From assembly GCA_009783205.1 (NCBI GenBank), contig WRHO01000001.1, positions 151,530 to 215,529 of the forward strand: 64,000 bases of DNA, given 5' to 3'. Positions 1 through 64,000 of the stretch are shown one piece after another (the first letter of the stretch is position 1; each line of letters begins with the position of its first letter). The notes beneath the pieces are model-generated. The model did no database searches and had not been told where the DNA came from. It saw only the letters and a list, made by a program, of their open reading frames with translations. This DNA comes from Oscillospiraceae bacterium. Lineage in GTDB: Bacteria; Bacillota; Clostridia; Oscillospirales; Ruminococcaceae. The position numbers and the translations under genes are program-made.

Positions 1-73
1 ATTACGGTCGGCGGTTTGACGGTATTAAAGACGCATTGGCGGGGCATAACACAGATATAGGAAGTATGAAATC

Positions 74-241
74 ATGAACAGATACGAAGTAATAGGAATG
101 TTTACCGCAATGGAGGCATTGTATGACACGAAACAGTATGAAAAATTAGGCGAAGTCATCAAGAAAACCTTAGCGGCGGCAGAGGGGAAAAGCTTTAAGT
201 CTGATAGTAACAAAGACGATGAGATACAAGCTACAGACTGA
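74..241 (+). CDS. small hypothetical protein (55 aa, MNRYEVIGMFTAMEALYDTKQYEKLGEVIKKTL...)
   Basis: Short ORF read directly. It overlaps the stop of an upstream frame that enters from the window edge. Confidence 0.4.
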   Translation: MNRYEVIGMFTAMEALYDTKQYEKLGEVIKKTLAAAEGKSFKSDSNKDDEIQATD

Positions 242-243
242 TT

Positions 244-1104
244 TCAATGCCCCATAAACGACAAATACCAACCGACAATTTCGCCGCCGAATAAAAAGCC
301 ACAGGCGATTCCGAACGCTAAATACGGGCCGAACGGCATAACGGTACCTTTTGGGGAAGGCAACCGGGAGGGTTGCGCGTTTTGCTCGAGTGTATCGGGC
401 ATATTCGATTCATTGTTGTCGTCGAAAACGGTGAGCGATTTGCTTTTATCGGTTGCTTTGATAATAATACCGCCGATTGCCCCCACGAGAATGGCGATAA
501 ACGCGGCGGGTACAATGTTCCGACCGAGAAGAAGTCCCGCGGCCGCCATTAATTGAACATCGGCACCGCCCATTGCGCCGAAGAAGAGGAAAACGGCAAA
601 CGGGACGGAAATGACGACCGCGCCCAATAGGTGTTCGTACCACGGCGACATTGCCTCGACAACTCCGAATAGAGGCAGAACAATTGCGACTATGCCTAAT
701 GCGGCGATTGTAGCGGGACACCAATACTCGATTTCCCCCGTATCAATGTCGAAAAAAGAAAGGCATATTAAAACGGGAAACAATACTACGGCGACGGCTA
801 AGCTAAAGCTTACCCCCAAGGTTAAAAATGCGGCGACATACGATAAACCGCAAAGCGACTCAACGACGGCATAGCGCGGCGAAATTGCCGCTTTACAGTG
901 GCGACATTTTCCGCGAAGCAATAACCAGCTTAATACGGGGAAAAGGTCGTACCAGGCGATTGTACGGTTACAGGACATACAGCGTGAACGCCCTTTTACG
1001 AATTGTTCCTTTTTAGCGGTTCTGTAAATTACTACGTTCAGAAAGCTTCCGATAATTGTTCCGTACACAAACAGAATAACAATGATAAAAATTTCAAAAG
1101 GCAT
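244..1104 (-). CDS. pilD: prepilin peptidase (A24 family, type IV pilin leader peptidase)
   Basis: N-terminal GSFLNVVIYR, two CxxC pairs (CMSC, CRHC) and a membrane topology typical of PilD/GspO. Confidence 0.9.
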   Translation of the reverse strand: MPFEIFIIVILFVYGTIIGSFLNVVIYRTAKKEQFVKGRSRCMSCNRTIAWYDLFPVLSWLLLRGKCRHCKAAISPRYAVVESLCGLSYVAAFLTLGVSFSLAVAVVLFPVLICLSFFDIDTGEIEYWCPATIAALGIVAIVLPLFGVVEAMSPWYEHLLGAVVISVPFAVFLFFGAMGGADVQLMAAAGLLLGRNIVPAAFIAILVGAIGGIIIKATDKSKSLTVFDDNNESNMPDTLEQNAQPSRLPSPKGTVMPFGPYLAFGIACGFLFGGEIVGWYLSFMGH

Positions 1105-1198
1105 AAAATAAGCTCCTTATATGTTAATGTTTACTATTATAATAACATAAAAGAATGAAAAATGCAAATAATCGAGGAAAGAAGAAGGGTAATTATAA

Positions 1199-2896
1199 AT
1201 GGGTCAAAATATTCGTATAGGCGAACTGCTTTTAGACAGCGGTTTCATTACAAACGACCAGCTTAATACTGCATTAGAAAAGCAAAAGGAAATGGGGGTA
1301 AAATTAGGCGACGCGCTTTTGAGCCTTGGCTTTGTTTCGGAGACGCAGCTTGTACACGCGCTTTCCGAGCGGTTAAAGGTGCCGTATGTTGATTTGTCTA
1401 CCTCGGATATTAATGTTGAGGCGGTCAAGAGGATTTCCGAGGCGGAGGCGCGAAAAAACATTTTAATTGCTTTTAAACAACAAAACGGGCGATTATTTGT
1501 CGCAACTAACGACCCGGTTAATTTCTTTGTATTTGAAGACCTTAAAGTTAAAACCGGTATGGAAATTCACCCTATGCTTTCCACAAAAACCGGTATTTTA
1601 GAAGCAATTAATAAGGCTTATTCCGATTCGGAACAAGAAGAGGTAATGAGCGATATAGACAAGGAATATGACGCAAGCGCAGAGCTTCTCAAGGCGCAGG
1701 AAGAGGCGGCGGCGTCCGATGAACGCGTAGACAACGCGCCTATTGTTAAGCTCGTAAACACGCTTGTGGAATCAGCATACCGCTCGAATGCGTCCGACAT
1801 ACATATTGAACCCTTTAAAGACAGAACGAGGATTCGTTTCAGAATAGACGGCGAATGTTTGGAAAAAATGGTGGTCAAGCCCGCCGTTCACTCATCGCTT
1901 GTCACCCGTTTGAAAATTTTGGCGGGTATGAATATCGCCGAAAAGCGTATACCGCTCGACGGTCGTTTCGGCGTGAAGATTGACGGAATTAACCTCGACC
2001 TCCGTGTATCGAGCGTTCCTACCGTTTACGGTGAAAAGGTGGTTGTCCGTCTCCTCTCGACGGCAGACGAGAAAACGAGGAAGGTGACCGACCTCGGTAT
2101 GAGCCAGTATAACTATCAAATGTTTAAGCAAATAATCCGCTGTCCGCATGGGGTAATGCTTGTTACCGGGCCGACCGGTTCGGGCAAATCCACAACGCTT
2201 TATGCGACGCTCGGAGAGCTTTCAAAAATCAACAATAACGTAGTAACCTGTGAAGACCCCGTGGAGAAGAAAATCGACGGCGTTAATCAGTGTCAGATGA
2301 ACGTAAAAGCGGGATATACCTTTGCGATTGCATTACGCGCAATTTTGCGTCAAGACCCGGATATAGTTATGGTGGGTGAAATACGCGACGGCGAAACCGC
2401 AGATATAGCAATACGCGCCGCAATAACCGGACACTTGGTTTTATCCACCCTCCATACAAATGATGCGGTGGGTTCAATTTTGCGTCTCGTAGACATGGGA
2501 ATCGCACCTTATATGGTGGCGTCGTCATTGGTGGGCGTTATAGCGCAACGTCTCGTTAAACAGCTTTGCAACGAGTGCGCGCAGGAAAGAATACTTGACG
2601 ACCCCGCCGATTTAAAATTGGTCAGCCAAAACGCCCCCGTGAAAATAAGAGAGGTAAAACACGACGGTTGCAGAGCCTGCAGAAACACGGGGTATTTAGG
2701 AAGAACGGCTATCTTTGAAATTGTTATTCCGAGCAATGCGATTAAAGAATGTATTTCAAAAAACGGAACTGCCGACGAAATCGGTCAATTGGCAAAACAA
2801 AACGGAACAAAGCTTTTAAGAGATAACGTAACCGAGATGGTTTTGGCGGGTAAAACGACAATGGACGAATTGGTTAAGGCGACTTACACGGTTTAA
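1199..2896 (+). CDS. pilB: type IV pilus assembly/type II secretion ATPase GspE/PilB
   Basis: Walker A GPTGSGKSTTLYA, Asp box, GEIRDGETADIA, Cys pairs CNEC/CRAC. Confidence 0.93.
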   Translation: MGQNIRIGELLLDSGFITNDQLNTALEKQKEMGVKLGDALLSLGFVSETQLVHALSERLKVPYVDLSTSDINVEAVKRISEAEARKNILIAFKQQNGRLFVATNDPVNFFVFEDLKVKTGMEIHPMLSTKTGILEAINKAYSDSEQEEVMSDIDKEYDASAELLKAQEEAAASDERVDNAPIVKLVNTLVESAYRSNASDIHIEPFKDRTRIRFRIDGECLEKMVVKPAVHSSLVTRLKILAGMNIAEKRIPLDGRFGVKIDGINLDLRVSSVPTVYGEKVVVRLLSTADEKTRKVTDLGMSQYNYQMFKQIIRCPHGVMLVTGPTGSGKSTTLYATLGELSKINNNVVTCEDPVEKKIDGVNQCQMNVKAGYTFAIALRAILRQDPDIVMVGEIRDGETADIAIRAAITGHLVLSTLHTNDAVGSILRLVDMGIAPYMVASSLVGVIAQRLVKQLCNECAQERILDDPADLKLVSQNAPVKIREVKHDGCRACRNTGYLGRTAIFEIVIPSNAIKECISKNGTADEIGQLAKQNGTKLLRDNVTEMVLAGKTTMDELVKATYTV

Positions 2897-2929
2897 ACAT
2901 GAATTAATTTTTAAAGGAGATATTTATAT

Positions 2930-4006
2930 ATGGGCAACACGGTTGATATCAACGCTATTCTCGACAAGGCGAGAGACATAGGCGCGTCGGACGTACATTT
3001 TACGGCGGGACTCCCCCCGATTATTCGTCTGCACGGCAGTATCAGAAAGCTTCCCGAATATCCCGATTTCACAGAGCCTATGATTGTCGAGGTTGTGAAT
3101 CAAATTACATCAGAGGTACACAGGGAGATTATTAAAGCCGGAAAAGACTCCGACTTCAGCTATGTTACGGCGGCGGGCTACAGACACAGGGTTAATGTGT
3201 TTCATCAGAGGGGGTATCACGCGATTGCTATTCGCTTACTTCGCAACGACATTCCTACGCCGAACGACTTAAAGCTTCCTAACGTAATGAGCGACTTCGC
3301 CCTTCGCCCGCGCGGACTTGTGCTTGTAACGGGGCCTACCGGCTCGGGTAAATCGACAACGCTCGCCGCTATGGTTGACCATGTAAACCGAAACAAAAAC
3401 GCGCATATTATAACAATAGAAGACCCGATAGAATATCTTCACACCCATAAACAGTCAATGATAAATCAACGCGAAATAAACGTCGACGTCGGCGATTTCG
3501 CGCTCGCCCTGCGCGCCGCTCTCCGTGAAGACCCCGATGTTATACTTGTAGGGGAAATGCGCGACTTTGAAACAATAAGTGCCGCTATAACCGCCGCAGA
3601 AACGGGGCATTTAGTTATGTCGACGCTTCATACAACGGGTGCCGCCGAAACGCTCGACCGTATTATCGACGTTTATCCGCCCAATTCTCAGGGACAGTGT
3701 CGTTCACAGCTCGCCGGTAACTTAGTTGCGGTAGTTTCACAAACGCTTGTTCCTACGGCGGACGGAAAAGGGCGCGTTGCCGCTTTTGAAATAATGGCTA
3801 CTAACGACGCAATAAGCGCGATGATTCGCGAGAATAAAATCTTCCAAATTCCGTCAGTAATAACTACGGGGCGCGCCTCGGGCATGAGAAGCCTTGACCA
3901 AGACCTTGCGCGGCTGACCCGAATGGGAACCATTACCGAAACCACCGGTCTCGAAAGATGTCAAGACCCGAAGGAATTTAAACGATTCCTGTCGATGCCG
4001 ATGTGA
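2930..4006 (+). CDS. pilT: twitching motility/retraction ATPase PilT
   Basis: GPTGSGKSTTLAAMVDH, GEMRDFETISAA, HTTGAAETLDRIID. Confidence 0.93.
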   Translation: MGNTVDINAILDKARDIGASDVHFTAGLPPIIRLHGSIRKLPEYPDFTEPMIVEVVNQITSEVHREIIKAGKDSDFSYVTAAGYRHRVNVFHQRGYHAIAIRLLRNDIPTPNDLKLPNVMSDFALRPRGLVLVTGPTGSGKSTTLAAMVDHVNRNKNAHIITIEDPIEYLHTHKQSMINQREINVDVGDFALALRAALREDPDVILVGEMRDFETISAAITAAETGHLVMSTLHTTGAAETLDRIIDVYPPNSQGQCRSQLAGNLVAVVSQTLVPTADGKGRVAAFEIMATNDAISAMIRENKIFQIPSVITTGRASGMRSLDQDLARLTRMGTITETTGLERCQDPKEFKRFLSMPM

Positions 4007-4008
4007 TG

Positions 4009-4043
4009 GCAGTTGACAGTTGACAATTGTCAGTTGACAGTTA
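4009..4043. repeat. intergenic CAACTGTCAATTGTCAACTG-type repeat, copy 1
   Basis: GGCAGTTGACAGTTGACAATTGTCAGTTGACAGTTA. Confidence 0.9.
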
Positions 4044-4072
4044 GGGTAAGGATAAATCCTTACCCTTTTTTA
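4044..4072 (+). terminator. Rho-independent terminator after pilT
   Basis: GGGTAAGGATAAATCCTTACCC stem followed by a T tract. Confidence 0.8.
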
Positions 4073-4134
4073 TACCGCTTGCATTATTTGTAAAGATGTG
4101 GTAGAATAATTATCATAGATAAAGGAGACTTATT

Positions 4135-5799
4135 ATGTTAAAAGATATTGAAATCGCAACCTCTGCAAAGCTTAAGCCTATAACCGAAATTGCCGAATCG
4201 CTCGGGATTGTTGAAGATGAGTTCGAACCATATGGCCGTTATAAGGCAAAGATTACTTCGAATATCCCAAAAGTAGCCGAAAATTTTAAACCGGAGGATT
4301 CGAGTCGGCTCGTTCTCGTTACCGCAATTAATCCGACGCCGGCGGGCGAGGGGAAAACAACCGTCAGTATAGGGCTGGCACAGGCACTTTGTAAAGCCGG
4401 CAAAAACGCCGTTCTTGCTTTACGCGAGCCGTCGTTAGGCCCCGTTTTCGGTGTGAAAGGCGGCGCGGCGGGCGGCGGCTATTCACAGGTGCTTCCAATG
4501 GAGGACATTAACCTGCATTTCACCGGCGATTTACACGCGCTTACATCTGCGAATAATCTTCTTTGCGCGTTGCTCGATAATCATATACAACAGGGGAACG
4601 CTTTGGGAATCGACCCGCGCCGCGTGCTTATCAAACGCTGTCTCGATATGAACGACCGCGCATTAAGGAATACCGTCGTGGGCTTGGGCGGTAAAGCCGA
4701 CGGCGTTCCGCGACAGGATGGATTTATAATCACGGTTGCAAGTGAAATAATGGCTATTTTGTGTCTTTGTGATGATTTAGAAGACTTAAAAGCGAGAATC
4801 GGACGCATTTTAACCGCTTACACCTATGACAATAAGCCGATATTTGCCAAAGACCTTGACGCGACCGGCGCGATGGCTGCGTTGCTCAAGGACGCTATTA
4901 ACCCAAACCTTGTACAAACTATTGAAAACACACCCGCTATTATTCACGGCGGCCCGTTTGCTAACATCGCTCACGGCTGTAACTCGGTCAGAGCGACAAG
5001 GCTCGCTTTGTCCTTAGCACAGAAATCGGGAAGTGACGGTTATGCGGTTACCGAAGCGGGTTTCGGCTCGGATTTGGGCGCGGAGAAGTTCTACGATATT
5101 AAATGTCGGTTGGCGGGGTTTAAGCCCGCTTGTACAGTGTTAGTCGCTACGGTAAGGGCGTTAAAGCACAATGGCGACGGCGTTCTCGAAAAAGGAATAA
5201 TTAACCTAATCACACATATAGAAAATCTAAAAAAATTCGGCGTACCCGTCGTCGTTGCAATTAACCGATTCCACACGGATACAGAAGAAGAGTTGAGTTT
5301 TATAAGAAAAAGCTGTGACGAATTATCGGTCAAAGCGATAACAACAGAGGTTTTTGCAAAAGGCGGCGCGGGCGGTCTCGAATTGGCAGAGGCGGTTATA
5401 GAAACCTGTAACAAGGTTAAAACGAGCTATAAACCCATTTATGATGTAAAGCTTTCCGTTAAAGATAAAATTGGAAAGGTCGCTAAAGAAATTTATCGCG
5501 CCGACGGGGTTGACTATACAAAATTAGCGGAAAAGGCTATTACAGATATAGAAAATCTTGGATTTGGAAACCTTCCCGTATGCGTAGCAAAAACGCAATA
5601 TTCTTTTTCCGACGACCCGACAAAGCTCGGTCGCCCAAAAAATTTCCGTATAACCGTACGAGATTTGCGGCTATCGGCGGGGGCGGGGTTTATTGTTGTG
5701 CTTACGGGCGAAATCATGACGCTCCCCGGGTTGCCTAAGGTTCCCGCGGCAAACAATATTGATATAGATTCTGCCGGTAACATAACGGGTTTGTTTTAA
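4135..5799 (+). CDS. fhs: formate--tetrahydrofolate ligase
   Basis: [36 protein letters not shown], full-length similarity to FTHFS. Confidence 0.96.
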
Positions 5800-6309
5800 A
5801 TGGACGCATACGAAAAGCTAATTAAAACAAATTCGGTCGACGACACAATTAAATCCGGTGAAAACTTCGCAAAAAGCCTAAAAAGCGACACCGTTGTTTT
5901 ATTTTACGGCGATATGGGTGCGGGAAAAACTCACTTTGTAAAAGGAATGGCGATGGGGTTGAGCATAACCGACAATGTAACGAGTCCTACCTTCTCTTTA
6001 GTCAACGAGTATTTCGGCGAGCTTTCTAAACTAATACATTTTGACCTTTTCAGAATAAAAACCGCCGACGATTTGTATGCAATTGGCTTTTTTGATTATA
6101 TTGGTAAAGGCAAACAAGAGATAAGCCCAAAGGACGGGCTTTGCTCGTCCGCAGGGCGAATCTTGACGACGGATAGAGGTATAATCGCGATTGAATGGGC
6201 AGAGAATGTTCCCGAGCTTAAAAATGAATTAACCGAATACTACACGGTGAAAATAGAAAGAATCGCCGATAATGAAAGGAATATAACCATTGCTTATTCT
6301 CGGACTTGA
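5800..6309 (+). CDS. tsaE: tRNA t6A modification ATPase TsaE, with an in-frame palindromic insertion
   Basis: GDMGAGKTHFVKGMA, TSPTFSLVNEY, IEWAENVPEL. An extra segment KQEISPKDGLCSSAGRILTTD lies between the DYIG and GIIAIEWAE motifs. Confidence 0.9.
   Translation: MDAYEKLIKTNSVDDTIKSGENFAKSLKSDTVVLFYGDMGAGKTHFVKGMAMGLSITDNVTSPTFSLVNEYFGELSKLIHFDLFRIKTADDLYAIGFFDYIGKGKQEISPKDGLCSSAGRILTTDRGIIAIEWAENVPELKNELTEYYTVKIERIADNERNITIAYSRT
6115..6170 (+). repeat. palindromic element, locus C, inside the tsaE coding sequence
   Basis: CAAGAGATAAGCCCAAAGGACG...CGTCCGCAGGGCGAATCTTGACGAC; 50 bp matches 39139-39188 with one mismatch. Confidence 0.95.
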
Positions 6310-6955
6310 AAGCTCGGCGGTCGCCGCCTCCTGTGCAATTACACAAGACTCAAAGATTTTGGGCTACGCTTGTGTAAACGTAAGAATTACCCATTCGCAG
6401 ACGCTTATTCCGTTAGTCGAAGGTGTGCTTAAGGCAGCGGGATTGTCGCTCGATGATATTGACGCATTGGCTGTCTCGAACGGCCCCGGTTCGTTCACCG
6501 GGCTCCGTATAAGCGTAAGCGCGGTGAAGGGTCTTGCGCTTGCGCGAGGGCTTCCCGTCTGCGGCGTTTCAACATTACTTTCGTTAGCGCACAATCTTAC
6601 GGGGCGCGATGTAATAGCCTGCGCGGTAATGGACGCCCGCCGAAATCAGATTTACAACGCTCTGTTTGACATTAACGGCGAGGACATAACCCGTCTAACG
6701 CCCGACCGCGCAATATCGTTAGACGAGCTTTCCGAAGAGTTGGCGGATATTACCGAAAAAGAAATTGTTTTAGTTGGCGACGGCGCAGAATTAGTCGAAT
6801 CACAATTATACCTTCCCGTAGCGGCGGAAATTATCCGTTATCAAAACGCCGCGAGTGTATGTCTTTCCGCAAAGGATTTTATAACTGCAAAAGAGTTAAT
6901 GCCCGTTTATATAAGAAAGCCGCAGGCTGAACGAGAAAGAGAAAACAAGCAATAA
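6290..6955 (+). CDS. tsaB: tRNA t6A modification protein TsaB
   Basis: LGLESSA, NGPGSFTGLRISVSAVKGLA; overlaps the end of tsaE. Confidence 0.92.
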   Translation: MLILGLESSAVAASCAITQDSKILGYACVNVRITHSQTLIPLVEGVLKAAGLSLDDIDALAVSNGPGSFTGLRISVSAVKGLALARGLPVCGVSTLLSLAHNLTGRDVIACAVMDARRNQIYNALFDINGEDITRLTPDRAISLDELSEELADITEKEIVLVGDGAELVESQLYLPVAAEIIRYQNAASVCLSAKDFITAKELMPVYIRKPQAERERENKQ

Positions 6956-6981
6956 TAAACAAATGTAAAGGAAGGTTTTTT

Positions 6982-7443
6982 ATGAAAAACGAAGAAAGAA
7001 TTTTATCCATACTCGAAGGTATGCAAAAGGAAATGACAGGGATGCGCGGCGATATTACAGAGATGCGCGGCGATATTACAGAGATGCGCGGCGATATTAC
7101 AGAGATGCGCGGCGATATTACAGAGATGCGCGGCGATATTACAGAGATGCGCGGCGATAATATAGAGATGCGCGGCGATATAGCAGGTCTGAAAAAAGAA
7201 ATGGCGGGTGTGCAAGAAGGAATGAAAAAAATGAACACCCGAATGACAGATATGCATAACAGCATTTGTAAGATTGAAATTGAACACGGTGAAAAATTAG
7301 GTTTATTATCCGATTCTTTGCCTATGACGAAAATTGTTCTTCAAAAAGTCGATAAGCTTCAAGATACGGTCGATAAGCTAAAATTCGGCGACGACGTCAT
7401 TAAGCTCGTAAATATAATTGAAAGCAAAAGCAAGGAGAAGTGA
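6982..7443 (+). CDS. coiled-coil protein with MRGDITE heptad repeats
   Basis: ORF with RBS; 21-nt in-frame tandem repeats. Confidence 0.75.
   Translation: MKNEERILSILEGMQKEMTGMRGDITEMRGDITEMRGDITEMRGDITEMRGDITEMRGDNIEMRGDIAGLKKEMAGVQEGMKKMNTRMTDMHNSICKIEIEHGEKLGLLSDSLPMTKIVLQKVDKLQDTVDKLKFGDDVIKLVNIIESKSKEK
7037..7185 (+). repeat. 21-bp tandem repeat (GAGATGCGCGGCGATATTACA), about seven units
   Basis: Consecutive near-identical 21-bp units visible in the sequence, encoding MRGDITE. Confidence 0.97.
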
Positions 7444-7904
7444 GAATGATTATAATAGGCTCCGACCACGCGGGATATGATTTAAAAGAATTTTTAAAAA
7501 AGAATCTCGAAAGGATTAATATGCCTTATGTCGATTGTGGGTGCGACGGGTCAAGCGTCGATTATCCCGATATCGCCGAGAGCGTATGCAGAAAAGTGTT
7601 AAAAGACCCCGATACAAATAAAGGCGTTATTATTTGCGGAACGGGAATCGGCGTTTCTATAACCGCCAATAAAATAAAGGGTGTTCGCGCCGCGTTATGC
7701 GCCGATTATTATTCGGCTAAGTATACAAGAATGCACAATAACTCTAACGTCATCTGTTTAGGCGGGCGCACTTTAGGCGAGGGGTGCGCTTGGGAAATGC
7801 TTGATATATGGTTAAAAACCGAATTTATCGGCGGGCGTCATAACGCGAGGGTTGACAAAATAACCGCTATTGAAAGTAAGGAGTGTATCGAAAATGAACA
7901 ATGA
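7440..7904 (+). CDS. rpiB: ribose-5-phosphate isomerase B
   Basis: GSDHAGYDLKE, CGTGIGVSITANK. Confidence 0.95.
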   Translation: MRMIIIGSDHAGYDLKEFLKKNLERINMPYVDCGCDGSSVDYPDIAESVCRKVLKDPDTNKGVIICGTGIGVSITANKIKGVRAALCADYYSAKYTRMHNNSNVICLGGRTLGEGCAWEMLDIWLKTEFIGGRHNARVDKITAIESKECIENEQ

Positions 7905-8544
7905 TAAAATTCACGTTTTGACCCACCCTCTGATTCAACATAAAATATCACTCATGCGGGATAAAAACGCCGGCGCGAAGGAGTTCAGAGAGCTTACGTC
8001 CGAAGTTGCGTTATTGATGACTTATGAAGCAACGCGGGATTTGCCTTTGAAAAAGGTTCAAATAGAAACACCGGTTGCCCTTGCCGAAACCAACGTAATA
8101 ACGGGGAGAAAGGTCGCGCTTATACCAATATTGAGGGCGGGTCTCGGAATGGTTGACGGAGCGGTAAGCCTTATCCCCGCCGCAAAAATCGGACATATTG
8201 GTATTTGCCGAAGCTCGGACAGGGATAATCACATTAACGCAAATGTCGACGAATATTACTGTAAATTGCCTTTTGACATAAAAGAACGCGATGTTATAGT
8301 CATGGATTTAATGCTCGCCTCGGGAAACTGTGCGAGTGCGGCTATTTCTAAGGTAAAGGAAACGGGCGCAATGTCGATTAAATTTATATCGGTTATCTCC
8401 TGTCCCGAGGGGATAAATAATCTTCGGGATAATCACCCCGACGTTGAAATTTACACCGGCGCGCTCGATAAAGGTTTAAACGACGATATGTATATAATCC
8501 CGGGCTTTGGCGACGGCGGCGACAGAATTTTTGGGACGAAGTAA
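7894..8544 (+). CDS. upp: uracil phosphoribosyltransferase
   Basis: THPLIQHKISLMRD, PILRAGLGMVDG, FGDGGDRIFGT; RBS AAGGAG upstream of the ATG at 7894. Confidence 0.95.
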   Translation: MNNDKIHVLTHPLIQHKISLMRDKNAGAKEFRELTSEVALLMTYEATRDLPLKKVQIETPVALAETNVITGRKVALIPILRAGLGMVDGAVSLIPAAKIGHIGICRSSDRDNHINANVDEYYCKLPFDIKERDVIVMDLMLASGNCASAAISKVKETGAMSIKFISVISCPEGINNLRDNHPDVEIYTGALDKGLNDDMYIIPGFGDGGDRIFGTK

Positions 8545-8677
8545 AAATAATTCTTTATGTGCAATATTAACAAATTTTTTACATTTTTTTTGTGACAATC
8601 AAATATTGATTTACTCTGACAAAAATGTTATAATGTATATGTGTAAATTATTTTTAAGTTAGAAGGAGGATATATTC

Positions 8678-10111
8678 ATGAAAGCTAAAACAAAAAAAGC
8701 AATTATATTGCTTGCCATGTCTTTGATTATGCTTTGTCTGCTCGCAAACAATTGTCGGGAGGTTGACGGCAGTAATTTGATTCAAACGCATGAAGGTGTT
8801 AAAAAAAGGGCGCACGAGCTTAAAGAACACGAGGCTTTACCGGATATCGAAATTGAAAAAGAGTTGAGAATATTATCGTGGTACAGCTTGGACGAGGGTT
8901 CGCCCACGGCGGAGCTGTACAAAGCTAAGTATTGGCCCTCAATTGAAACCGAGGTTAATGAAAAAGGCGACGAGGTTGAGGTCGACAGAAAAATTTTCGA
9001 AATACTTAATACATCGTATGAAAACCGTTATACGCGTCTAACCTCGTTAATTATGTCGGGGGATTCGCCCGACCTCTTCTTGTTTGAAGAGCGCGGCTTC
9101 CCCTACGGGGTTTTCAAAGACCAGTTTTCGCCTATAGACGACCTTATTGATTTAAACGCGCCCGAGTGGGAGCCGACAAGGGACGTTATCGACCTTTTCC
9201 AATGGGGCGGAAAGAATTATACGGCAATAACCGAATTGAACAACTCGTCCGCACTTTTGTACTATAGGAAGAGCGTTATTCAAGAAGCCGGCTTAACCGA
9301 CCCCGCAAAGCTTTGGGAGCAAAACGATTGGACGTGGGACACCTTCCGCAGTATGTGTCAACAGTTTTCAAAGCCCGACGAAAAATGGGGAATTATCGGA
9401 TATTATATTGACGAAGCCGCCATTCTCTCTACCGGAACGGGAATAATTTCAATCGAAGACGGCTTACTTAAAAGCAATATGGACGATTCTCGTATTGAAC
9501 GCGCAATGGATTTTCTTCACGAATTGGCAACTAAGGAATTTAGATTCCCCTATCACGAAAAAACAAATTATCAAATTCAACCCACACAATTCAGAAGCGG
9601 CGAAGTTCTCTTTTGGAACGACGGCCCCTGGAGATATCAGGAGACACTCGTTAAAATAAGCGAAGCGGAACAGTGGGATGACGACGAAATAGGAATAGTG
9701 CCGTTCCCCCGCGACCCCAAGGCGAGCGAATTTTTCCACCGCGGAAAACAGGACGCTTTAATGCTTGTCGCCGGCTCGGAAAACAAGGATGGGTTCAGAG
9801 CTTGGACACAATGCTCGATTATCGCTAATTTTGACCCCGAAATGAAGAAACAGGGGCGCGAAAAAGCGAAAGAAGACTATAAGTGGACAGACGCGCATCT
9901 CGACACATTAGAAAAAATAAGAGACTTATCGCCCGTATGGGACTTTAAAAACGGTATCGGCGCAGATATAAGCGACCCCGTATTAGATTCTCCCGTCGAA
10001 AATCTTTCAAAGCCTATCATTGTTTTAGGTGAATCGTATACAAAAATGCGAAGCGAATACAGAGGTGTAATTGAGGCACGTCTCGCCGAAATGAACGCAT
10101 CGGTAAGTTAA
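8678..10111 (+). CDS. extracellular solute-binding protein (ABC transporter substrate-binding type)
   Basis: Signal peptide; family 1 SBP-like features (LLYYRKSVIQEAGLTDPAKLWEQNDWTWDTF). Confidence 0.8.
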   Translation: MKAKTKKAIILLAMSLIMLCLLANNCREVDGSNLIQTHEGVKKRAHELKEHEALPDIEIEKELRILSWYSLDEGSPTAELYKAKYWPSIETEVNEKGDEVEVDRKIFEILNTSYENRYTRLTSLIMSGDSPDLFLFEERGFPYGVFKDQFSPIDDLIDLNAPEWEPTRDVIDLFQWGGKNYTAITELNNSSALLYYRKSVIQEAGLTDPAKLWEQNDWTWDTFRSMCQQFSKPDEKWGIIGYYIDEAAILSTGTGIISIEDGLLKSNMDDSRIERAMDFLHELATKEFRFPYHEKTNYQIQPTQFRSGEVLFWNDGPWRYQETLVKISEAEQWDDDEIGIVPFPRDPKASEFFHRGKQDALMLVAGSENKDGFRAWTQCSIIANFDPEMKKQGREKAKEDYKWTDAHLDTLEKIRDLSPVWDFKNGIGADISDPVLDSPVENLSKPIIVLGESYTKMRSEYRGVIEARLAEMNASVS

Positions 10112-10130
10112 GTTTAGAGTTAGTTAGTTA

Positions 10131-10162
10131 AAAAAGCGGGAGCGTCGGGCTCCCGCTTTTTT
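10131..10162. terminator. bidirectional terminator between convergent genes
   Basis: AAAAAGCGGGAGCgtcgGGCTCCCGCTTTTTT. Confidence 0.85.
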
Positions 10163-10163
10163 A

Positions 10164-10838
10164 TCAACTATATTTCTTATATCCCGGGTGTCTTCCGGTT
10201 ATACCGTATCGCGCTCTTAAGCTACAAAGCTCTTCTATATCGGGGCGGGCAATCTCTTTTGCGCCGCCGAGAATGTTCGCGTTTATAACAATCTTTGCCG
10301 AGTGTTCAAGCGTTTCCATACGATGAAAAGCCGTTTTTAAGTCACAGCCTACCGTCAACGCCCCATGATTTTGTAGGAGCAGGGCGTCGTGAATTTGCAA
10401 AAGCCCCGCTATTGAATCGCCGACCTCATCTGTTGAGGGGGTTGCATATTTTGCAACGGGAGCCGAGCCGATTGTTAAAACCGTTTCCATAATCGAATAA
10501 TCGTCGAGAGGCTTTCCCGCCACGGCAAACGCCGTTGCACAGGGCGGATGGGCGTGTATCACCGCGTTCACGTCGTCGCGTTCGGCATAACAACGCAAGT
10601 GCATTTTAAACTCCGACGACGGCTTGTGTTCAGAATCGCTGCAGGTATTTCCCGAGGCGTCGATTTTGATAACATTTTCGGGGGTGACGTCGGACTTGCT
10701 TATTCCGGAGGGGGTAACTAAAAAGCTATTATTGTTTAGCTTAACCGAAAGGTTTCCGTCATTTGCGGCGACCCAACCGAGCCACCACATTTTGCCGCAA
10801 GCTACGGCTATTTGCTTACGTATTTCGTTTTCACTCAT
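10164..10838 (-). CDS. class II aldolase/L-fuculose-phosphate aldolase family protein
   Basis: AANDGNLSVKL, VIHAHPPCATAFA, LLQNHGALTVG. Confidence 0.88.
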   Translation of the reverse strand: MSENEIRKQIAVACGKMWWLGWVAANDGNLSVKLNNNSFLVTPSGISKSDVTPENVIKIDASGNTCSDSEHKPSSEFKMHLRCYAERDDVNAVIHAHPPCATAFAVAGKPLDDYSIMETVLTIGSAPVAKYATPSTDEVGDSIAGLLQIHDALLLQNHGALTVGCDLKTAFHRMETLEHSAKIVINANILGGAKEIARPDIEELCSLRARYGITGRHPGYKKYS

Positions 10839-11289
10839 AGTTGTATTTGAATATTTTGAAGGTTTCGAGTAAGGAACAGTATTTGTCTATAAAGCATACG
10901 AGCCACGCTTCTTTACAGGTGGGGATATTGATGAGCGTCATAGGCCACATATGCTTTCTTATTATATTGCGTTCTTTTTTGTTTAGCGAAAATTGACTGT
11001 CTGCGTTTTTTAAAGCAATTTTAGGGTGTTTAAACCCGTGAAGCTTATCCCAGTCATCGTGCCAGTCGTAAAGAAAAAAATCGTGTAAAAGCGCGCCGCG
11101 AATGAGACTTCGAAAGTCCACCTTAATACGCATTTTCCGCGCAAAACGACAGCTATATTCCGCAACGGCGACGCTGTGCGAATATACCGATACATCGCCG
11201 TGTTGTACATATTCCTTTGCTTTTAACATTTCGGGGGCGTCGAGAATCTCCGTTATGTCGTCTTTATACGACATTATATGCTTCATCAT
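10831..11289 (-). CDS. HD domain-containing protein
   Basis: HSVAVAEYSCRFA, RGALLHDFFLYDWHD. Confidence 0.8.
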   Translation of the reverse strand: MMKHIMSYKDDITEILDAPEMLKAKEYVQHGDVSVYSHSVAVAEYSCRFARKMRIKVDFRSLIRGALLHDFFLYDWHDDWDKLHGFKHPKIALKNADSQFSLNKKERNIIRKHMWPMTLINIPTCKEAWLVCFIDKYCSLLETFKIFKYNYE

Positions 11290-12071
11290 TCTAACTCCAA
11301 TTCTTTTTCTTGTTTTGCTGTTTCGACATCTGTACCGTTGTTCTCGGGTTCACCGTTAGGGCGAAGTCTGCGAATTGTTTCGATATTCTTTTTAATGTTT
11401 TCGTTTATATTTTTGAACACGGCGTCGCGAAACTCGCGAATTTGTCGCCGTTTACCCGTTTTAAGAAGATTTTTCATTAAAAATTCGCGAAGCTGTTCAT
11501 ACGAAAGTTTTTTGAGGGTTTCTTGTATATTGACGTGTCGTTTAATCTGTACAATTGCATCAAACCCTATGATTAAGGTCATAACCGCGCTTAATGCCGC
11601 GAGCAGATACATATTTAACGAAAGGGTAAATGTCGAAACAACATCATATAAAAAAAACGTCATAAATACAGAACACACACCCCAAAAAAGCGAGGAAACG
11701 AGCGAAATCCTATTTTTATATGAAAACTTATTTGTAATTTTAAGCGCACTGTAATCCCAAAGTTGTTTCTTAAATGCCCGTTCGAGAAAGCTCCCCGCCG
11801 CATATTCGAGGGTCGTGGCGGATAACGCACCTACTACAAAAACTAAAATTATATTAATATACGGGTTAGGGTAAAAAGCTTTTAACGGAATCCCTATTAA
11901 AGAGAAAAGTATGCCGCCTATTCCGTAAATAGGAATATACGGGCCGGTTAAAAAACCCCGATTTATAAATCGCTTATGGCTTACCGATTCAATCGCGCTT
12001 TCTAAAACCCAACCCATTACGTTATATAAATAAAATAAAAATATCCAATATAAAAAAGTCTCTAAAAACAT
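11286..12071 (-). CDS. putative ABC-transporter type IV membrane protein
   Basis: Multi-TM; FLYNVMGWVLES, RGFLTGPYIPIYGIGG, TTLEYAAGSFLE motifs of this family. Confidence 0.7.
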   Translation of the reverse strand: MFLETFLYWIFLFYLYNVMGWVLESAIESVSHKRFINRGFLTGPYIPIYGIGGILFSLIGIPLKAFYPNPYINIILVFVVGALSATTLEYAAGSFLERAFKKQLWDYSALKITNKFSYKNRISLVSSLFWGVCSVFMTFFLYDVVSTFTLSLNMYLLAALSAVMTLIIGFDAIVQIKRHVNIQETLKKLSYEQLREFLMKNLLKTGKRRQIREFRDAVFKNINENIKKNIETIRRLRPNGEPENNGTDVETAKQEKELELE

Positions 12072-12079
12072 CTGTTCGC

Positions 12080-12874
12080 TTATTTTACCTTTTTATTATT
12101 TATTTTCGCGTTTATATATGACGGGTCAACATTGACCCATTTACCGCCGCGAATCTCGGCAAGACCTCTTTCAAATTCGGCGTCGAGGTTGAGCATAATC
12201 TGCGCCTTTATAAGGTCGCCGTCGTCGCCGCTCTCAATGAGCCTTTCATATTCCTCTTTGTCAAACTCGTAGAAAATATCGAGAGAGTTCACATCTTTGT
12301 CGGCAACAACACGAAAAGCGACCGCGCGAAATTCGGCGCGAGATTGTTCAATAACCGTGAAAACTATAATTTCACATTCTGTTTTTTTATTGTTGACAAA
12401 GGTGTCGGTAAATATTACTTTTTCGGGCGCGCTCTTCATAACCCTTTCATAAACGGCATTAACCGCATCTGTCATCAACGAGTGTTCAGACGAAATATCC
12501 GTTCCGTAAAAATAATTCTTCACGATGAACCCGCCTAAGACCGCACCGATTGCGAGCATAATCGGAAGGAGTATTAATATTACCTTTAAGTTTGCGCGCG
12601 GCGAATGATACCTCGAGAATCCGAAATTGCTGTGGTCTCCGATTTGTGCGTCGCTCCCGCCCGCATTGTCGCCCGCCGCCTCGGAAAAGTCAATGTGCGA
12701 CGGAACCTTCATGCCTTCATCTGTGACAGATTGAAAAGGCGATTCGCCGGGGGTTGAAGCGTCGCCGAGCGGAGACGTTTTAAGTTCGGGGTCGGGCGGC
12801 GGTAAAACCGGCTCGTCTTCCGTTCCGAACAACTTATTGATTTCATCATTGTTATTTACAGCCATTTTCCACAC
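12080..12874 (-). CDS. hypothetical single-TM protein
   Basis: ORF with an internal hydrophobic segment; no family recognised. Confidence 0.6.
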   Translation of the reverse strand: MWKMAVNNNDEINKLFGTEDEPVLPPPDPELKTSPLGDASTPGESPFQSVTDEGMKVPSHIDFSEAAGDNAGGSDAQIGDHSNFGFSRYHSPRANLKVILILLPIMLAIGAVLGGFIVKNYFYGTDISSEHSLMTDAVNAVYERVMKSAPEKVIFTDTFVNNKKTECEIIVFTVIEQSRAEFRAVAFRVVADKDVNSLDIFYEFDKEEYERLIESGDDGDLIKAQIMLNLDAEFERGLAEIRGGKWVNVDPSYINAKINNKKVK

Positions 12875-13008
12875 CTCTTTTGAAAGTAATACGTAGAATT
12901 AATCCATTATATCACATTTTTTTTATTTTGTCAAATATTGTTTTACTTGTTTTTCTTTTTCCGAAATAACAAGAAATGTTCCCGTTATTTTTTTAAACTT
13001 GTCAGCAT

Positions 13009-13101
13009 AAGATTAACAAGAGTGAAGAAAAACCCGTAGAACGGATTTATTCCGTTCGGAGGTTTTTCGTAACTTGCCGAAGAAGATTAACAAGAGTGAA
13101 G
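13009..13101. repeat. palindromic element, locus A, flanked by a 19-bp direct repeat
   Basis: AAGATTAACAAGAGTGAAG at 13009-13027 and 13083-13101, enclosing a hairpin (AAAAACC..ACGGA-tttat-TCCGTT..GGTTTTT) and the CTTGCCGAAG tail. Confidence 0.8.
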
Positions 13102-13123
13102 TTTCTCAAAGGAAATAAAAAAC

Positions 13124-14116
13124 ATGATTACAATAAAGAAAACACCATTTGAAGAGGCGATAGAATATCTCGGTTGTCTCAAGCCGCAATTAGCGGAGTT
13201 AGCGCGAAGTACAACCGATAATGTAAGCGAGATACGCCTGAGAGCGGGACAAGCCGTAACGCTCGAATGTAACGATAAGCGCGTTAAAATAAACCATACG
13301 GTAACGGCGGAGCATATTAAAGAGTGTTTGAAGGAATTTTGCGGACACTCTGTACACAGCTTTGAAAAACAATTTAAGGAAGGGTGGTTAACTCTTCCGG
13401 GCGGGCATCGCGCCGGGTTTACCGGCACGGCGGTATTGCGGGACGGAAAAGTAGACAATATCCGCGATGTTTCATCTGTTAATTTGCGAATTGCGCGACA
13501 ACGCGTCGGGTGCGCCGAGGATTTATATTCGCGACTTTGTAACAGCGAGGAGAAAGGAGAATTTGACGGGCTTCTCATTATAGGAAAACCGTTAAGCGCG
13601 AAAACAACCGTATTACGCGATTTATGCCGCCTTATTTCGGGTAGATATAAAATTGCGTTAATTGATGAACGCTCCGAGGTTGCGGCGTGCGCCTTCGGAA
13701 CACCTACACTTGATATCGGCGAAAATACCGACGTTTTGAACAACTTCCCTAAAGGAGAAGGAATAATGACCGCTTTACGGAGTCTTTCTCCCGAATATAT
13801 AGTCTGTGACGAAATAGGGTGGGAGGTCGGCGAATTGTCGGCTATGGTAAATTGCGGTGTGAAGATGGTTTTAACGGCGCACAGCGGGGGGCTTCGCGAG
13901 GCATATTCATCAGAACGAATCAGGGCGTTACTATCAACGGGTGGGATTTCCCATATAGCCTTATTGGGCTCGGGAAAAAATATAGGGAAGGTTGAATTCT
14001 ATGGAACTAATAAACAACACGAAAATAATAACGGCGGCGATTTCGCTCATAATGGGGACGGGGCTGGGTCTTTATTTTTCATGCCGATTAAAGAAGCGGG
14101 AGGAGTCGCTCCGTGA
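13124..14116 (+). CDS. spoIIIAA: stage III sporulation protein AA
   Basis: First gene of a complete spoIIIA operon; ATPase-like domain; QVIRxxYIVCDEIG-type motif. Confidence 0.9.
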   Translation: MITIKKTPFEEAIEYLGCLKPQLAELARSTTDNVSEIRLRAGQAVTLECNDKRVKINHTVTAEHIKECLKEFCGHSVHSFEKQFKEGWLTLPGGHRAGFTGTAVLRDGKVDNIRDVSSVNLRIARQRVGCAEDLYSRLCNSEEKGEFDGLLIIGKPLSAKTTVLRDLCRLISGRYKIALIDERSEVAACAFGTPTLDIGENTDVLNNFPKGEGIMTALRSLSPEYIVCDEIGWEVGELSAMVNCGVKMVLTAHSGGLREAYSSERIRALLSTGGISHIALLGSGKNIGKVEFYGTNKQHENNNGGDFAHNGDGAGSLFFMPIKEAGGVAP

Positions 14117-14492
14117 GCTTACACAGGTGTTCAGAGAAATGGCTCTTTTAATAAGATACCGCGCCTTGCCCGTTTCGGAGCTTTTTAACGAGCTTTCGCG
14201 TTATGAATTTATACGCCGCGTATCCGAATGGGGAAACGCGGGGCGCGAAAACTGGGTATCCGTTACAAACGAATTGACAGAACTCGAGGACACCGAACGC
14301 GGCATTGTAAAATCGGTAGGTATGTCGTTAGGAACGAGCGATATAAACGGACAGCTTTCTATGCTCGAGGTCAATTCACAGCTTCTCGCGAAACAGGTGG
14401 AAATAGCCCATGAGCAATACATCAAAAAAGGCAAGCTATATCGTTCGGCGGGGATTTTAGCGGGATTATTTGTAGCGATTTTGGTTATATAG
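14001..14492 (+). CDS. spoIIIAB: stage III sporulation protein AB
   Basis: Operon position; N-terminal TM and GTGLGLYFSCRLKKREESLREL. An alternative TTG start lies at 13992. Confidence 0.9.
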   Translation: MELINNTKIITAAISLIMGTGLGLYFSCRLKKREESLRELTQVFREMALLIRYRALPVSELFNELSRYEFIRRVSEWGNAGRENWVSVTNELTELEDTERGIVKSVGMSLGTSDINGQLSMLEVNSQLLAKQVEIAHEQYIKKGKLYRSAGILAGLFVAILVI

Positions 14493-14655
14493 AAGTTCCG
14501 CTTGGCATTTGCGTTTTATTCGCAGACAAATTTTGTGTCAGACAAAGCGTTTTTTGTGCGAATATACGCTTATATTTAAGCAAAAATCAACGAAGCATAA
14601 CGCAAAATTTACAAGATGAAAGTGTAAATGTTAAGCGGAACTGCTATATGAGGTA
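14487..14655. repeat. MITE-like inverted-repeat element, copy 1
   Basis: TATATAGAAGTTCCGCTT...AAGCGGAACTGCTATAT terminal inverted repeats; core shared with 21786-21952. Confidence 0.75.
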
Positions 14656-14660
14656 AGATT

Positions 14661-14855
14661 ATGGAGCTTGATTTAATTTTTCAAATAGCGGGGGTGGGAA
14701 TAATCGTCGCCGTGCTTTCCCAATTATTGAAGCAATCGGGGCGCGAGGAACAATCCCTCATGGTAAGTATTGCGGGCTTGGTCGTTGTGCTTTTCATGGT
14801 CATAAGAGAAATAGGGGTCTTATTCGATACAATAAAGAATGTGTTCGGATTCTGA
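14661..14855 (+). CDS. spoIIIAC: stage III sporulation protein AC
   Basis: 64-aa two-TM protein, operon position. Confidence 0.92.
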   Translation: MELDLIFQIAGVGIIVAVLSQLLKQSGREEQSLMVSIAGLVVVLFMVIREIGVLFDTIKNVFGF

Positions 14856-14887
14856 CGCGACAAACACGTTCTTGAGGAGGTGTAAAT

Positions 14888-15277
14888 ATGAACATATTCC
14901 CGTTAATCGGCGCGGGCTTAATTGCCGCAATGATTTCGCTTGTGCTAAAACAGTACAAGCCCGAATTCGGAATGTACATTTCGTTAATTACCGGGATTAT
15001 TATACTTATTGTAATAATGAAACAAGCGTCCCCCGTAATTGAAACGATTGAGGAATTGATTGCCGCGGTAAGCCTCGACGTTGTATACGGCGCGGCACTT
15101 CTCAAAGCGTTGGCAATATGCTATATAACACAGCTCGCGAGCGACACCTGTAAAGATTCCGGTGAAACGGCAATAGCGGCAAAAATAGAAATGGGCGGAA
15201 AGTTAGCAATTGTCCTCGTTTCTCTCCCGCTGTTTAAAGGTATTGCGGATACGGTAACTAATCTTATTAATATATAA
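14888..15277 (+). CDS. spoIIIAD: stage III sporulation protein AD
   Basis: Operon position; LVLKQYKPEFGMYISLITG. Confidence 0.92.
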   Translation: MNIFPLIGAGLIAAMISLVLKQYKPEFGMYISLITGIIILIVIMKQASPVIETIEELIAAVSLDVVYGAALLKALAICYITQLASDTCKDSGETAIAAKIEMGGKLAIVLVSLPLFKGIADTVTNLINI

Positions 15278-15292
15278 CAGGAAGTTAAAAAA

Positions 15293-16387
15293 ATGAAAAA
15301 AATCATATTATTTATACTAATTGTAATATTATTTCCGCAAGCTTTCGTTGCTGCGGAGGAATTTGTTCAGGACTTCGGACAAGATGAAATTCGCGAGGCG
15401 TTGCCGGAAACTGCACAAGAATATATGGAAAACATAAAGCCGCTCGAATTAACATTTAGCGCGGTTGTATCGGAGATATGGGAGCTTTTGAAAAAGGAAG
15501 TCACAAAGCCTTTAAAAATGCTTGTATCCTTAACGGGTGTGATAATACTGTGCGCCGCCGCCGAAACCCTCAGAGCTTCGGGCGAAAAGGCGGGTTCAAA
15601 TTCTCACGCGTTTGAAATTGCGGGTGTTTTGGCGGGGGCGGGAATTATGAGCGCGTCAATTGCCGAGAGCGTAACGCGAACGAGCCAGACGCTTACCGCG
15701 GCGGCGGCGTTTATGCTGACATTTATTCCGATTTTGGCGGGGATTATGGCGGTTATGGGACAGGTCGTTTCGGCGGGATTATTCAACACGTCTGTATTGC
15801 TCGCCGCCCAATTATTCTCACAGGTTATGGTGACGGCGTTAATGCCGTTATCCGCGTCAATTTTAGGGGTGTCAATTGCGGGCGCGGTAAGTCCCGATTT
15901 GAAAACGGAGAACCTTGCAAAAACGGTCAAGACGGTCGTTATATGGGTGTTGGGTTTTTTGGCAACGGTGTTTACCGGACTTCTCACGGTACAAAGCCTC
16001 GTTTCGGGAAACACCGATACCGTAACAATGAAGGCGGTAAAGTTTACCGTTTCGGGGGGCGTTCCGATAATAGGCGGCGCAGTCTCTGACGCATTAGGCG
16101 TCGTAAACGGAAGCGTCGCCGTTCTTAAAAGCAGTACGGGTGCGTTCGGTATAATTTCAATAGTCGCGGTTTGTCTTCCGTCGATTATATCCGTCGTGTG
16201 CTTTCGAATTGCGTTGAGCTTAGCGGGGGCGGTAAGCGATATGTTCGGTTCGGCGAGATTAAGCTCGCTTTTAAAAAGCGGAGAAAGCGTTCTTTCTGTT
16301 ATTTTGGCTATGTCGGTTTGTTTTATGTTGATTATGCTCGTATCTGTCGCGCTTATGATAAAAATAGGAAGCGGGGGGGGATTATGA
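15293..16387 (+). CDS. spoIIIAE: stage III sporulation protein AE
   Basis: Signal peptide, multi-TM, operon position. Confidence 0.92.
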   Translation: MKKIILFILIVILFPQAFVAAEEFVQDFGQDEIREALPETAQEYMENIKPLELTFSAVVSEIWELLKKEVTKPLKMLVSLTGVIILCAAAETLRASGEKAGSNSHAFEIAGVLAGAGIMSASIAESVTRTSQTLTAAAAFMLTFIPILAGIMAVMGQVVSAGLFNTSVLLAAQLFSQVMVTALMPLSASILGVSIAGAVSPDLKTENLAKTVKTVVIWVLGFLATVFTGLLTVQSLVSGNTDTVTMKAVKFTVSGGVPIIGGAVSDALGVVNGSVAVLKSSTGAFGIISIVAVCLPSIISVVCFRIALSLAGAVSDMFGSARLSSLLKSGESVLSVILAMSVCFMLIMLVSVALMIKIGSGGGL

Positions 16388-16956
16388 GAGAAATTTTACT
16401 GAACATTTGTATGACATCAATCGCATTATGCTTGTTTAAAATGCTTATTCCCGAAAATTCGCTTAAGAAACAGACGGATTTTCTCGTCGCCTGTTTCTTT
16501 TTAAGTGTTTTGGCGTTTTTTTTCACGAGCGGACGGGTTAATTTTGCGGAGGAGGCAACCTTCATTATAGAAAATATCCCATATGCGGATTTTAACGAGG
16601 AGTATGTCAACGCGCAAAAACGAGCCGTTGAGCGCGAAACACAAGCGAGCCTCTTGCGCGTTTTGAACGACGGGGGGATTTTTCCCGAAGAAATTTATGT
16701 AATCGTTAATATTTCGGATAAGTACAGCATATCTATTAATGAAATTAGGCTTGTGCTTGTCAGCGTCAGACAAGAAACAGACGGGGGCGATGAAACGGTT
16801 GAACCGGGGGATTCTCATACAGATACAGAGAGCGAACCAAGCGAAAAAGAACTCAACGAGCTTAAAGAAGCCGTTAAAATTGTCCAAAAGGAGGTAGGCG
16901 GGAACATACTTATATCGGGCGAGTTTAGGCGAAAGGACTATAACCAAAATGAATGA
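16384..16956 (+). CDS. spoIIIAF: stage III sporulation protein AF
   Basis: MREILLNICMTSIALCLFKMLIPE; start chosen at the ATG overlapping the spoIIIAE stop. Confidence 0.88.
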   Translation: MREILLNICMTSIALCLFKMLIPENSLKKQTDFLVACFFLSVLAFFFTSGRVNFAEEATFIIENIPYADFNEEYVNAQKRAVERETQASLLRVLNDGGIFPEEIYVIVNISDKYSISINEIRLVLVSVRQETDGGDETVEPGDSHTDTESEPSEKELNELKEAVKIVQKEVGGNILISGEFRRKDYNQNE

Positions 16957-17413
16957 CGAAAGCAAAAGAATCAAAATATTCGATTTCAGAAATTTGTTTA
17001 AAAATCAAAAAACGATGAAAATAATTGTTTACGGCGGATTGGCTTTACTATTGTTGATTTTAATAAGCGAGATGTTTTCGGGAATAACGGGCGGCTCACA
17101 AAAAGATTCAGTCGGCGACGATTATATCGTAAATGTCGCCGATTATGAAACACAGCTCGAGAGAGAGTTGAAACGAACCCTTTCCGCAATTGACGGAATA
17201 GGCGAGCTTACAATAATGGTCACATTAGACAGCCTTTCCGAAACGGTTTATGCCGAAAGAGGGGCAAGCGTAAAGACCGTAATAACCCCAAAGGTTCGCG
17301 GTGTAGCCGTCATTTGTGACGGCGGCGGCGATATCATCGTTAAACAAAAGATTGTTGAGCTCGTTTCGCGAGTTTTTGGAATCGCAACAACACGAATAAG
17401 CGTTACTAACTAA
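16949..17413 (+). CDS. spoIIIAG: stage III sporulation protein AG
   Basis: ELERELKRTLSAIDGIGEL..MVTL motif, operon position. Confidence 0.92.
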   Translation: MNDESKRIKIFDFRNLFKNQKTMKIIVYGGLALLLLILISEMFSGITGGSQKDSVGDDYIVNVADYETQLERELKRTLSAIDGIGELTIMVTLDSLSETVYAERGASVKTVITPKVRGVAVICDGGGDIIVKQKIVELVSRVFGIATTRISVTN

Positions 17414-17428
17414 AAGGAGAAAATTAAC

Positions 17429-18043
17429 ATGAACAAGGCAATGAACAAATTCAAAAGGCTCAGAATAAACATGATAATCGGAAAAAAGCAGATTATTATA
17501 GCGGGACTGTGCCTGCTTTTAGGGTTAGCGGTGTTTGCTAACTATTCGGTCACAACCAACAGAAGAATTGCTCCCCCCGAAAACGAAACGGGCGAGAATC
17601 AAGAAGGCGCGGAAAACGGTGCCGAGGCGGATAAAGGCGTGAACTACGGCGACGCACAGTTTGTCTCGGGCGGGGAGATTGTCGACGATGACGTTTCGGC
17701 GTTTTTTGCTCAAGCAAGACTCTCTAAGCGCGAAAGTCGCGACGAAGCAAAAGAGTTTTTACAGACGATTATTGCCGGCGGCGACGTCCGCGGAGACGAG
17801 ATTCAGGCGATTGCGTATGAGGCGGCAACATTAGGCAATTATATCGAAAGCGAAGCAAGAGTTGAAGCGGTTTTACGCGCTCAAGGATTCTCCGATGTAT
17901 TGTGCTATATATCGGAAAGGGGGACTAATATAATAGTCCGCACCGACGGCTTGACCGCACAATGCGCCGCAAAAATTAAAGACGCGCTTTTGTCCGAGGT
18001 AAACGTAGCCGCCGAAAACATTACAATTGTTGAAGTAAATTGA
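17429..18043 (+). CDS. spoIIIAH: stage III sporulation protein AH
   Basis: SpoIIIAH-like ring-building domain, last gene of the operon. Confidence 0.92.
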   Translation: MNKAMNKFKRLRINMIIGKKQIIIAGLCLLLGLAVFANYSVTTNRRIAPPENETGENQEGAENGAEADKGVNYGDAQFVSGGEIVDDDVSAFFAQARLSKRESRDEAKEFLQTIIAGGDVRGDEIQAIAYEAATLGNYIESEARVEAVLRAQGFSDVLCYISERGTNIIVRTDGLTAQCAAKIKDALLSEVNVAAENITIVEVN

Positions 18044-18141
18044 ACAAAACTTATAATATCCCTTGCACTTTTACAAATTTTGTGGTATACTATTTTTTAT
18101 TAACATAGTATACCACAAATATTTTTAAGAAAGGACGGCGC

Positions 18142-18543
18142 ATGAAAACAAGAACAAATACTATAGCGGGGAGTCTTAAGATATCCAATGAGGTTGTCAT
18201 AAAAATCGCCGAGTTAGCGGCTATGGAGGTGACGGGGGTGTCGGTTAAGGGCGGACATCTCGACACACAGGACAACGCGCTTTTAGTCGCAAATCGCTTG
18301 ATTAACCCGATAAAGGCGACCCTTAAGGGCGAATCCGCAGAGATAGATGTAAGCGTAATAGTAATAGCGGGATACAAAGCAGTTAAGGTCGCAGAATCAA
18401 TTCAACAAAGCGTAAAGACCGCCGTGCAGAATATGACCGGTATTGCCGTTTCAAAGGTTAATGTACGAATTTCGGGGGTGCGCCTACCTCCCGCGGCGGA
18501 CAAAAGCTCCGACTTTTTCGCGGAGGATACCGAAATTATATGA
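18142..18543 (+). CDS. Asp23/Gls24 family envelope stress protein
   Basis: GSLKISNEVVIKIAELAAMEVTGV.. Confidence 0.9.
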   Translation: MKTRTNTIAGSLKISNEVVIKIAELAAMEVTGVSVKGGHLDTQDNALLVANRLINPIKATLKGESAEIDVSVIVIAGYKAVKVAESIQQSVKTAVQNMTGIAVSKVNVRISGVRLPPAADKSSDFFAEDTEII

Positions 18544-18956
18544 ACAGACGCGAAAACAGAGAAGCGTTATTTTTATTAATGTATCAATCGTTGTTCAACG
18601 ATGATTCGCTTTCGGAAATTGCCGAAGCAAATATAGACGAATTTGAACTTATTGCCGAATCCGACGAATTGGACGCGCTTATAAAAAAGGCAGAGGCGGT
18701 AACGGCGTTTGCCGAAAAATCGGACGATATTATTGCCGAATACAGTAAAACCCGCAAGCTCGAACGTATACCGAGGGTCAGCGTTGCGATTATGCGGGTG
18801 GCTTTGTATGAAATGGATTGTGATGAAGATGTCCCCGATAAAGTAGCCATTAACGAAGCAATTGAGCTTTGTAAAAAATACGCAGAGAAACAAGACTGTG
18901 TCTTTGTGAGCGGCGTTTTGGGGAATTATTATAGGGAAAAAAATGGAACAGAATAA
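18540..18956 (+). CDS. nusB: transcription antitermination factor NusB
   Basis: RENREALFLLMYQ, DVPDKVAINEAIELCKKY. Confidence 0.92.
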   Translation: MNRRENREALFLLMYQSLFNDDSLSEIAEANIDEFELIAESDELDALIKKAEAVTAFAEKSDDIIAEYSKTRKLERIPRVSVAIMRVALYEMDCDEDVPDKVAINEAIELCKKYAEKQDCVFVSGVLGNYYREKNGTE

Positions 18957-20166
18957 TCAGGGGTTGACCGTGACCGTTTCACAGGTTAATAAAAAAGTTT
19001 CCAACCTTTTAAAAAGCGAAAAATCTCTTTGTGATATATACGTTAAAGGCGAAATATCTAATTTCACCAATCATTATAAAACGGGACATTTTTACTTTAC
19101 CTTAAAAGACGAGTCGTCGTCTATAAAAGCGGTGATGTTTAAGAACAGCGTTGACGCGCTCAAATGGGTTCCCGATAATTCGAACGAGTGGAACGGCATG
19201 AAGGTGACAATACGCGGCGACGTGCGCGTTTTCGAGCGGGACGGCTTGTTCCAATTATACGCCTTCGATATTCAACCGGAGGGCATGGGCGCGTTGTACA
19301 TTGCCTTCCTTGAATTACGCGATAAGCTCGAAAAAGAGGGGCTTTTTCTGCAAAAGCGACCGCTCCCGCGTTCACCGCGCAAAATTGCCGTAATAACCGC
19401 CGAAACCGGCGCGGCACTTCAGGATATATTAAACATTTTGGGAAGGCGCAACCCTTTGGTTAAGGTTGTATTACTGCCCGCCCTGGTACAGGGGGTAAAT
19501 GCCGCCGCGTCGATAAAAGCCGCGCTCGAAAAAGCACAATCGACCGACGCCGACGTTATCATATTAGGCAGAGGCGGCGGCTCGCTCGAGGATTTAAAGG
19601 CGTTTAACGATGAAGCTCTCGCGAGGGCGGTATTTGCAAGTAAAATCCCGACTATAAGCGCGGTCGGACACGAGGTCGATTTTACAATAACCGATTTTAT
19701 TGCCGACCTTCGCGCACCGACGCCGTCCGCCGCCGCCGAATTGAGCGTTCCGGATATTGCGGACGTGTACGAATACCTGAATACTTTAAAGCGGGATATG
19801 CTGTTCAGGACAAAGAGAACGATTTCTCTTTATAGCGAGCGTATAAACGCAGTGGGAAGAGAAATTAACGCAAAGTCGCCGTCTGTGCGGCTCGCAAATT
19901 ATGAGGCTCAATTAGAAAGCCTTAATAAACAATTGAAAATTTCGTCGGAAACGGCGTTAAACCGAAAAAAGCAACAGTTAGTTGCCGAAATGAAGCGTAT
20001 TGACGCATTAAGCCCTTTAAATGTTTTAATGCGCGGTTATTCTATTGTTACCGATTCGCGCAATAATAAAGCGGTTGTTAACGCCGACGACGTTGACATA
20101 GGCGATATTGTGGGGATAAAGCTTCATAAGGGTAAAATTTCTGCAGAGGTGAAGGAGAAGGCATGA
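18943..20166 (+). CDS. xseA: exodeoxyribonuclease VII large subunit
   Basis: KGEISNFTNHYKTGHFYFTLKD, GRGGGSLEDLKAFNDE, AVGHEVDFTI. Confidence 0.95.
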   Translation: MEQNNQGLTVTVSQVNKKVSNLLKSEKSLCDIYVKGEISNFTNHYKTGHFYFTLKDESSSIKAVMFKNSVDALKWVPDNSNEWNGMKVTIRGDVRVFERDGLFQLYAFDIQPEGMGALYIAFLELRDKLEKEGLFLQKRPLPRSPRKIAVITAETGAALQDILNILGRRNPLVKVVLLPALVQGVNAAASIKAALEKAQSTDADVIILGRGGGSLEDLKAFNDEALARAVFASKIPTISAVGHEVDFTITDFIADLRAPTPSAAAELSVPDIADVYEYLNTLKRDMLFRTKRTISLYSERINAVGREINAKSPSVRLANYEAQLESLNKQLKISSETALNRKKQQLVAEMKRIDALSPLNVLMRGYSIVTDSRNNKAVVNADDVDIGDIVGIKLHKGKISAEVKEKA

Positions 20167-20390
20167 CCGATAAAAAACTAACCTTTGAACAATCGTTGAC
20201 GCGGCTTTCCGAAATATCCGCTCTCATGAACGATACCGAGCTTCCGTTAGAAGAATCGCTCAAGCTGTATGGCGAGGCGGTCGGTTTAATCGACATATGC
20301 AAGCGGCGAATAGAAACGGCGAGGCTTACTATAGAAAAAATCGAGAATCAAAAGGGGACGGAAGATTCCCGGAACGGAAACGGGCAATGA
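20163..20390 (+). CDS. xseB: exodeoxyribonuclease VII small subunit
   Basis: LTFEQSLTRLSEI...LPLEESLKLYGEAVGL. Confidence 0.93.
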   Translation: MTDKKLTFEQSLTRLSEISALMNDTELPLEESLKLYGEAVGLIDICKRRIETARLTIEKIENQKGTEDSRNGNGQ

Positions 20391-21247
20391 CGTTATTTAA
20401 TCAACGCATGAACGAATATCGTGAATTAATTGAAAAAGAATTGGAGCGGGCGTTACATTTTCCGGAAACCGATTATAAAGTCGGACAAGCGATGCGCTAC
20501 AGCACGCTCGGCGGCGGAAAACGCATACGCGGCGCGCTTACCTTAGAGTTTTGTCGCGTTTTCGGCGGCGATGTAAAAAAAGCGGTTTGTGTAGCCGCCG
20601 CAATTGAGCTTATCCACGCTTTTTCTTTGGTACACGACGACCTCCCTTGTATGGACGACGACGATTTTCGCAGGGGGAAGCCTTCGTGTCATAAAGAGTT
20701 CGGCGAAGCGACGGCACTTCTTGCCGGAGACGCATTATTGGCAACTGCGTTCAACACAGTATCGGCGGCGGCGTTTTTGCCAAAACCCGAGGGGCTTAAA
20801 CCGCAAAATGTAGTTTCTGTTATATCGACGCTTTCTAACGCGACAACGGAAATGATTAAGGGACAGCAAAAGGATATGGAACTCGAAAAATCAACAAAAA
20901 CGGTTTCGGAGGAAGAGCTTCTCGCTATGTACAATCGCAAGACCTGCGCGTTAATAAGCGGGGGGTGCGTCTGCGGTGCGCTTTGCGCCGACGCACCCGA
21001 AAAAGCGTTGCATAACGCTCGCGGGTATGGGTTCGCCATGGGATTGGCTTTCCAAATAACCGACGATTTGCTCGACCTTAAAACCGAGAAAGCGGGAAAG
21101 AAAACCCTTCCCCTTTTAATAGGTGAAAAAAAGGCTCGCGAATTGGCGGGTGAATATAACGATACGTCGATTAAAATTGCCGAAAAGCTTCCGAAAGGTG
21201 ATTTTTTAAAGGAATTAGCGTTGTCGCTTATTGAGAGAAGGATTTGA
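20387..21247 (+). CDS. ispA: polyprenyl (geranyl/farnesyl) diphosphate synthase
   Basis: GGGKRIRGAL, HDDLPCMDDDDFRRGKPS, DDLLD. Confidence 0.93.
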   Translation: MTLFNQRMNEYRELIEKELERALHFPETDYKVGQAMRYSTLGGGKRIRGALTLEFCRVFGGDVKKAVCVAAAIELIHAFSLVHDDLPCMDDDDFRRGKPSCHKEFGEATALLAGDALLATAFNTVSAAAFLPKPEGLKPQNVVSVISTLSNATTEMIKGQQKDMELEKSTKTVSEEELLAMYNRKTCALISGGCVCGALCADAPEKALHNARGYGFAMGLAFQITDDLLDLKTEKAGKKTLPLLIGEKKARELAGEYNDTSIKIAEKLPKGDFLKELALSLIERRI

Positions 21248-21305
21248 AATTATAGCAGTTTTGCTTAACACTTGAATTTTACACCGGATTTCGGTATATA
21301 TAAGA
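21248..21305. repeat. degenerate/partial copy of the MITE-like element
   Basis: TTATAGCAGTTTTGCTTAACAC resembles the terminus of copy 1 (AGCAGTTCCGCTTAACAT). Confidence 0.5.
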
Positions 21306-21312
21306 AGAAGGA

Positions 21313-21780
21313 TTGGTAAAAAACTTGAGCAGATTTATTGACAATAACGCATTATGGGTCGCCCCAATATTCAGTTTTGTGGTCGCACAGCTTTTAAAAT
21401 ACGTTGTGTACGCCGTTCAGTATAAGGTGTTCAGAAAAGAGCGGCTCACCGGCGCGGGGGGGATGCCGTCTTCTCATTCGTCGGGGGTTTGTACATTAAT
21501 TGTTGTAATGGCGGTCAGAGAGGGGGTTCACTCGCCTATGTTCGCTATCGCGCTTATATTGGGGCTAATCGTCATGTATGACGCGGCGGGAGTAAGACGG
21601 GCGGCGGGAATACACGCTAAGGTAATCAATATGTTAAAGGTCAGTATTGATGAATTAGACGGCGAAGCGGCAGACGATAAAACAGATGATAAGCCGTTAA
21701 AGGAATTTGTAGGGCATACTCCCCTCGAGGTGTTTTGCGGGGCGATTCTCGGCATTTTTATAGGGTTTATGTTTAAATGA
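21313..21780 (+). CDS. divergent PAP2 family protein
   Basis: GGMPSSHSSGVCTL, YDAAGVRRAAGIHAKVIN. Confidence 0.88.
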   Translation: MVKNLSRFIDNNALWVAPIFSFVVAQLLKYVVYAVQYKVFRKERLTGAGGMPSSHSSGVCTLIVVMAVREGVHSPMFAIALILGLIVMYDAAGVRRAAGIHAKVINMLKVSIDELDGEAADDKTDDKPLKEFVGHTPLEVFCGAILGIFIGFMFK

Positions 21781-21785
21781 TTGAT

Positions 21786-21952
21786 TATACCGCTTAACTA
21801 TCAAATTTAACACATAATTGCGGTCTTTTTGCCGCCATACTGCGTTAGAATTTTCTTAAATATAAGCGTATATTCGCGAAAATTTTGCCTTGTCTGACGA
21901 CAAAAAACCTCGCAAATCCAGTGTCAAATCTAATAGTTAAACGGTATATAAA
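21786..21952. repeat. MITE-like inverted-repeat element, copy 2
   Basis: TTATACCGCTTAACTAT...ATAGTTAAACGGTATA termini; core CTTAAATATAAGCGTATATTCGC...TTGTCTGAC shared with copy 1 in inverted orientation. Confidence 0.75.
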
Positions 21953-21972
21953 CGAGAAAGAATGAAGCTTAT

Positions 21973-23754
21973 ATGATTTTAAATAAAAATATTTCACCCG
22001 ATACATTAAAAGGGTTGTCGGAAAAAGAGCTTCGGCAATTGTGCGGCGAGGTAAGGCGATTCTTGATAAAAACCGTATCGAAAACGGGCGGGCATTTAGC
22101 CTCAAATTTAGGAACGGTTGAGTTGACGGTCGCTCTGCATACCGTCTTTTCCTGTCCTCGGGATAAAATTATATTCGATGTCGGGCATCAGTGTTATACC
22201 CATAAGCTGTTGACCGGTCGATTTGAACAGTTTCACACCTTGCGAACCGGCGGCGGAATCGGAGGATTCCCGCGCGCGTCCGAATCGGAGCATGACGCAT
22301 TTATCGGAGGACACAGCGGGATATCGGTGTCGGCGGCATTAGGCATAGCCGAGGCTATGCAAAAGGCGGGCGACGCTCATAAAGTAATTGCAATCGCGGG
22401 GGACGGCGCGTTTACCGACGGCGGGATTTATGAGGGGATAAATAACGCGGGGAAAAGCGAGTCGAATTTGCTCGTAATTTTAAACGATAACGGAATGAGC
22501 ATATCTAAGAACACGGGGGCAATTGCATCATATTTGTCGCACCTTCGTTCGACGCGAAAATATCATAAGGCAAAAACAAATGTTAAGGCTTTTCTCGAAA
22601 AAAACAAAATGGGTGAGGCGGTAAGCGACGCCGTAAGCGTGACAAAGAAATTTGTTAAAAACGCAATATATCAGAGTAACTTTTTTGAGAATCTCGGGTT
22701 TAAGTATTACGGGATTGTCGACGGACATAACCTTAACGAATTAATTGAGATATTCGAGCTTACGAAGCTTATTAATTCCCCCTGTCTCATTCATGTTAAA
22801 ACAAAAAAGGGGAAGGGCTATAAACCCGCCGAACGCAATTCGGGCGAATATCACGCCGCCGCGCCCGCCGATTATTTCACCGATAAACCCGTAAAACCGA
22901 CAAAATCCGCAGAATCATTTTCCGATGTTTTCGGTAAGGAGATTTTGCGCTTAGCGGAACAAAAAGAGGGCGAAAAAATCTGTTTAATAAGCGCGGCTAT
23001 GAAATACGCGACCGGCTGCAATTATTTTAACGCCGTTTTTCCCGAAAGGTTCTATGACTGCGGAATTGCCGAGGGACACGCGGTAACCTTTGCGGCGGGG
23101 TTAGCGAGCGGGGGCGCGTTGCCGGTATTTGCGGTATATTCGACTTTTTCGCAAAGAGGCTTTGACCGCTTATTACACGATTGTGCAATCGAGGGGCTTC
23201 ATGTAGTCTTGGCGATTGACCGCGCGGGAATGGTCGGCGAGGACGGCGAAACGCATCAAGGTTTGTTTGACGTCGCCATGCTTTCCGTAATCCCCAACGC
23301 TACGATTTTCTCCCCCGCAAATTCGGGCGAGTTAAAAGAGTGTTTGCGTAAAGCCTTGTATGATGTTGACGGGCTTGTTGCCGTTCGTTATCCGCGCGGT
23401 GAGGCGATTTTGGGGGAATATCACGGTGAATACAGATTATTGAGCGTTAAAAGCGACAGATTAATCGTTACGTACGGTCGTTTGGTCAAATACGCTCCGA
23501 GCGACTGTGATATATTACAATTGGTTAAGATTAAACCGCTCCCCGAGGAGGCAATCCAAATCGCGCTACAATATAACGATATTGTGTTTTATGAAGAGGG
23601 GGTTGAGCGGGGGGGAATCGGCGAAGCATTTTTGCTCGAATTAACGCGGCGCGGCTGGCACAGAAAAAATTCACGCTACGATATAAAGGCGGTGAATGGG
23701 TTTATACCGAGCGGTAGTGTAGAATCACAATTAAAATCCCTCATCTTGTCTTAA
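21973..23754 (+). CDS. dxs: 1-deoxy-D-xylulose-5-phosphate synthase
   Basis: GHQCYTHKLLTGR, GDGAFTDGGIYEGINNAG, DRAGMVGEDGETHQG. Confidence 0.95.
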   Translation: MILNKNISPDTLKGLSEKELRQLCGEVRRFLIKTVSKTGGHLASNLGTVELTVALHTVFSCPRDKIIFDVGHQCYTHKLLTGRFEQFHTLRTGGGIGGFPRASESEHDAFIGGHSGISVSAALGIAEAMQKAGDAHKVIAIAGDGAFTDGGIYEGINNAGKSESNLLVILNDNGMSISKNTGAIASYLSHLRSTRKYHKAKTNVKAFLEKNKMGEAVSDAVSVTKKFVKNAIYQSNFFENLGFKYYGIVDGHNLNELIEIFELTKLINSPCLIHVKTKKGKGYKPAERNSGEYHAAAPADYFTDKPVKPTKSAESFSDVFGKEILRLAEQKEGEKICLISAAMKYATGCNYFNAVFPERFYDCGIAEGHAVTFAAGLASGGALPVFAVYSTFSQRGFDRLLHDCAIEGLHVVLAIDRAGMVGEDGETHQGLFDVAMLSVIPNATIFSPANSGELKECLRKALYDVDGLVAVRYPRGEAILGEYHGEYRLLSVKSDRLIVTYGRLVKYAPSDCDILQLVKIKPLPEEAIQIALQYNDIVFYEEGVERGGIGEAFLLELTRRGWHRKNSRYDIKAVNGFIPSGSVESQLKSLILS

Positions 23755-23931
23755 CCTCGCTTTTTTCTTTTCAATGACGGCAATAGCAAACAAAGTATCG
23801 GAAAGCAAATCGAAAAGAACGGCGAGCATTTCGATTTCCTCGACGCTTTTTCCTTTAGCCATTATTGAAGCGGCGGCATTAATTGCGGCGGCTAATTCTG
23901 CCGAATCGCACGAATTACACGAATTAAACAT
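23731..23931 (-). CDS. small hypothetical protein
   Basis: 66-aa ORF in a short interval, overlapping the dxs 3' end. Confidence 0.4.
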   Translation of the reverse strand: MFNSCNSCDSAELAAAINAAASIMAKGKSVEEIEMLAVLFDLLSDTLFAIAVIEKKKARLRQDEGF

Positions 23932-23945
23932 GATAATATATTAAT

Positions 23946-24668
23946 ATGATAAACAGATTAGATAAAGAATTATACAGACGAAATTTGGCAAAAAGCAGAA
24001 CGACCGCCGCCGAATTAATTACAAATAATGCCGTAACGGTAAACGGCTCGCTCTGTAACAAGGTGTCTCAAGCGGTAAATGAAGACGATATTATCGAAAT
24101 AAGCGATAAGGTTATCGACACATTACGCTATGTATCGCGAGCCGGGTTAAAACTTGAACAGGCGGTTTTGCATTATAATCTCGATTTAAACGGGAAAATC
24201 TGTCTCGATATCGGGGCAAGCACGGGGGGCTTTACCGATTGTATGCTCAAATACGGCGCAAGGCGCGTTTTTGCGGTCGATGTCGGAACGAGCCAATTAG
24301 CCGACTCCTTACGGCGTGACCCTCGGGTTGTTTCCGTTGAACAATGTGACATAAGAGAATTTATCGCACCGGTTAAAGCGGAATTTATCGCGGTCGACGT
24401 GTCGTTTATCTCGGTAAAGCTAATCCTCCCCAAATTGAAGGAGCTTGCCGATAACGGAGCGGACGCAGTAGTTTTAGTCAAACCGCAATTTGAATTAGGG
24501 CGGCGACACAAAGGGGTTATTACCGAGAGCAAAGTCCGCAACAAAATCGTTGACGAGGTAGCGACATTTGCAAAGTCGAGCGGGTTGCTTGTGAAAGGTC
24601 TGTGCGAGTCGTCGGTCGTCGGTAAATCCGGCAACCGCGAATATTTAATGTGGTTGGGTATTGATTAA
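23946..24668 (+). CDS. tlyA: TlyA family rRNA (cytidine-2'-O)-methyltransferase
   Basis: S4 domain followed by LDIGASTGGFTDCMLKYGARRVFAVDVG. Confidence 0.93.
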   Translation: MINRLDKELYRRNLAKSRTTAAELITNNAVTVNGSLCNKVSQAVNEDDIIEISDKVIDTLRYVSRAGLKLEQAVLHYNLDLNGKICLDIGASTGGFTDCMLKYGARRVFAVDVGTSQLADSLRRDPRVVSVEQCDIREFIAPVKAEFIAVDVSFISVKLILPKLKELADNGADAVVLVKPQFELGRRHKGVITESKVRNKIVDEVATFAKSSGLLVKGLCESSVVGKSGNREYLMWLGID

Positions 24669-25448
24669 ATGAAGGTATTTATACTTGTAAAACAAGAGCT
24701 GAGTCATAATAGTGATGCCGATACGGTGTATGAATCGGTTTTAAAAAAGCTTAAACAATTTGATATTGAACTCGTCGATGATATAACCGATTGTGACGCT
24801 TATATCACAATCGGCGGCGACGGAACTATTTTAAAGGCGGGGGCAGAATGTGCCGTTTATAAGAAGCCGCTTTTGGGGATTAATACGGGGCGACTTGGTT
24901 TTATGGCGACCCTTGAGAAGGACAGCCTCGACAAATTGGAACGCCTTAAAAACGGCGACTTTAAAACAAATCGTCGTATGCTAATCGAAGCAAGGGTCGG
25001 CGAAAGACAACCGCAAATACTTCTTAACGACGTTGTGTTACACAGGGGGGCGGTTGAGCGACTTCCCGATTTTTCCGTAACGCGCAACGGAACCGAGGTC
25101 ATTAGGGTAAGGGCGGACGGAATTATTATAAGCACGCCTACCGGCTCGACTGCATATTCATTGTCGGCGGGGGGCCCTATTATTGAGCCGGAGTTGGAGT
25201 GTTTCTTGGTAACCGCATTATGTCCGCATACGCTTTTTAACCGCCCAATGGTCTTTTCACCGAACGGAAGCCTCGAAATTTCGGCAAATAATGTCTCGGT
25301 ATGTATGGACGGCGGCGACGGAATAATTCTTAAAGAGAACGAAAAGGTTGTAATAACAAAATCCGAATACTGTCTCGAGATTATCGACATAGACGGAAAC
25401 AATTTTTATAACGCTATCCACAATAAATTGATGAATCCGCTAAAATGA
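24669..25448 (+). CDS. nadK: NAD(+) kinase
   Basis: GGDGTILKA, TPTGSTAYSLSAGGPI. Confidence 0.94.
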   Translation: MKVFILVKQELSHNSDADTVYESVLKKLKQFDIELVDDITDCDAYITIGGDGTILKAGAECAVYKKPLLGINTGRLGFMATLEKDSLDKLERLKNGDFKTNRRMLIEARVGERQPQILLNDVVLHRGAVERLPDFSVTRNGTEVIRVRADGIIISTPTGSTAYSLSAGGPIIEPELECFLVTALCPHTLFNRPMVFSPNGSLEISANNVSVCMDGGDGIILKENEKVVITKSEYCLEIIDIDGNNFYNAIHNKLMNPLK

Positions 25449-25492
25449 AAACTGCGCTATAACCAAATATAATTAATTAACAGGAGCATAAT

Positions 25493-25918
25493 ATGGAAAA
25501 ACAAGAAAAATACAAAAAGGGTATGTATCATGTTGAAAAGGCGGCAAAGTGGCTCGAAATCGGTATTGCCGTTATAATACTAATAGTTATTTTAATTAAA
25601 ATAATTGAGCTTATGTTTGATGTCGTCGGCGTGGATTTTAACATCTTGAGCATGGGGTTTCAAGATGTTCTTTCGACAACGCTCGGGTTCGTTATCGGCG
25701 CGGAATTTGTGAAAATGATGTGTAAGCATACCTCGGAATCGGTGGTGGATTTGTTGCTTTTCGCGATTGCGCGACAAATAGTCGTCGAACACTCGAGTAT
25801 GCAGGAAACGCTAATCGGCGTTATAATAGTTTCGGGGTTGTTTGCGGTTAAAAAGTTTTTAATCAGAGCGCATAACTCGGGCGACGTTTTTGAGGCGGAA
25901 GACAGTAAGCAAAGATGA
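25493..25918 (+). CDS. hypothetical membrane protein
   Basis: ORF with three hydrophobic segments, operon-like spacing. Confidence 0.7.
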   Translation: MEKQEKYKKGMYHVEKAAKWLEIGIAVIILIVILIKIIELMFDVVGVDFNILSMGFQDVLSTTLGFVIGAEFVKMMCKHTSESVVDLLLFAIARQIVVEHSSMQETLIGVIIVSGLFAVKKFLIRAHNSGDVFEAEDSKQR

Positions 25919-26352
25919 AGAAAAAACGATTACAAGAAATTCTCGATATAATAAAGGATAAGGAAATAACAAATCAAGAGACGCTCGTTTCCGAGCTTCG
26001 GGGGCGCGGAATTGTTGTTACACAGTCCACCCTTTCCCGCGATATGACACAGCTCGGGCTGACTAAGGAGCTTTCGGAAAACGGTATAAATTGTTATACC
26101 GTTCCCGATAAGGCAAGATTTGTAAAGCTCAGCGGTATGTTTTCACAGGCGGTAAAGTCAATTAACGCGGCTATGAACACGGTTGTAATAAAAACATATT
26201 CGGGCATGGCGTCCGCCGTTTGTTCCTCATTAGATTTGAAGGACATTCCTTTGATAGTCGGAACGATTGCGGGCGACGACACAATATTCGCCATAACGCG
26301 TTCGGAAAAGGACGCTAATGAATTAACGGTTAAATTAAGGAAATTACTGTGA
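25915..26352 (+). CDS. argR: arginine repressor family regulator
   Basis: Winged-helix N-terminus VTQSTLSRDMTQLGL; C-terminal GTIAGDDTIF. Confidence 0.92.
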   Translation: MKKKRLQEILDIIKDKEITNQETLVSELRGRGIVVTQSTLSRDMTQLGLTKELSENGINCYTVPDKARFVKLSGMFSQAVKSINAAMNTVVIKTYSGMASAVCSSLDLKDIPLIVGTIAGDDTIFAITRSEKDANELTVKLRKLL

Positions 26353-28085
26353 TGTTGAAGGAGCTGTATATTGAAAATCTTGCGATTATTGAAAAAGCGG
26401 TAATAGGCTTTGACAAATCGCTCAATGTTTTCAGCGGGGAAACCGGCGCGGGTAAGAGTATACTTATCGGCGGGATAAACGCAGTCTTAGGCGGAAGGGT
26501 TTCAAAGGACATAGTGCGCGCCGGTGCAAATAAGGCGACCGTAACCGCGCTTTTTGACAACTTTCCCGATAATGTCCGCGAAAAGCTAACTGAATACGGT
26601 TACGCTTCGGATGCTTCGGAAGCCTCGAAAGCTTCAGACGATTGCGAGTTAATCCTCACACGCGAAATATCCGACACAGGAAGCTCCACCGCCCGAGTCA
26701 ACGGTAAAACAGCCACCGCCGCCGTCTTAAAGGAAATATCGGCGGGGTTAATTGATATTCACGGGCAACATCACACGCGAATGATTATTTCCCGCGACGC
26801 ACAGCTTGAGCTGATAGACAGCTACGGCAAAATCTCGCTTAACGAGTACAAGGATACCTTTCGGGAATTTTCGAGGGTGTCCAAGCAAATAAATACGTTC
26901 CAAAAGGAAGAGGGGCTTAAAAACGAAAAAATCGAAATATTGAACGCAAAAATCGCCGATGTAGAACCGTACAAGCTCCGTTTTGGGGAGGAGGAAGAGG
27001 TTTCGCTCGAATTAGAGCGGTTGCGTAATATTCAAACCGTTTCCGAAACGCTCAACGGCGCGTATGTAAAGCTTTCGGGTGATTCGGAGTCGGAGACGGG
27101 CGCGGTCGATTTACTTAATCTTTGTAAGCTCGGGTTGAGCGACGTCGCGAGGTTTATTCCCGTATGCAAGACATTAAAAGAACGGGTTGATGCGGCTCAT
27201 ATTGAGCTTTCCGATATAAAGCACGAGCTTTCGGTCGTCATCTCCGACAATTGCGGAACGGGCGGCGCGGAAATAAGGGATAAGCTTTCGGCATATGAGG
27301 AGCGCATGAGCGACTTTCTTCGCTTAAGGCGCAAATACGGCTTGTCCGTTGATGAGCTTATCGAAGCAACCGCCGCATGGCGGGAAGAACTCGAGGCTTT
27401 GCAAAACGGCGATGATTTTATCCAAAAACTAACCGATGAGAAAAAACAATTGGGGGATAAGGTTAAGCGACTCGGCGGCGAATTGAGCATAAAACGGAAC
27501 CGGACGGCAAAAAAGCTTTCGGAATTAATCTGTAAGGAGCTTGAGTATCTCGATATGCCGGGGACTCGCCTCGTTTTCAATTTAACCGGCGATAAGGTGA
27601 CCATAACGGGAATGGACTCGGCAGAGCTGTTAATATCGGTCAACAAGGGTGAAGCACCTAAGCCGCTTTCCAAAATAGCATCCGGCGGCGAATTATCGCG
27701 CATTATGCTCGCAATTAAGGTCGTTTTTGCCGAAAGCGACGATGTACCCGTCATGATATTTGACGAGGTAGATGCGGGAATAAGCGGTCGCGCGGCATAT
27801 AAGGTCGGGTTAAAGCTTGCGGAGCTTTCAAAGGAGCGACAGGTTTTGTGCGTTACGCATTTGGCGCAAATCGCATCAATGGCAGACAACCACCTTTTAA
27901 TTGAAAAATCGGTCGGCGCGGGAGAAAGAACCTTTACAAGCGTGAAAAAAGTAACCGGAGAACAGCGTAAGGTAGAGTTGGCGCGGATTATATCGGGTGA
28001 CGAGGACGAGATTTCTTTGGCGAACGCCGAGAGATTATTGGAAAAAGCAAAATCTCGGACTGTGCGTTCACAGCCCGAGATTTGA
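26349..28085 (+). CDS. recN: DNA repair protein RecN
   Basis: GETGAGKSILIGGI, ASGGELSRIMLAIK, FDEVDAGISGRAA. Confidence 0.95.
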   Translation: MMLKELYIENLAIIEKAVIGFDKSLNVFSGETGAGKSILIGGINAVLGGRVSKDIVRAGANKATVTALFDNFPDNVREKLTEYGYASDASEASKASDDCELILTREISDTGSSTARVNGKTATAAVLKEISAGLIDIHGQHHTRMIISRDAQLELIDSYGKISLNEYKDTFREFSRVSKQINTFQKEEGLKNEKIEILNAKIADVEPYKLRFGEEEEVSLELERLRNIQTVSETLNGAYVKLSGDSESETGAVDLLNLCKLGLSDVARFIPVCKTLKERVDAAHIELSDIKHELSVVISDNCGTGGAEIRDKLSAYEERMSDFLRLRRKYGLSVDELIEATAAWREELEALQNGDDFIQKLTDEKKQLGDKVKRLGGELSIKRNRTAKKLSELICKELEYLDMPGTRLVFNLTGDKVTITGMDSAELLISVNKGEAPKPLSKIASGGELSRIMLAIKVVFAESDDVPVMIFDEVDAGISGRAAYKVGLKLAELSKERQVLCVTHLAQIASMADNHLLIEKSVGAGERTFTSVKKVTGEQRKVELARIISGDEDEISLANAERLLEKAKSRTVRSQPEI

Positions 28086-28115
28086 AAACTTATATTCATT
28101 TGTCTTTTGTCGTTA

Positions 28116-28769
28116 TTACTTTTTTTCGGTCGCCGCGGGTTCTGCGGGTGCCGGCGCGGGATTTTTGCTCGATTTTATCTCCGCTCCCCACGCATCAAAC
28201 AATTCAAGGGTTCTCGCTTTGGTTTGATAGCTTATATCGGGTAGTTTTCCCGCCGTTCCCAACGCTTGATTAAACCCTTTTAAGAAGGCGTTTTTCATTG
28301 TTTCGAACATCTTTTCATCGTTACCCGCAATTGATTTTGCAAAGGTGAAAAGTCGTTGCGCGGTAGCCTCAACGCCCCAATAATCGTCATAGTCCTTTGA
28401 GGTCGCTTCGGCTTTATTATAAGCCGAAAGAGCGAACGCGCTCGGTGTGTAAGAGGTGTTGTCGGCTATGTTCTTCCAAAAATTGACCCCCGATTGTTTC
28501 TTAAAGTTCTGACTTACATAATCGGCAACAACTGCGTTTTTCATTTGAATAACGCTTTGTCCCTTGTAGCCGCGAATCGCCGCTTCATCGGTTCTTCCCG
28601 GTGCATTTTGGAAATTTCTGTTGACGTTTACCGAATCGGCGTCAAATTTGTCGACGTTATCGGTTGCGAGGGTATTGGCTTTTTCCTGTGTCTTTTCCGC
28701 CGCATTTTTAGGCAGATTACTGTGATGTGCGTTAGGCTGATTGTTAATTAAATTACCGTTAATAATCAT
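28116..28769 (-). CDS. hypothetical protein (N/Q-rich N-terminus, Pro/Ala-rich C-terminus)
   Basis: ORF only. Confidence 0.6.
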   Translation of the reverse strand: MIINGNLINNQPNAHHSNLPKNAAEKTQEKANTLATDNVDKFDADSVNVNRNFQNAPGRTDEAAIRGYKGQSVIQMKNAVVADYVSQNFKKQSGVNFWKNIADNTSYTPSAFALSAYNKAEATSKDYDDYWGVEATAQRLFTFAKSIAGNDEKMFETMKNAFLKGFNQALGTAGKLPDISYQTKARTLELFDAWGAEIKSSKNPAPAPAEPAATEKK

Positions 28770-28865
28770 TGTGCTTTTTCCCCTTTCAAGTTATTGTCCT
28801 AATTATTATCCTTACCATATTTTTATCGGTTGATAAAATCAAAACTTTAACAAAAAAGGAATAAA

Positions 28866-29246
28866 ATGAATAAAAAGAATTTACAAAACTTACCTTTTAT
28901 AATTACAATGTCGCTTTTTGCGGTCGCTTGTATCGTCATAACACTATTCGCCGTTAAGCGCGAGCCGCAATATGTGCGAGTTTTAGAAACGCAACAAAAA
29001 CCGCCCGACACAACCGAATCGAGCGGCGTTATTACAAATGCTGCGGAAATAAATAAAATCAATATCAACACCGCGAACGCCGAAGAGCTTATGACGTTAA
29101 CGGGCATAGGCGAAACCATCGCGGAGAGAATTGTTGAGTACAGGCGCGAACGCGGCGGCTTCTCGAGCATTGATGAAATAATGGAGGTGTCGGGAATAGG
29201 CGAAAAAGTTTTCGAGAATATCAAAGCTTGTATTATAGTCGATTAA
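28866..29246 (+). CDS. ComEA-like helix-hairpin-helix DNA-binding protein
   Basis: [38 protein letters not shown]. Confidence 0.9.
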
Positions 29247-29269
29247 TTTCAATATGGGTTTGAGTCGTT

Positions 29270-29956
29270 TCAAGAGGATTGAAGAAGCCAAAAAAGTATT
29301 GCCGCTACAATCGCAATTCCCGCAATTATAAAAATCCATTTTATCCTTGTTGAGCGGGTGCCGACTATCGGAAGCTCAACTAATCCGGCTTTGTGCAGAG
29401 CCATAGCCGCCGGCTTAAAAATAATCATTGTTAAAATTGCGTTAATCCCACCTTTAAAAAGGTTAAAAGGTATGAAAATCGGAATTAACATTCCGACAAC
29501 GGCTTCGCGGGGAATCCCCCTGTAAAAAGGAACGGCAATGTAATTCCACAATGTCATGATGAACGTCATGACAATTACGCCGACGGTTAAGCCGATTATC
29601 GCGCCTTCGAGCGTTTTGCGCCTACTGTAAATAAAGCTCGCCGCGAATACAAATGTCCCGCTCGATAATGCGTTCGCGGCACACCCGAACAGCTCGGTGT
29701 CGCTTACCGTGAACATTTCAAGCAACGGGACTATGACCGCTACGCTAAGCGCGACTAACGGGCCGTATAAAAAACCGCCTATTAAGATTATTACATCTTT
29801 AAAATCAATTGTTAAAAAAAGCACGGGTATTCTGAGTATAGCCATCACCGTATATGCCATAGCGCAAAGTAAAGCGGCGGCTACTAATTTTTGTGTTTTA
29901 CTCTTGGTCATTAATATATTGTTTCCTTTCATGTTGAACGCCCTTGATTTACGCAA
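29270..29956 (-). CDS. ECF transporter S component (RibU-like)
   Basis: Multi-TM; ALLCAMAYTVMAILRIPV..LTIDFKDVIILIGGFLYGP motif. Confidence 0.85.
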   Translation of the reverse strand: MRKSRAFNMKGNNILMTKSKTQKLVAAALLCAMAYTVMAILRIPVLFLTIDFKDVIILIGGFLYGPLVALSVAVIVPLLEMFTVSDTELFGCAANALSSGTFVFAASFIYSRRKTLEGAIIGLTVGVIVMTFIMTLWNYIAVPFYRGIPREAVVGMLIPIFIPFNLFKGGINAILTMIIFKPAAMALHKAGLVELPIVGTRSTRIKWIFIIAGIAIVAAILFWLLQSS

Positions 29957-29993
29957 GGGCGTTTAGTTTTATTTGTATCATAAACAGACGCCT

Positions 29994-30767
29994 CTAAATT
30001 GGAGAACCGTATACTTCTATAACATCAAACCATTTATATGTCGGACCTTTAGTCGGAGCAACGGGAGTTTTCTCACCGCCTACATAAATCTTGAAATTGT
30101 CTTTAAAGCCGTATTGAATCGGGAACGCGCCGAATATCTGCCCCCCGATAAGATTATTACTTCCAAAGTCATACGCCGCCGCAGAAACAACCGCAGGTGT
30201 CGCAAACTTAGAATAATAAACCATAGCCACCCTAAACTGGCTGTCGAACATTGCGTAATAATAACCGACCTCTCCGTCGTTCGCCATATAACCGAGAATT
30301 TCATCTAACATAGTTCCAAAAATACCGTCATTAGTGGAACCCGACGACGGAAACTCCGCAATATCGCTCGCCGCCGCGCTTTTGCCTAATGTGGCGGTTG
30401 AAAAGGTTCCGTCGTTATCCATTGTTGCGAATAAGTAAAATTCAAGACCCGACTGTTCCGCGATAGGGGCAATATTTGACGGGAATTTGACAATCGGAGA
30501 GGAACGCCTTCTTGTTACGCCGTCGATGGTTAAAAAAAACTCGCTCTCGGTGTTATCGTCCTCCATAGTGTTTAAAAGCATACTCTGTAACGCAAAATAA
30601 AACCCCCTTGCGTTTTCGTTTTGTCTGTTCGCCTCTGCCCTACGCTGAGACATTATAAAGTTGGGAACCGCAACGGCAGACATTATAGCAATAATCGACA
30701 CAACAATTATCATTTCAATCAGCGTAAAGCCGCGTTTTCCGTAAAGCCCTTTATAATTATTTAACAT
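29994..30767 (-). CDS. prepilin-like protein with N-terminal methylation motif
   Basis: KRGFTLIEMIIVVSIIAIMSAVAVPNF class III signal peptide. Confidence 0.88.
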   Translation of the reverse strand: MLNNYKGLYGKRGFTLIEMIIVVSIIAIMSAVAVPNFIMSQRRAEANRQNENARGFYFALQSMLLNTMEDDNTESEFFLTIDGVTRRRSSPIVKFPSNIAPIAEQSGLEFYLFATMDNDGTFSTATLGKSAAASDIAEFPSSGSTNDGIFGTMLDEILGYMANDGEVGYYYAMFDSQFRVAMVYYSKFATPAVVSAAAYDFGSNNLIGGQIFGAFPIQYGFKDNFKIYVGGEKTPVAPTKGPTYKWFDVIEVYGSPI

Positions 30768-30861
30768 AAGAAAACACCTCCCCTATTGATATATAGTCAT
30801 TATATCACAGGTTAAACGAAAATGTCAATTGTTTTTAAAAATTTATTTATAATTCTTAATT

Positions 30862-31191
30862 TTATTCCCACGTTTTCCAAATATTCGGTTCATTCCCTAT
30901 AGTCGCGCTTTTCCCGTTGCGGACAATGGGTGTTATCAATAATGTGGGACATTCGAGAAGCTTTTCAAACTTCCCTTCATCGGTCAAATGCTTAAACAGA
31001 TGATATTCATTAGCCCTTTCATCAGCCAAATTGTCGAGACCGACGGCGTTTATGACCGAGGTAAGCTCCCCTTTACTGAGACCTTTATCGAGGATATTAA
31101 CCGAATGATACTTTATACCGCGCTCTTTAAAATATCGTTCTGCTTTTTTTGTATCAAAGCATTTACTCTTACCGAATATTTGTATATTCAT
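30862..31191 (-). CDS. ArsC/Spx family protein
   Basis: Thioredoxin-like fold; IFGKSKCFDTKKAERYFKERGI, LLITPIVRNGKSATIG. Confidence 0.83.
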   Translation of the reverse strand: MNIQIFGKSKCFDTKKAERYFKERGIKYHSVNILDKGLSKGELTSVINAVGLDNLADERANEYHLFKHLTDEGKFEKLLECPTLLITPIVRNGKSATIGNEPNIWKTWE

Positions 31192-31688
31192 CGCAACAAC
31201 CCCAGCTTTTGTTTAAATTTGATTTTATCGAGTCCCGCGGCAATTGTGACAAATACCGCCGCGCTCATTGTCGCCTGTATAATGTCGCCCCAAATCCCCC
31301 CGACGGCGCAAAAAAAATCATACATAATACATGACGCGACAAAATATCCCGCAATGAGCATTAAGCCGGCGGGGATTGTCATTAAGACATTTCGTTTTAT
31401 GAGTATTTTCTCGCTTTTTCTTGTAAAAAGCATGGTCATTAATGATTTTATAAATAACGTCGGTATAATATACTGCGGGTAGCCCGACAACAAATCCGCC
31501 AATGCGCCGCCGACCGCCGCCGCAGCAGGAGCATACGGGAACGGAAGAATACAAGCGGCGAGATATATTATACAGTCGCCGGGGTGCGTATACCCGACCG
31601 GCGCGGGAATCTTCACCGTAAAAGTCAGTACGCAGGTCATTGCCGCGAAAACCGCCGCCGTTATATACAGCTTCATAGTACCCTTCAC
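31188..31688 (-). CDS. ECF transporter S component
   Basis: Multi-TM; GYTHPGDCIIYLAACILPFPYA. Confidence 0.82.
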   Translation of the reverse strand: MKGTMKLYITAAVFAAMTCVLTFTVKIPAPVGYTHPGDCIIYLAACILPFPYAPAAAAVGGALADLLSGYPQYIIPTLFIKSLMTMLFTRKSEKILIKRNVLMTIPAGLMLIAGYFVASCIMYDFFCAVGGIWGDIIQATMSAAVFVTIAAGLDKIKFKQKLGLLR

Positions 31689-31704
31689 GGAAACCTCCGA
31701 AAAC

Positions 31705-33216
31705 TCATCTGAAATAAACCTCGCTCAATGATTTTAGTTTTTTCAAGGCGGCGGGTTTAAATTCACCTTTTTTCATTCGCCAAACCCAGTTTCCGCCCGC
31801 ACCCGATTTTATTGTCCCGGGGGTGTTCATTCTTGCCGAATCGTCTAACCCTAAAACGTCCTGCATAGGAATAAGCACAATGCCGGCGGTTGAGGCGTAG
31901 AGGCTTCTTATACAAGCCCAATGCGCGGGTTCTAAAAAGCCCGGTTTTATATAGTTTTTCGCCATACTCTTAGGCGCGTTTTTTGCTTTTAAAAAGCCGT
32001 TTACGGTGGAGTTATCGTGCGTCCCCGTGTAAACAACCATATTTGATTTATAATTATGCGGAAGGTGTTCATTGTCTTGATTTTGATTATTAAACCCGAA
32101 TTGAAGAATTTTCATTCCGGGGAACCCGGTTTGTTTCAACAATATTTTAACACTATCGAAAAGCTCTCCCAAATCCTCCGCAATAATAGGGAAATTTGCG
32201 AGCGTTTTTTCTTTTTTAACCGCGTTAAACAAATCCATTCCCGGCCCGTTGAGCCATTCGCCCTTAACCGCCGTTTTTTCACCGTATGGAATTGCATAAT
32301 AAGTATCGAATGCGCGAAAATGGTCTATCCTTATTGTGTCATAAAGCTCGGACGCTTTTTTAAACCGCTTAATCCACCAGTCGAACACAAGCGGCGCGTC
32401 CCAATTGTAAAGAGGATTCCCCCACAACTGTCCCGTTTCGGAAAAATAATCGGGGGGAACGCCCGCGACCTTTGTGGGCTTACAATCGGCGTCAAGTAAA
32501 AACAACCCGGGATTTGTCCATACGTCGGCACTATCAGGGGACGCATATATAGGTATATCGCCGATTATTTTAACCCCGCTCTTATTTGCATAGCGGCGAA
32601 GCTTGTTCCATTGGCGGTGGAAGAAGAACTGTGTAAACTTCCAAAATTCAACCTCTTTACCGATTCCGTCTTGTTCGAGAAAATCCTCAATTGCTTTTTT
32701 ATCGCGCAATAAAAGCGGTCGAGACCAATTTGTAAAAGCGACGTTTTTGTTTGATGTCTTTATCGCCATGAATAGTGCGTAATCGTCAAGCCACCCCGCC
32801 TCTTCACTGTTAAACGCCAAAAAAGCTACATCGACCGCGTTTGTTCCTTCTGTAAAGGTTTTAAACGCTTCCCTCAATAATTGCATTTTAACCGCGGCGA
32901 CTTTTTCAAAGTCCACAAATGAAGGGTCTGCGCCGAAGTCGGCTTCTTCACAGCTTTTGCGCGTTAAAAGCCCGTTTCCGACCAAATCATCAAGGTCGAT
33001 TAACAACGGCTCTCCCGCAAATGCCGAGTAGCTTTGATAAGGCGAGTTACCGTAGCCGACCGGATTAATCGGCAAAACCTGCCAATATTTTTGTCCGCTA
33101 TCGCGTAACGCGTCGATAAACTCCTCCGCGTCCTTGCCGAGAGTTCCGATACCGTATGGTGACGGTAACGACGTTATATGGAGTAAAACTCCGCAGCTTC
33201 TGTTGATATTGTTCAT
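31705..33216 (-). CDS. malQ: 4-alpha-glucanotransferase
   Basis: LPSPYGIGTLG, GDIPIYASPDSADVW, RIDHFRAFDTYYAIP. Confidence 0.95.
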   Translation of the reverse strand: MNNINRSCGVLLHITSLPSPYGIGTLGKDAEEFIDALRDSGQKYWQVLPINPVGYGNSPYQSYSAFAGEPLLIDLDDLVGNGLLTRKSCEEADFGADPSFVDFEKVAAVKMQLLREAFKTFTEGTNAVDVAFLAFNSEEAGWLDDYALFMAIKTSNKNVAFTNWSRPLLLRDKKAIEDFLEQDGIGKEVEFWKFTQFFFHRQWNKLRRYANKSGVKIIGDIPIYASPDSADVWTNPGLFLLDADCKPTKVAGVPPDYFSETGQLWGNPLYNWDAPLVFDWWIKRFKKASELYDTIRIDHFRAFDTYYAIPYGEKTAVKGEWLNGPGMDLFNAVKKEKTLANFPIIAEDLGELFDSVKILLKQTGFPGMKILQFGFNNQNQDNEHLPHNYKSNMVVYTGTHDNSTVNGFLKAKNAPKSMAKNYIKPGFLEPAHWACIRSLYASTAGIVLIPMQDVLGLDDSARMNTPGTIKSGAGGNWVWRMKKGEFKPAALKKLKSLSEVYFR

Positions 33217-33249
33217 TTCGGTATAACGCTCCCCTTGTACGACATTAGC

Positions 33250-34401
33250 TCACTCATCATAATCAATTTCGTTATCATCTTTTGCAAAGAAATCGTCCTC
33301 GGGGTCTTTTGATTTTTTACCGGTTTTGGTACGCGCTTCCGGTTCTTCGTTAAAGTATGAATTTTCAACCAACGATATAGCGGTATCTTCAATTAAACGC
33401 AGATAAGACAATTTTTGAAGCCACTTTTTAGGCACAAAGCCCGCGCCGTGATACGCGCCGAGAAGACCGCCGCACATTGCGCCGCAGACATCGCTTCTCC
33501 CGTCATGATTTACAGCGAGTCGAATTGCGTTTTCATAGCTGTCCTCAAATAGGGCGGCGGCAAAAAGAGCGACCCCCAACGCTTGCGCGGCGTTATCGTC
33601 CGTTCCTATGCGAGAAATTGCGGTAAGCGGCGATACATTGTCGTCGGAAACGTATCTGCGGACTTTTTCTATAACGTCGACCACCTCTTCGTTATTCTTA
33701 TATGTTTTAAGAATGTCGAACGCTTTTTTTATAGCGTGGTCAATAGTCGCGCCGTTGATTAGCTCGGCAATTACCGTCGAATAATACCCCGCAGATAAAT
33801 AGGAAACCGGGCTTCCGTGGGTAATCGCGGCAAAGTCCGCCCCCGCACGAAAGGCGAGCTCTGAATCATAATTAAAAAACAAACCCGCCGGTAAAACGCG
33901 CTTTACCGCGCCGGTGTCCGAATAACCGTTCAATGGGGAAACAATCTTTCCGTAAACCGAATTGCGGATTCTCGAAAGCACATCTATGTTGACCGGTTCG
34001 ATAAAACGCTTTTGATACATTCCCTTAGTTTTGATTAGTTTCGAGCGGTAAGCATTAACATTTTTGTCAAACAGCCACGAGTATTCGTCGCCCGCAATTG
34101 TCTTCGTCTGTGTGTAAAGCCAAAGCTGATATGCGTACAAGACATATTCCGTATAATTGACCCCCTCTTCCTTTTGGGTCATCGCCGCCCACAGAATCCC
34201 GTCGGTTGTGAAAAGCGTTAATTGTGTTGCGTCGGTAAAAAGCGCGGTATTTGTTTTCGCGCTCACCGCTAATCTGAGACAACCGTTTTTTTCAAAACGA
34301 TTGCATATCTCCATAAATGTAAGCTCGCGGCAAGGAAAGCCGAAAGCGTCGCCCACCGAAAACCCGGTGTACGCCCCTATAAATCTCGAAGCATGGTCCA
34401 T
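33250..34401 (-). CDS. ADP-ribosylglycohydrolase family protein
   Basis: GFSVGDAFGFPCRELTF, NHDGRSDVCGAMCGGLLGAYHG. Confidence 0.88.
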   Translation of the reverse strand: MDHASRFIGAYTGFSVGDAFGFPCRELTFMEICNRFEKNGCLRLAVSAKTNTALFTDATQLTLFTTDGILWAAMTQKEEGVNYTEYVLYAYQLWLYTQTKTIAGDEYSWLFDKNVNAYRSKLIKTKGMYQKRFIEPVNIDVLSRIRNSVYGKIVSPLNGYSDTGAVKRVLPAGLFFNYDSELAFRAGADFAAITHGSPVSYLSAGYYSTVIAELINGATIDHAIKKAFDILKTYKNNEEVVDVIEKVRRYVSDDNVSPLTAISRIGTDDNAAQALGVALFAAALFEDSYENAIRLAVNHDGRSDVCGAMCGGLLGAYHGAGFVPKKWLQKLSYLRLIEDTAISLVENSYFNEEPEARTKTGKKSKDPEDDFFAKDDNEIDYDE

Positions 34402-34424
34402 TTTTCAAGCCTTTCGTATATATA

Positions 34425-34847
34425 TTATTTGTGATATTTCCTATTATTCTGTATAGACAAAGCGCGATAAATTTGTTCTAAAAGCATTACCTTTGCCAAC
34501 CTATGCGGAAAAGTCATTTTTGACATAGAAAATTTTTTATCGGAAATTTCCTTTATCTCTGTCGGAAGACCGTCCGACCCGCCTATAATAAAGCAAATGC
34601 CTTTTTTCTCGGAAAGATAAATTTTTTCTAAAGTAGCCGAAAACTCATCACTCGAAAAAGAGTCGCCCTCGATACACAAAGCGAATATATACGCCCCCGA
34701 CGGAATTTTTTGCAAAATCGCCGAATCGTCCTTAACGTCAATTAATTTTACCTTACCGAACGCCCCGATTCTTTTTGCATATTCGTCAACCGCCTCCGCA
34801 AAATAACTTTCCTTCAACCGCCCGACAGAAATGACCGTAAAATTCAC
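34425..34847 (-). CDS. rlmH: 23S rRNA (pseudouridine1915-N3)-methyltransferase
   Basis: FIIGGSDGLPTEI, MTFPHRLAKVMLLEQIYRALSI..YHK. Confidence 0.94.
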   Translation of the reverse strand: MNFTVISVGRLKESYFAEAVDEYAKRIGAFGKVKLIDVKDDSAILQKIPSGAYIFALCIEGDSFSSDEFSATLEKIYLSEKKGICFIIGGSDGLPTEIKEISDKKFSMSKMTFPHRLAKVMLLEQIYRALSIQNNRKYHK

Positions 34848-34863
34848 TATTCGCCTTCCCCGT

Positions 34864-36465
34864 TCATCTTCTTATTCTTTTATTTGGGGGGCGTTTTCTC
34901 GCCGCCGCTAACCTTCTTCTGTGTCTGTTAATATAGTTCATTATAATTAAAACTATTATTGCCGCGCCGAGGAGAAGTATTAACGGGATAAACCACTTTT
35001 GCCCGAAAAAACCGCTCAATCTGTCGCGGGCAATTGCGCCCGATGTTTTCGCAACCGCGTCACCCGCCATAAGCTGAAGCTTTACGAGCGATTGTCCCGC
35101 TATTTGAAGCTCCATTGTTCCGAGTACGTCCCCCTTGGCAATCGGCGCGCTGACCACCCCTTCGCGAATATCGCACTCACACTCTTTATCTGTATCGGCG
35201 TCCGTGCTTCCGCAGGAACATTCGTCCGACGCTAAGCTTATTATTGGGTTAATCGCGCTGTCTGCGTCAACGCTGTTCGGCAGAAGCGTCCAAAAATCCG
35301 AATCTATCATAGGAAAAAGCTGTACCTCATCTGCCGAGCCGTATAAAACCTTAATCACGGCAAGCGGGTCGGTAGTTCTTATGATACAATCGTTCTCAAA
35401 AGACGAAAAAGCCCAACCATACAGAGCTTTATGGTCGTTAAACGCATGATGAAGCCCCTGTTGGTCGCCCTCGCGGTCATATTTTAAGAGCCACGGCGCG
35501 CCCATTGTGACAATCATGTATCTGTAGTTGTCTCTGTCGACATTTCTGTTTGCGACCGAAACTAAATTTGCGAGTCCGGGGTGTTCGACCCATTCGCCGT
35601 TGCTCCTTGTGTAATAGCTGTCGAAGCCGCCCGTTTTAATCCCCTTTGCGAATTGATAATAATAAGACGATGTATTTCGCAAGAGCCAGTTTGTATTAAC
35701 CACAACCCCGTCGGGGTTATATTGGCTAATCGGAACCGCATATTCGACGGTGTTGACCAATTCGGGGAAAAAACTGTGTTTCTCGTAGGCGTACTTTGTG
35801 ATTAAGAACATATCGTATGCGGTTGAGTAATTCTCCGGCTCAAATAAACCGTGCGCGTTGCTGAAGTGTGTGTTTTCCGCGCCGAGCTTTGCGGCTAAGT
35901 CGTTCATTTTTTGTACAAAATTGTTTATACGCTCCTCCGGCTGTCCCTCGCCTATGTTGTACGCTAATATATTTGCCGCTTCACAGCCCGACGGAAGCAT
36001 CATTCCGTATAAAGCGTCGCGTATGGAAATATCATCATTGAGGTCAAAGCCCGCAGTTGCCGCCTCTTGTTTATTAGGGTCGCCGCTCATAAACTCCGCC
36101 GTAACAAGCTGTGGGTATTCGGCTTTTTTCTCGAGATTCTTCTCATATTCGAGAACCACCAAGGCGGTCATTATTTTTGTTGTAGACGCCGGCCAAAGCC
36201 TTTTATCCGCATTTTTTGAATAAACGGCAACGCCCGTATCCATGTTGTATACGTATACCCCGTCGCTCATTATGTCTCTGTCCGGGTGAATCCCCCCCAA
36301 GACGAATATGCCGTCGCCCGTTTCGCTCCCGCCTTCGTCCGAATTGGCGTTATCGGCGGCGGCAAAAAGAGGGAAACCCGCTTGTCCGCAGATAAAAACG
36401 GATAAAACAAGTATAAGCGGGAAAAGGATTGTCGAAAAATTTTTTATATTTTTTCGCCTGAACAT
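34864..36465 (-). CDS. D-alanyl-D-alanine carboxypeptidase
   Basis: SxxK (PASTTKIMTAL), SGCEAAN, KTG (GIKTGGFDSY); C-terminal TM. Confidence 0.92.
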   Translation of the reverse strand: MFRRKNIKNFSTILFPLILVLSVFICGQAGFPLFAAADNANSDEGGSETGDGIFVLGGIHPDRDIMSDGVYVYNMDTGVAVYSKNADKRLWPASTTKIMTALVVLEYEKNLEKKAEYPQLVTAEFMSGDPNKQEAATAGFDLNDDISIRDALYGMMLPSGCEAANILAYNIGEGQPEERINNFVQKMNDLAAKLGAENTHFSNAHGLFEPENYSTAYDMFLITKYAYEKHSFFPELVNTVEYAVPISQYNPDGVVVNTNWLLRNTSSYYYQFAKGIKTGGFDSYYTRSNGEWVEHPGLANLVSVANRNVDRDNYRYMIVTMGAPWLLKYDREGDQQGLHHAFNDHKALYGWAFSSFENDCIIRTTDPLAVIKVLYGSADEVQLFPMIDSDFWTLLPNSVDADSAINPIISLASDECSCGSTDADTDKECECDIREGVVSAPIAKGDVLGTMELQIAGQSLVKLQLMAGDAVAKTSGAIARDRLSGFFGQKWFIPLILLLGAAIIVLIIMNYINRHRRRLAAARKRPPNKRIRR

Positions 36466-36655
36466 ATAGACAAATCCTCCTTAATTGTATATAATGGGTT
36501 GTGTTATTATTTTTTCATAATACATTATAACAGATGTTAAACAAAAATAAAAGCTTTTTTTTACATTGTAACCAAATTTTAATTTTTTATAAGTAGGAGT
36601 GGTAAAGCGTTATGGCAATATCTGTTGAAATAAAAGGAAGGAATAGTCATAAAAA

Positions 36656-37942
36656 ATGAAGACTGACCAAAAATACGCATTCGAAACAAAAATGATTCAC
36701 GCGGGGTATGAGGGAGACGAAACACATTCGGTTGTTCCGCCTTTATTTCAAACCAACGCATATTATTACGACAGCGTTGAACACGCGCAAAGCTTGTTTG
36801 AATTAAAAGAGGCGGGGAATATTTACACAAGAATAACCAACCCCACAAACGCTTTTTTTGAGGAGCGGGTTGCCGCTCTCGACGGGGGCGTCGGCGCGCT
36901 TGCGTTTTCATCGGGACACGCGGCAATGTTTAACGCGATTGTCAACCTTTGTTGCGTGGGTGACGAGGTTGTATCGTCGTGTAACATATACGGCGGTGCG
37001 GTTAATATGTTCGGCGTTTCGCTTAAACGGCTCGGAATAACCGTAAGGTTTGTCGACCCGGACGACCTTTCCGCTTGGGGGGCGGCGGTATCCGATAAAA
37101 CGAAATTGTTCTTCACGGAGCTTATAGGGAATCCTCACGCAAATGTATCCGATATAGAGGGGATTGCCGAAATCGCGCATAAAAACGGGATACCGTTTAT
37201 GGTTGACGGAACATTTTGCTCCCCTTACTTATGCAGACCGCTCGAATTCGGCGCGGATTATGTTGTACATTCGGCGACAAAGTTTTTGTCGGGACACGGA
37301 CAGGTTATGGCGGGCGTTATCGTTGACGGCGGCAGCTTCAGCTTTAAGGATAATCCTCGTTTCCCCCTGTTTAATCAACCGGACGTTTCTTATCACGGGG
37401 TTGTTTTCGCGGACACGGGGGCGGCGGCATTTATTCTGCGGCTTCGTGCATTAATTATGCGCGACCTCGGCTCCTGTCTCGCGCCTTTTAACTCGTTCCT
37501 TATAATGCAGGGGATTGAAACCCTTTCGCTTCGCATGGAGCGGCATTGTGAGAACGCGCTTAAGATTGCCGAGTTTCTTGAAGGTAATGAACAGGTCGAA
37601 AGGGTCAACTACCCCTCTCTTAAAAGCAGTAAATATTATGCTTTGGCAAAAAAGTATATGCCAAAGGGCGCGAGCAGTGTATTTTCGTTCAGAATTGTCG
37701 GGGGGAAGGAAAGGGCGGCTAAATTCATTGACTCGCTTTGTCTCATTCAAAACGTATCCAACCTCGGGGATATACGCACCCAAATTTCCCACCCCGCAAC
37801 CACAACGCACAGCCAAATGTCGGCGGAACAGCTTAAAGCGAGCGGGATTGACGGCGGCGATATCCGCATTTCCGTCGGTCTCGAAAATATCGACGACTTG
37901 ATTAATGATATGAAGAATGCTTTCAGAAGTTGTATTCAATAA
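36656..37942 (+). CDS. metY: O-acetylhomoserine aminocarboxypropyltransferase/cysteine synthase
   Basis: PLP motif VVHSATKFLSGHGQVMAG, HPATTTHSQM. Confidence 0.92.
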   Translation: MKTDQKYAFETKMIHAGYEGDETHSVVPPLFQTNAYYYDSVEHAQSLFELKEAGNIYTRITNPTNAFFEERVAALDGGVGALAFSSGHAAMFNAIVNLCCVGDEVVSSCNIYGGAVNMFGVSLKRLGITVRFVDPDDLSAWGAAVSDKTKLFFTELIGNPHANVSDIEGIAEIAHKNGIPFMVDGTFCSPYLCRPLEFGADYVVHSATKFLSGHGQVMAGVIVDGGSFSFKDNPRFPLFNQPDVSYHGVVFADTGAAAFILRLRALIMRDLGSCLAPFNSFLIMQGIETLSLRMERHCENALKIAEFLEGNEQVERVNYPSLKSSKYYALAKKYMPKGASSVFSFRIVGGKERAAKFIDSLCLIQNVSNLGDIRTQISHPATTTHSQMSAEQLKASGIDGGDIRISVGLENIDDLINDMKNAFRSCIQ

Positions 37943-38050
37943 CGCAACACACCCGTATTTCAGCTAATTTTGAAAATGGAGAAAGGACGAACCACCATGC
38001 CGCAATTCTCATTGTGTTTTATGCCGGGTGGGGCGACACGGTCATAATAA

Positions 38051-38743
38051 ATGATTTATGTTACGGGCGATACCCACGGCGATTTAAACCGATTTAAACA
38101 CTCGTTGCTCAAGGGCTTCCGCAAAATAAAAAAACGCGATTCCCTTATTATATGCGGCGATTTCGGGTTTATTTGGGGGGGCGGGAAGGAAGAAAAAAGA
38201 CTTCTCAAATGGCTCGGGAAAAGGCGGTACGACGTGTTGTTCGTCGACGGGGTTCACGAAAACTTTGACCTTCTCGAGGAGTATGAAATCGAGGAATGGT
38301 GCGGGGGGAAGACCCACAAAATAAGCGGTAAGCTTAGGCATTTAATGCGGGGAGAGGTTTTTGAAATATCCGAGAAAAAAGTTTTCACGTTTGGCGGCGG
38401 TGAAAAAAGCGAGGACGATTCAAAGAGCATAAGCGCAAAATGTAAGCCTACCCCCGAAGACTTTGAACGGGCAATTAATTCGTTACAAAAGCATAATTAT
38501 GAGGTCGATTACATTATAAGCTATGAGCCGCCGACAATGATTACCGAGTTTTTGGCGTTAAACGAAAACGTCAGCGATAATTTGAGTCATTATCTCGACG
38601 AAATAAACCAAAAGACCGATTATGAACGGTGGTTCTTCGGGAGACATCATATTGATAAAATAATACCGCCAAAGTATTTCGCGTTGTTCAATAACGTAAT
38701 AAGCACAGAATATGACCCTTTAAGTAAGGTAAACAAGAGCTAA
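38051..38743 (+). CDS. metallophosphoesterase
   Basis: YVTGDTHGDLNRF, ICGDFGFIWGG, GVHENFD, FGRHH. Confidence 0.88.
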   Translation: MIYVTGDTHGDLNRFKHSLLKGFRKIKKRDSLIICGDFGFIWGGGKEEKRLLKWLGKRRYDVLFVDGVHENFDLLEEYEIEEWCGGKTHKISGKLRHLMRGEVFEISEKKVFTFGGGEKSEDDSKSISAKCKPTPEDFERAINSLQKHNYEVDYIISYEPPTMITEFLALNENVSDNLSHYLDEINQKTDYERWFFGRHHIDKIIPPKYFALFNNVISTEYDPLSKVNKS

Positions 38744-38859
38744 AAAGAGGGAATTTATTTCCCTCGTTTAGCTTGACGAAGGTAAACAAGAGCTAAAAAG
38801 AGGGAATTTATTTCCCTCGTTTAGCTTGCCGAAGGTAAACAAGAGCTAAAAAGAGGGAA
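38726..38859 (+). repeat. 53-bp tandem repeat of a palindromic element (locus B, 2.5 units) starting inside the metallophosphoesterase 3' end
   Basis: AAGGTAAACAAGAGCTAAAAAGAGGGAATTTATTTCCCTCGTTTAGCTTGMCG repeated with period 53. Confidence 0.97.
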
Positions 38860-38888
38860 CAATAATTATATATATAAGGAGAAACAAA

Positions 38889-39125
38889 ATGGCAGATTTT
38901 AATTATGAGGTTACGGCAGAATTGGGCGTTATTTCCGAAAACGCAAAAGGCTGGCAGACTAAGCTTAACATGGTAAGCTGGAACGGGGGGGAGCCTAAGT
39001 TCGACATTCGCCCTTGGTCTCCCGACGGCGAGCGTATGGGCAAAGGGATATCGCTCACCGAGGAAGAGATGAACCAATTGATGGTTCTTTGGAACGACAG
39101 GGGGTCGGAGGACTCATTTGAATAA
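38889..39125 (+). CDS. PC4/YdbC family ssDNA-binding protein
   Basis: LGVISENAKGWQTKLNMVSWNGGEPKFDIRPWSPDGERMGKGISLTEEE. Confidence 0.88.
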   Translation: MADFNYEVTAELGVISENAKGWQTKLNMVSWNGGEPKFDIRPWSPDGERMGKGISLTEEEMNQLMVLWNDRGSEDSFE

Positions 39126-39132
39126 AGCTAAA

Positions 39133-39190
39133 CAAGTGATAAGCCCAAAGGACGGGCTTTGCTCGTCCGGAGGGCGAATCTTGACGACAG
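39133..39190 (+). repeat. palindromic element, locus D (50 bp nearly identical to the insert inside tsaE)
   Basis: ATAAGCCCAAAGGACGGGCTTTGCTCGTCCGGAGGGCGAATCTTGACGAC vs 6121-6170, one mismatch. Confidence 0.95.
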
Positions 39191-39199
39191 GTAAAGCTA

Positions 39200-39274
39200 A
39201 GAAGCTGTGTTCATAGACGAATCGTTAAAATTCGCCGAAAGATGAGCGGTGATGTCTATGAATACAGCTTCTAA
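39200..39274. repeat. long inverted repeat (19-bp stem, one mismatch)
   Basis: AGAAGCTGTGTTCATAGAC ... GTCTATGAATACAGCTTCT. Confidence 0.9.
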
Positions 39275-40119
39275 GTTAAAATATTTTCTATGGGGCGAAG
39301 TCTCGAGCGGTTTGTTCGGCACAGTCGATACAGACAATCGGCGTCGCCGGTTTTAATCGTGTTATATTTGCCGCTTCCGGTAAAAGCCGCGCGAATACCC
39401 AATATCTGTAAAACTTGAATCGCTTCGTCACAAAAAGCGTGATACGGGAAGGCAAACAAATCGGGTGCGACGCCCGTCTCTTCAATAAATCGCGCCTGTA
39501 ACCTATTAACGTCGCGCCCGAACAACCTTTGATAATCAAAAAGCTCTTCATCGGGCTTTCGTTTACTTCCTTTTCTTCCGTTTTTTATAAAGTGCATGGA
39601 ATAGGTGTGGTTGCCAAATTCAACCAGCCCGGAATCGCGCATTTCGCGAATCATGCCCCAGGTAATGTGTCCCGCCTGTATATCCTCATAAAAATTCGCG
39701 CTCCATATATCGGTGTGGTCGCCGATTACGGATATTACCGCCTTTGCGTTGTATTTTTGCAGGAGAGGGAAGCCGTTGACATAGTTGTTATAATAACCGT
39801 CGTCAAAGGTCAGCATAATCGGATTCGGCGGCAAAGGGCGGGCTTCGTTTACAAAAGCGATTAAATCGGATATACCAATCGTGTTGTACCCGTTTTGTTT
39901 CAAAAAGAAAAGGTCGCGCTCGAACTCGTCGGTCGATATATGATGTTCTCCTTTATTTTCCGTCAAAAAATGGTACATAATTATGGGAAGCTTTACAGAA
40001 AGCTCGTCGGATTGTGCGTTGGGCTGTGTTTGATTCGATTGTTGCCCGGTTGATTCGGCGTTGACGCTCAGAGTCAGTATTGTCGCGGCAAGAAAAGCCG
40101 TAAAAATTTTCTTTAACAT
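39271..40119 (-). CDS. polysaccharide deacetylase family protein
   Basis: Signal peptide; PIIMYHFLTE, LTFDDGYYNNY, GNHTYSMH. Confidence 0.9.
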   Translation of the reverse strand: MLKKIFTAFLAATILTLSVNAESTGQQSNQTQPNAQSDELSVKLPIIMYHFLTENKGEHHISTDEFERDLFFLKQNGYNTIGISDLIAFVNEARPLPPNPIMLTFDDGYYNNYVNGFPLLQKYNAKAVISVIGDHTDIWSANFYEDIQAGHITWGMIREMRDSGLVEFGNHTYSMHFIKNGRKGSKRKPDEELFDYQRLFGRDVNRLQARFIEETGVAPDLFAFPYHAFCDEAIQVLQILGIRAAFTGSGKYNTIKTGDADCLYRLCRTNRSRLRPIENILT

Positions 40120-40265
40120 TTGTATATAATCCCCTTAATAAAGCTTTAAAAATTCTTATATACTATAGTATAAACAGAAAAGGAAGATTTATCACAGTAT
40201 TTTATTAAGAGCAACTTGCACAATTACCCGTGAATATTTTTTAAAATTTATAGTGATTTTGCGAA

Positions 40266-40295
40266 TTGACAATTCGTCTCGATATAGTATATACT
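40266..40295 (+). promoter_or_regulatory. sigma-A-type promoter for the surface protein at 40629
   Basis: TTGACA (40266-40271), 18-bp spacer, TATACT (40290-40295). Confidence 0.65.
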
Positions 40296-40628
40296 TTTAA
40301 ACAGTGTTGTGTACGAGGTTTTCAAATATTTGGTTGGCATGATTAGTTAAATAGGAGAAACAATAGTCTTGTACCGCCTCGGAATCGCTTTTTAAAAAGG
40401 GTTAAATAAAATTTGAAAAAAAGTTGAAACTTTTTTGAGAAAACCGACGACTACTACTTGTAAGGCGAACGAGAGAGGACAAAACAGCTCAACACAAAAC
40501 GGAGTCTGTGGGATATACAGACAATATAAATTAATCCCCAACTCTTGACGCAAGAGTAAGAATAAAACAAACTTTGAGAGGGCAACGGCTCATGACACCC
40601 GCTCAAAACAAAACTGGAGGTAAAACTA

Positions 40629-41411
40629 ATGAAAAAAGTATTCAAACTCGCGGCACTCATCACAATGGTAGCGATGATAGCTGCAATGGCAATGTTACCC
40701 GTAATGGCAGAGGGAGAACCCGAAGAAACCGAAGAAACAACCGTTGAAACAGAAGAACCCGGCGAAACCGGTGAAGAAGAAACAACAGTCGAAGAAGAAG
40801 AAGAAACAACCGTTGCAGGCACAACCGGTGCACCCGCTGCAGAAACCGCAAGCTATCCTACTAACGAAGACGGTAGCGTTGATATCGGCGGCATGACAAT
40901 CAAATTCAACGAGGACGGCACAAAATTGTTAGTAGTTACTAACAAATCGCTTCCTTCCGTAGTATTTGGCGCGGCAGCTACAATCACAGGCGTTAAAGGA
41001 AAACCCAGCTATGGTCAAAACTTCTTGGGCGCGTTCCAAGATGCAGGTACCGGCGGTATCGCGGCTAACGAACCTTTCGCGGCTGACGTAGAAATCTTAA
41101 ACTGGGACGTAAACGACGGTGTTACCGAAGTTACAGTTGACGGCGTATTCTATATTAAAGAAAACACCGGTATCCCCACAGGCGCAAAATTCACAGTAAA
41201 ATATATCGGCGAAGTGGAGACCACAGAAGAAACTACAACTGCAGGTCCTGTACTCCCCGGTAGAGTTCCCGGCCCTAACAGCAACTATCCTCAAGTTACT
41301 ACTGCTGCTCCCGCAGCCGGCGGCGTTCCCAGAGGCGGTGTTGTATTAGCGATTATTCCTACAATGATTGCTGCAGGTGCTGCTATCGTTTCCTCGAGAA
41401 AAAGGAAATAA
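40629..41411 (+). CDS. secreted Glu/Thr-rich surface protein with C-terminal TM and RKRK tail
   Basis: Signal peptide; acidic low-complexity EETEETTVETEE region; C-terminal PRGGVVLAIIPTMIAAGAAIVSSRKRK. Confidence 0.8.
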   Translation: MKKVFKLAALITMVAMIAAMAMLPVMAEGEPEETEETTVETEEPGETGEEETTVEEEEETTVAGTTGAPAAETASYPTNEDGSVDIGGMTIKFNEDGTKLLVVTNKSLPSVVFGAAATITGVKGKPSYGQNFLGAFQDAGTGGIAANEPFAADVEILNWDVNDGVTEVTVDGVFYIKENTGIPTGAKFTVKYIGEVETTEETTTAGPVLPGRVPGPNSNYPQVTTAAPAAGGVPRGGVVLAIIPTMIAAGAAIVSSRKRK

Positions 41412-41535
41412 TTTAACGAGAGTAATTTCGTTAAAAACGCAAACACTTAAAAAGGTATCACGCGGGTCGTGATTAATCTGCGACCCGCTTTTTACAAAAA
41501 AAAAATTAAATTAAGAATATTTGGAGGACAATCAA

Positions 41536-42153
41536 ATGAAAAAGGTATTAGCATTAATCATGGCAGTAGCTATGATTGCATCTCTCGCAACAATCGTTGG
41601 CGCAGAAGGCGTACAGCCCGAAGCTCCCGCTCCGTCGGCTCCCACACTCAGATATGTAAGAGTTGATGAAAACTTTGGTAAGTGGAATGGTTCCGGCGAC
41701 GTTTCTTGCCGCATTGACACGGCTCCTTGGAGATTTGAAAGATTAGACGAAATGCTTTACGGCACACTTGCTGACGGTTCTTGGGGATTCATCGCATACT
41801 CAAGAGTTGCAAGCGCAAACTGGTCTGTAGAAGGCGCAAGAACAGTTATCACTCTTAACGAAAATTACCTCAAAACTTTAGGAACCGGTATGCACTGGTA
41901 TGAAGCTGAGTTCTGGGTAGACGACAAAGGTACTGTTGTAGAAATCGCTGAGAACATTCTTCTCGAAATCCCGAAGTTCCCCGTTGCTCAAGAACAAGCT
42001 ACTGCTGCTCCCGCTGCTGCTCCTGCTGCTGCTGCCGGTGGTGCTGCTACAGGCGGTGCTTCGACTGACGTTCCCCGTGGTGGTGTTGCTCTCGCAATCA
42101 TCCCTACATTCTTAGCTGCAGGCGTTGCTCTTGTTTCTAAGAAAAGGAAATAA
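41536..42153 (+). CDS. secreted surface protein with C-terminal PRGG-TM-RK tail
   Basis: Signal peptide; VPRGGVALAIIPTFLAAGVALVSKKRK. Confidence 0.8.
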   Translation: MKKVLALIMAVAMIASLATIVGAEGVQPEAPAPSAPTLRYVRVDENFGKWNGSGDVSCRIDTAPWRFERLDEMLYGTLADGSWGFIAYSRVASANWSVEGARTVITLNENYLKTLGTGMHWYEAEFWVDDKGTVVEIAENILLEIPKFPVAQEQATAAPAAAPAAAAGGAATGGASTDVPRGGVALAIIPTFLAAGVALVSKKRK

Positions 42154-42458
42154 TAAAAAGCGCGAAAACTGAAATGTAAATGCGGGCAATGGGTTTTAAA
42201 AGCTCCATTGCCCGTTGTTTTACAACAAAGCGTTTTGCGGAGGTGCGTCGGAGCAATCCGGCGCGTTTTTATCCCCATAGTAAACTATAATAAACTATAA
42301 ATATGTAACATTTATATAATTTGACCTAATAACATTTGTAAATTTTGTTTATTTTGTCAATTGAAAAAAAAGCGAATATGCTTTATAGTATATGTATACG
42401 TTTTTACAGGCTTTGCCTGATTACTATGAAGGAAATTATTACTTGGAGGATTTAACAC

Positions 42459-43250
42459 ATGAAATTAAAAAGAATGCTCGGTATTATTGTCGCTATGGCT
42501 ATGGTTTGCACACTAATATCGTCCGTAGGCGCGGCGACGCTTACGAGGTCTATTCAGGGGCTTTCAGATGACGGAAAGACGGCGGGCGAATACGATAAGA
42601 TTCACGTTTCCGGTTCGAGCGTTACGGACAAATCAAAGGCAATCTGCCCTAACGCAATTAAATCGGTAAAATTTGTTCTTTCGTCGACGACCGACTGTAA
42701 GCCCGACCCCGACGATGCAAACGCGGCAGAATGTCAAGGAAAATGTGTTGCTGTTGCCGTAGGCTCAAGCATTAACGATTGGGACGAGAAACAGTTCTGT
42801 TTACTTAAGGACGGTGGAGAGGTTACATTTACCTTCGATTCAAAAATCGAATATTTACAGGTAGCCGCCGCTTTCTTTGGTCTCAAAGGAACACAAACAG
42901 CGAACATTTCTATTCTTGATAAAGACGGTGCTGAGCTTGCTCTCGGCGCGGGTTGTAAAGAAGAGGGTTGCCAAAACGTGGCTAACTGTCTCGGCAATCT
43001 TTCTGCGGAAAGCACAACTGCCGCAGGTGAAGCAACTACTGCTGCCGGCGGAGAAGCTACAACTAATGCACAGGGTACCGGTACTGCCGCGGCTAACGCT
43101 ACAACTGCCGCAAGCAGTAACAATAACAACAACAGCACAGGTAGCGGAACAACACCGCTCAATACCGGTGTCGGCGGCGTTATGGCATTAGGCGGAATGG
43201 CTGTTTTAGCCGCAGGTGCGGTTATCATCAGCGGAAGAAAAAGGAAATAA
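42459..43250 (+). CDS. secreted surface protein, LNTG-TM-RKRK C-terminus
   Basis: Signal peptide; Thr/Ala/Asn-rich linker; PLNTGVGGVMALGGMAVLAAGAVIISGRKRK. Confidence 0.8.
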   Translation: MKLKRMLGIIVAMAMVCTLISSVGAATLTRSIQGLSDDGKTAGEYDKIHVSGSSVTDKSKAICPNAIKSVKFVLSSTTDCKPDPDDANAAECQGKCVAVAVGSSINDWDEKQFCLLKDGGEVTFTFDSKIEYLQVAAAFFGLKGTQTANISILDKDGAELALGAGCKEEGCQNVANCLGNLSAESTTAAGEATTAAGGEATTNAQGTGTAAANATTAASSNNNNNSTGSGTTPLNTGVGGVMALGGMAVLAAGAVIISGRKRK

Positions 43251-43405
43251 TTTTTAAAAGGCTAAAAATCTGTTTTCTTACTTTCAAAAATACAATTATT
43301 AAAAAATACCGTTTTTTTTACAAAATCGGTATTTTTTTCTATTTTAAGGGCAAACTCTTATTGTAAATAATGTAAATAATTACAAATCAGTAGGAGGAGT
43401 TAAAT

Positions 43406-44161
43406 ATGAAAAAAATTTTTGTTGCCCTGATTATATCTGTTATAGTATCGTCGTTCATTGCGGGGGCGGGTGCAAGTACGTCGGTTGTGTACAGCGATAC
43501 AAACAGGAATATCACAATTCTCAACGGCGAATTTGCCGGGTACAAGTTTGCCCCCGCCGACGACGTAGACCCGTCACAAATTGCTAAGATTAAGTATTAT
43601 ATTAAGGTAGAGACGCCGATTGAGGACTTATCCGGAACAACTATTGAACTCGCGTATAACTCGGATACAACGGGTTGGGTCAACTTGGAGCATGACCTCG
43701 AGGACGGGTTAATTACCGAAATGGACGTTGAGTCGGAAATAACGGAAGACGATTTGTTTGAGGCGGGGTTAATTAATTGGAACGAGGGTGTAACCGGGAC
43801 ATTTTCCTTAGAATTGCTTGATGAAAGCGGAAACGTCATTGGCCCGTCCGCAATCGGTGAAGCGCCCGCAGAAGAGACAACTGCGCCCGAGGTACAGGAG
43901 ACCGCACCCGAAATAACGCCGACGGTGACACCGGCGGCAACGCCCGCAATGAGCGAGCAAACTGCAGAAGAGCCGATACAAGGCGGGAGTATTACAAAGT
44001 CCCCCAATGTAAGGGACGAAAACGTATACGCGACAACCCCCGCGATTGTGCCGCCCTCGGCAAATGCCGCGCGAACCGGCAGAACTAATATAATTACCGC
44101 GGCGGTAATGTCTGTTATTTCAATCTGCGCCATTGCTTCAATGCGAAAAGCTAAGAAGTAG
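43406..44161 (+). CDS. secreted protein with Pro/Thr linker and C-terminal TM
   Basis: Signal peptide; linker ETTAPEVQETAPEITPTVTPAATPA; C-terminal TM and basic tail. Confidence 0.75.
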   Translation: MKKIFVALIISVIVSSFIAGAGASTSVVYSDTNRNITILNGEFAGYKFAPADDVDPSQIAKIKYYIKVETPIEDLSGTTIELAYNSDTTGWVNLEHDLEDGLITEMDVESEITEDDLFEAGLINWNEGVTGTFSLELLDESGNVIGPSAIGEAPAEETTAPEVQETAPEITPTVTPAATPAMSEQTAEEPIQGGSITKSPNVRDENVYATTPAIVPPSANAARTGRTNIITAAVMSVISICAIASMRKAKK

Positions 44162-44257
44162 GTCATACGAGTTAAACAAGTGCCGTGAAAATTAGCGGGA
44201 GAGGAAAAAGTTTCCTTCTCTCGCTAATTTTTACATATATTTTATATAAAAATCTAC

Positions 44258-44286
44258 TTGACACCTTATAGTATATATGGTATAAT
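44258..44286 (+). promoter_or_regulatory. sigma-A-type promoter upstream of the Cys-rich surface protein
   Basis: TTGACA-N17-TATAAT (44258-44263, 44281-44286). Confidence 0.75.
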
Positions 44287-44337
44287 TACCGAAAAAGGCT
44301 GTATGCGAACGCATACCGAAAGGTGGAATTAATTTAC

Positions 44338-47019
44338 ATGAAAAACAAAAAAGTTATATCGCTTTTGCTTACATTGGCGATAATTCTCGGCATTGTACCT
44401 ATTGCGACAATCAGTTCGGACGAACCCTCGGTGTCGGTACAATTGATGGCGCGAACGACCTATAATGAAAACTCGGCATTAAGCGAGAAAACAGTTAAGG
44501 GTGACCCTATCGCAATTGATGATGACGGAGATTACAGCGTTTTACTTAGTGATTTAAGTAGCCGTAGCTTTACTGACCTCGCGATTCGCTCGGTTGGTAC
44601 CGAATTTGGCAGCGGGGCAGGACAACTCGGAACTTCGACCGCCGCTCCCGAGGAGTTTGAAGACGTAAAAATTGAAATAACTTCAATTGAAGCGACGGGT
44701 ACGACAATTTCTCTAAAAGACTCTGTTGGAATTCCTCTTGTGAGTACCGATACGGTTATGCAAAATCGTGTCGCAGTTCAGTTGTGGAATGCGTATTATG
44801 CACAGGATAACCGCATTGGTACAAGCACCGGTATTACTAATCCAAACGTAGGTAAATGTAACCAATGGTATCAAGACCCGAATTGTGTTTGCACAAGCAC
44901 AACTTGGGAAAGCTGTCCGAGAGAAGTTTTCGCGCTTGTTTTCCCGAATGCGACCACTTCAATAAAAGTCAATTTCACAGTCAGCGGTTTAAACGAATCT
45001 TCTGAATGTGACGTATGCGGTCAATATACCTGCGTCGACCGCGAGTGTGTACCGGCGGGCGCGGTTCCCGTAAGACTCATTGCGAGAACGACCGCAAACG
45101 GTGGTAGCGTTCATAAAGGCGACGCCGTTATGGTTACGCCTACCCCGAACGACAAAATATACACCGCAACAATGCCGTTACCGGGCGGCTCGAAACAAAT
45201 TGCGAACTTCGCGCTTCGCGCCCCCGGAATCGAATGGGGTTCCGAGGGTGACGAGGTTACAACCGCCGTTAAAGTGCCGTCTGCTTTTAACGCCGCAACG
45301 GTTACTATTATCTCCGTTACCGCAAACTCCGGATTAGACGATATGGAGCCGAAAAACGGAACAAATCTTCCGTTTATTTCACAAGGCAACCCGATATTAG
45401 ACGGTTACGCCGATATCCAATTCTGGAACGCTTGGGACGTCAATAACGCCCATGTTCAAGGTGTTGACGATGTTGACGGCGGCGAATGGGGCGGTCGTAT
45501 GCTTAGCTTCGCCGCTTCAACCGAATTGATAACCGTTAAATTTATGGTAAGCGTTGACGGTAGCGGAACCTGTGAAGACGGAACCTGTAAAAAACCGGAA
45601 TGTCCGGTTTGCGTAGAAAACTTCTGCCCCACCTGTAAAGACCCCGAATGTAACGGTTGCTTGGACGTCGTGTTACAGGCGAGAGTCATTTGGGCTGGCG
45701 GCTATGAAGGCAACACTGATACCGGTTGGGACGATTTCCACGAAAGCGAAAAAATTAATATAAAAGTAGACGATACAAATAAAACCTATAAACAGACAAC
45801 AACTATTCTACAGCGTCACCTTCCGACCTGTACATCTAACGACAAATGCTGTGTACTTGAAGCTCTTTCGGATATCAGAGTTGGTCAATACGGTACAATT
45901 TCGGGAGATAAGGAAGATGAAATTAACCCGGGCGGCGCGATAAAGAATATCAACGGCCCGTTCAGAGAGGTAGCTTTCACCGTTAAAAAGGTTGAAATTA
46001 ACGAAGAAAACGCGCCTTTATTAGACCATTATGTTCGCCCCTGGTTCATAGCGAGAGACGACGACCCCATATGCTTAGCAGACCATCCCGACCCTAATAA
46101 GAAGTGTTACCACGGTGTCGGCGGACATTGTACACCGGAAGATTGGTTATGTCCGCACGATGTACAAGAAGGATTTGCGTCGGCGTCTGTGTACAACGCT
46201 TGGTGGGAGCCTCATCAGTTGTTGAAGCTCGGCGCGGGAACACAGGTTGAACATGACTTTTGGTCACAATCGGGCGGTGCTAATATGATTAAATATAAGC
46301 CCGGAACAAACATCACAAAAATAACGGTTGAATATTCTTTATGCTTTACCGAAAAAGATGCAAACGGCGAATACAAAAAACGCTGTGACAGATGTAACGG
46401 TTGTGATAAGCTCAACTGTGTAAACTGTGGCGGGTGCAACTGTACGGTATTTGACGCGCATCAGGTTTGCGGTTGCGCGCAATGCTTCCCTAAAAAATAC
46501 AGAGAAGATTTCACAAAAAGCGGTATAGACAGAATTGAACACGGAAAATGTGAACTCTGCGGTTGTAAAAAATGTTTCCCTCCTAACGGCAAATGCGGCG
46601 TCGCGGGTTGCCCGACGTGTACAGACGTAACAACGACTCCTCCGCCTCCCCCTCCTCCCCCGTCAAAATGCGAAGCCGGCCCGGGAAAAACCCCCTGCTT
46701 AGAATACGATTGTCCCATATGCAATAAAGACAAGGAATGGTTAATATTAGGCGGTATTCTTGGCAATGACGATGTAACAATCTTTGACGCTATGGAAATT
46801 CTTATGTACCTCGTTAAGGTTAGCGATTGTGTTATCCTTAAGGGCAACGACAATGTAACGGCGGAACAAGCGATGAAAGCCGCTATTATAAGCCCCGAGG
46901 GTTTTGAAGCCGGAGAGCCGACAATATTCTGTTTTATTGAAGTTCTTTTGTACCTCGTTAAAATGGACGGAATTGCAATCACCGGTAAGCATATTGCCCC
47001 CGCGCCTAAAGCTGAATAA
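44338..47019 (+). CDS. large secreted protein: three beta-rich repeats, Cys-rich CxxC modules, Pro linker, C-terminal dockerin-like module
   Basis: Signal peptide; repeats LMARTT/LIARTT/LQARVI...VQLWNAYY/IQFWNAWD/VYNAWW; CDRCNGCDKLNCVNCGGCNC; PPPPPPPP; DVTIFDAMEILMYLVK. Confidence 0.75.
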   Translation: MKNKKVISLLLTLAIILGIVPIATISSDEPSVSVQLMARTTYNENSALSEKTVKGDPIAIDDDGDYSVLLSDLSSRSFTDLAIRSVGTEFGSGAGQLGTSTAAPEEFEDVKIEITSIEATGTTISLKDSVGIPLVSTDTVMQNRVAVQLWNAYYAQDNRIGTSTGITNPNVGKCNQWYQDPNCVCTSTTWESCPREVFALVFPNATTSIKVNFTVSGLNESSECDVCGQYTCVDRECVPAGAVPVRLIARTTANGGSVHKGDAVMVTPTPNDKIYTATMPLPGGSKQIANFALRAPGIEWGSEGDEVTTAVKVPSAFNAATVTIISVTANSGLDDMEPKNGTNLPFISQGNPILDGYADIQFWNAWDVNNAHVQGVDDVDGGEWGGRMLSFAASTELITVKFMVSVDGSGTCEDGTCKKPECPVCVENFCPTCKDPECNGCLDVVLQARVIWAGGYEGNTDTGWDDFHESEKINIKVDDTNKTYKQTTTILQRHLPTCTSNDKCCVLEALSDIRVGQYGTISGDKEDEINPGGAIKNINGPFREVAFTVKKVEINEENAPLLDHYVRPWFIARDDDPICLADHPDPNKKCYHGVGGHCTPEDWLCPHDVQEGFASASVYNAWWEPHQLLKLGAGTQVEHDFWSQSGGANMIKYKPGTNITKITVEYSLCFTEKDANGEYKKRCDRCNGCDKLNCVNCGGCNCTVFDAHQVCGCAQCFPKKYREDFTKSGIDRIEHGKCELCGCKKCFPPNGKCGVAGCPTCTDVTTTPPPPPPPPSKCEAGPGKTPCLEYDCPICNKDKEWLILGGILGNDDVTIFDAMEILMYLVKVSDCVILKGNDNVTAEQAMKAAIISPEGFEAGEPTIFCFIEVLLYLVKMDGIAITGKHIAPAPKAE

Positions 47020-47146
47020 GAGCGGAGGTGTCGGTGGCTGTGCCGCCGAGCAGTCCGCTTGACAAAGCCTAAAGCTGAATAAGAGCGGAGGTGTCGGTGG
47101 CTGTGCCGCCGAGCAGTCCGCTTGACAAAGCCTAAAGCTGAATAAG
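47005..47146 (+). repeat. 63-bp tandem repeat of a palindromic element (locus E), starting at the gene 3' end
   Basis: CCTAAAGCTGAATAAGAGCGGAGGTGTCGGTGGCTGTGCCGCCGAGCAGTCCGCTTGACAAAG, period 63. Confidence 0.97.
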
Positions 47147-47164
47147 TAAGCAATAAAGCATAAT

Positions 47165-47196
47165 AAAAAATCCCCGATATATTCGGGGATTTTTTT
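47165..47196. terminator. bidirectional terminator
   Basis: AAAAAATCCCCGatataTTCGGGGATTTTTTT. Confidence 0.85.
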
Positions 47197-47226
47197 ATGC
47201 AGTATTTTTGTAGCTCTTGTTTAACT

Positions 47227-47601
47227 CTACTTTAATTCAACGGTTGCGCCCGCGGCTTCAATCTTCGCCTTGAGTTCGTCAGCTTCCGCTTTTGAAACTC
47301 CTTCCTTAATAGCCTTAGGAGCCGATTCAACAAATTCCTTAGCTTCTTTTAAGCCTAAGCCGATAACGTCTTTAACCGCTTTAATAACGTCCATTTTCTT
47401 TTCGCCGAAGCTCGCCAAAATAACGTCAAACTCGGTCTTTTCTTCAGCCGCGCCGCCGCCGCCGCCCGTCGCCGGGCCCGCCGCTACCATAGCCGCCGCC
47501 GAAACGCCAAATTCTTCCTCAAGAGCCTTAACTAAATCGTTAAGCTCTAATACCGATAGATTCTTTACTTCTTCTATCATTGCCGTAATTTTTTCAGACA
47601 T
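47227..47601 (-). CDS. rplL: 50S ribosomal protein L7/L12
   Basis: [39 protein letters not shown]. Confidence 0.97.
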
Positions 47602-47680
47602 AATAATTCTCCTTTAAAATATGTGTTTTGAATTTTATGCGGATATATCCGCGTTTACTTTTACATTGCTTAATTGTTGC

Positions 47681-48217
47681 TTATGCGGCGGAATCGTCCG
47701 CAGGTGGCGGCTCTGAACCGTCCGCGCCTTTTTTTGCAATCTCGCTGAGTGCGATTGCGAGTCTTTGCACGGGCGATTGTAACATGAACAGAAGCTTCGA
47801 CACAAGAACTTCCTTGCTCGGAAGCTTAGCGTATTCGATAATTGTATCCGCGTCAACCGCTTTCCCCTCAATGAACCCCGCTTTAATAGAGTACACGCCT
47901 TTAGACGCCTCAACCCGCTCGTGTATGATTTTGGGCGCGATGATGATATCTTCTTTGGAAAGCGCGATTGCCGTTTCACCGGTGAGGTGTACATTAAGCT
48001 CTGCGAGACCCGCCTTTTCAAATGCGCGGCTCAAAATTGAGTTTTTTACAACAAAATAATCAACATCTGCTTTACGCATTTCTTCGCGAAGCTTTGTATC
48101 ATCGGCAACATTAATCCCTTTATAGTTCGCTAAAACGCCACAGGCGGAGCCGTTCAGCTTTTCCGCGAGTTCATTAACCTGTTGCTCTTTTTGCTTTAAA
48201 ATCTTATTACTCGGCAT
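47681..48217 (-). CDS. rplJ: 50S ribosomal protein L10
   Basis: LNGSACGVLANYKGINVADDTKLREEMRKADVDYFVVKNSI. Confidence 0.96.
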   Translation of the reverse strand: MPSNKILKQKEQQVNELAEKLNGSACGVLANYKGINVADDTKLREEMRKADVDYFVVKNSILSRAFEKAGLAELNVHLTGETAIALSKEDIIIAPKIIHERVEASKGVYSIKAGFIEGKAVDADTIIEYAKLPSKEVLVSKLLFMLQSPVQRLAIALSEIAKKGADGSEPPPADDSAA

Positions 48218-48229
48218 ATTCTTACATCT

Positions 48230-48370
48230 CCTTTCATATAAAGTCTGTTCCGTAAAAAAACCTTCTCCCGAACGGGAAAAGGGTATAAATACATAATAAC
48301 CCCATTCCTCGGCGGGACTTCCGGGAATAAAAAAGCTTTATCCCCCGCCCACTGTCTTTAGAACAGCAGA
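48230..48370 (-). ncRNA. ribosomal protein L10 leader
   Basis: Position upstream of rplJ; GC-rich paired segments; minus-strand promoter TTGACA-N17-TATTAT further upstream. Confidence 0.6.
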
Positions 48371-48580
48371 TGTATAATAACATGATTTTCCGCTTTTGTC
48401 AAGTATTTTTTATAAATATTTTATAAAAGTTGATAAAAAAATATTGACAAGCTGCTTTTTTTATGATATAATTCACTTTATTGTTATGAGATGTTGCGAG
48501 ATGTTGTGAATTATATGTTAATGTCGAGTATATGTTCTGTAGGCATATATTGCTTGTTGTTGAATAAACCGTTCTTATTT

Positions 48581-48653
48581 GCTTCTATGGCGCAGTAGGT
48601 AGCGCGCATCCTTGGTAAGGATGAGGTCATCGGTTCAAATCCGATTAGAAGCT
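48581..48653 (+). tRNA. tRNA-Thr (GGT)
   Basis: Cloverleaf: GCTTCTA/TAGAAGC acceptor, CATCC-TTGGTAA-GGATG anticodon arm, ATCGG-TTCAAAT-CCGAT T arm. Confidence 0.93.
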
Positions 48654-48757
48654 TTTTTATTTTGCTATAATAAATCGGTTAAATCGTCTTTAGCGAGACA
48701 AGGCGGGTTTCCCGCCGCGGTCGAGGGGGTTTGGGGCGTAGCCCCATTATAAAGCGA

Positions 48758-48791
48758 GAGGTCATCGGTTCAAATCCGATTAGAAGCTTTT
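48758..48791 (+). repeat. 34-bp duplicate of the tRNA-Thr 3' end
   Basis: GAGGTCATCGGTTCAAATCCGATTAGAAGCTTTT identical to 48623-48656. Confidence 0.97.
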
Positions 48792-48962
48792 GCCGCCTAA
48801 ATTATCGGCGTTATTGTCATAATTGCTGTCAAAAACAGCAATTTTTTATTGCGCCGAACGGTGTCGATGCAGTGTCGATACAAGATGAAAAAGTGTTGAC
48901 AAACGAGGTCGATAGCAGTATAATAAATATAAGAACAACAGCATAGAAAAGAGGTGTTTGTT

Positions 48963-49214
48963 ATGCCGCGAAAAATTGACGGTTTACGCATGACCATGGT
49001 CGATGCAATGGAAAAATTCCCCGATGAGTATATTCTTATGTGCATGGACGGGGAAAGCGATTCGCCCAGAACCGGAGAAGTCTTGTATGTAGGGGATAAA
49101 AAAGAAGAACTCAAAGAATTAAGAAACCTTGAGGACAGAAATAACTGCGGTGTGTTTGGCGGCGTGAACTTATTGCCGATGTTTGGGGGAATAATGGCTG
49201 ATGGCACAAGTTAA
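48963..49214 (+). CDS. small conserved-looking hypothetical protein
   Basis: ORF with RBS (MPRKIDGLRMTMVDAMEKFPDEYILMCMDGES...). Confidence 0.6.
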   Translation: MPRKIDGLRMTMVDAMEKFPDEYILMCMDGESDSPRTGEVLYVGDKKEELKELRNLEDRNNCGVFGGVNLLPMFGGIMADGTS

Positions 49215-49500
49215 GTTTACTGCTCGTGGCGCAGTAGTCATTGAAGTTGCAATGAAAAATGCATACAGTTTAAAAAAGTACCCATACTCTTATGCAATTC
49301 TTCAATTGGACTTTTGATTACATGAACGGTATGTGCAGATTTCACGGAATACCACGGAAGAAAGGCATACAGCCCGACGGAGAGCAGTACATTCTTTCCT
49401 TGGTAGGCGAAGAAAAATAAACCGCCACTTTTAAGTGGTTAGGAACTGTAAATAAATAACTTGATTATTTGCGAACCGGTTCCTTCAAGGAGTATACATA

Positions 49501-50376
49501 ATGAAGCTTAAGGCAATATCTTTACTTATTATTGTATCGGTTTTTGTATCGGGCGTTTTCATAAACGCTTATGCGGACGAGCAATACGATTTTACTATTT
49601 TTGACGGATTAAATATATTACAACATATAGCCGGAATGGAAGAGCTGACCCCCGAGCAAAACGCCTTGTATGATTTTTTCGGCACGGGAAATATTGATAT
49701 TTTCAATTTTGTTGAAATATTGAAGTATCTGTTGGGAATGGATAACGAGGTGGGGAACCCCCCTAAGCTCATACCCGAACAATGGGAAGACCCGAGGACG
49801 GCTGTCGACCCCGGAAGACCGACAAAACAGCGGGATTCGGTTCCTTTCGGCGACGTTATTACTGCGGGACATTTAAGACAGATGGGGTGGGTAGAATCGG
49901 CACTTACGCCGACGCTTTTAAACGATTTAAACAAAACATTAAAAACCTTCAATATCACAACCGTAAATCGGGTCAGGCATTTTATAAGCCAATGTTCACA
50001 CGAATCGGGAATGGGGCGTTGGACGAGGGAGCTTGCGAGCGGTATGGATTATGAATTTAGAGAAGATTTAGGCAATATTCTGCCGGGCGACGGCCCCCGA
50101 TACAAGGGCGCGGGATATTTACAGATGACCGGGAGGTGGAATTATCAACAGTTTGCAAATTATATCGGCGACCAAAGGGTTATGGAGGGGGTCGATTATG
50201 TTGCCGCATACTACCCTTGGTTAAGCGCGGGTTTTTGGTGGCAGAACGCTAAAATGAACGCATTTCTCGATACAAACCCGACCGTTGAACAGGTAACGCG
50301 TAGGGTGAACGGAGGATATAACGGATTAGCGGAGCGACAACGGTTGTATGATTTAGCGGTATTAGTTTTTAGGTAA
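49501..50376 (+). CDS. secreted GH19 chitinase/lysozyme-like protein with N-terminal dockerin-like module
   Basis: Signal peptide; RVRHFISQCSHESGMGRWTRE, GPRYKGAGYLQMTGRWNYQQFANYIGD; DGLNILQHIAGM/IDIFNFVEILKYLLGM. Confidence 0.88.
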   Translation: MKLKAISLLIIVSVFVSGVFINAYADEQYDFTIFDGLNILQHIAGMEELTPEQNALYDFFGTGNIDIFNFVEILKYLLGMDNEVGNPPKLIPEQWEDPRTAVDPGRPTKQRDSVPFGDVITAGHLRQMGWVESALTPTLLNDLNKTLKTFNITTVNRVRHFISQCSHESGMGRWTRELASGMDYEFREDLGNILPGDGPRYKGAGYLQMTGRWNYQQFANYIGDQRVMEGVDYVAAYYPWLSAGFWWQNAKMNAFLDTNPTVEQVTRRVNGGYNGLAERQRLYDLAVLVFR

Positions 50377-50423
50377 GATACGGAATTACCATTAGTTAAA
50401 CCAACCGACTGTGGAGGATTCGT

Positions 50424-51272
50424 ATGAAGACGCGTATAATAGCTTTACTTATTATAATGTCTGTATTATTTGCGACAATTCCGACGAGTGCCGCCGAAAT
50501 CGAAAGGCACGAGTATACAATTTTTGACGGATTAAATATACTGCAGCATATAGTCGGGCTTGAGGAGTTGACCCCCGAACAATTTGTGCTGTATGACTTT
50601 TTCGACAACGGGAATATTGATATTTTTAATTTTATAGAAATCCTTTTGTACTTAGTCGGCGTAATTGATTATCCCGGCGACCCTTTGTATATAAAAACCG
50701 GCATTACCTCGGGACATTTAAAGCAAATGGGGTGGTTTGACGACGCGCTTACACCCGAATTAATAGAAGATTTGAACAATACGCTAGAGCGATTTGACAT
50801 TATAACACCCGGGCGTGTTCGACATTTTATAAGCCAATGCACCCACGAATCCCTTCGCGGCAAATATACGAAAGAAATTGCGGACGGCTCGGACTATGAG
50901 TCGTGTTCATTTGCGATTGTGCCGAATCCTTGTACCATTTTCACTCGTTGCGCGGGAAAAAAACTCGGCAATACTCAACCGGGCGACGGTATGCGGTTTA
51001 AAGGGGCGGGATATTTACAAATGACGGGGCGGTACAATTATCAACAATTTGCGGATTACATAGACGACCAACGGGTTATGCTCGGGGTCGATTATGTCGC
51101 GGAAAACTACCCTTGGATGAGCGCGGGCTTTTGGTGGCATAATAACGGTATGAATGAATTAGTCGACGGCGGCACAACGGTTGAAGAGGTGACGCTTAAG
51201 GTAAACGGCGGTCTCGCCGCTTTATATGAACGACAAAGGTATTATAATATGGCGGTCGGGATATTCAGGTGA
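50424..51272 (+). CDS. secreted GH19 chitinase/lysozyme-like protein (tandem paralog)
   Basis: Same architecture as 49501-50376; HFISQCTHESLRGKYTKE, GMRFKGAGYLQMTGRYNYQQFADYIDD. Confidence 0.88.
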   Translation: MKTRIIALLIIMSVLFATIPTSAAEIERHEYTIFDGLNILQHIVGLEELTPEQFVLYDFFDNGNIDIFNFIEILLYLVGVIDYPGDPLYIKTGITSGHLKQMGWFDDALTPELIEDLNNTLERFDIITPGRVRHFISQCTHESLRGKYTKEIADGSDYESCSFAIVPNPCTIFTRCAGKKLGNTQPGDGMRFKGAGYLQMTGRYNYQQFADYIDDQRVMLGVDYVAENYPWMSAGFWWHNNGMNELVDGGTTVEEVTLKVNGGLAALYERQRYYNMAVGIFR

Positions 51273-51376
51273 GAGATTAACAGGGGTGTTTAACAATTTA
51301 ACAATTTCGATTGACAAAATAGCCGAATTAAGGTATAATATTATTATTGTGTTAATATTACGGGGAGGTTAGTTTT

Positions 51377-51637
51377 ATGCCTAATATAAGACCGAGCGCA
51401 TATTTACAGAATAACTATAATGAAATTTCTGAGTTTTGTCATTCAAAAATGGAACCCATTTTTATCACAAAAAACGGGCATAATGATTTAGCTGTTATGA
51501 GTATTGAAGCCTATGAGAAGTTTTGTGGACGATATGAGCTATATAATCTAATTGAAGAAGGACTCGAAGCAGAAAGAAATGGTGATTTTAGCGATATTAA
51601 TGAATTTTTTTCTGAATTTATAAGGGAAATTAAATAG
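51377..51637 (+). CDS. type II antitoxin, Phd/YefM family
   Basis: EPIFITKNGHNDLAVMSIEAYEK. Confidence 0.85.
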   Translation: MPNIRPSAYLQNNYNEISEFCHSKMEPIFITKNGHNDLAVMSIEAYEKFCGRYELYNLIEEGLEAERNGDFSDINEFFSEFIREIK

Positions 51638-51642
51638 AATAA

Positions 51643-51978
51643 ATGAATTATAATATACGAATTATGTCCCCCGCAAAAAAAGATATAAGAGAAATTCATC
51701 GTTATATATCCGAGGAATACTGTAATTCAACCGCCGCAACGCGGCGTGTTATTCTGATTTATAATAAAATACAATCACTTAGCCAAAACCCCGCTCGTTT
51801 TCCTCTTGTGCAAGATGATTTTTTATCGGCAAAAGGAATTAGAGTTACTTCAGCCGAAACACAAAAGATATTTTACATTATCCGCGAAGAGATAAAAACC
51901 GTATCTGTTATACGAATTTTACACGGTCGCAGAGATTGGTTGCGTATATTGAAGCAAGATGATGATTATATTGAATAG
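51643..51978 (+). CDS. type II toxin, RelE/ParE family
   Basis: SPAKKDIREIHRYISEEY, VIRILHGRRDWLRIL. Confidence 0.88.
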   Translation: MNYNIRIMSPAKKDIREIHRYISEEYCNSTAATRRVILIYNKIQSLSQNPARFPLVQDDFLSAKGIRVTSAETQKIFYIIREEIKTVSVIRILHGRRDWLRILKQDDDYIE

Positions 51979-52559
51979 ATAATCGCCGTATAAAAACGGC
52001 GATTGCTTTTTTATATTACGGTATTTACCCGTTGTTTACCGCATCGTAGAACTCTCGGGGCAGGTCATTCCTGTCGGAATCATAGCTATCAGTTTGACCA
52101 CACTTTTCCGAATCGCAAAAATACTTGAAATCCCCGCGTGGAAATTTCTCGATTTTGATTGACTTTTTCGCAAAAATGTGGTTTAATGGTATGTAGCGAA
52201 GTATAATACATTAGGATATAAAAGCGTTTATGAAACCAAAATATTCAAAACAAGCCAAAAGCTATCTCGACAAACAACAGAAAACATGGGATGACATTGA
52301 AGAAGATGACCCATTACCCGATGAAATTTTAGCGTTTGAAGAATATCGCAATGAGGGGTGATTTTGCATGAATACAGCGACAATCGAAAGAGAGGATATT
52401 ATGACCGATTATCAATTCAAATCAATGATTAAAATGGCAATAGGTATCGTAGACGACGCAAAAACCAAAGAAGAAGCCTCAAAAAAATTAAAAATGCTTT
52501 TACCCGAAAACGAACGCAATAGTATAAATACACAAACCATGGATAAGAAGGACTGAACT

Positions 52560-54227
52560 ATGCAAAGCAATCTACTCACGAAAGGCGTCGAACGCACACC
52601 GCACCGTTCCTTGTTAAAATCGCTCGGAATCACCGATTCCGAAATGAATAAGCCGTTTATTGCCGTTGTAAGCGCGGCGAGCGATTATGTGCCGGGTCAT
52701 ATGCACTTGCACCAAATTTCAAAGGCGGTTAAAGACGGAATACGCAACGCGGGCGGCGTTCCTTTTGAATTTTATACAATAGGCGTCTGTGACGGACTCG
52801 CCATGAACCATAAGGGCATGAGATATTCGTTAAGCTCTCGCGAATTAATAGCAGACGGTATTGAGGTCATGTTGACCGCGCATCCTTTAGACGCGGTTGT
52901 ATTTGTCCCCAACTGTGATAAAATTGTACCGGGAATGTTAATGGCGGCGGCGAGATTAAATCTGCCGTCAATATTTGTCAGCGGGGGGCCTATGCTCGCG
53001 GGTACGGTCAACGGTAAAAGGGTAGGACTTTCGGAGGTATTTGAAGCGGTGGGAAGGTTTTCGAGCGGCAAAATAGACGATAACGACATAAAAGAGTTCG
53101 AGGACAACGCCTGTCCCACCTGCGGCTCATGCTCGGGAATGTATACCGCTAACTCGATGAACTGTCTCACCGAGGCGTTGGGGCTTTCGTTGCCCGCAAA
53201 CGGAACAGAACCCGCAGTAACCTCGGCGCGTCTTCGACTCGCAAAGGAAACGGGCGAATTAGCCGTATCGACGGTGTATAAAAATAATATCAGACCGTCC
53301 GACATAATGACAAAGGAAAATTTGAACAACGCTCTCGCCGTTGATATGGCAATCGGGGCGTCGTCTAATACGGTGTTACACCTTCTCGCAATAGCGAATG
53401 AAGCGGGGATAGACTTAACGCTTGACGATATTTCCGAATTGAGCGAAAGGATTCCGCAATTGTGTAAGCTTAACCCGGCGAGTAGTATCTTTATTGAGGA
53501 TTTAAACGCGGCGGGCGGGATTCAGGCGGTTATGCGCGAGTTGTCAGAGGGCGCGGGCTTGCTCGATTTGAACCAATTAACTGTGAGCGGAGATACGCTC
53601 AAAAAGCGACTCGAGAGCGCGAAGTCCGCAGACGGCGAAATAATAAGAACAATTGATAATCCCCACCGAAAAACGGGTGGGTTGGCGATTCTGAAAGGCA
53701 ACCTCGCCGAAAAAGGCGCGGTCGTTAAGCGCGGCGCAATTAACGAGAGCATGATGATTTTCAAAGGGGAAGCGCGGGCTTTTGACTCGGAACAGGATGC
53801 GGTCGACGCAATTCTTTGCGGCAAAATAAAACCGGGACAGGTTGTTGTTATAAGATACGAGGGGCCAAGGGGCGGGCCGGGTATGCCCGAAATGTTAGCT
53901 CCTACGGCGGCAATAGCGGGTACCGACTTAGACGGCTCCGTCGCGCTTATTACCGACGGGCGGTTTTCGGGCGCAAGTCGCGGGGCGGCGGTCGGTCATG
54001 TTTCGCCCGAAGCGGCGGCGGGGGGATTAATCGCTTATGTTGAGGACGGCGATATTATCTCGCTCGATATTCCGGCGGGTAAAATTGAGCTTCTTGTTGA
54101 GGATTCTGTTATTGCAGAGCGAAAAAACAACAAGGTTGTTAAAACCACAGACGGATTAACCGGTTATTTAAAGCGATACGCAAAAATTGTTACATCGGCG
54201 CATACCGGGGCAATACTACAGGAGTAA
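52560..54227 (+). CDS. ilvD: dihydroxy-acid dehydratase
   Basis: [43 protein letters not shown]. Confidence 0.96.
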
Positions 54228-54304
54228 TATACTCCTTAACGAATAAATCTCACACCGCACGCACAAGCACGTTCAATGTAAAATTTATCCGTTAAGGAGT
54301 CAAG

Positions 54305-55012
54305 ATGGATAAACCGAAACCAAAACCGACACATCTTCACCACGGACACAGACAACGAAAAAGAGAACAGTATCTTAAGAGCGGAATAGAACATCTCCCG
54401 GAGCATGAGCCTTTAGAGTTTTTACTGTATTATGCAATTCCGCGCGGCGATACCAACGCTACGGCGCATTTACTTATAAAAGAATTCGGCTCTCTCGCCG
54501 GTGTAATGAATGCCGATTATAACGAGCTTATGAAGGTTGACGGGGTTGGGCAAAACGCCGCGGCTCTTATTTGTTTTACACGAATGTTTTCAAAGCTATA
54601 TGTAAAGAAACAGGCGCAGGAAGAACTCGAAACGCTTTTTAATTCTGACCGGTTAAAAGAGTTTTGTTCCGCGCTTTTTGTCGGCTCTGTTGAAGAAGAG
54701 TTTCATTGTCTTTATCTGACAGATGATTTAAAGCTCATAGCACACGAGAAGATATGTGACGGGAAATTAGGCGACGTCAAAATTCCGTTAAGGAAAATCA
54801 CCCGTTCAATTATCGAAAAAAATTGCAGCCGTTTGGTAATAACGCATAATCACCCCGCAGGGAGCTGTATCCCCTCCCGCGCCGATGTCGATTCAACAAT
54901 AAGCATACGCGATATTTATATAAGGATGGAGGTTGAGTTAATCGACCACATTGTAGTCGGCAGAGACGGTATAACTTCAATGAGAGAAGCCGGGTTTATG
55001 GAATTTAGATAG
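54305..55012 (+). CDS. radC: RadC family (JAB/MPN domain) protein
   Basis: HhH region and VITHNHPAGSCIPSRADVDST JAMM motif. Confidence 0.92.
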   Translation: MDKPKPKPTHLHHGHRQRKREQYLKSGIEHLPEHEPLEFLLYYAIPRGDTNATAHLLIKEFGSLAGVMNADYNELMKVDGVGQNAAALICFTRMFSKLYVKKQAQEELETLFNSDRLKEFCSALFVGSVEEEFHCLYLTDDLKLIAHEKICDGKLGDVKIPLRKITRSIIEKNCSRLVITHNHPAGSCIPSRADVDSTISIRDIYIRMEVELIDHIVVGRDGITSMREAGFMEFR

Positions 55013-55050
55013 GTTGCTGTTAAAGAGGCTGCAAAGAGTAAAAATAATTA

Positions 55051-55080
55051 TTGACAAAGCTACGCATAATGTGATATAAT
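55051..55080 (+). promoter_or_regulatory. promoter of the small hydrophobic peptide transcript
   Basis: TTGACA (55051-55056), 18-bp spacer, TATAAT (55075-55080). Confidence 0.8.
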
Positions 55081-55165
55081 CAACATTGTACAAGGGTATA
55101 CCTTCGCGGTATGCGGTTGGCTGAACTTCTTTCGGGCAAAAGTTCAACGAAAGGAGGTAATGCTC

Positions 55166-55252
55166 ATGGATATGGTAGTAGAATTACTTAAATTATATGT
55201 GCTTCTGCAAATTGTCATAGAAATGAAAAAACAACCGCCTGTCCAAAAGTAG
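55166..55252 (+). CDS. 28-aa hydrophobic peptide MDMVVELLKLYVLLQIVIEMKKQPPVQK, candidate type I toxin-like peptide
   Basis: ATG preceded by AAAGGAGG; strong promoter upstream; stop inside a terminator hairpin. Confidence 0.6.
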   Translation: MDMVVELLKLYVLLQIVIEMKKQPPVQK

Positions 55253-55261
55253 TTGTTTTTT
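55226..55261. terminator. symmetric bidirectional terminator shared by convergent RNAs
   Basis: AAAAAACAAC (55226-55235) / GTTGTTTTTT (55252-55261), perfect 10-bp stem. Confidence 0.8.
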
Positions 55262-55320
55262 CGACTAAATTTTGTTCAGCTAACCGCTTACACGGTATGC
55301 CTTTGTTCGTTTATCCTTGT
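55226..55320 (-). ncRNA. candidate antisense/antitoxin-like small RNA, about 95 nt
   Basis: Minus-strand promoter TTGACT-N17-TACAAT (55350-55355, 55327-55332) reading to the shared terminator. Confidence 0.55.
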
Positions 55321-55321
55321 G

Positions 55322-55344
55322 ATTACATTGTACCACAATGTAAT
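55322..55344. promoter_or_regulatory. operator-like perfect palindrome ATTACATTGT-ACC-ACAATGTAAT
   Basis: 10-bp perfect arms, 3-bp spacer, overlapping promoter elements upstream of uvrB. Confidence 0.6.
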
Positions 55345-55373
55345 ATTTAAGTCAAGCGTTTTTGGAGAAATTT

Positions 55374-57344
55374 ATGAACAAATTTGAATTAAAATCACAA
55401 TTTTCACCGACCGGTGACCAGCCTCACGCTATTGACGACTTAGTGAACGGCATTTTAAACGGCGACCGCGAGCAAACCCTTATGGGCGTAACTGGTTCAG
55501 GTAAAACCTTCACAATGGCTAATATAATCGCGAGCGTCAATCGTCCGACGCTCGTTTTGGCGCACAATAAAACCCTCGCCGCCCAATTGTGCGGCGAGTT
55601 TAAAGAGTTTTTCCCGAACAACGCCGTCGAATATTTTGTCAGCTATTATGATTATTATCAGCCGGAGGCGTATATCCCCGGAACCGATACATTTATTGAA
55701 AAAGACTCGGCAATAAACGACGAAATTGACCGCCTTCGACACTCGGCTACGTTCTCGTTGGCGGAAAGGCGCGACGTTATTATCGTTGCGAGCGTATCCT
55801 GTATATTTTCGATAGGCGGAGCGGAGGAATATCGCTCTAATGTTATCTCATTGCGAAAGGGTATGGAAATATCGCGAGACGACGTTATGCGTAAATTAGT
55901 CGGGATTCAATACGAGCGCAACGACGTCAACTTTACGCGAAATAAATTCCGCGTTCGCGGCGATGTGGTTGAGGTATTTCCCGCCGGAAATCCGGTAGAG
56001 CGAGCGTTGAGAATTGAATTTTTTGGTGATGAAATAGAAAGAATTTCGGAAATAGAGGTTGTGTCGGGAAAGCCGCTCAACCAAATGAGTCATGCCGTGA
56101 TTTTTCCCGCTACTCATTATATCGTTGATAAAGAGCGGCTCGAGAACGCGCTCGAGGATATTCGCAAGGAGATGGAGGAACAGGTTGAGCTTTTCACAAA
56201 TTCACACAAGCTTATCGAGGCGCAAAGAATTGCACAGCGAACTATGTACGATATGGAGATGCTCCGCGAAATAGGCACCTGTAAAGGAATCGAGAATTAT
56301 TCCCGCATATTGGCAGGAAGAAAACCGGGAAGCACCCCCGTTACGCTTATTGACCATTTTCCCGACGATTACCTACTCATGGTTGACGAGAGCCACGTAA
56401 CTCTTCCACAGGTGCGCGGAATGTACGGCGGAGATTTCGGTCGCAAAAAGAACCTTGTCGATTACGGGTTTAGGCTTCCGTCCGCTTACGACAACCGCCC
56501 TATGAATTTCGACGAATTTTACAAAAAAGTGAATCAAGTTGTTTTCGTATCGGCAACGCCGTCGGCTTTTGAAAAAGAAAAAAGCGCGAGAATCACCGAA
56601 CAGGTTATACGCCCGACCGGATTATTAGACCCAAAGATTACCGTAAAGCCGGTTGAAGGACAAATAGAGGATTTGCTTTTTGAGATAAATAAGCGCGCGG
56701 AAAAAAAAGAGCGTGTTTTAATAACCGCGTTGACCCAAAAAATGGCGGAGGACTTAACGTATTATCTAAAAAAATTCGACGTTAAGGTGACCTATATGCA
56801 CTGTGACATAGACACAATGGAGCGTATGGAAATTATACGGGATTTGCGGTTGGGTGAATTTGACGTTTTGGTGGGGATAAACCTTTTGCGCGAGGGTCTC
56901 GACCTCCCCGAGGTGTCATTAGTCGCAATTCTCGACGCGGACAAGGAAGGCTTTTTACGAAGCGAGACCTCGCTCGTTCAAACAATAGGAAGAGCCGCCC
57001 GCAATGCAGACGGCGAAGTTATAATGTATGCCGATTCGGTGACCCGCTCGATGGAGGCGGCAATCCGCGAAACAAATCGCCGCCGCGAAATTCAAGAGGC
57101 TTTTAATAAAGAAAACAACATCGTTCCTAAAACAATAATCAAAAATGTGCGCGACGTTCTCGAAATTACACGCAAAGACGACTCTGATAAAAAAAGCGGC
57201 AAGGGCAAAAGGAAAAAGCTCACAAAGTCCGAAAAAGACACGCTTATCAAAAAATATACTGCGCTTATGAAGGAAGCGGCAAAGCTTCTCGATTTTGAAC
57301 AGGCGGCATACTACAGAGATATGATAGTCGAATTGCAAAACTAA
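55374..57344 (+). CDS. uvrB: excinuclease ABC subunit B
   Basis: [68 protein letters not shown]; start at ATG 55374 with GGAG RBS. Confidence 0.97.
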
Positions 57345-57345
57345 A

Positions 57346-57378
57346 CTGTCAACTGTCAACTGTCAATTGTCAACTGTC
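57346..57378. repeat. intergenic CAACTGTCAATTGTCAACTG-type repeat, copy 2
   Basis: AACTGTCAACTGTCAACTGTCAATTGTCAACTG. Confidence 0.9.
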
Positions 57379-58830
57379 TCTCCCCCAACTGCACAATTCT
57401 TCATAAAGCCCTATATAAAGCTTTGCGGATTTTCCCCAACTGAAATCCGCTTTCATCGCCCTATTCATAAGGGCGTTCCATGCTTTTTTGTCGTCGTAAC
57501 ATTCGCGAGCGCGTTTAAGCGCGTCGAGCATATGATGGGCGTTATAATCGTGGAACGTGAAGCCGGTTCCTTGGTCTTCGCCACAGTCGATTATCGAATC
57601 CTTGAGTCCGCCCGTCGCCCTTACCACGGGGATTGTACCGTAGCGAAGCGAAATCATTTGAGCCAAACCGCAAGGCTCGCTCCAGCTCGGCATCAAAAAC
57701 ATATCCGCGCCGGCGTATATCATTTTTGATAAATCGGGTACATAACCACAGGTGAAGGAGACCCGCCCGGGAAAACGGTTTTGCATATCGTGGAAGAACG
57801 TCTCGTATTCGTTTTCCCCCGTTCCCAATATAATCATTTTAAATCCAAGCCCCATGATTTCGTCGAACACCCCCTTGATTAAATCGAGTCCCTTATGCTG
57901 AACAAGGCGGGAAACGATTCCTATAACCGGCTCGTCGCCGGTGTCGGCGGTGTTTGCGTCGTCAATCGGGAGCCCCGCTTTTTCAAAAAGCTCGGCTTTA
58001 CAGGTTTTTTTGCCGGTTTTCTTCTTAATCGAAAAGGTTTCGGCAATATCGCGGTCGGTTGCGGGGTTATACTCGTCGACGTCAATCCCGTTGAGAAAGC
58101 CGCAGGTTTTGTATTTTTTATTTGCTAAAGCGCGGTCGAGTCCGTGCGCGCACCACGCTTCGCCTATTTCGTCGGCATATGACGGGGAGACGGTCGTTAT
58201 TTTATCGGCGACCTCAAATGCCCCCTTCATGAAGTTAACGCTTCCGTCATATTCAACCAACGACGCAAGATGACGCGGAATACTTATAATATCCTCGAGT
58301 ATATCATAGCCGTATTTCCCTTGATACTGAATATTGTGTATGGTAAATACATTGCGTATATTTCTCATATCGTGTTGATAACGATAGTATATATTAAAAT
58401 AAACCGGGATTAAAGCACATTGCCAATCGTTTGCGTTTATGATGTCGGGAATGTCGCCCGTTTGTTTAATCGCTTCCAAAACGGCGCGGGAAAAAAACGC
58501 AAATCTTTCTGCGTCGTCGAAATAACCGTAAAGTCCGTAATCGCGCTTAAAATAATACTCGTTATCCAATAAATAATAAGTTACCCCCGCTATTTCCGTT
58601 TTAAACATTCCGCAATATTGACAACGCCACCCGACCGGAACGTAAAATTGAGTAACGAACTTAATATCGTCTTGTAGCTCTTGAGGAATTGAATTTTTAT
58701 AATAGGGCATTATAACCGTACATTCGACCCCCTCATTGACCAACGCCTTAGGAAGCGACCCCGCAACGTCTGCGAGTCCCCCCGATTTTGCAAAAGGCTG
58801 TGCTTCACTCGCCGCATATAAAATTTTCAA
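57370..58830 (-). CDS. glgA: glycogen synthase (ADP-glucose)
   Basis: AASEAQPFAKSGGLADVAGSLPKAL, PSWSEPCGLAQMISLRYGTIPVVRATGGLKDS. Confidence 0.95.
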   Translation of the reverse strand: MKILYAASEAQPFAKSGGLADVAGSLPKALVNEGVECTVIMPYYKNSIPQELQDDIKFVTQFYVPVGWRCQYCGMFKTEIAGVTYYLLDNEYYFKRDYGLYGYFDDAERFAFFSRAVLEAIKQTGDIPDIINANDWQCALIPVYFNIYYRYQHDMRNIRNVFTIHNIQYQGKYGYDILEDIISIPRHLASLVEYDGSVNFMKGAFEVADKITTVSPSYADEIGEAWCAHGLDRALANKKYKTCGFLNGIDVDEYNPATDRDIAETFSIKKKTGKKTCKAELFEKAGLPIDDANTADTGDEPVIGIVSRLVQHKGLDLIKGVFDEIMGLGFKMIILGTGENEYETFFHDMQNRFPGRVSFTCGYVPDLSKMIYAGADMFLMPSWSEPCGLAQMISLRYGTIPVVRATGGLKDSIIDCGEDQGTGFTFHDYNAHHMLDALKRARECYDDKKAWNALMNRAMKADFSWGKSAKLYIGLYEELCSWGRDS

Positions 58831-58984
58831 AACGCAATACCCCCCTAATTATTTAACTTAATACTCATTTTAACATATTTTTCTAATAAATGCAACAAGA
58901 ATTATTAATAAATTATTGACTTTATAAAAATTTTTATATATAATGGATATTAACAAATAATTTTTATAATTTTTAAGGAAACCG

Positions 58985-59851
58985 ATGATGATGAAAAAAA
59001 GAAACCCGATTATGAAAGCTCTTCTCGTTTTATTAGTATGTTCATTAGGTTTTTTTACATTCGCGAGTTGTAAAAAAGCCGGCGCGCCACAGGGGAATAT
59101 GAAAACGGTAAGCTCGCTTAAGCCGGGGGATACTTACGCAGTAATTAAGTTTGCCGATTTTGAAGGCGAACTGACCTTTATTCTATTTGATGATATCGCG
59201 CCTACGGCAATATCCGAGTTTACGACGTCCGCTAATAATCGCTATTATGACGGAAAAACGCTTCATCGCGTTTTGAAAAACACGCTTATTCAAGGGGGCG
59301 CGCTTAACATTGACGGAAGCGACAGCACAATACCGCCCGAAGAAATGTTCGATATCGAAACCCACAATAACGCGAGGAACTTTTTCGGCGCGCTTTGTTT
59401 CGCGAGCGACCCGGAAAACGGTAAAAACTACCGACAATTCTTCGTAGTTACGGAAAATGAACCCGTTGACGTTGAGGCAAAGGCGGCGGAGCTTAAAGAA
59501 GTTTTGGATAAAGCACAGGAAGACGATTTCAGCAAAGAAGAGCTTTTAGAATATACCGCGCTTTTAAAAATGCTCGAAGGGTTTCCGAACGCCGTCAAGG
59601 AAAGGTATGCAGAGCGCGGCGGACTCCCAATGCTTGACGAAACGGTTACCGTCTTCGGACAGTTAATCTCGGGGTGGGAGCTTTTAGAAAAGATTTCCGC
59701 CGTTGAAGTCGTTGCAGGAAACGCGATTGATGACGAAAACCCCATTCTCGGCAACGGGAAAGGATTAAATTCTCGCCCTAAAAGCAACATTTTTATTGAA
59801 ACTATAAGAATTATCACAATCCCTACGGGTGATGAAGAAGAAACAGATTAA
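58985..59851 (+). CDS. cyclophilin-type peptidyl-prolyl isomerase lipoprotein
   Basis: Signal peptide ending FASC; PTAISEFTTSANNRYYDGKTLHRVLKNTLIQGG. Confidence 0.85.
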   Translation: MMMKKRNPIMKALLVLLVCSLGFFTFASCKKAGAPQGNMKTVSSLKPGDTYAVIKFADFEGELTFILFDDIAPTAISEFTTSANNRYYDGKTLHRVLKNTLIQGGALNIDGSDSTIPPEEMFDIETHNNARNFFGALCFASDPENGKNYRQFFVVTENEPVDVEAKAAELKEVLDKAQEDDFSKEELLEYTALLKMLEGFPNAVKERYAERGGLPMLDETVTVFGQLISGWELLEKISAVEVVAGNAIDDENPILGNGKGLNSRPKSNIFIETIRIITIPTGDEEETD

Positions 59852-60003
59852 TTAAGTAAATTATGGGTTACGTATAAATTTACCTTCGATTCCTATAATA
59901 ATATAGTAAAAATGATGATTTTATTAAAAAACCCTTTATTTCTTTGTAAAATTATGGTATACTCTTTTAGTCTTAAATGATAATATATACAGAGGTAAGC
60001 GAA

Positions 60004-61293
60004 TTGGACAAATTTATTATAAACGGCGGTAAACGTCTTCGCGGAAGCGTTAATATAAGCGGGGCGAAAAACGCCGCCGTTGCTATAATCCCCGCGGTGA
60101 TTTTAGCGGACGACGTTTGCGTTATCGAAAACGTACCCCAAATTAATGACGTTACTATAGACTTACAGATTCTTCGTCACATAGGCGCCGATGTAAGACT
60201 TTTAGATAAATCCACAATAAGAATTGACCCTAAACATATTAAAGACACGGTTGTTCCTTATGAATTAGCGCGTCATATGCGGGCGTCGTATTATTTTTTG
60301 GGAACTTTACTTTCTAAATTTAATCACGCTAAGGTTTCGATGCCCGGCGGGTGCGATTTAGGCGACCGCCCGATTGACCAACATTTAAAGTGTTTTAAGG
60401 CTCTCGGGGCAGAATACACAATTGAACACGGTATCGTGGAGATATCGGCGGACAAGCTGATAGGAACGCAGATTTACTTTGATAAGGTTACGGTCGGCGC
60501 GACAATTAACGCTATGCTCGCCTCGGTAAAGGCGGACGGCTTGACCATTCTCGAAAATGCCGCAAAAGAGCCGCATATAGTCGATTTAGCCAATTTTTTG
60601 AACTCAATCGGCGCGAACATTATCGGCGCGGGAACCGACGTAATAAAAATCCGCGGCGTTAAAAGGTTTAAAGGGACGCATTATACTATTATTCCCGACC
60701 AAATTGAGGCGGGGACATATATGATTGCGGCGGCGGCAACCAAAGGCGACGTCACCGTAAACGGGATTATTCCCAAGCACTTGGAACCCATAACCTCTAA
60801 GCTTCGTAAGGTCGGCGCAATTATTGAAGAGCGCGACGAGAGCGTGCGTGTGATAGGGAGCGATTCTTACGAACGCACAAATCTGAAAACAATGCCGCAT
60901 CCGGGCTTCCCCACCGATATGCAACCACAGTTTGCGGCTTTACTGACCCTCGCTAAGGGGACGAGTATTTTGACCGAGGGCATATTTGATAATCGGTTCC
61001 GTTACGTTGACGAGCTGCGTAGAATGGGCGCGGATATATCGGTTGACGGAAAGGTTGCGGTAATTGAAGGAATTGAGCGGCTTACCGGCGCGCCGGTAAA
61101 GGTTGCCGATTTGCGCGCGGGCGCGGCGTTGATTATAGCGGGGCTTTGTGCCGACGGAATTACCGAAATTGAAGAGATACAGCATATAGAGCGCGGTTAC
61201 GAGAACATGGACAAAAAGCTCCGCGAATTGGGCGCGGATATTGTGAAGCGGAAATTTCCCGACGCGGTGGATTCGATAGCTAAAATTGTTTAG
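60004..61293 (+). CDS. murA: UDP-N-acetylglucosamine 1-carboxyvinyltransferase
   Basis: ISGAKNAAVAIIPAVIL, MPGGCDLGDRPIDQHL, HPGFPTDMQPQFAALL; TTG start chosen. Confidence 0.95.
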   Translation: MDKFIINGGKRLRGSVNISGAKNAAVAIIPAVILADDVCVIENVPQINDVTIDLQILRHIGADVRLLDKSTIRIDPKHIKDTVVPYELARHMRASYYFLGTLLSKFNHAKVSMPGGCDLGDRPIDQHLKCFKALGAEYTIEHGIVEISADKLIGTQIYFDKVTVGATINAMLASVKADGLTILENAAKEPHIVDLANFLNSIGANIIGAGTDVIKIRGVKRFKGTHYTIIPDQIEAGTYMIAAAATKGDVTVNGIIPKHLEPITSKLRKVGAIIEERDESVRVIGSDSYERTNLKTMPHPGFPTDMQPQFAALLTLAKGTSILTEGIFDNRFRYVDELRRMGADISVDGKVAVIEGIERLTGAPVKVADLRAGAALIIAGLCADGITEIEEIQHIERGYENMDKKLRELGADIVKRKFPDAVDSIAKIV

Positions 61294-61305
61294 AGGGAGT
61301 ATAAA

Positions 61306-62097
61306 ATGTTTATTGCGCCATTATGTAGCGGAAGCTCGGCAAACTCTACCTTTGTAGGCGATAAAAAAAACGGTATTTTAATTGATGTCGGTTGCAGTTA
61401 TAAACAGCTTTGCGAATATTTGTCGCTTCACGATACAGAGCTTTCTGCAGTAAAAGCGGTACTGATTACCCACGAGCATATCGACCATGTTAAAGGCTTA
61501 TTCCAATTCACTAAACATAACAATACGCCCGTATTCGCTTCTGCGGGTACCTGTGGGGCGATTTTGAAAAAAGGGTTTATGTATAACCCCGAAAGACTTT
61601 TTACTACAGAAAGTATTTGTGACTTTATTTCCGATTATAATATTAAGGCGTTTGAAACGCCGCACGATTCGGTTCAAAGCGTTGGGTACACCGTAACGCT
61701 CTCGAACGGCTATAGAATCGCTTATATAACAGATTTGGGCGAGATAACCGATGAGGTACGCTCCGCAACGCTCGGCGCGAATTTTGTTTTAATAGAATCA
61801 AATTATGACCCCGTATTACTGCGAAACAATAAAAAGTATCCCGCTTTTACAAAAGAACGAATCCTTTCTCGTATAGGACATTTGTCTAATAAGGATAGCG
61901 CGGATTACATACAAAAGCTCATTGAAAACGGGGCGACGCGGGTTGTTCTTGCACATTTATCCCGCGAGAACAATACGCCCGAAACGGCATTTGCTCATAC
62001 CGTCAGCACACTCGCTTCGGCGGGTCTGAAACATAATTATGATTATACGCTCGATATAGCGAATGTTTGTTCTGCCGGCGAATACATAGCTGTTTAA
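61306..62097 (+). CDS. MBL-fold metallohydrolase (WalJ/YycJ-like)
   Basis: LCSGSSANSTFVGDKKNGILIDVGCSYKQL, ITHEHIDHVKG. Confidence 0.9.
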   Translation: MFIAPLCSGSSANSTFVGDKKNGILIDVGCSYKQLCEYLSLHDTELSAVKAVLITHEHIDHVKGLFQFTKHNNTPVFASAGTCGAILKKGFMYNPERLFTTESICDFISDYNIKAFETPHDSVQSVGYTVTLSNGYRIAYITDLGEITDEVRSATLGANFVLIESNYDPVLLRNNKKYPAFTKERILSRIGHLSNKDSADYIQKLIENGATRVVLAHLSRENNTPETAFAHTVSTLASAGLKHNYDYTLDIANVCSAGEYIAV

Positions 62098-62146
62098 GAG
62101 CCGAAAGACAATAAAAATAACTTTATTAAATTAAGGGAGAGAATAC

Positions 62147-62608
62147 ATGAAAAGAAGAATCAAAATGCTTGCGCTTGTCGCAATGGCGGTAGTATTTACG
62201 GGCTGTGAATATACACCTAACGGGTTCGGCTCCGGTTGGAACGTGTTTATAACGGTGCTGGGAATTGCGGCGGGAGCGGTACTGCTGTTCTTTATCGGCT
62301 ATGGGATAGTATCTGCGGTTTATAAAGGTAAGGACGTTACCGTAAAGGTATTGAGAAAAAAAGAAGCCAATGTTCTGCGCGGAAACATGATGGGGAGAAG
62401 CTCCCCCGGATACAAAGGCTCTGTTGACCTTTCACGCAAGGCGCGCCGTCAAAAAGGGCGTATTCGCTACAGCAAGGTTATCGTCGAGCTTGAAGGGGAT
62501 ACTAAAACGCTCAAGTGTAACGATAACGTATTGTTGGATAAGTTGAGGGTTGGTAAACAGAATAGAATTAGAATTAAGTTCGGTGAAATTGTGAAAATTT
62601 TGAGATAG
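62147..62608 (+). CDS. hypothetical lipoprotein/membrane protein
   Basis: Signal sequence with FTGC lipobox, TM segment. Confidence 0.65.
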   Translation: MKRRIKMLALVAMAVVFTGCEYTPNGFGSGWNVFITVLGIAAGAVLLFFIGYGIVSAVYKGKDVTVKVLRKKEANVLRGNMMGRSSPGYKGSVDLSRKARRQKGRIRYSKVIVELEGDTKTLKCNDNVLLDKLRVGKQNRIRIKFGEIVKILR

Positions 62609-62616
62609 TTATAAAA

Positions 62617-62652
62617 TAAAAATCACTTCGTTTTTTGCGAAGTGATTTTTTT
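62617..62652. terminator. bidirectional terminator
   Basis: AAAAATCACTTCG-tttttt-GCGAAGTGATTTTTT. Confidence 0.85.
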
Positions 62653-62663
62653 CGGGTCGTACG

Positions 62664-62960
62664 TTATTCAATCATTTCGGGAATATTCTGTGCCGTATGT
62701 ATTATACGATGTATTTCCACGATTCCGCGATTATCGAAAACTTTATAAAAAAGCACATATTTCATAACAATCGCACGCCTGTAGCGCGGAATTGGACGAA
62801 AAACCGGATATGAATAAGGAAAATCTTTAAGCTGCTCAACCCGCACATCAAGTTCGTTTAAAAAATTTTTAGGCGTAGACGGATAAAATTGTGACAGGTA
62901 TTCTACGATATCGTTATAATCTTTCACGGCTGAATCCATGAATTTAACGCTATATCTCAC
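62664..62960 (-). CDS. type II toxin, RelE/ParE family
   Basis: MDSAVKDYNDIVEYLSQFYP...RYRRAIVMKYVLFYKV. Confidence 0.88.
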   Translation of the reverse strand: MRYSVKFMDSAVKDYNDIVEYLSQFYPSTPKNFLNELDVRVEQLKDFPYSYPVFRPIPRYRRAIVMKYVLFYKVFDNRGIVEIHRIIHTAQNIPEMIE

Positions 62961-63232
62961 AAATTTGACCTCGCACGTTCAAAAAAGTCCTCGCTCGAAA
63001 TCCATTTTGTGTTGGGGTTTTCAGAACGCTCCTCTGCTTTTTTCAATTCACTGTTCAGTTCTTCAATGCTACGAACAGACACGCTTTCGGGGGCGCCACA
63101 ATTATCCGCGTCAGAAAGGAATACTCCGCCGTCACGCTCTTGTACTCTTACTTCTTTACAAGGAAAGAACTGCATAAGCTGTTCAGGTAAAGCATTAACA
63201 TTGATAGTCATATCATTCATTATCATCACCTC
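62957..63232 (-). CDS. antitoxin-like small protein paired with the RelE/ParE toxin
   Basis: Overlaps the toxin start; MNDMTINVNALPEQLMQFF...ISSEDFFERARSNL; start inferred internal to the longer track ORF. Confidence 0.75.
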   Translation of the reverse strand, partial: EVMIMNDMTINVNALPEQLMQFFPCKEVRVQERDGGVFLSDADNCGAPESVSVRSIEELNSELKKAEERSENPNTKWISSEDFFERARSNL

Positions 63233-63296
63233 TGTATTCATTTTACCACACCCGCGACAAAAAAGCAACCCCATTTTCGTGGAGTTGCTTTTTGCA

Positions 63297-63350
63297 AACG
63301 TCAAGCAAACTGCTCGGCGGTAAAGCCACCGACGCCTTTGCTCTTGTTTG
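63297..63350 (-). repeat. palindromic element, locus F (same family as 47005-47146)
   Basis: Minus strand AAACAAGAGCAAAGGCGTCGGTGGCTTTACCGCCGAGCAGTTTGCTTGAC matches locus E with compensatory stem changes. Confidence 0.85.
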
Positions 63351-63361
63351 ATTTAATTATG

Positions 63362-63480
63362 GTGTCAACATCGTGCTATCTTTCCGGGTCGTCGCCAACC
63401 AAGTATTGTCGCCGCAGATGAGCTTAACTACTGTGTTCGGGAAGGGAACAGGTGGACCCTCATCGCTATAAACATTGACT
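63362..63480 (-). rRNA. rrf: 5S rRNA
   Basis: Minus strand: GTCAATG...GATGAGGGTCCACCTGTTCCCTTCCCGAACACAGTAGTTAAGCTC... Confidence 0.93.
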
Positions 63481-63577
63481 AAAAAGGAACTGAAGAAAGT
63501 TCCTTGAAAATTGAATAGCATATACAACAAAACAAATTACTCTTGAGTTTCTGATTAAATTGACTTATTTCTACGCA

Positions 63578-63613
63578 ATCAACTGTCAACTATCAATTGT
63601 CAACTGTCAATTG
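63578..63613. repeat. CAACTGTCAATTGTCAACTG-type repeat, copy 3, in the 23S-5S spacer
   Basis: ATCAACTGTCAACTATCAATTGTCAACTGTCAATTG. Confidence 0.9.
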
Positions 63614-63616
63614 CCG

Positions 63617-64000
<384 letters not shown>

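Follow-up and report, generated by a model that had tools for sequence, protein, structure and literature searches.

The tsaE gene of this Oscillospiraceae genome carries an in-frame insert that we interpret, with a probability of about 85%, as a member of a REP/MITE-like family of short, non-autonomous mobile hairpins that was amplified in one Oscillospiraceae clade, is moved in trans, and is translated and tolerated. The features that bear on this reading in the window, by which we mean the whole 64,000-nt stretch of DNA that was analysed, are collected in Table 1.

Table 1. Positions in the window of the tsaE gene, its insert and other members of the repeat family.
Feature	Position	Strand	Evidence or remark
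tsaE ORF with insert, 169 aa	5800..6309	+	PF02367 E=6e-33, TIGR00150 E=4.8e-27
Net insertion in tsaE, 69 nt = 23 aa, KQEISPKDGLCSSAGRILTTDRG	6112..6180	+	alignment with TsaE of relatives
Element core in tsaE, AACAAGAG-tip-CTTGACG, imperfect hairpin	6113..6168	+	consensus fold z = -2.15
Tandem array, same foot, tip AAAAAGAGGGAATTTATTTCCCTC, 53-nt period, 2.5 copies	38726..38859	+	
Second type-1 copy, intergenic	39131..39186	+	no spanning ORF of >=100 aa
Tandem array, related element, tip GGAGGTGTCGGTGGCTGTGCCGCCGAGCAGTCC, altered ends, 63-nt period, 2.3 copies	47004..47146	+	
Single copy, same foot, GGCGTCGGTGG tip	63299..63348	-	

The PF02367 and TIGR00150 matches in the tsaE ORF end at residues 101-103, directly ahead of the insert. 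A TsaE protein was matched in 59 of the 60 relatives searched, and the aligned sequences lacked any counterpart of the insert: the match stopped near residue 104 in nearly all of them and, where both flanks were matched, ended at residue 102-104 and restarted at 125-127. The alignment reads DYIGKG-KQEISPKDGLCSSAGRILTTDRG-IIAIEW here versus DYIGKGVIAIEW in the nearest relatives, so that the net gain is 23 aa (69 nt), a length identical to the tandem period of the type-1 element to which this copy belongs. The first-pass annotation had anticipated an extra in-frame segment of about 20 aa, and such a segment is indeed present here and missing from the orthologs, which have no homologous loop in its place; the element size that it gave, 50-56 bp, has to be replaced by a gained unit of 69 nt. 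Because AAAGG and AGAGG lie on the two flanks, the placement of the insert is ambiguous by a few bases. The sequence GGN AAA GGN at this place in the nearest relatives makes a diverged target duplication a plausible origin of these flanks, but it is unprovable at the tsaE copy. An assembly artefact is unlikely at this site because it lies deep within a long contig, an argument that does not extend to several copies of the WQXP genome, which are located at contig ends.

An AlphaFold2 model of TsaE was built with 25 aligned sequences and reached a pLDDT of 88 overall, with values below 50 at residues 113-123. The model fits the solved TsaE structures of B. subtilis, T. maritima and H. influenzae, with the fold kept, and the insert is predicted to lie without secondary structure between a helix at 97-100 and a strand at 128-132. 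Since the modelled residues are disordered and lack secondary structure, the insert is best regarded as a flexible loop on the protein surface, the possibility that the first-pass annotation had proposed to check. Just downstream of tsaE and tsaB, the ORF at 6982-7443 contains a different kind of repeat, seven 21-nt tandem units (MRGDITE) at 7036-7181.

The segment is repeated elsewhere in the window. As claimed beforehand, 50 bp at 6121-6170 match 39139-39188 with one base different, and the match widens to 6105-6181 and 39123-39199 with 90% identity over 77 nt. The copy at 39.1 kb is intergenic, downstream of the point where a small ORF stops; the possibility that it is a duplicate of tsaE was rejected, given that nothing outside the element is similar to tsaE. 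The 19-nt hairpin core was found twice in the window, compared to 0.02 occurrences expected by chance. Pattern searches of the whole genome (1.91 Mb, 49 contigs) detected 24 copies of the 30-nt type-1 core on both strands with no more than 3 mismatches, versus 0 for the reversed control, and a search with the hairpin foot located about 28 further sites carrying the same foot and other tips. Head-to-tail tandem copies are frequent, in arrays of 2-4 units with periods of 33, 53, 61, 63, 64 or 69 nt. The Rfam search of the window returned no family matching the element, the type-1 pattern gave 0 matches in IMG/VR, and plasmid and phage records contained no match to the element. The copy-rich contig C20 encodes ordinary proteins (EF-Tu, an ABC transporter, a GGDEF protein and an RNB-domain ribonuclease), and none of the ORFs tested there proved to be a mobile-element gene.

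Other repeats were observed in the window. The last 34 nt of a tRNA-Thr(GGT) gene (48581-48653) are repeated without a mismatch 135 bp downstream (48758-48791), a repeat that resembles the trace of an element integrating at a tRNA. Heptanucleotide tandem repeats (CAACTGT / AGTTGAC) are located at 4007-4042, 57335-57378 and 63578-63622 and look similar to the short tandemly repeated repetitive sequences of cyanobacteria.

Comparison of the copies revealed that the foot, AARGYWAA[C/G]AAGAG ... CTTGAC[G/A], is conserved and that the tip can be exchanged. The form AACAAGAG...CTTGACG is joined to many different tips, the foot is bulged, and the shortest tips have 3 nt, the longest more than 40 nt. 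At the termini, pairing is limited to the short foot CAAG/CTTG, and no autonomous partner was found. On the minus strand, the end with the tag reads CGTCAAG in copies with the C/G pair of end bases and TGTCAAG in G/A copies, and the end opposite the tag reads GTTTAGC or CTTT(A/T)GC. The last tag base is coupled to the base ahead of the stem: ACAAG occurs with GACG in 46 copies and AGAAG with GACA in 18, compared to 2 mixed copies (Fisher 3e-14, computed on copies that are not independent), and in a larger set the counts were 61 and 34 versus 2 mixed. Tip classes including CGGAGG, CTTACG, CCAAAG and ATAAGCCC were found with both end types, which means that either tips and ends have been reassorted or both ends have changed together more than once. 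Interchangeable tips and end bases that change in step are new here.

As for how the copies spread, an enzyme supplied in trans would insert the element, probably by recognising the folded foot and the tag, and at least some insertions would duplicate about 9-11 bp of the target. Clean direct repeats flank two copies, TATGATATAAT (11 bp, L120 of the WQXP genome) and TTTTGTAGA (9 bp, L015), in a shared register that ends just before AGTA... and restarts right after the tag. The L015 copy (1486-1570), which is of type 1, sits exactly at a stop codon, and its gene is left intact because the 9-bp flanking repeat contains the stop TAG. When all single copies are taken together, matching flanks are in modest excess (p = 0.018, 1/200 and 0.01). 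In most type-1 copies the tag is followed by TCGGGT (or ACAACT), which is not expected from target duplication alone; a target duplication starting at the conserved TCGGGT is therefore doubtful in most copies, and the ends of the element can be placed only approximately. The upstream flank AAAGC is strongly preferred, and since AAAGC is common at gene starts such as ATGAAAAAAGC, this preference may explain many N-terminal insertions. We tentatively suggest, at somewhat less than even odds, a previously undescribed transposition system without a Y1 transposase that recognises the hairpin foot and the tag at the other end, requires matching end bases, carries the tip as free cargo and generates a short target duplication.

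Movement by a RAYT/IS200-type Y1 transposase, which would make the copies ordinary REPs or REPINs, is unlikely. Dispersed copies with a bulged-foot hairpin and an unpaired tag at one end would suit such an enzyme, intragenic copies are likewise found among the GTAG REPs and REPINs that go with RAYT, and the coupled end bases recall the pairing of guide and cleavage site. However, the coupling (C with G, G with A) is not Watson-Crick compensatory, even if C/G copies allow a pair between the final C of the tag and the opposite G, and the tag is CGTC/TGTC instead of GTAG. No RAYT was found: Y1_Tnp (PF01797) had no match in any of the four carrier genomes, all drafts, in a search whose control was positive in 5 of 14 known genomes. 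In addition, the possible target duplications are not expected of Y1 transposition. Tyrosine recombinases were also considered as the partner and rejected, as they occur in 7 of 7 genomes searched, carriers and non-carriers alike, and the loci fetched around them contained no convincing element, the one match looking like chance.

To determine how the copies relate to genes, reading frames were followed across every copy fetched and family searches were run on the spanning ORFs. Of the 24 type-1 copies, no fewer than 11 are situated in frame within recognisable genes, one of them with a match below the family cut-off. The hosts are TsaE, a TerB-domain protein, ComEC, MutS, a PIN-domain protein (PIN7), a DUF6734 protein (the one below the cut-off), a DltB/MBOAT protein, YfhO, an LRR protein, PcrA and PolA. 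Together these copies use three of the six reading frames, none with a stop: those in ComEC and YfhO are antisense, and that of the LRR protein is read in a different frame. The PcrA copy is located in the linker ahead of the Tudor domain, and the MutS and PolA copies follow MEKA and MK, respectively. A radical-SAM protein contains the minimal 33-nt unit repeated in frame near its N-terminus (KQERSLTS units). In the related carriers G003 and WQXP, copies were found in genes for an AddA-like helicase, a PLD protein, a PP2C phosphatase, a FolC-like Mur ligase-domain protein, a spore-germination protein and an OpuAC-domain protein. Empty sites are not confined to TsaE. ComEC lacks the insert in three relatives (L195, L198 and L199), where the alignment has a plain gap of 25-26 columns, and the N-terminus of MutS lacks it in relatives that read, for example, MDKSNLTPM or MNKENLTPM. 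The MutS of genome G021 (L204), which has no element, carries an N-terminal repeat of its own (LTPDAKA, three times), so the MutS N-terminus seems tolerant of additions.

Open frames and lengths in multiples of three are compatible with translation of the insert. In the genes compared a type-1 unit adds 69 nt (3 x 23) and is open in three frames, which suggests that the insertions are translated and tolerated; those in loops, linkers and N-termini would be made as unstructured peptide, presumably neutral, and would survive selection. We regard it as improbable that the insert is kept out of the protein, whether by removal from the RNA, by ribosome skipping or, for N-terminal copies, because the element forms a 5' leader with a TTG start inside it. 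The element contains AGGGCGAATCTTG, so TTG initiation is possible for polA and mutS, and some N-terminal REPs have been argued to be extragenic (Di Nocera et al. 2013, PMC3733652). This caveat does not touch the internal copies (TsaE, ComEC, YfhO, PcrA, DltB-like and PIN), whose frames are open; wherever a net gain was measured it was a multiple of 3, and all three frames used are free of stops. In Rickettsia conorii, a Gmk protein with an RPE (Rickettsia palindromic element) is translated and active (Abergel et al. 2006, as cited in PMC2229807). It is very improbable that an integron-type tyrosine recombinase uses the repeats as attC-like sites, for although the imperfect conserved foot with extrahelical bases, the variable terminal structure and the tandem arrays resemble an attC layout, the units are not separated by ORF cassettes, inspection showed no GTTRRRY/RYYYAAC boxes, there is no clear association with recombinase genes, flanking duplications are possible, and copies are scattered in both orientations.

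The family is restricted to a narrow group. The foot search returned 34 copies in G003 and 26 in G006, and WQXP (G060) also has many; other relatives gave 0-3 matches that by their look are mostly chance matches in coding sequence. The four carriers (the source genome, G003, G006 and G060), all draft MAGs, form one clade on the MutS tree with 100/100 support, and a single origin or arrival of the family in their ancestor is therefore most likely. Carriers named in public records are the Oscillospiraceae MAGs Emb289P3bin33 (WQXP) and Nt197P3bin88 (WRJN, probably the same genome as G003, judging by contig positions that the two share), which we take from their isolate codes to be of termite-gut origin.

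Returning to the insert as a mobile element, dispersed in-frame copies in unrelated conserved genes, together with orthologs of TsaE, ComEC and MutS that lack the insert, make a mobile hairpin of the coding-palindrome kind, working like RPEs, the best reading of the family, in line with the parallel drawn in the first-pass annotation. RPEs (Ogata et al. 2000, 2002) and the coding palindromes of Wolbachia are likewise short dispersed hairpins, both intergenic and in frame in conserved genes, where they add peptides some tens of residues long; relatives have empty sites, and no transposase is known for them. In contrast to RPEs, the present family resides in a member of the Bacillota (Oscillospiraceae), has exchangeable tips and head-to-tail arrays, and consists of 33- to 69-nt units compared to 105-146 bp (PMC2229807); the likeness is one of structural parallels, and we claim no homology. 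Target duplications of 3 to 26 bp have been described for YPAL elements (PMC2229807).

A second comparison is with the CGTC-tagged REPs, reported from five phyla (Proteobacteria, Chlorobi, Bacteroidetes, Spirochaetes and Thermotogae), Firmicutes not being among them (PMC3733652). They include RPE-4 and RPE-6 of Rickettsia and dRS3 of Neisseria, often with TGTC variants; they lack a transposase of their own, and their insertion sites include DNA repair genes (PMC3733652). Their tag is defined as CGTC, or TGTC/CCTC, unpaired at one hairpin end, and the present family has such an unpaired CGTC tag, with its TGTC variant, beside a stem that starts with A/T. It also has copies in repair genes, including those for DNA polymerase I and a UvrD/Rep helicase, and no dedicated transposase. 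On the other hand, their stem of 8-9 bp, loop of 4-5 nt and 3-nt unpaired tail, mostly CCA, are not found here, and they form head-to-head dimers, with clusters being rare, whereas the present copies stand in head-to-tail tandem. Because of these differences in stem, loop, tail and dimers, we do not file the family among the CGTC REPs. The open-access literature that was searched contained no report of such elements for Firmicutes/Bacillota or for termite-gut Oscillospiraceae.

The copies in mutS, polA and pcrA echo the bias towards DNA repair genes noted in PMC3733652, and the combination of linked end bases and swappable tips offers a testable handle on how CGTC-type repeats move. Early reports presented coding palindromes as peculiar to Rickettsia and Wolbachia; lists of intragenic tagged REPs from other phyla followed. 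Another radiation, seemingly independent of the first, would make peptides derived from selfish hairpins a recurrent route by which proteins gain segments.

Follow-up and report, generated by a model that had tools for sequence, protein, structure and literature searches.

The module of ~300 bases between the DNA-repair genes radC and uvrB in the 64-kb window (the whole stretch of DNA analysed, from a gut-type bacterium) is very probably a type I toxin–antitoxin cassette of the BsrG/SR4 (Hol_Tox) sort; from the sequence, we put the probability of this reading at about 0.84. The reading is carried by the anatomy of the module, its homology to other loci, a leader shared locus by locus between the two predicted RNAs, constraint on the encoded peptide, multi-copy spread, and an empty site in congeners. 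The module is real, has homologs, and looks mobile or selfish. At the sequence level, it is the RNA cassette that is conserved, and type I toxin–antitoxin function is its likely role.

Inspection of the sequence confirms every element named in an earlier note on this DNA: both promoters, the Shine–Dalgarno (SD) sequence, the 28-codon hydrophobic open reading frame (ORF), and the symmetric terminator spanning its stop codon.

55051–55080, plus strand: predicted sigma-70 promoter of the toxin mRNA, TTGACA-N18-TATAAT, 12/12 match to the consensus.
55087–55165, plus strand: predicted 5′ leader of the toxin mRNA, matched by covariance model R1 (55064–55168, E = 1.5e-6), with repeats I1 and I8.
55113–55126, plus strand: conserved GCGGTTGGCTGAAC inside this leader.
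55126–55134 and 55148–55156, plus strand: predicted SD-sequestering arms in the leader.
55150–55157, plus strand: SD sequence AAAGGAGG; AAAGGnGG is nearly invariant across the family, a motif that itself belonged to the pattern that gathered the loci.
55166–55252, plus strand: ORF of the toxin-like peptide, 28 aa, MDMVVELLKLYVLLQIVIEMKKQPPVQK, stop codon TAG; relatives in L403, L401, L411, L418, and L195.
55225–55262, both strands: symmetric hairpin terminator enclosing the peptide stop codon, a perfect 11-bp inverted repeat GAAAAAACAAC/GTTGTTTTTTC, covered by model R2.
55232–55234, plus strand: CAA where ORFs of the family have TAA, TAG, or TGA adjoining CCGCC; the congener L403 has the same CAACCGCC.
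55225–55320, minus strand: predicted antisense RNA (putative antitoxin), ~95 nt, matched by model R2 (55219–55310, E = 1e-5) and sharing the leader.
55274–55287, minus strand: the mRNA leader repeated at the 5′ end of the antisense RNA, GCGGTTAGCTGAAC.
55316–55351 (hairpin) and 55359–55363 (T-run), plus strand: candidate distal terminator of a longer toxin mRNA, weak in that 18 of 200 shuffles fold equally well.
55355–55327, minus strand: predicted sigma-70 promoter of the antisense RNA, TTGACT-N17-TACAAT, 10/12 match.

The symmetric hairpin is the predicted terminator of the antisense RNA, and a role as mRNA terminator is possible. Two further features had gone unmentioned before. An 18-nt inverted repeat (89%; 55109–55126/55274–55291) is common to both RNAs and proves to be the central feature of the module, and a 10-bp palindrome lies in the antisense promoter region (55322–55344). 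We find no support for the palindrome as a repressor operator. Both predicted RNAs are more stable than shuffled sequences (z about −2.6 and −2.7).

Relatives are not found by the most direct searches. BLASTN of the whole module against 299 genomes of the taxonomic family returns mostly chance promoter matches, a start-region pattern finds true copies in the own genome only, and the module DNA gives no match to plasmid and phage records. The entry point is a weak second copy on contig C10 of the own genome, together with Hol_Tox loci. The C10 module shares the SD context and has a hydrophobic ORF of 29 aa that ends in a hairpin at its stop codon, as well as an antisense promoter. Behind it comes another antisense unit, a solitary one, with TTCAGCTAACCGTTTA, close to TTCAGCTAACCGCTTA of the window. 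The solitary unit (G000:C10:21124–21209; L083 5125–5210) has a near-identical promoter, lies directly behind the C10 module, and is without a toxin ORF; it is perhaps a decoy or an extra antitoxin. A leader of this kind is also present at Pfam Hol_Tox loci within the taxonomic family, e.g. GCGGTTGGCCGAAC. A collecting pattern of leader, SD, and start codon (GCGGTTRGC, AAAGGnGGT, ATG), with no ORF requirement, gives 78 viral stretches, about half of which are cassettes with ORFs of 19–36 aa and the same leader on the antisense side.

From the viral and Hol_Tox loci, with the window left out, we built covariance models of the leader (R1) and of the antisense RNA (R2). The best R1 match in the 64 kb is 55064–55168 on the plus strand (E = 1.5e-6; next best 0.89), a test that is partly circular because the collecting pattern fixed GCGGTTRGC and AAAGGnGGT. 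The best R2 match is 55219–55310 on the minus strand (E = 1e-5; next best 0.042), and the antisense RNA took no part in the collecting pattern; the E-values of both models are rough because the calibration was short. Among the loci examined, 73 of 74 R1 matches have a convergent R2 partner at 46–154 nt. A scan of 711 kb of other viral DNA with R2 yields a single site at E < 0.1 (L176), which is probably a true member because it is convergent to a leader-pattern match. L176 (8926–9213) and L181 (818–877) have the same leader with a 48-aa ORF that is not clearly hydrophobic, MGNLLWSFDAKTIAYNFEYG...; at L176 8926–9213, R2 also detects the antisense RNA (E = 1.6e-5).

Promoters alone are weak evidence, because the window contains seven 12/12 sigma-70 promoters and five convergent promoter pairs (each at least 10/12, spaced 200–400 nt). 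Judged from sequence, homology exceeds chance, as R1 and R2, which were trained on other loci, match exactly at the module. The inverted repetition of the leader on the antisense side also exceeds chance. Across the family, a promoter of at least 10/12 occupies the toxin-promoter position in 62.5% of 80 loci, compared with 2.6% of shuffles, and the antisense-promoter position in 81% of loci, compared with 2.5% of shuffles.

The same leader in two convergent RNAs is an inverted repeat in the DNA. In the window, the two leaders align as ACAAGGGTATACCTTCGCGGTATGCGGTTGGCTGAAC / ACAAAGGCATACCGT----GTAAGCGGTTAGCTGAAC (Smith–Waterman score 26–30, 0/300 shuffles), and the window's own antisense leader ranks first of 81 for its sense leader. 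Over all 81 cassettes, the score of the sense leader against its own antisense leader is 1865, and against those of other loci it is 1237 with a standard deviation of 27 (0/5000 permutations, the effective number being smaller as the loci are related). In direct complementarity, the two leaders exceed other loci by only a small margin (21/5000), the antisense leader and the sense terminator arm show no locus-specific pairing, and the sense leader with its own terminator arm gives a weak signal (96/5000). In bsrG/SR4 of SPbeta, the leader is shared likewise (CTGTACATAAAGTTTGCTCACTCAAGGGAGTCTTGCTC / CTGTACAAAAGCTGCCCATCAAAGGGCTTGCTC; score 26, 0/300). We found no description of this sharing in the literature searched, which did not include the main paper on bsrG/SR4 structure.

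Among characterised systems, bsrG/SR4 (Hol_Tox/TxpA type), and not Fst/par, comes closest to the module in layout. Like the module, bsrG/SR4, txpA/RatA, and bsrE/SR5 of B. subtilis (RF01412, PF16935) encode a small membrane peptide with a basic tail, and systems of the bsrG/SR4 type place the SD in a short hairpin and a convergent antisense RNA over the toxin 3′ end. The leader common to mRNA and antisense RNA is a further likeness to bsrG/SR4, but its sequence differs, and R1 and R2 do not find bsrG. SR4 binds the 3′ end of bsrG, prolongs SD sequestration, and brings RNase III decay, and the type I RNAs of B. subtilis have 100–140 bp of complementarity (PMC6562991). An overlap as long as this is a prediction for the window.

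By the tests run, the module lies outside the Hol_Tox peptide family, Rfam BsrG, and Fst/Ldr, and within an RNA-defined sister family, the GCGGTTRGC shared-leader cassettes, of which we found no description in Rfam, Pfam, or the literature searched. The Rfam BsrG covariance model (RF01412) has no match to the window at gathering score; against the Hol_Tox-coding cassettes L121, L084, and L132 it reaches E ~1e-5, below gathering score. The Hol_Tox profile (PF16935) does not match the window peptide at E ≤ 10, a search in which short peptides limit sensitivity. Hol_Tox cassettes of Clostridia and viruses (L084, L089, L092, L121, L132, and others) resemble the window in leader type, in SD context, and in an antisense RNA with the same leader, and most have CCGCC after the stop codon. 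Unlike the window, they encode MVTYE/MSVYE peptides, which have no profile similarity to the ME type. The modules of C. difficile (CD2517.1-RCd8 and others) resemble the family in being clostridial, multi-copy, and prophage-linked, with convergent overlapping RNAs (PMC6563280). The C. difficile type I toxins are 34–53 aa, with no known relation to the window peptide. A distant member outside Clostridia is probable in the Streptococcus satellite phage Javan2 (L450 1185–1474), which has a Hol_Tox-like ORF, the shared leader, and weak but correctly placed matches to R1 (E = 0.16) and R2 (E = 0.035).

The window peptide matches no family in Pfam, NCBIfam, or PHROGs, but it is not an orphan. It belongs to an ME-type class with relatives in the same genus, namely L403 (MEKILYLLTLYLLLQIILEMKNNRPSPK), L401, L411, and L418 (e.g. 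MELIVGFLVLYALLLIIREIKK), and in an Oscillospiraceae MAG (L195, MELIVVFLILYLLYIIIKEIKK). Among the ME-type sequences, pS > pN in 15/15 pairs, although the numbers are small and the pairs not independent. At the sequence level, the peptide is under constraint, with a purifying pattern. In most cassettes, the stop codon directly precedes CCGCC or ACCGCC. The window and L403 have CAACCGCC at this position, and the ORF continues into the hairpin. The C-terminal QPPVQK thus arises because the usual stop TAA before CCGCC became CAA, and the hairpin pairing is retained because the 3′ arm carries the matching G. Clearly distinct types of peptide occur in the family: MVTYE/MSVYE (Hol_Tox), MGNGRW...KAC, MRITLHIG..., and ME(Y/L).... 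The peptides maintain a hydrophobic core and a Lys/Arg tail. As far as their sequences tell, the classes under one RNA frame are strikingly different. Profile–profile comparison (hhalign) finds no similarity between the ME and Hol_Tox types (probability 9%), which is weak evidence of separate origin because the peptides are so short.

The own genome holds at least five cassettes, with convergent R1 and R2 pairs on C1 (the window), C4, C6, C10, and C2:126.7–127.0 kb; the ORF of the last looks broken. A further antisense match lies at C2:141.7 kb, beside a TTG-start peptide. R2 at E ≤ 0.001 finds the cassette in 67 of 199 genomes of the taxonomic family, with up to 21 copies per genome, and at E ≤ 1e-5 in 28 of 399 genomes of the phylum; R1 finds it in 11 of 21 genomes of the genus. 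Cassettes also occur at unrelated loci and, in tandem or multiple copies, on viral contigs. The proposal of a type I toxin–antitoxin-like module with convergent RNAs is thereby supported by a large homologous family of the same layout. In a congener (L414, L421, L424; G133:C1:290978–292598), about five toxin cassettes form a tandem array with a period of ~332 nt, and G159:C22 has a similar array, judged by match spacing.

At the radC–uvrB site, the module is absent from ten congeners in which both genes are adjacent, and seven of the ten have a gap of 17–61 nt. Because the site is empty in congeners, the module was, most simply, gained there. In the closest congener (G304; L429 ~2196–2441), the gap contains a different, MITE-like element, ~200 nt long, whose ends are inverted (AGACCTCTTGCGTAATCA...TGATTACGCAAGAGGTCT); the space between the two genes seems prone to insertions. 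The window also encodes a type II toxin–antitoxin pair (51377–51978), ~3 kb upstream of the module, with a Phd/YefM-like antitoxin (just below the Pfam cut-off) and a ParE/RelE-like toxin (PF05016).

The earlier note had both RNAs ending at one terminator. This fits the predicted antisense RNA, but transcription of the toxin mRNA may continue beyond the shared hairpin and through the antisense gene, towards the weak distal terminator, which would make the overlap much longer than 38 nt. The full-length plus-strand transcript is predicted to close on itself through a 5′–3′ helix between the leader and its inverted copy (z = −6.5, 0/200 shuffles), and the median number of closing pairs across loci is 28 in own transcripts vs 17 in chimeras. 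A hairpin with a T-run lies beyond the antisense promoter in 42% of family loci and 6% of shuffles, which fits an mRNA crossing the antisense gene, as in B. subtilis. The viral loci encoding KAC peptides (L130, L160, L163, L183, L189, L190, and others) have a strong intrinsic terminator on the sense strand that is formed around the antisense −35 box, with TTGACA in or near the loop.

We infer the transcripts, their ends, the toxicity, and the mode of inhibition as follows. The mRNA from one promoter would encode a small, hydrophobic membrane peptide with a lysine tail, and a 5′ hairpin would partly sequester its SD. From the other side, the second promoter would drive an antisense RNA of ~95 nt, with its 3′ end in the hairpin that spans the toxin stop codon. 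Pairing of this RNA with the 3′ part of the mRNA would lead to decay of the RNase III type, keep the SD closed, or both. The shared leader is most likely the 5′ arm of a long-range 5′–3′ helix in the longer toxin mRNA, the 3′ arm being the complement of the antisense leader, and this helix would hold the newly made mRNA in an inactive state until the antisense RNA has bound. If the cassette were lost or antisense synthesis halted, the peptide would be made and the membrane harmed.

A mechanism of the Fst/par kind, in which both RNAs would end at the common terminator and block translation by pairing via terminator loops and repeats, with no longer mRNA, is improbable. The module does share convergent promoters, a bidirectional terminator, and an SD in a 5′ stem with par of pAD1 (PMC7472228), an 8-nt direct repeat CGGTATGC gives complementarity between the leaders, and the leader duplex is slightly better within a locus (21/5000). 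Fst/par has the direct repeats DRa and DRb; at the module there is one 13-nt direct repeat (85%), but the dominant, locus-matched feature is an inverted repeat. The PxxxG motif of Fst/Ldr is absent from the window peptide because it has no Gly. The module is BsrG/SR4-like rather than Fst-like because both RNAs share an inverted leader, as in bsrG/SR4, and a BsrG/SR4-like mechanism is favoured because the 5′–3′ helix and the distal hairpin with T-run fit a long mRNA.

We also consider it unlikely that the two RNAs form a regulatory or structural pair with a non-toxic small ORF, either a housekeeping membrane peptide or antisense control of uvrB. The module's location immediately before uvrB, in the orientation of that gene, would suit such a role, but radC and uvrB are adjacent without the module in congeners, the cassette is found at unrelated loci and, in tandem arrays or several copies, on viral contigs, and the peptides retain their hydrophobic core and Lys/Arg tail. 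Far less probable still, to the point of being negligible, is chance, in the form of promoters arisen by accident around an unused ORF in an AT-rich gap. Convergent promoter pairs are indeed not rare in the window, but the covariance-model matches, the homologous cassettes, and the purifying pattern contradict this explanation.

Type I systems easily escape detection, as their peptides are tiny and drift fast. According to a 2019 review, known type I toxins turned up in hardly any clostridial species when searched for in silico, and validated clostridial knowledge was limited to C. difficile (PMC6563280). The antisense-RNA model finds cassettes in one third of the sampled family genomes and reaches peptides missed by protein searches. 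On roughly even odds, one RNA cassette may be an interchangeable chassis in Clostridia and viruses, into which unrelated membrane peptides (MVTYE/Hol_Tox, ME, KAC, RITLHIG) have been swapped; the ~300-bp unit would spread in multiple copies, and the locus-specific leader would prevent cross-silencing of co-resident copies. The antisense-RNA model makes the role of the shared leader directly testable.
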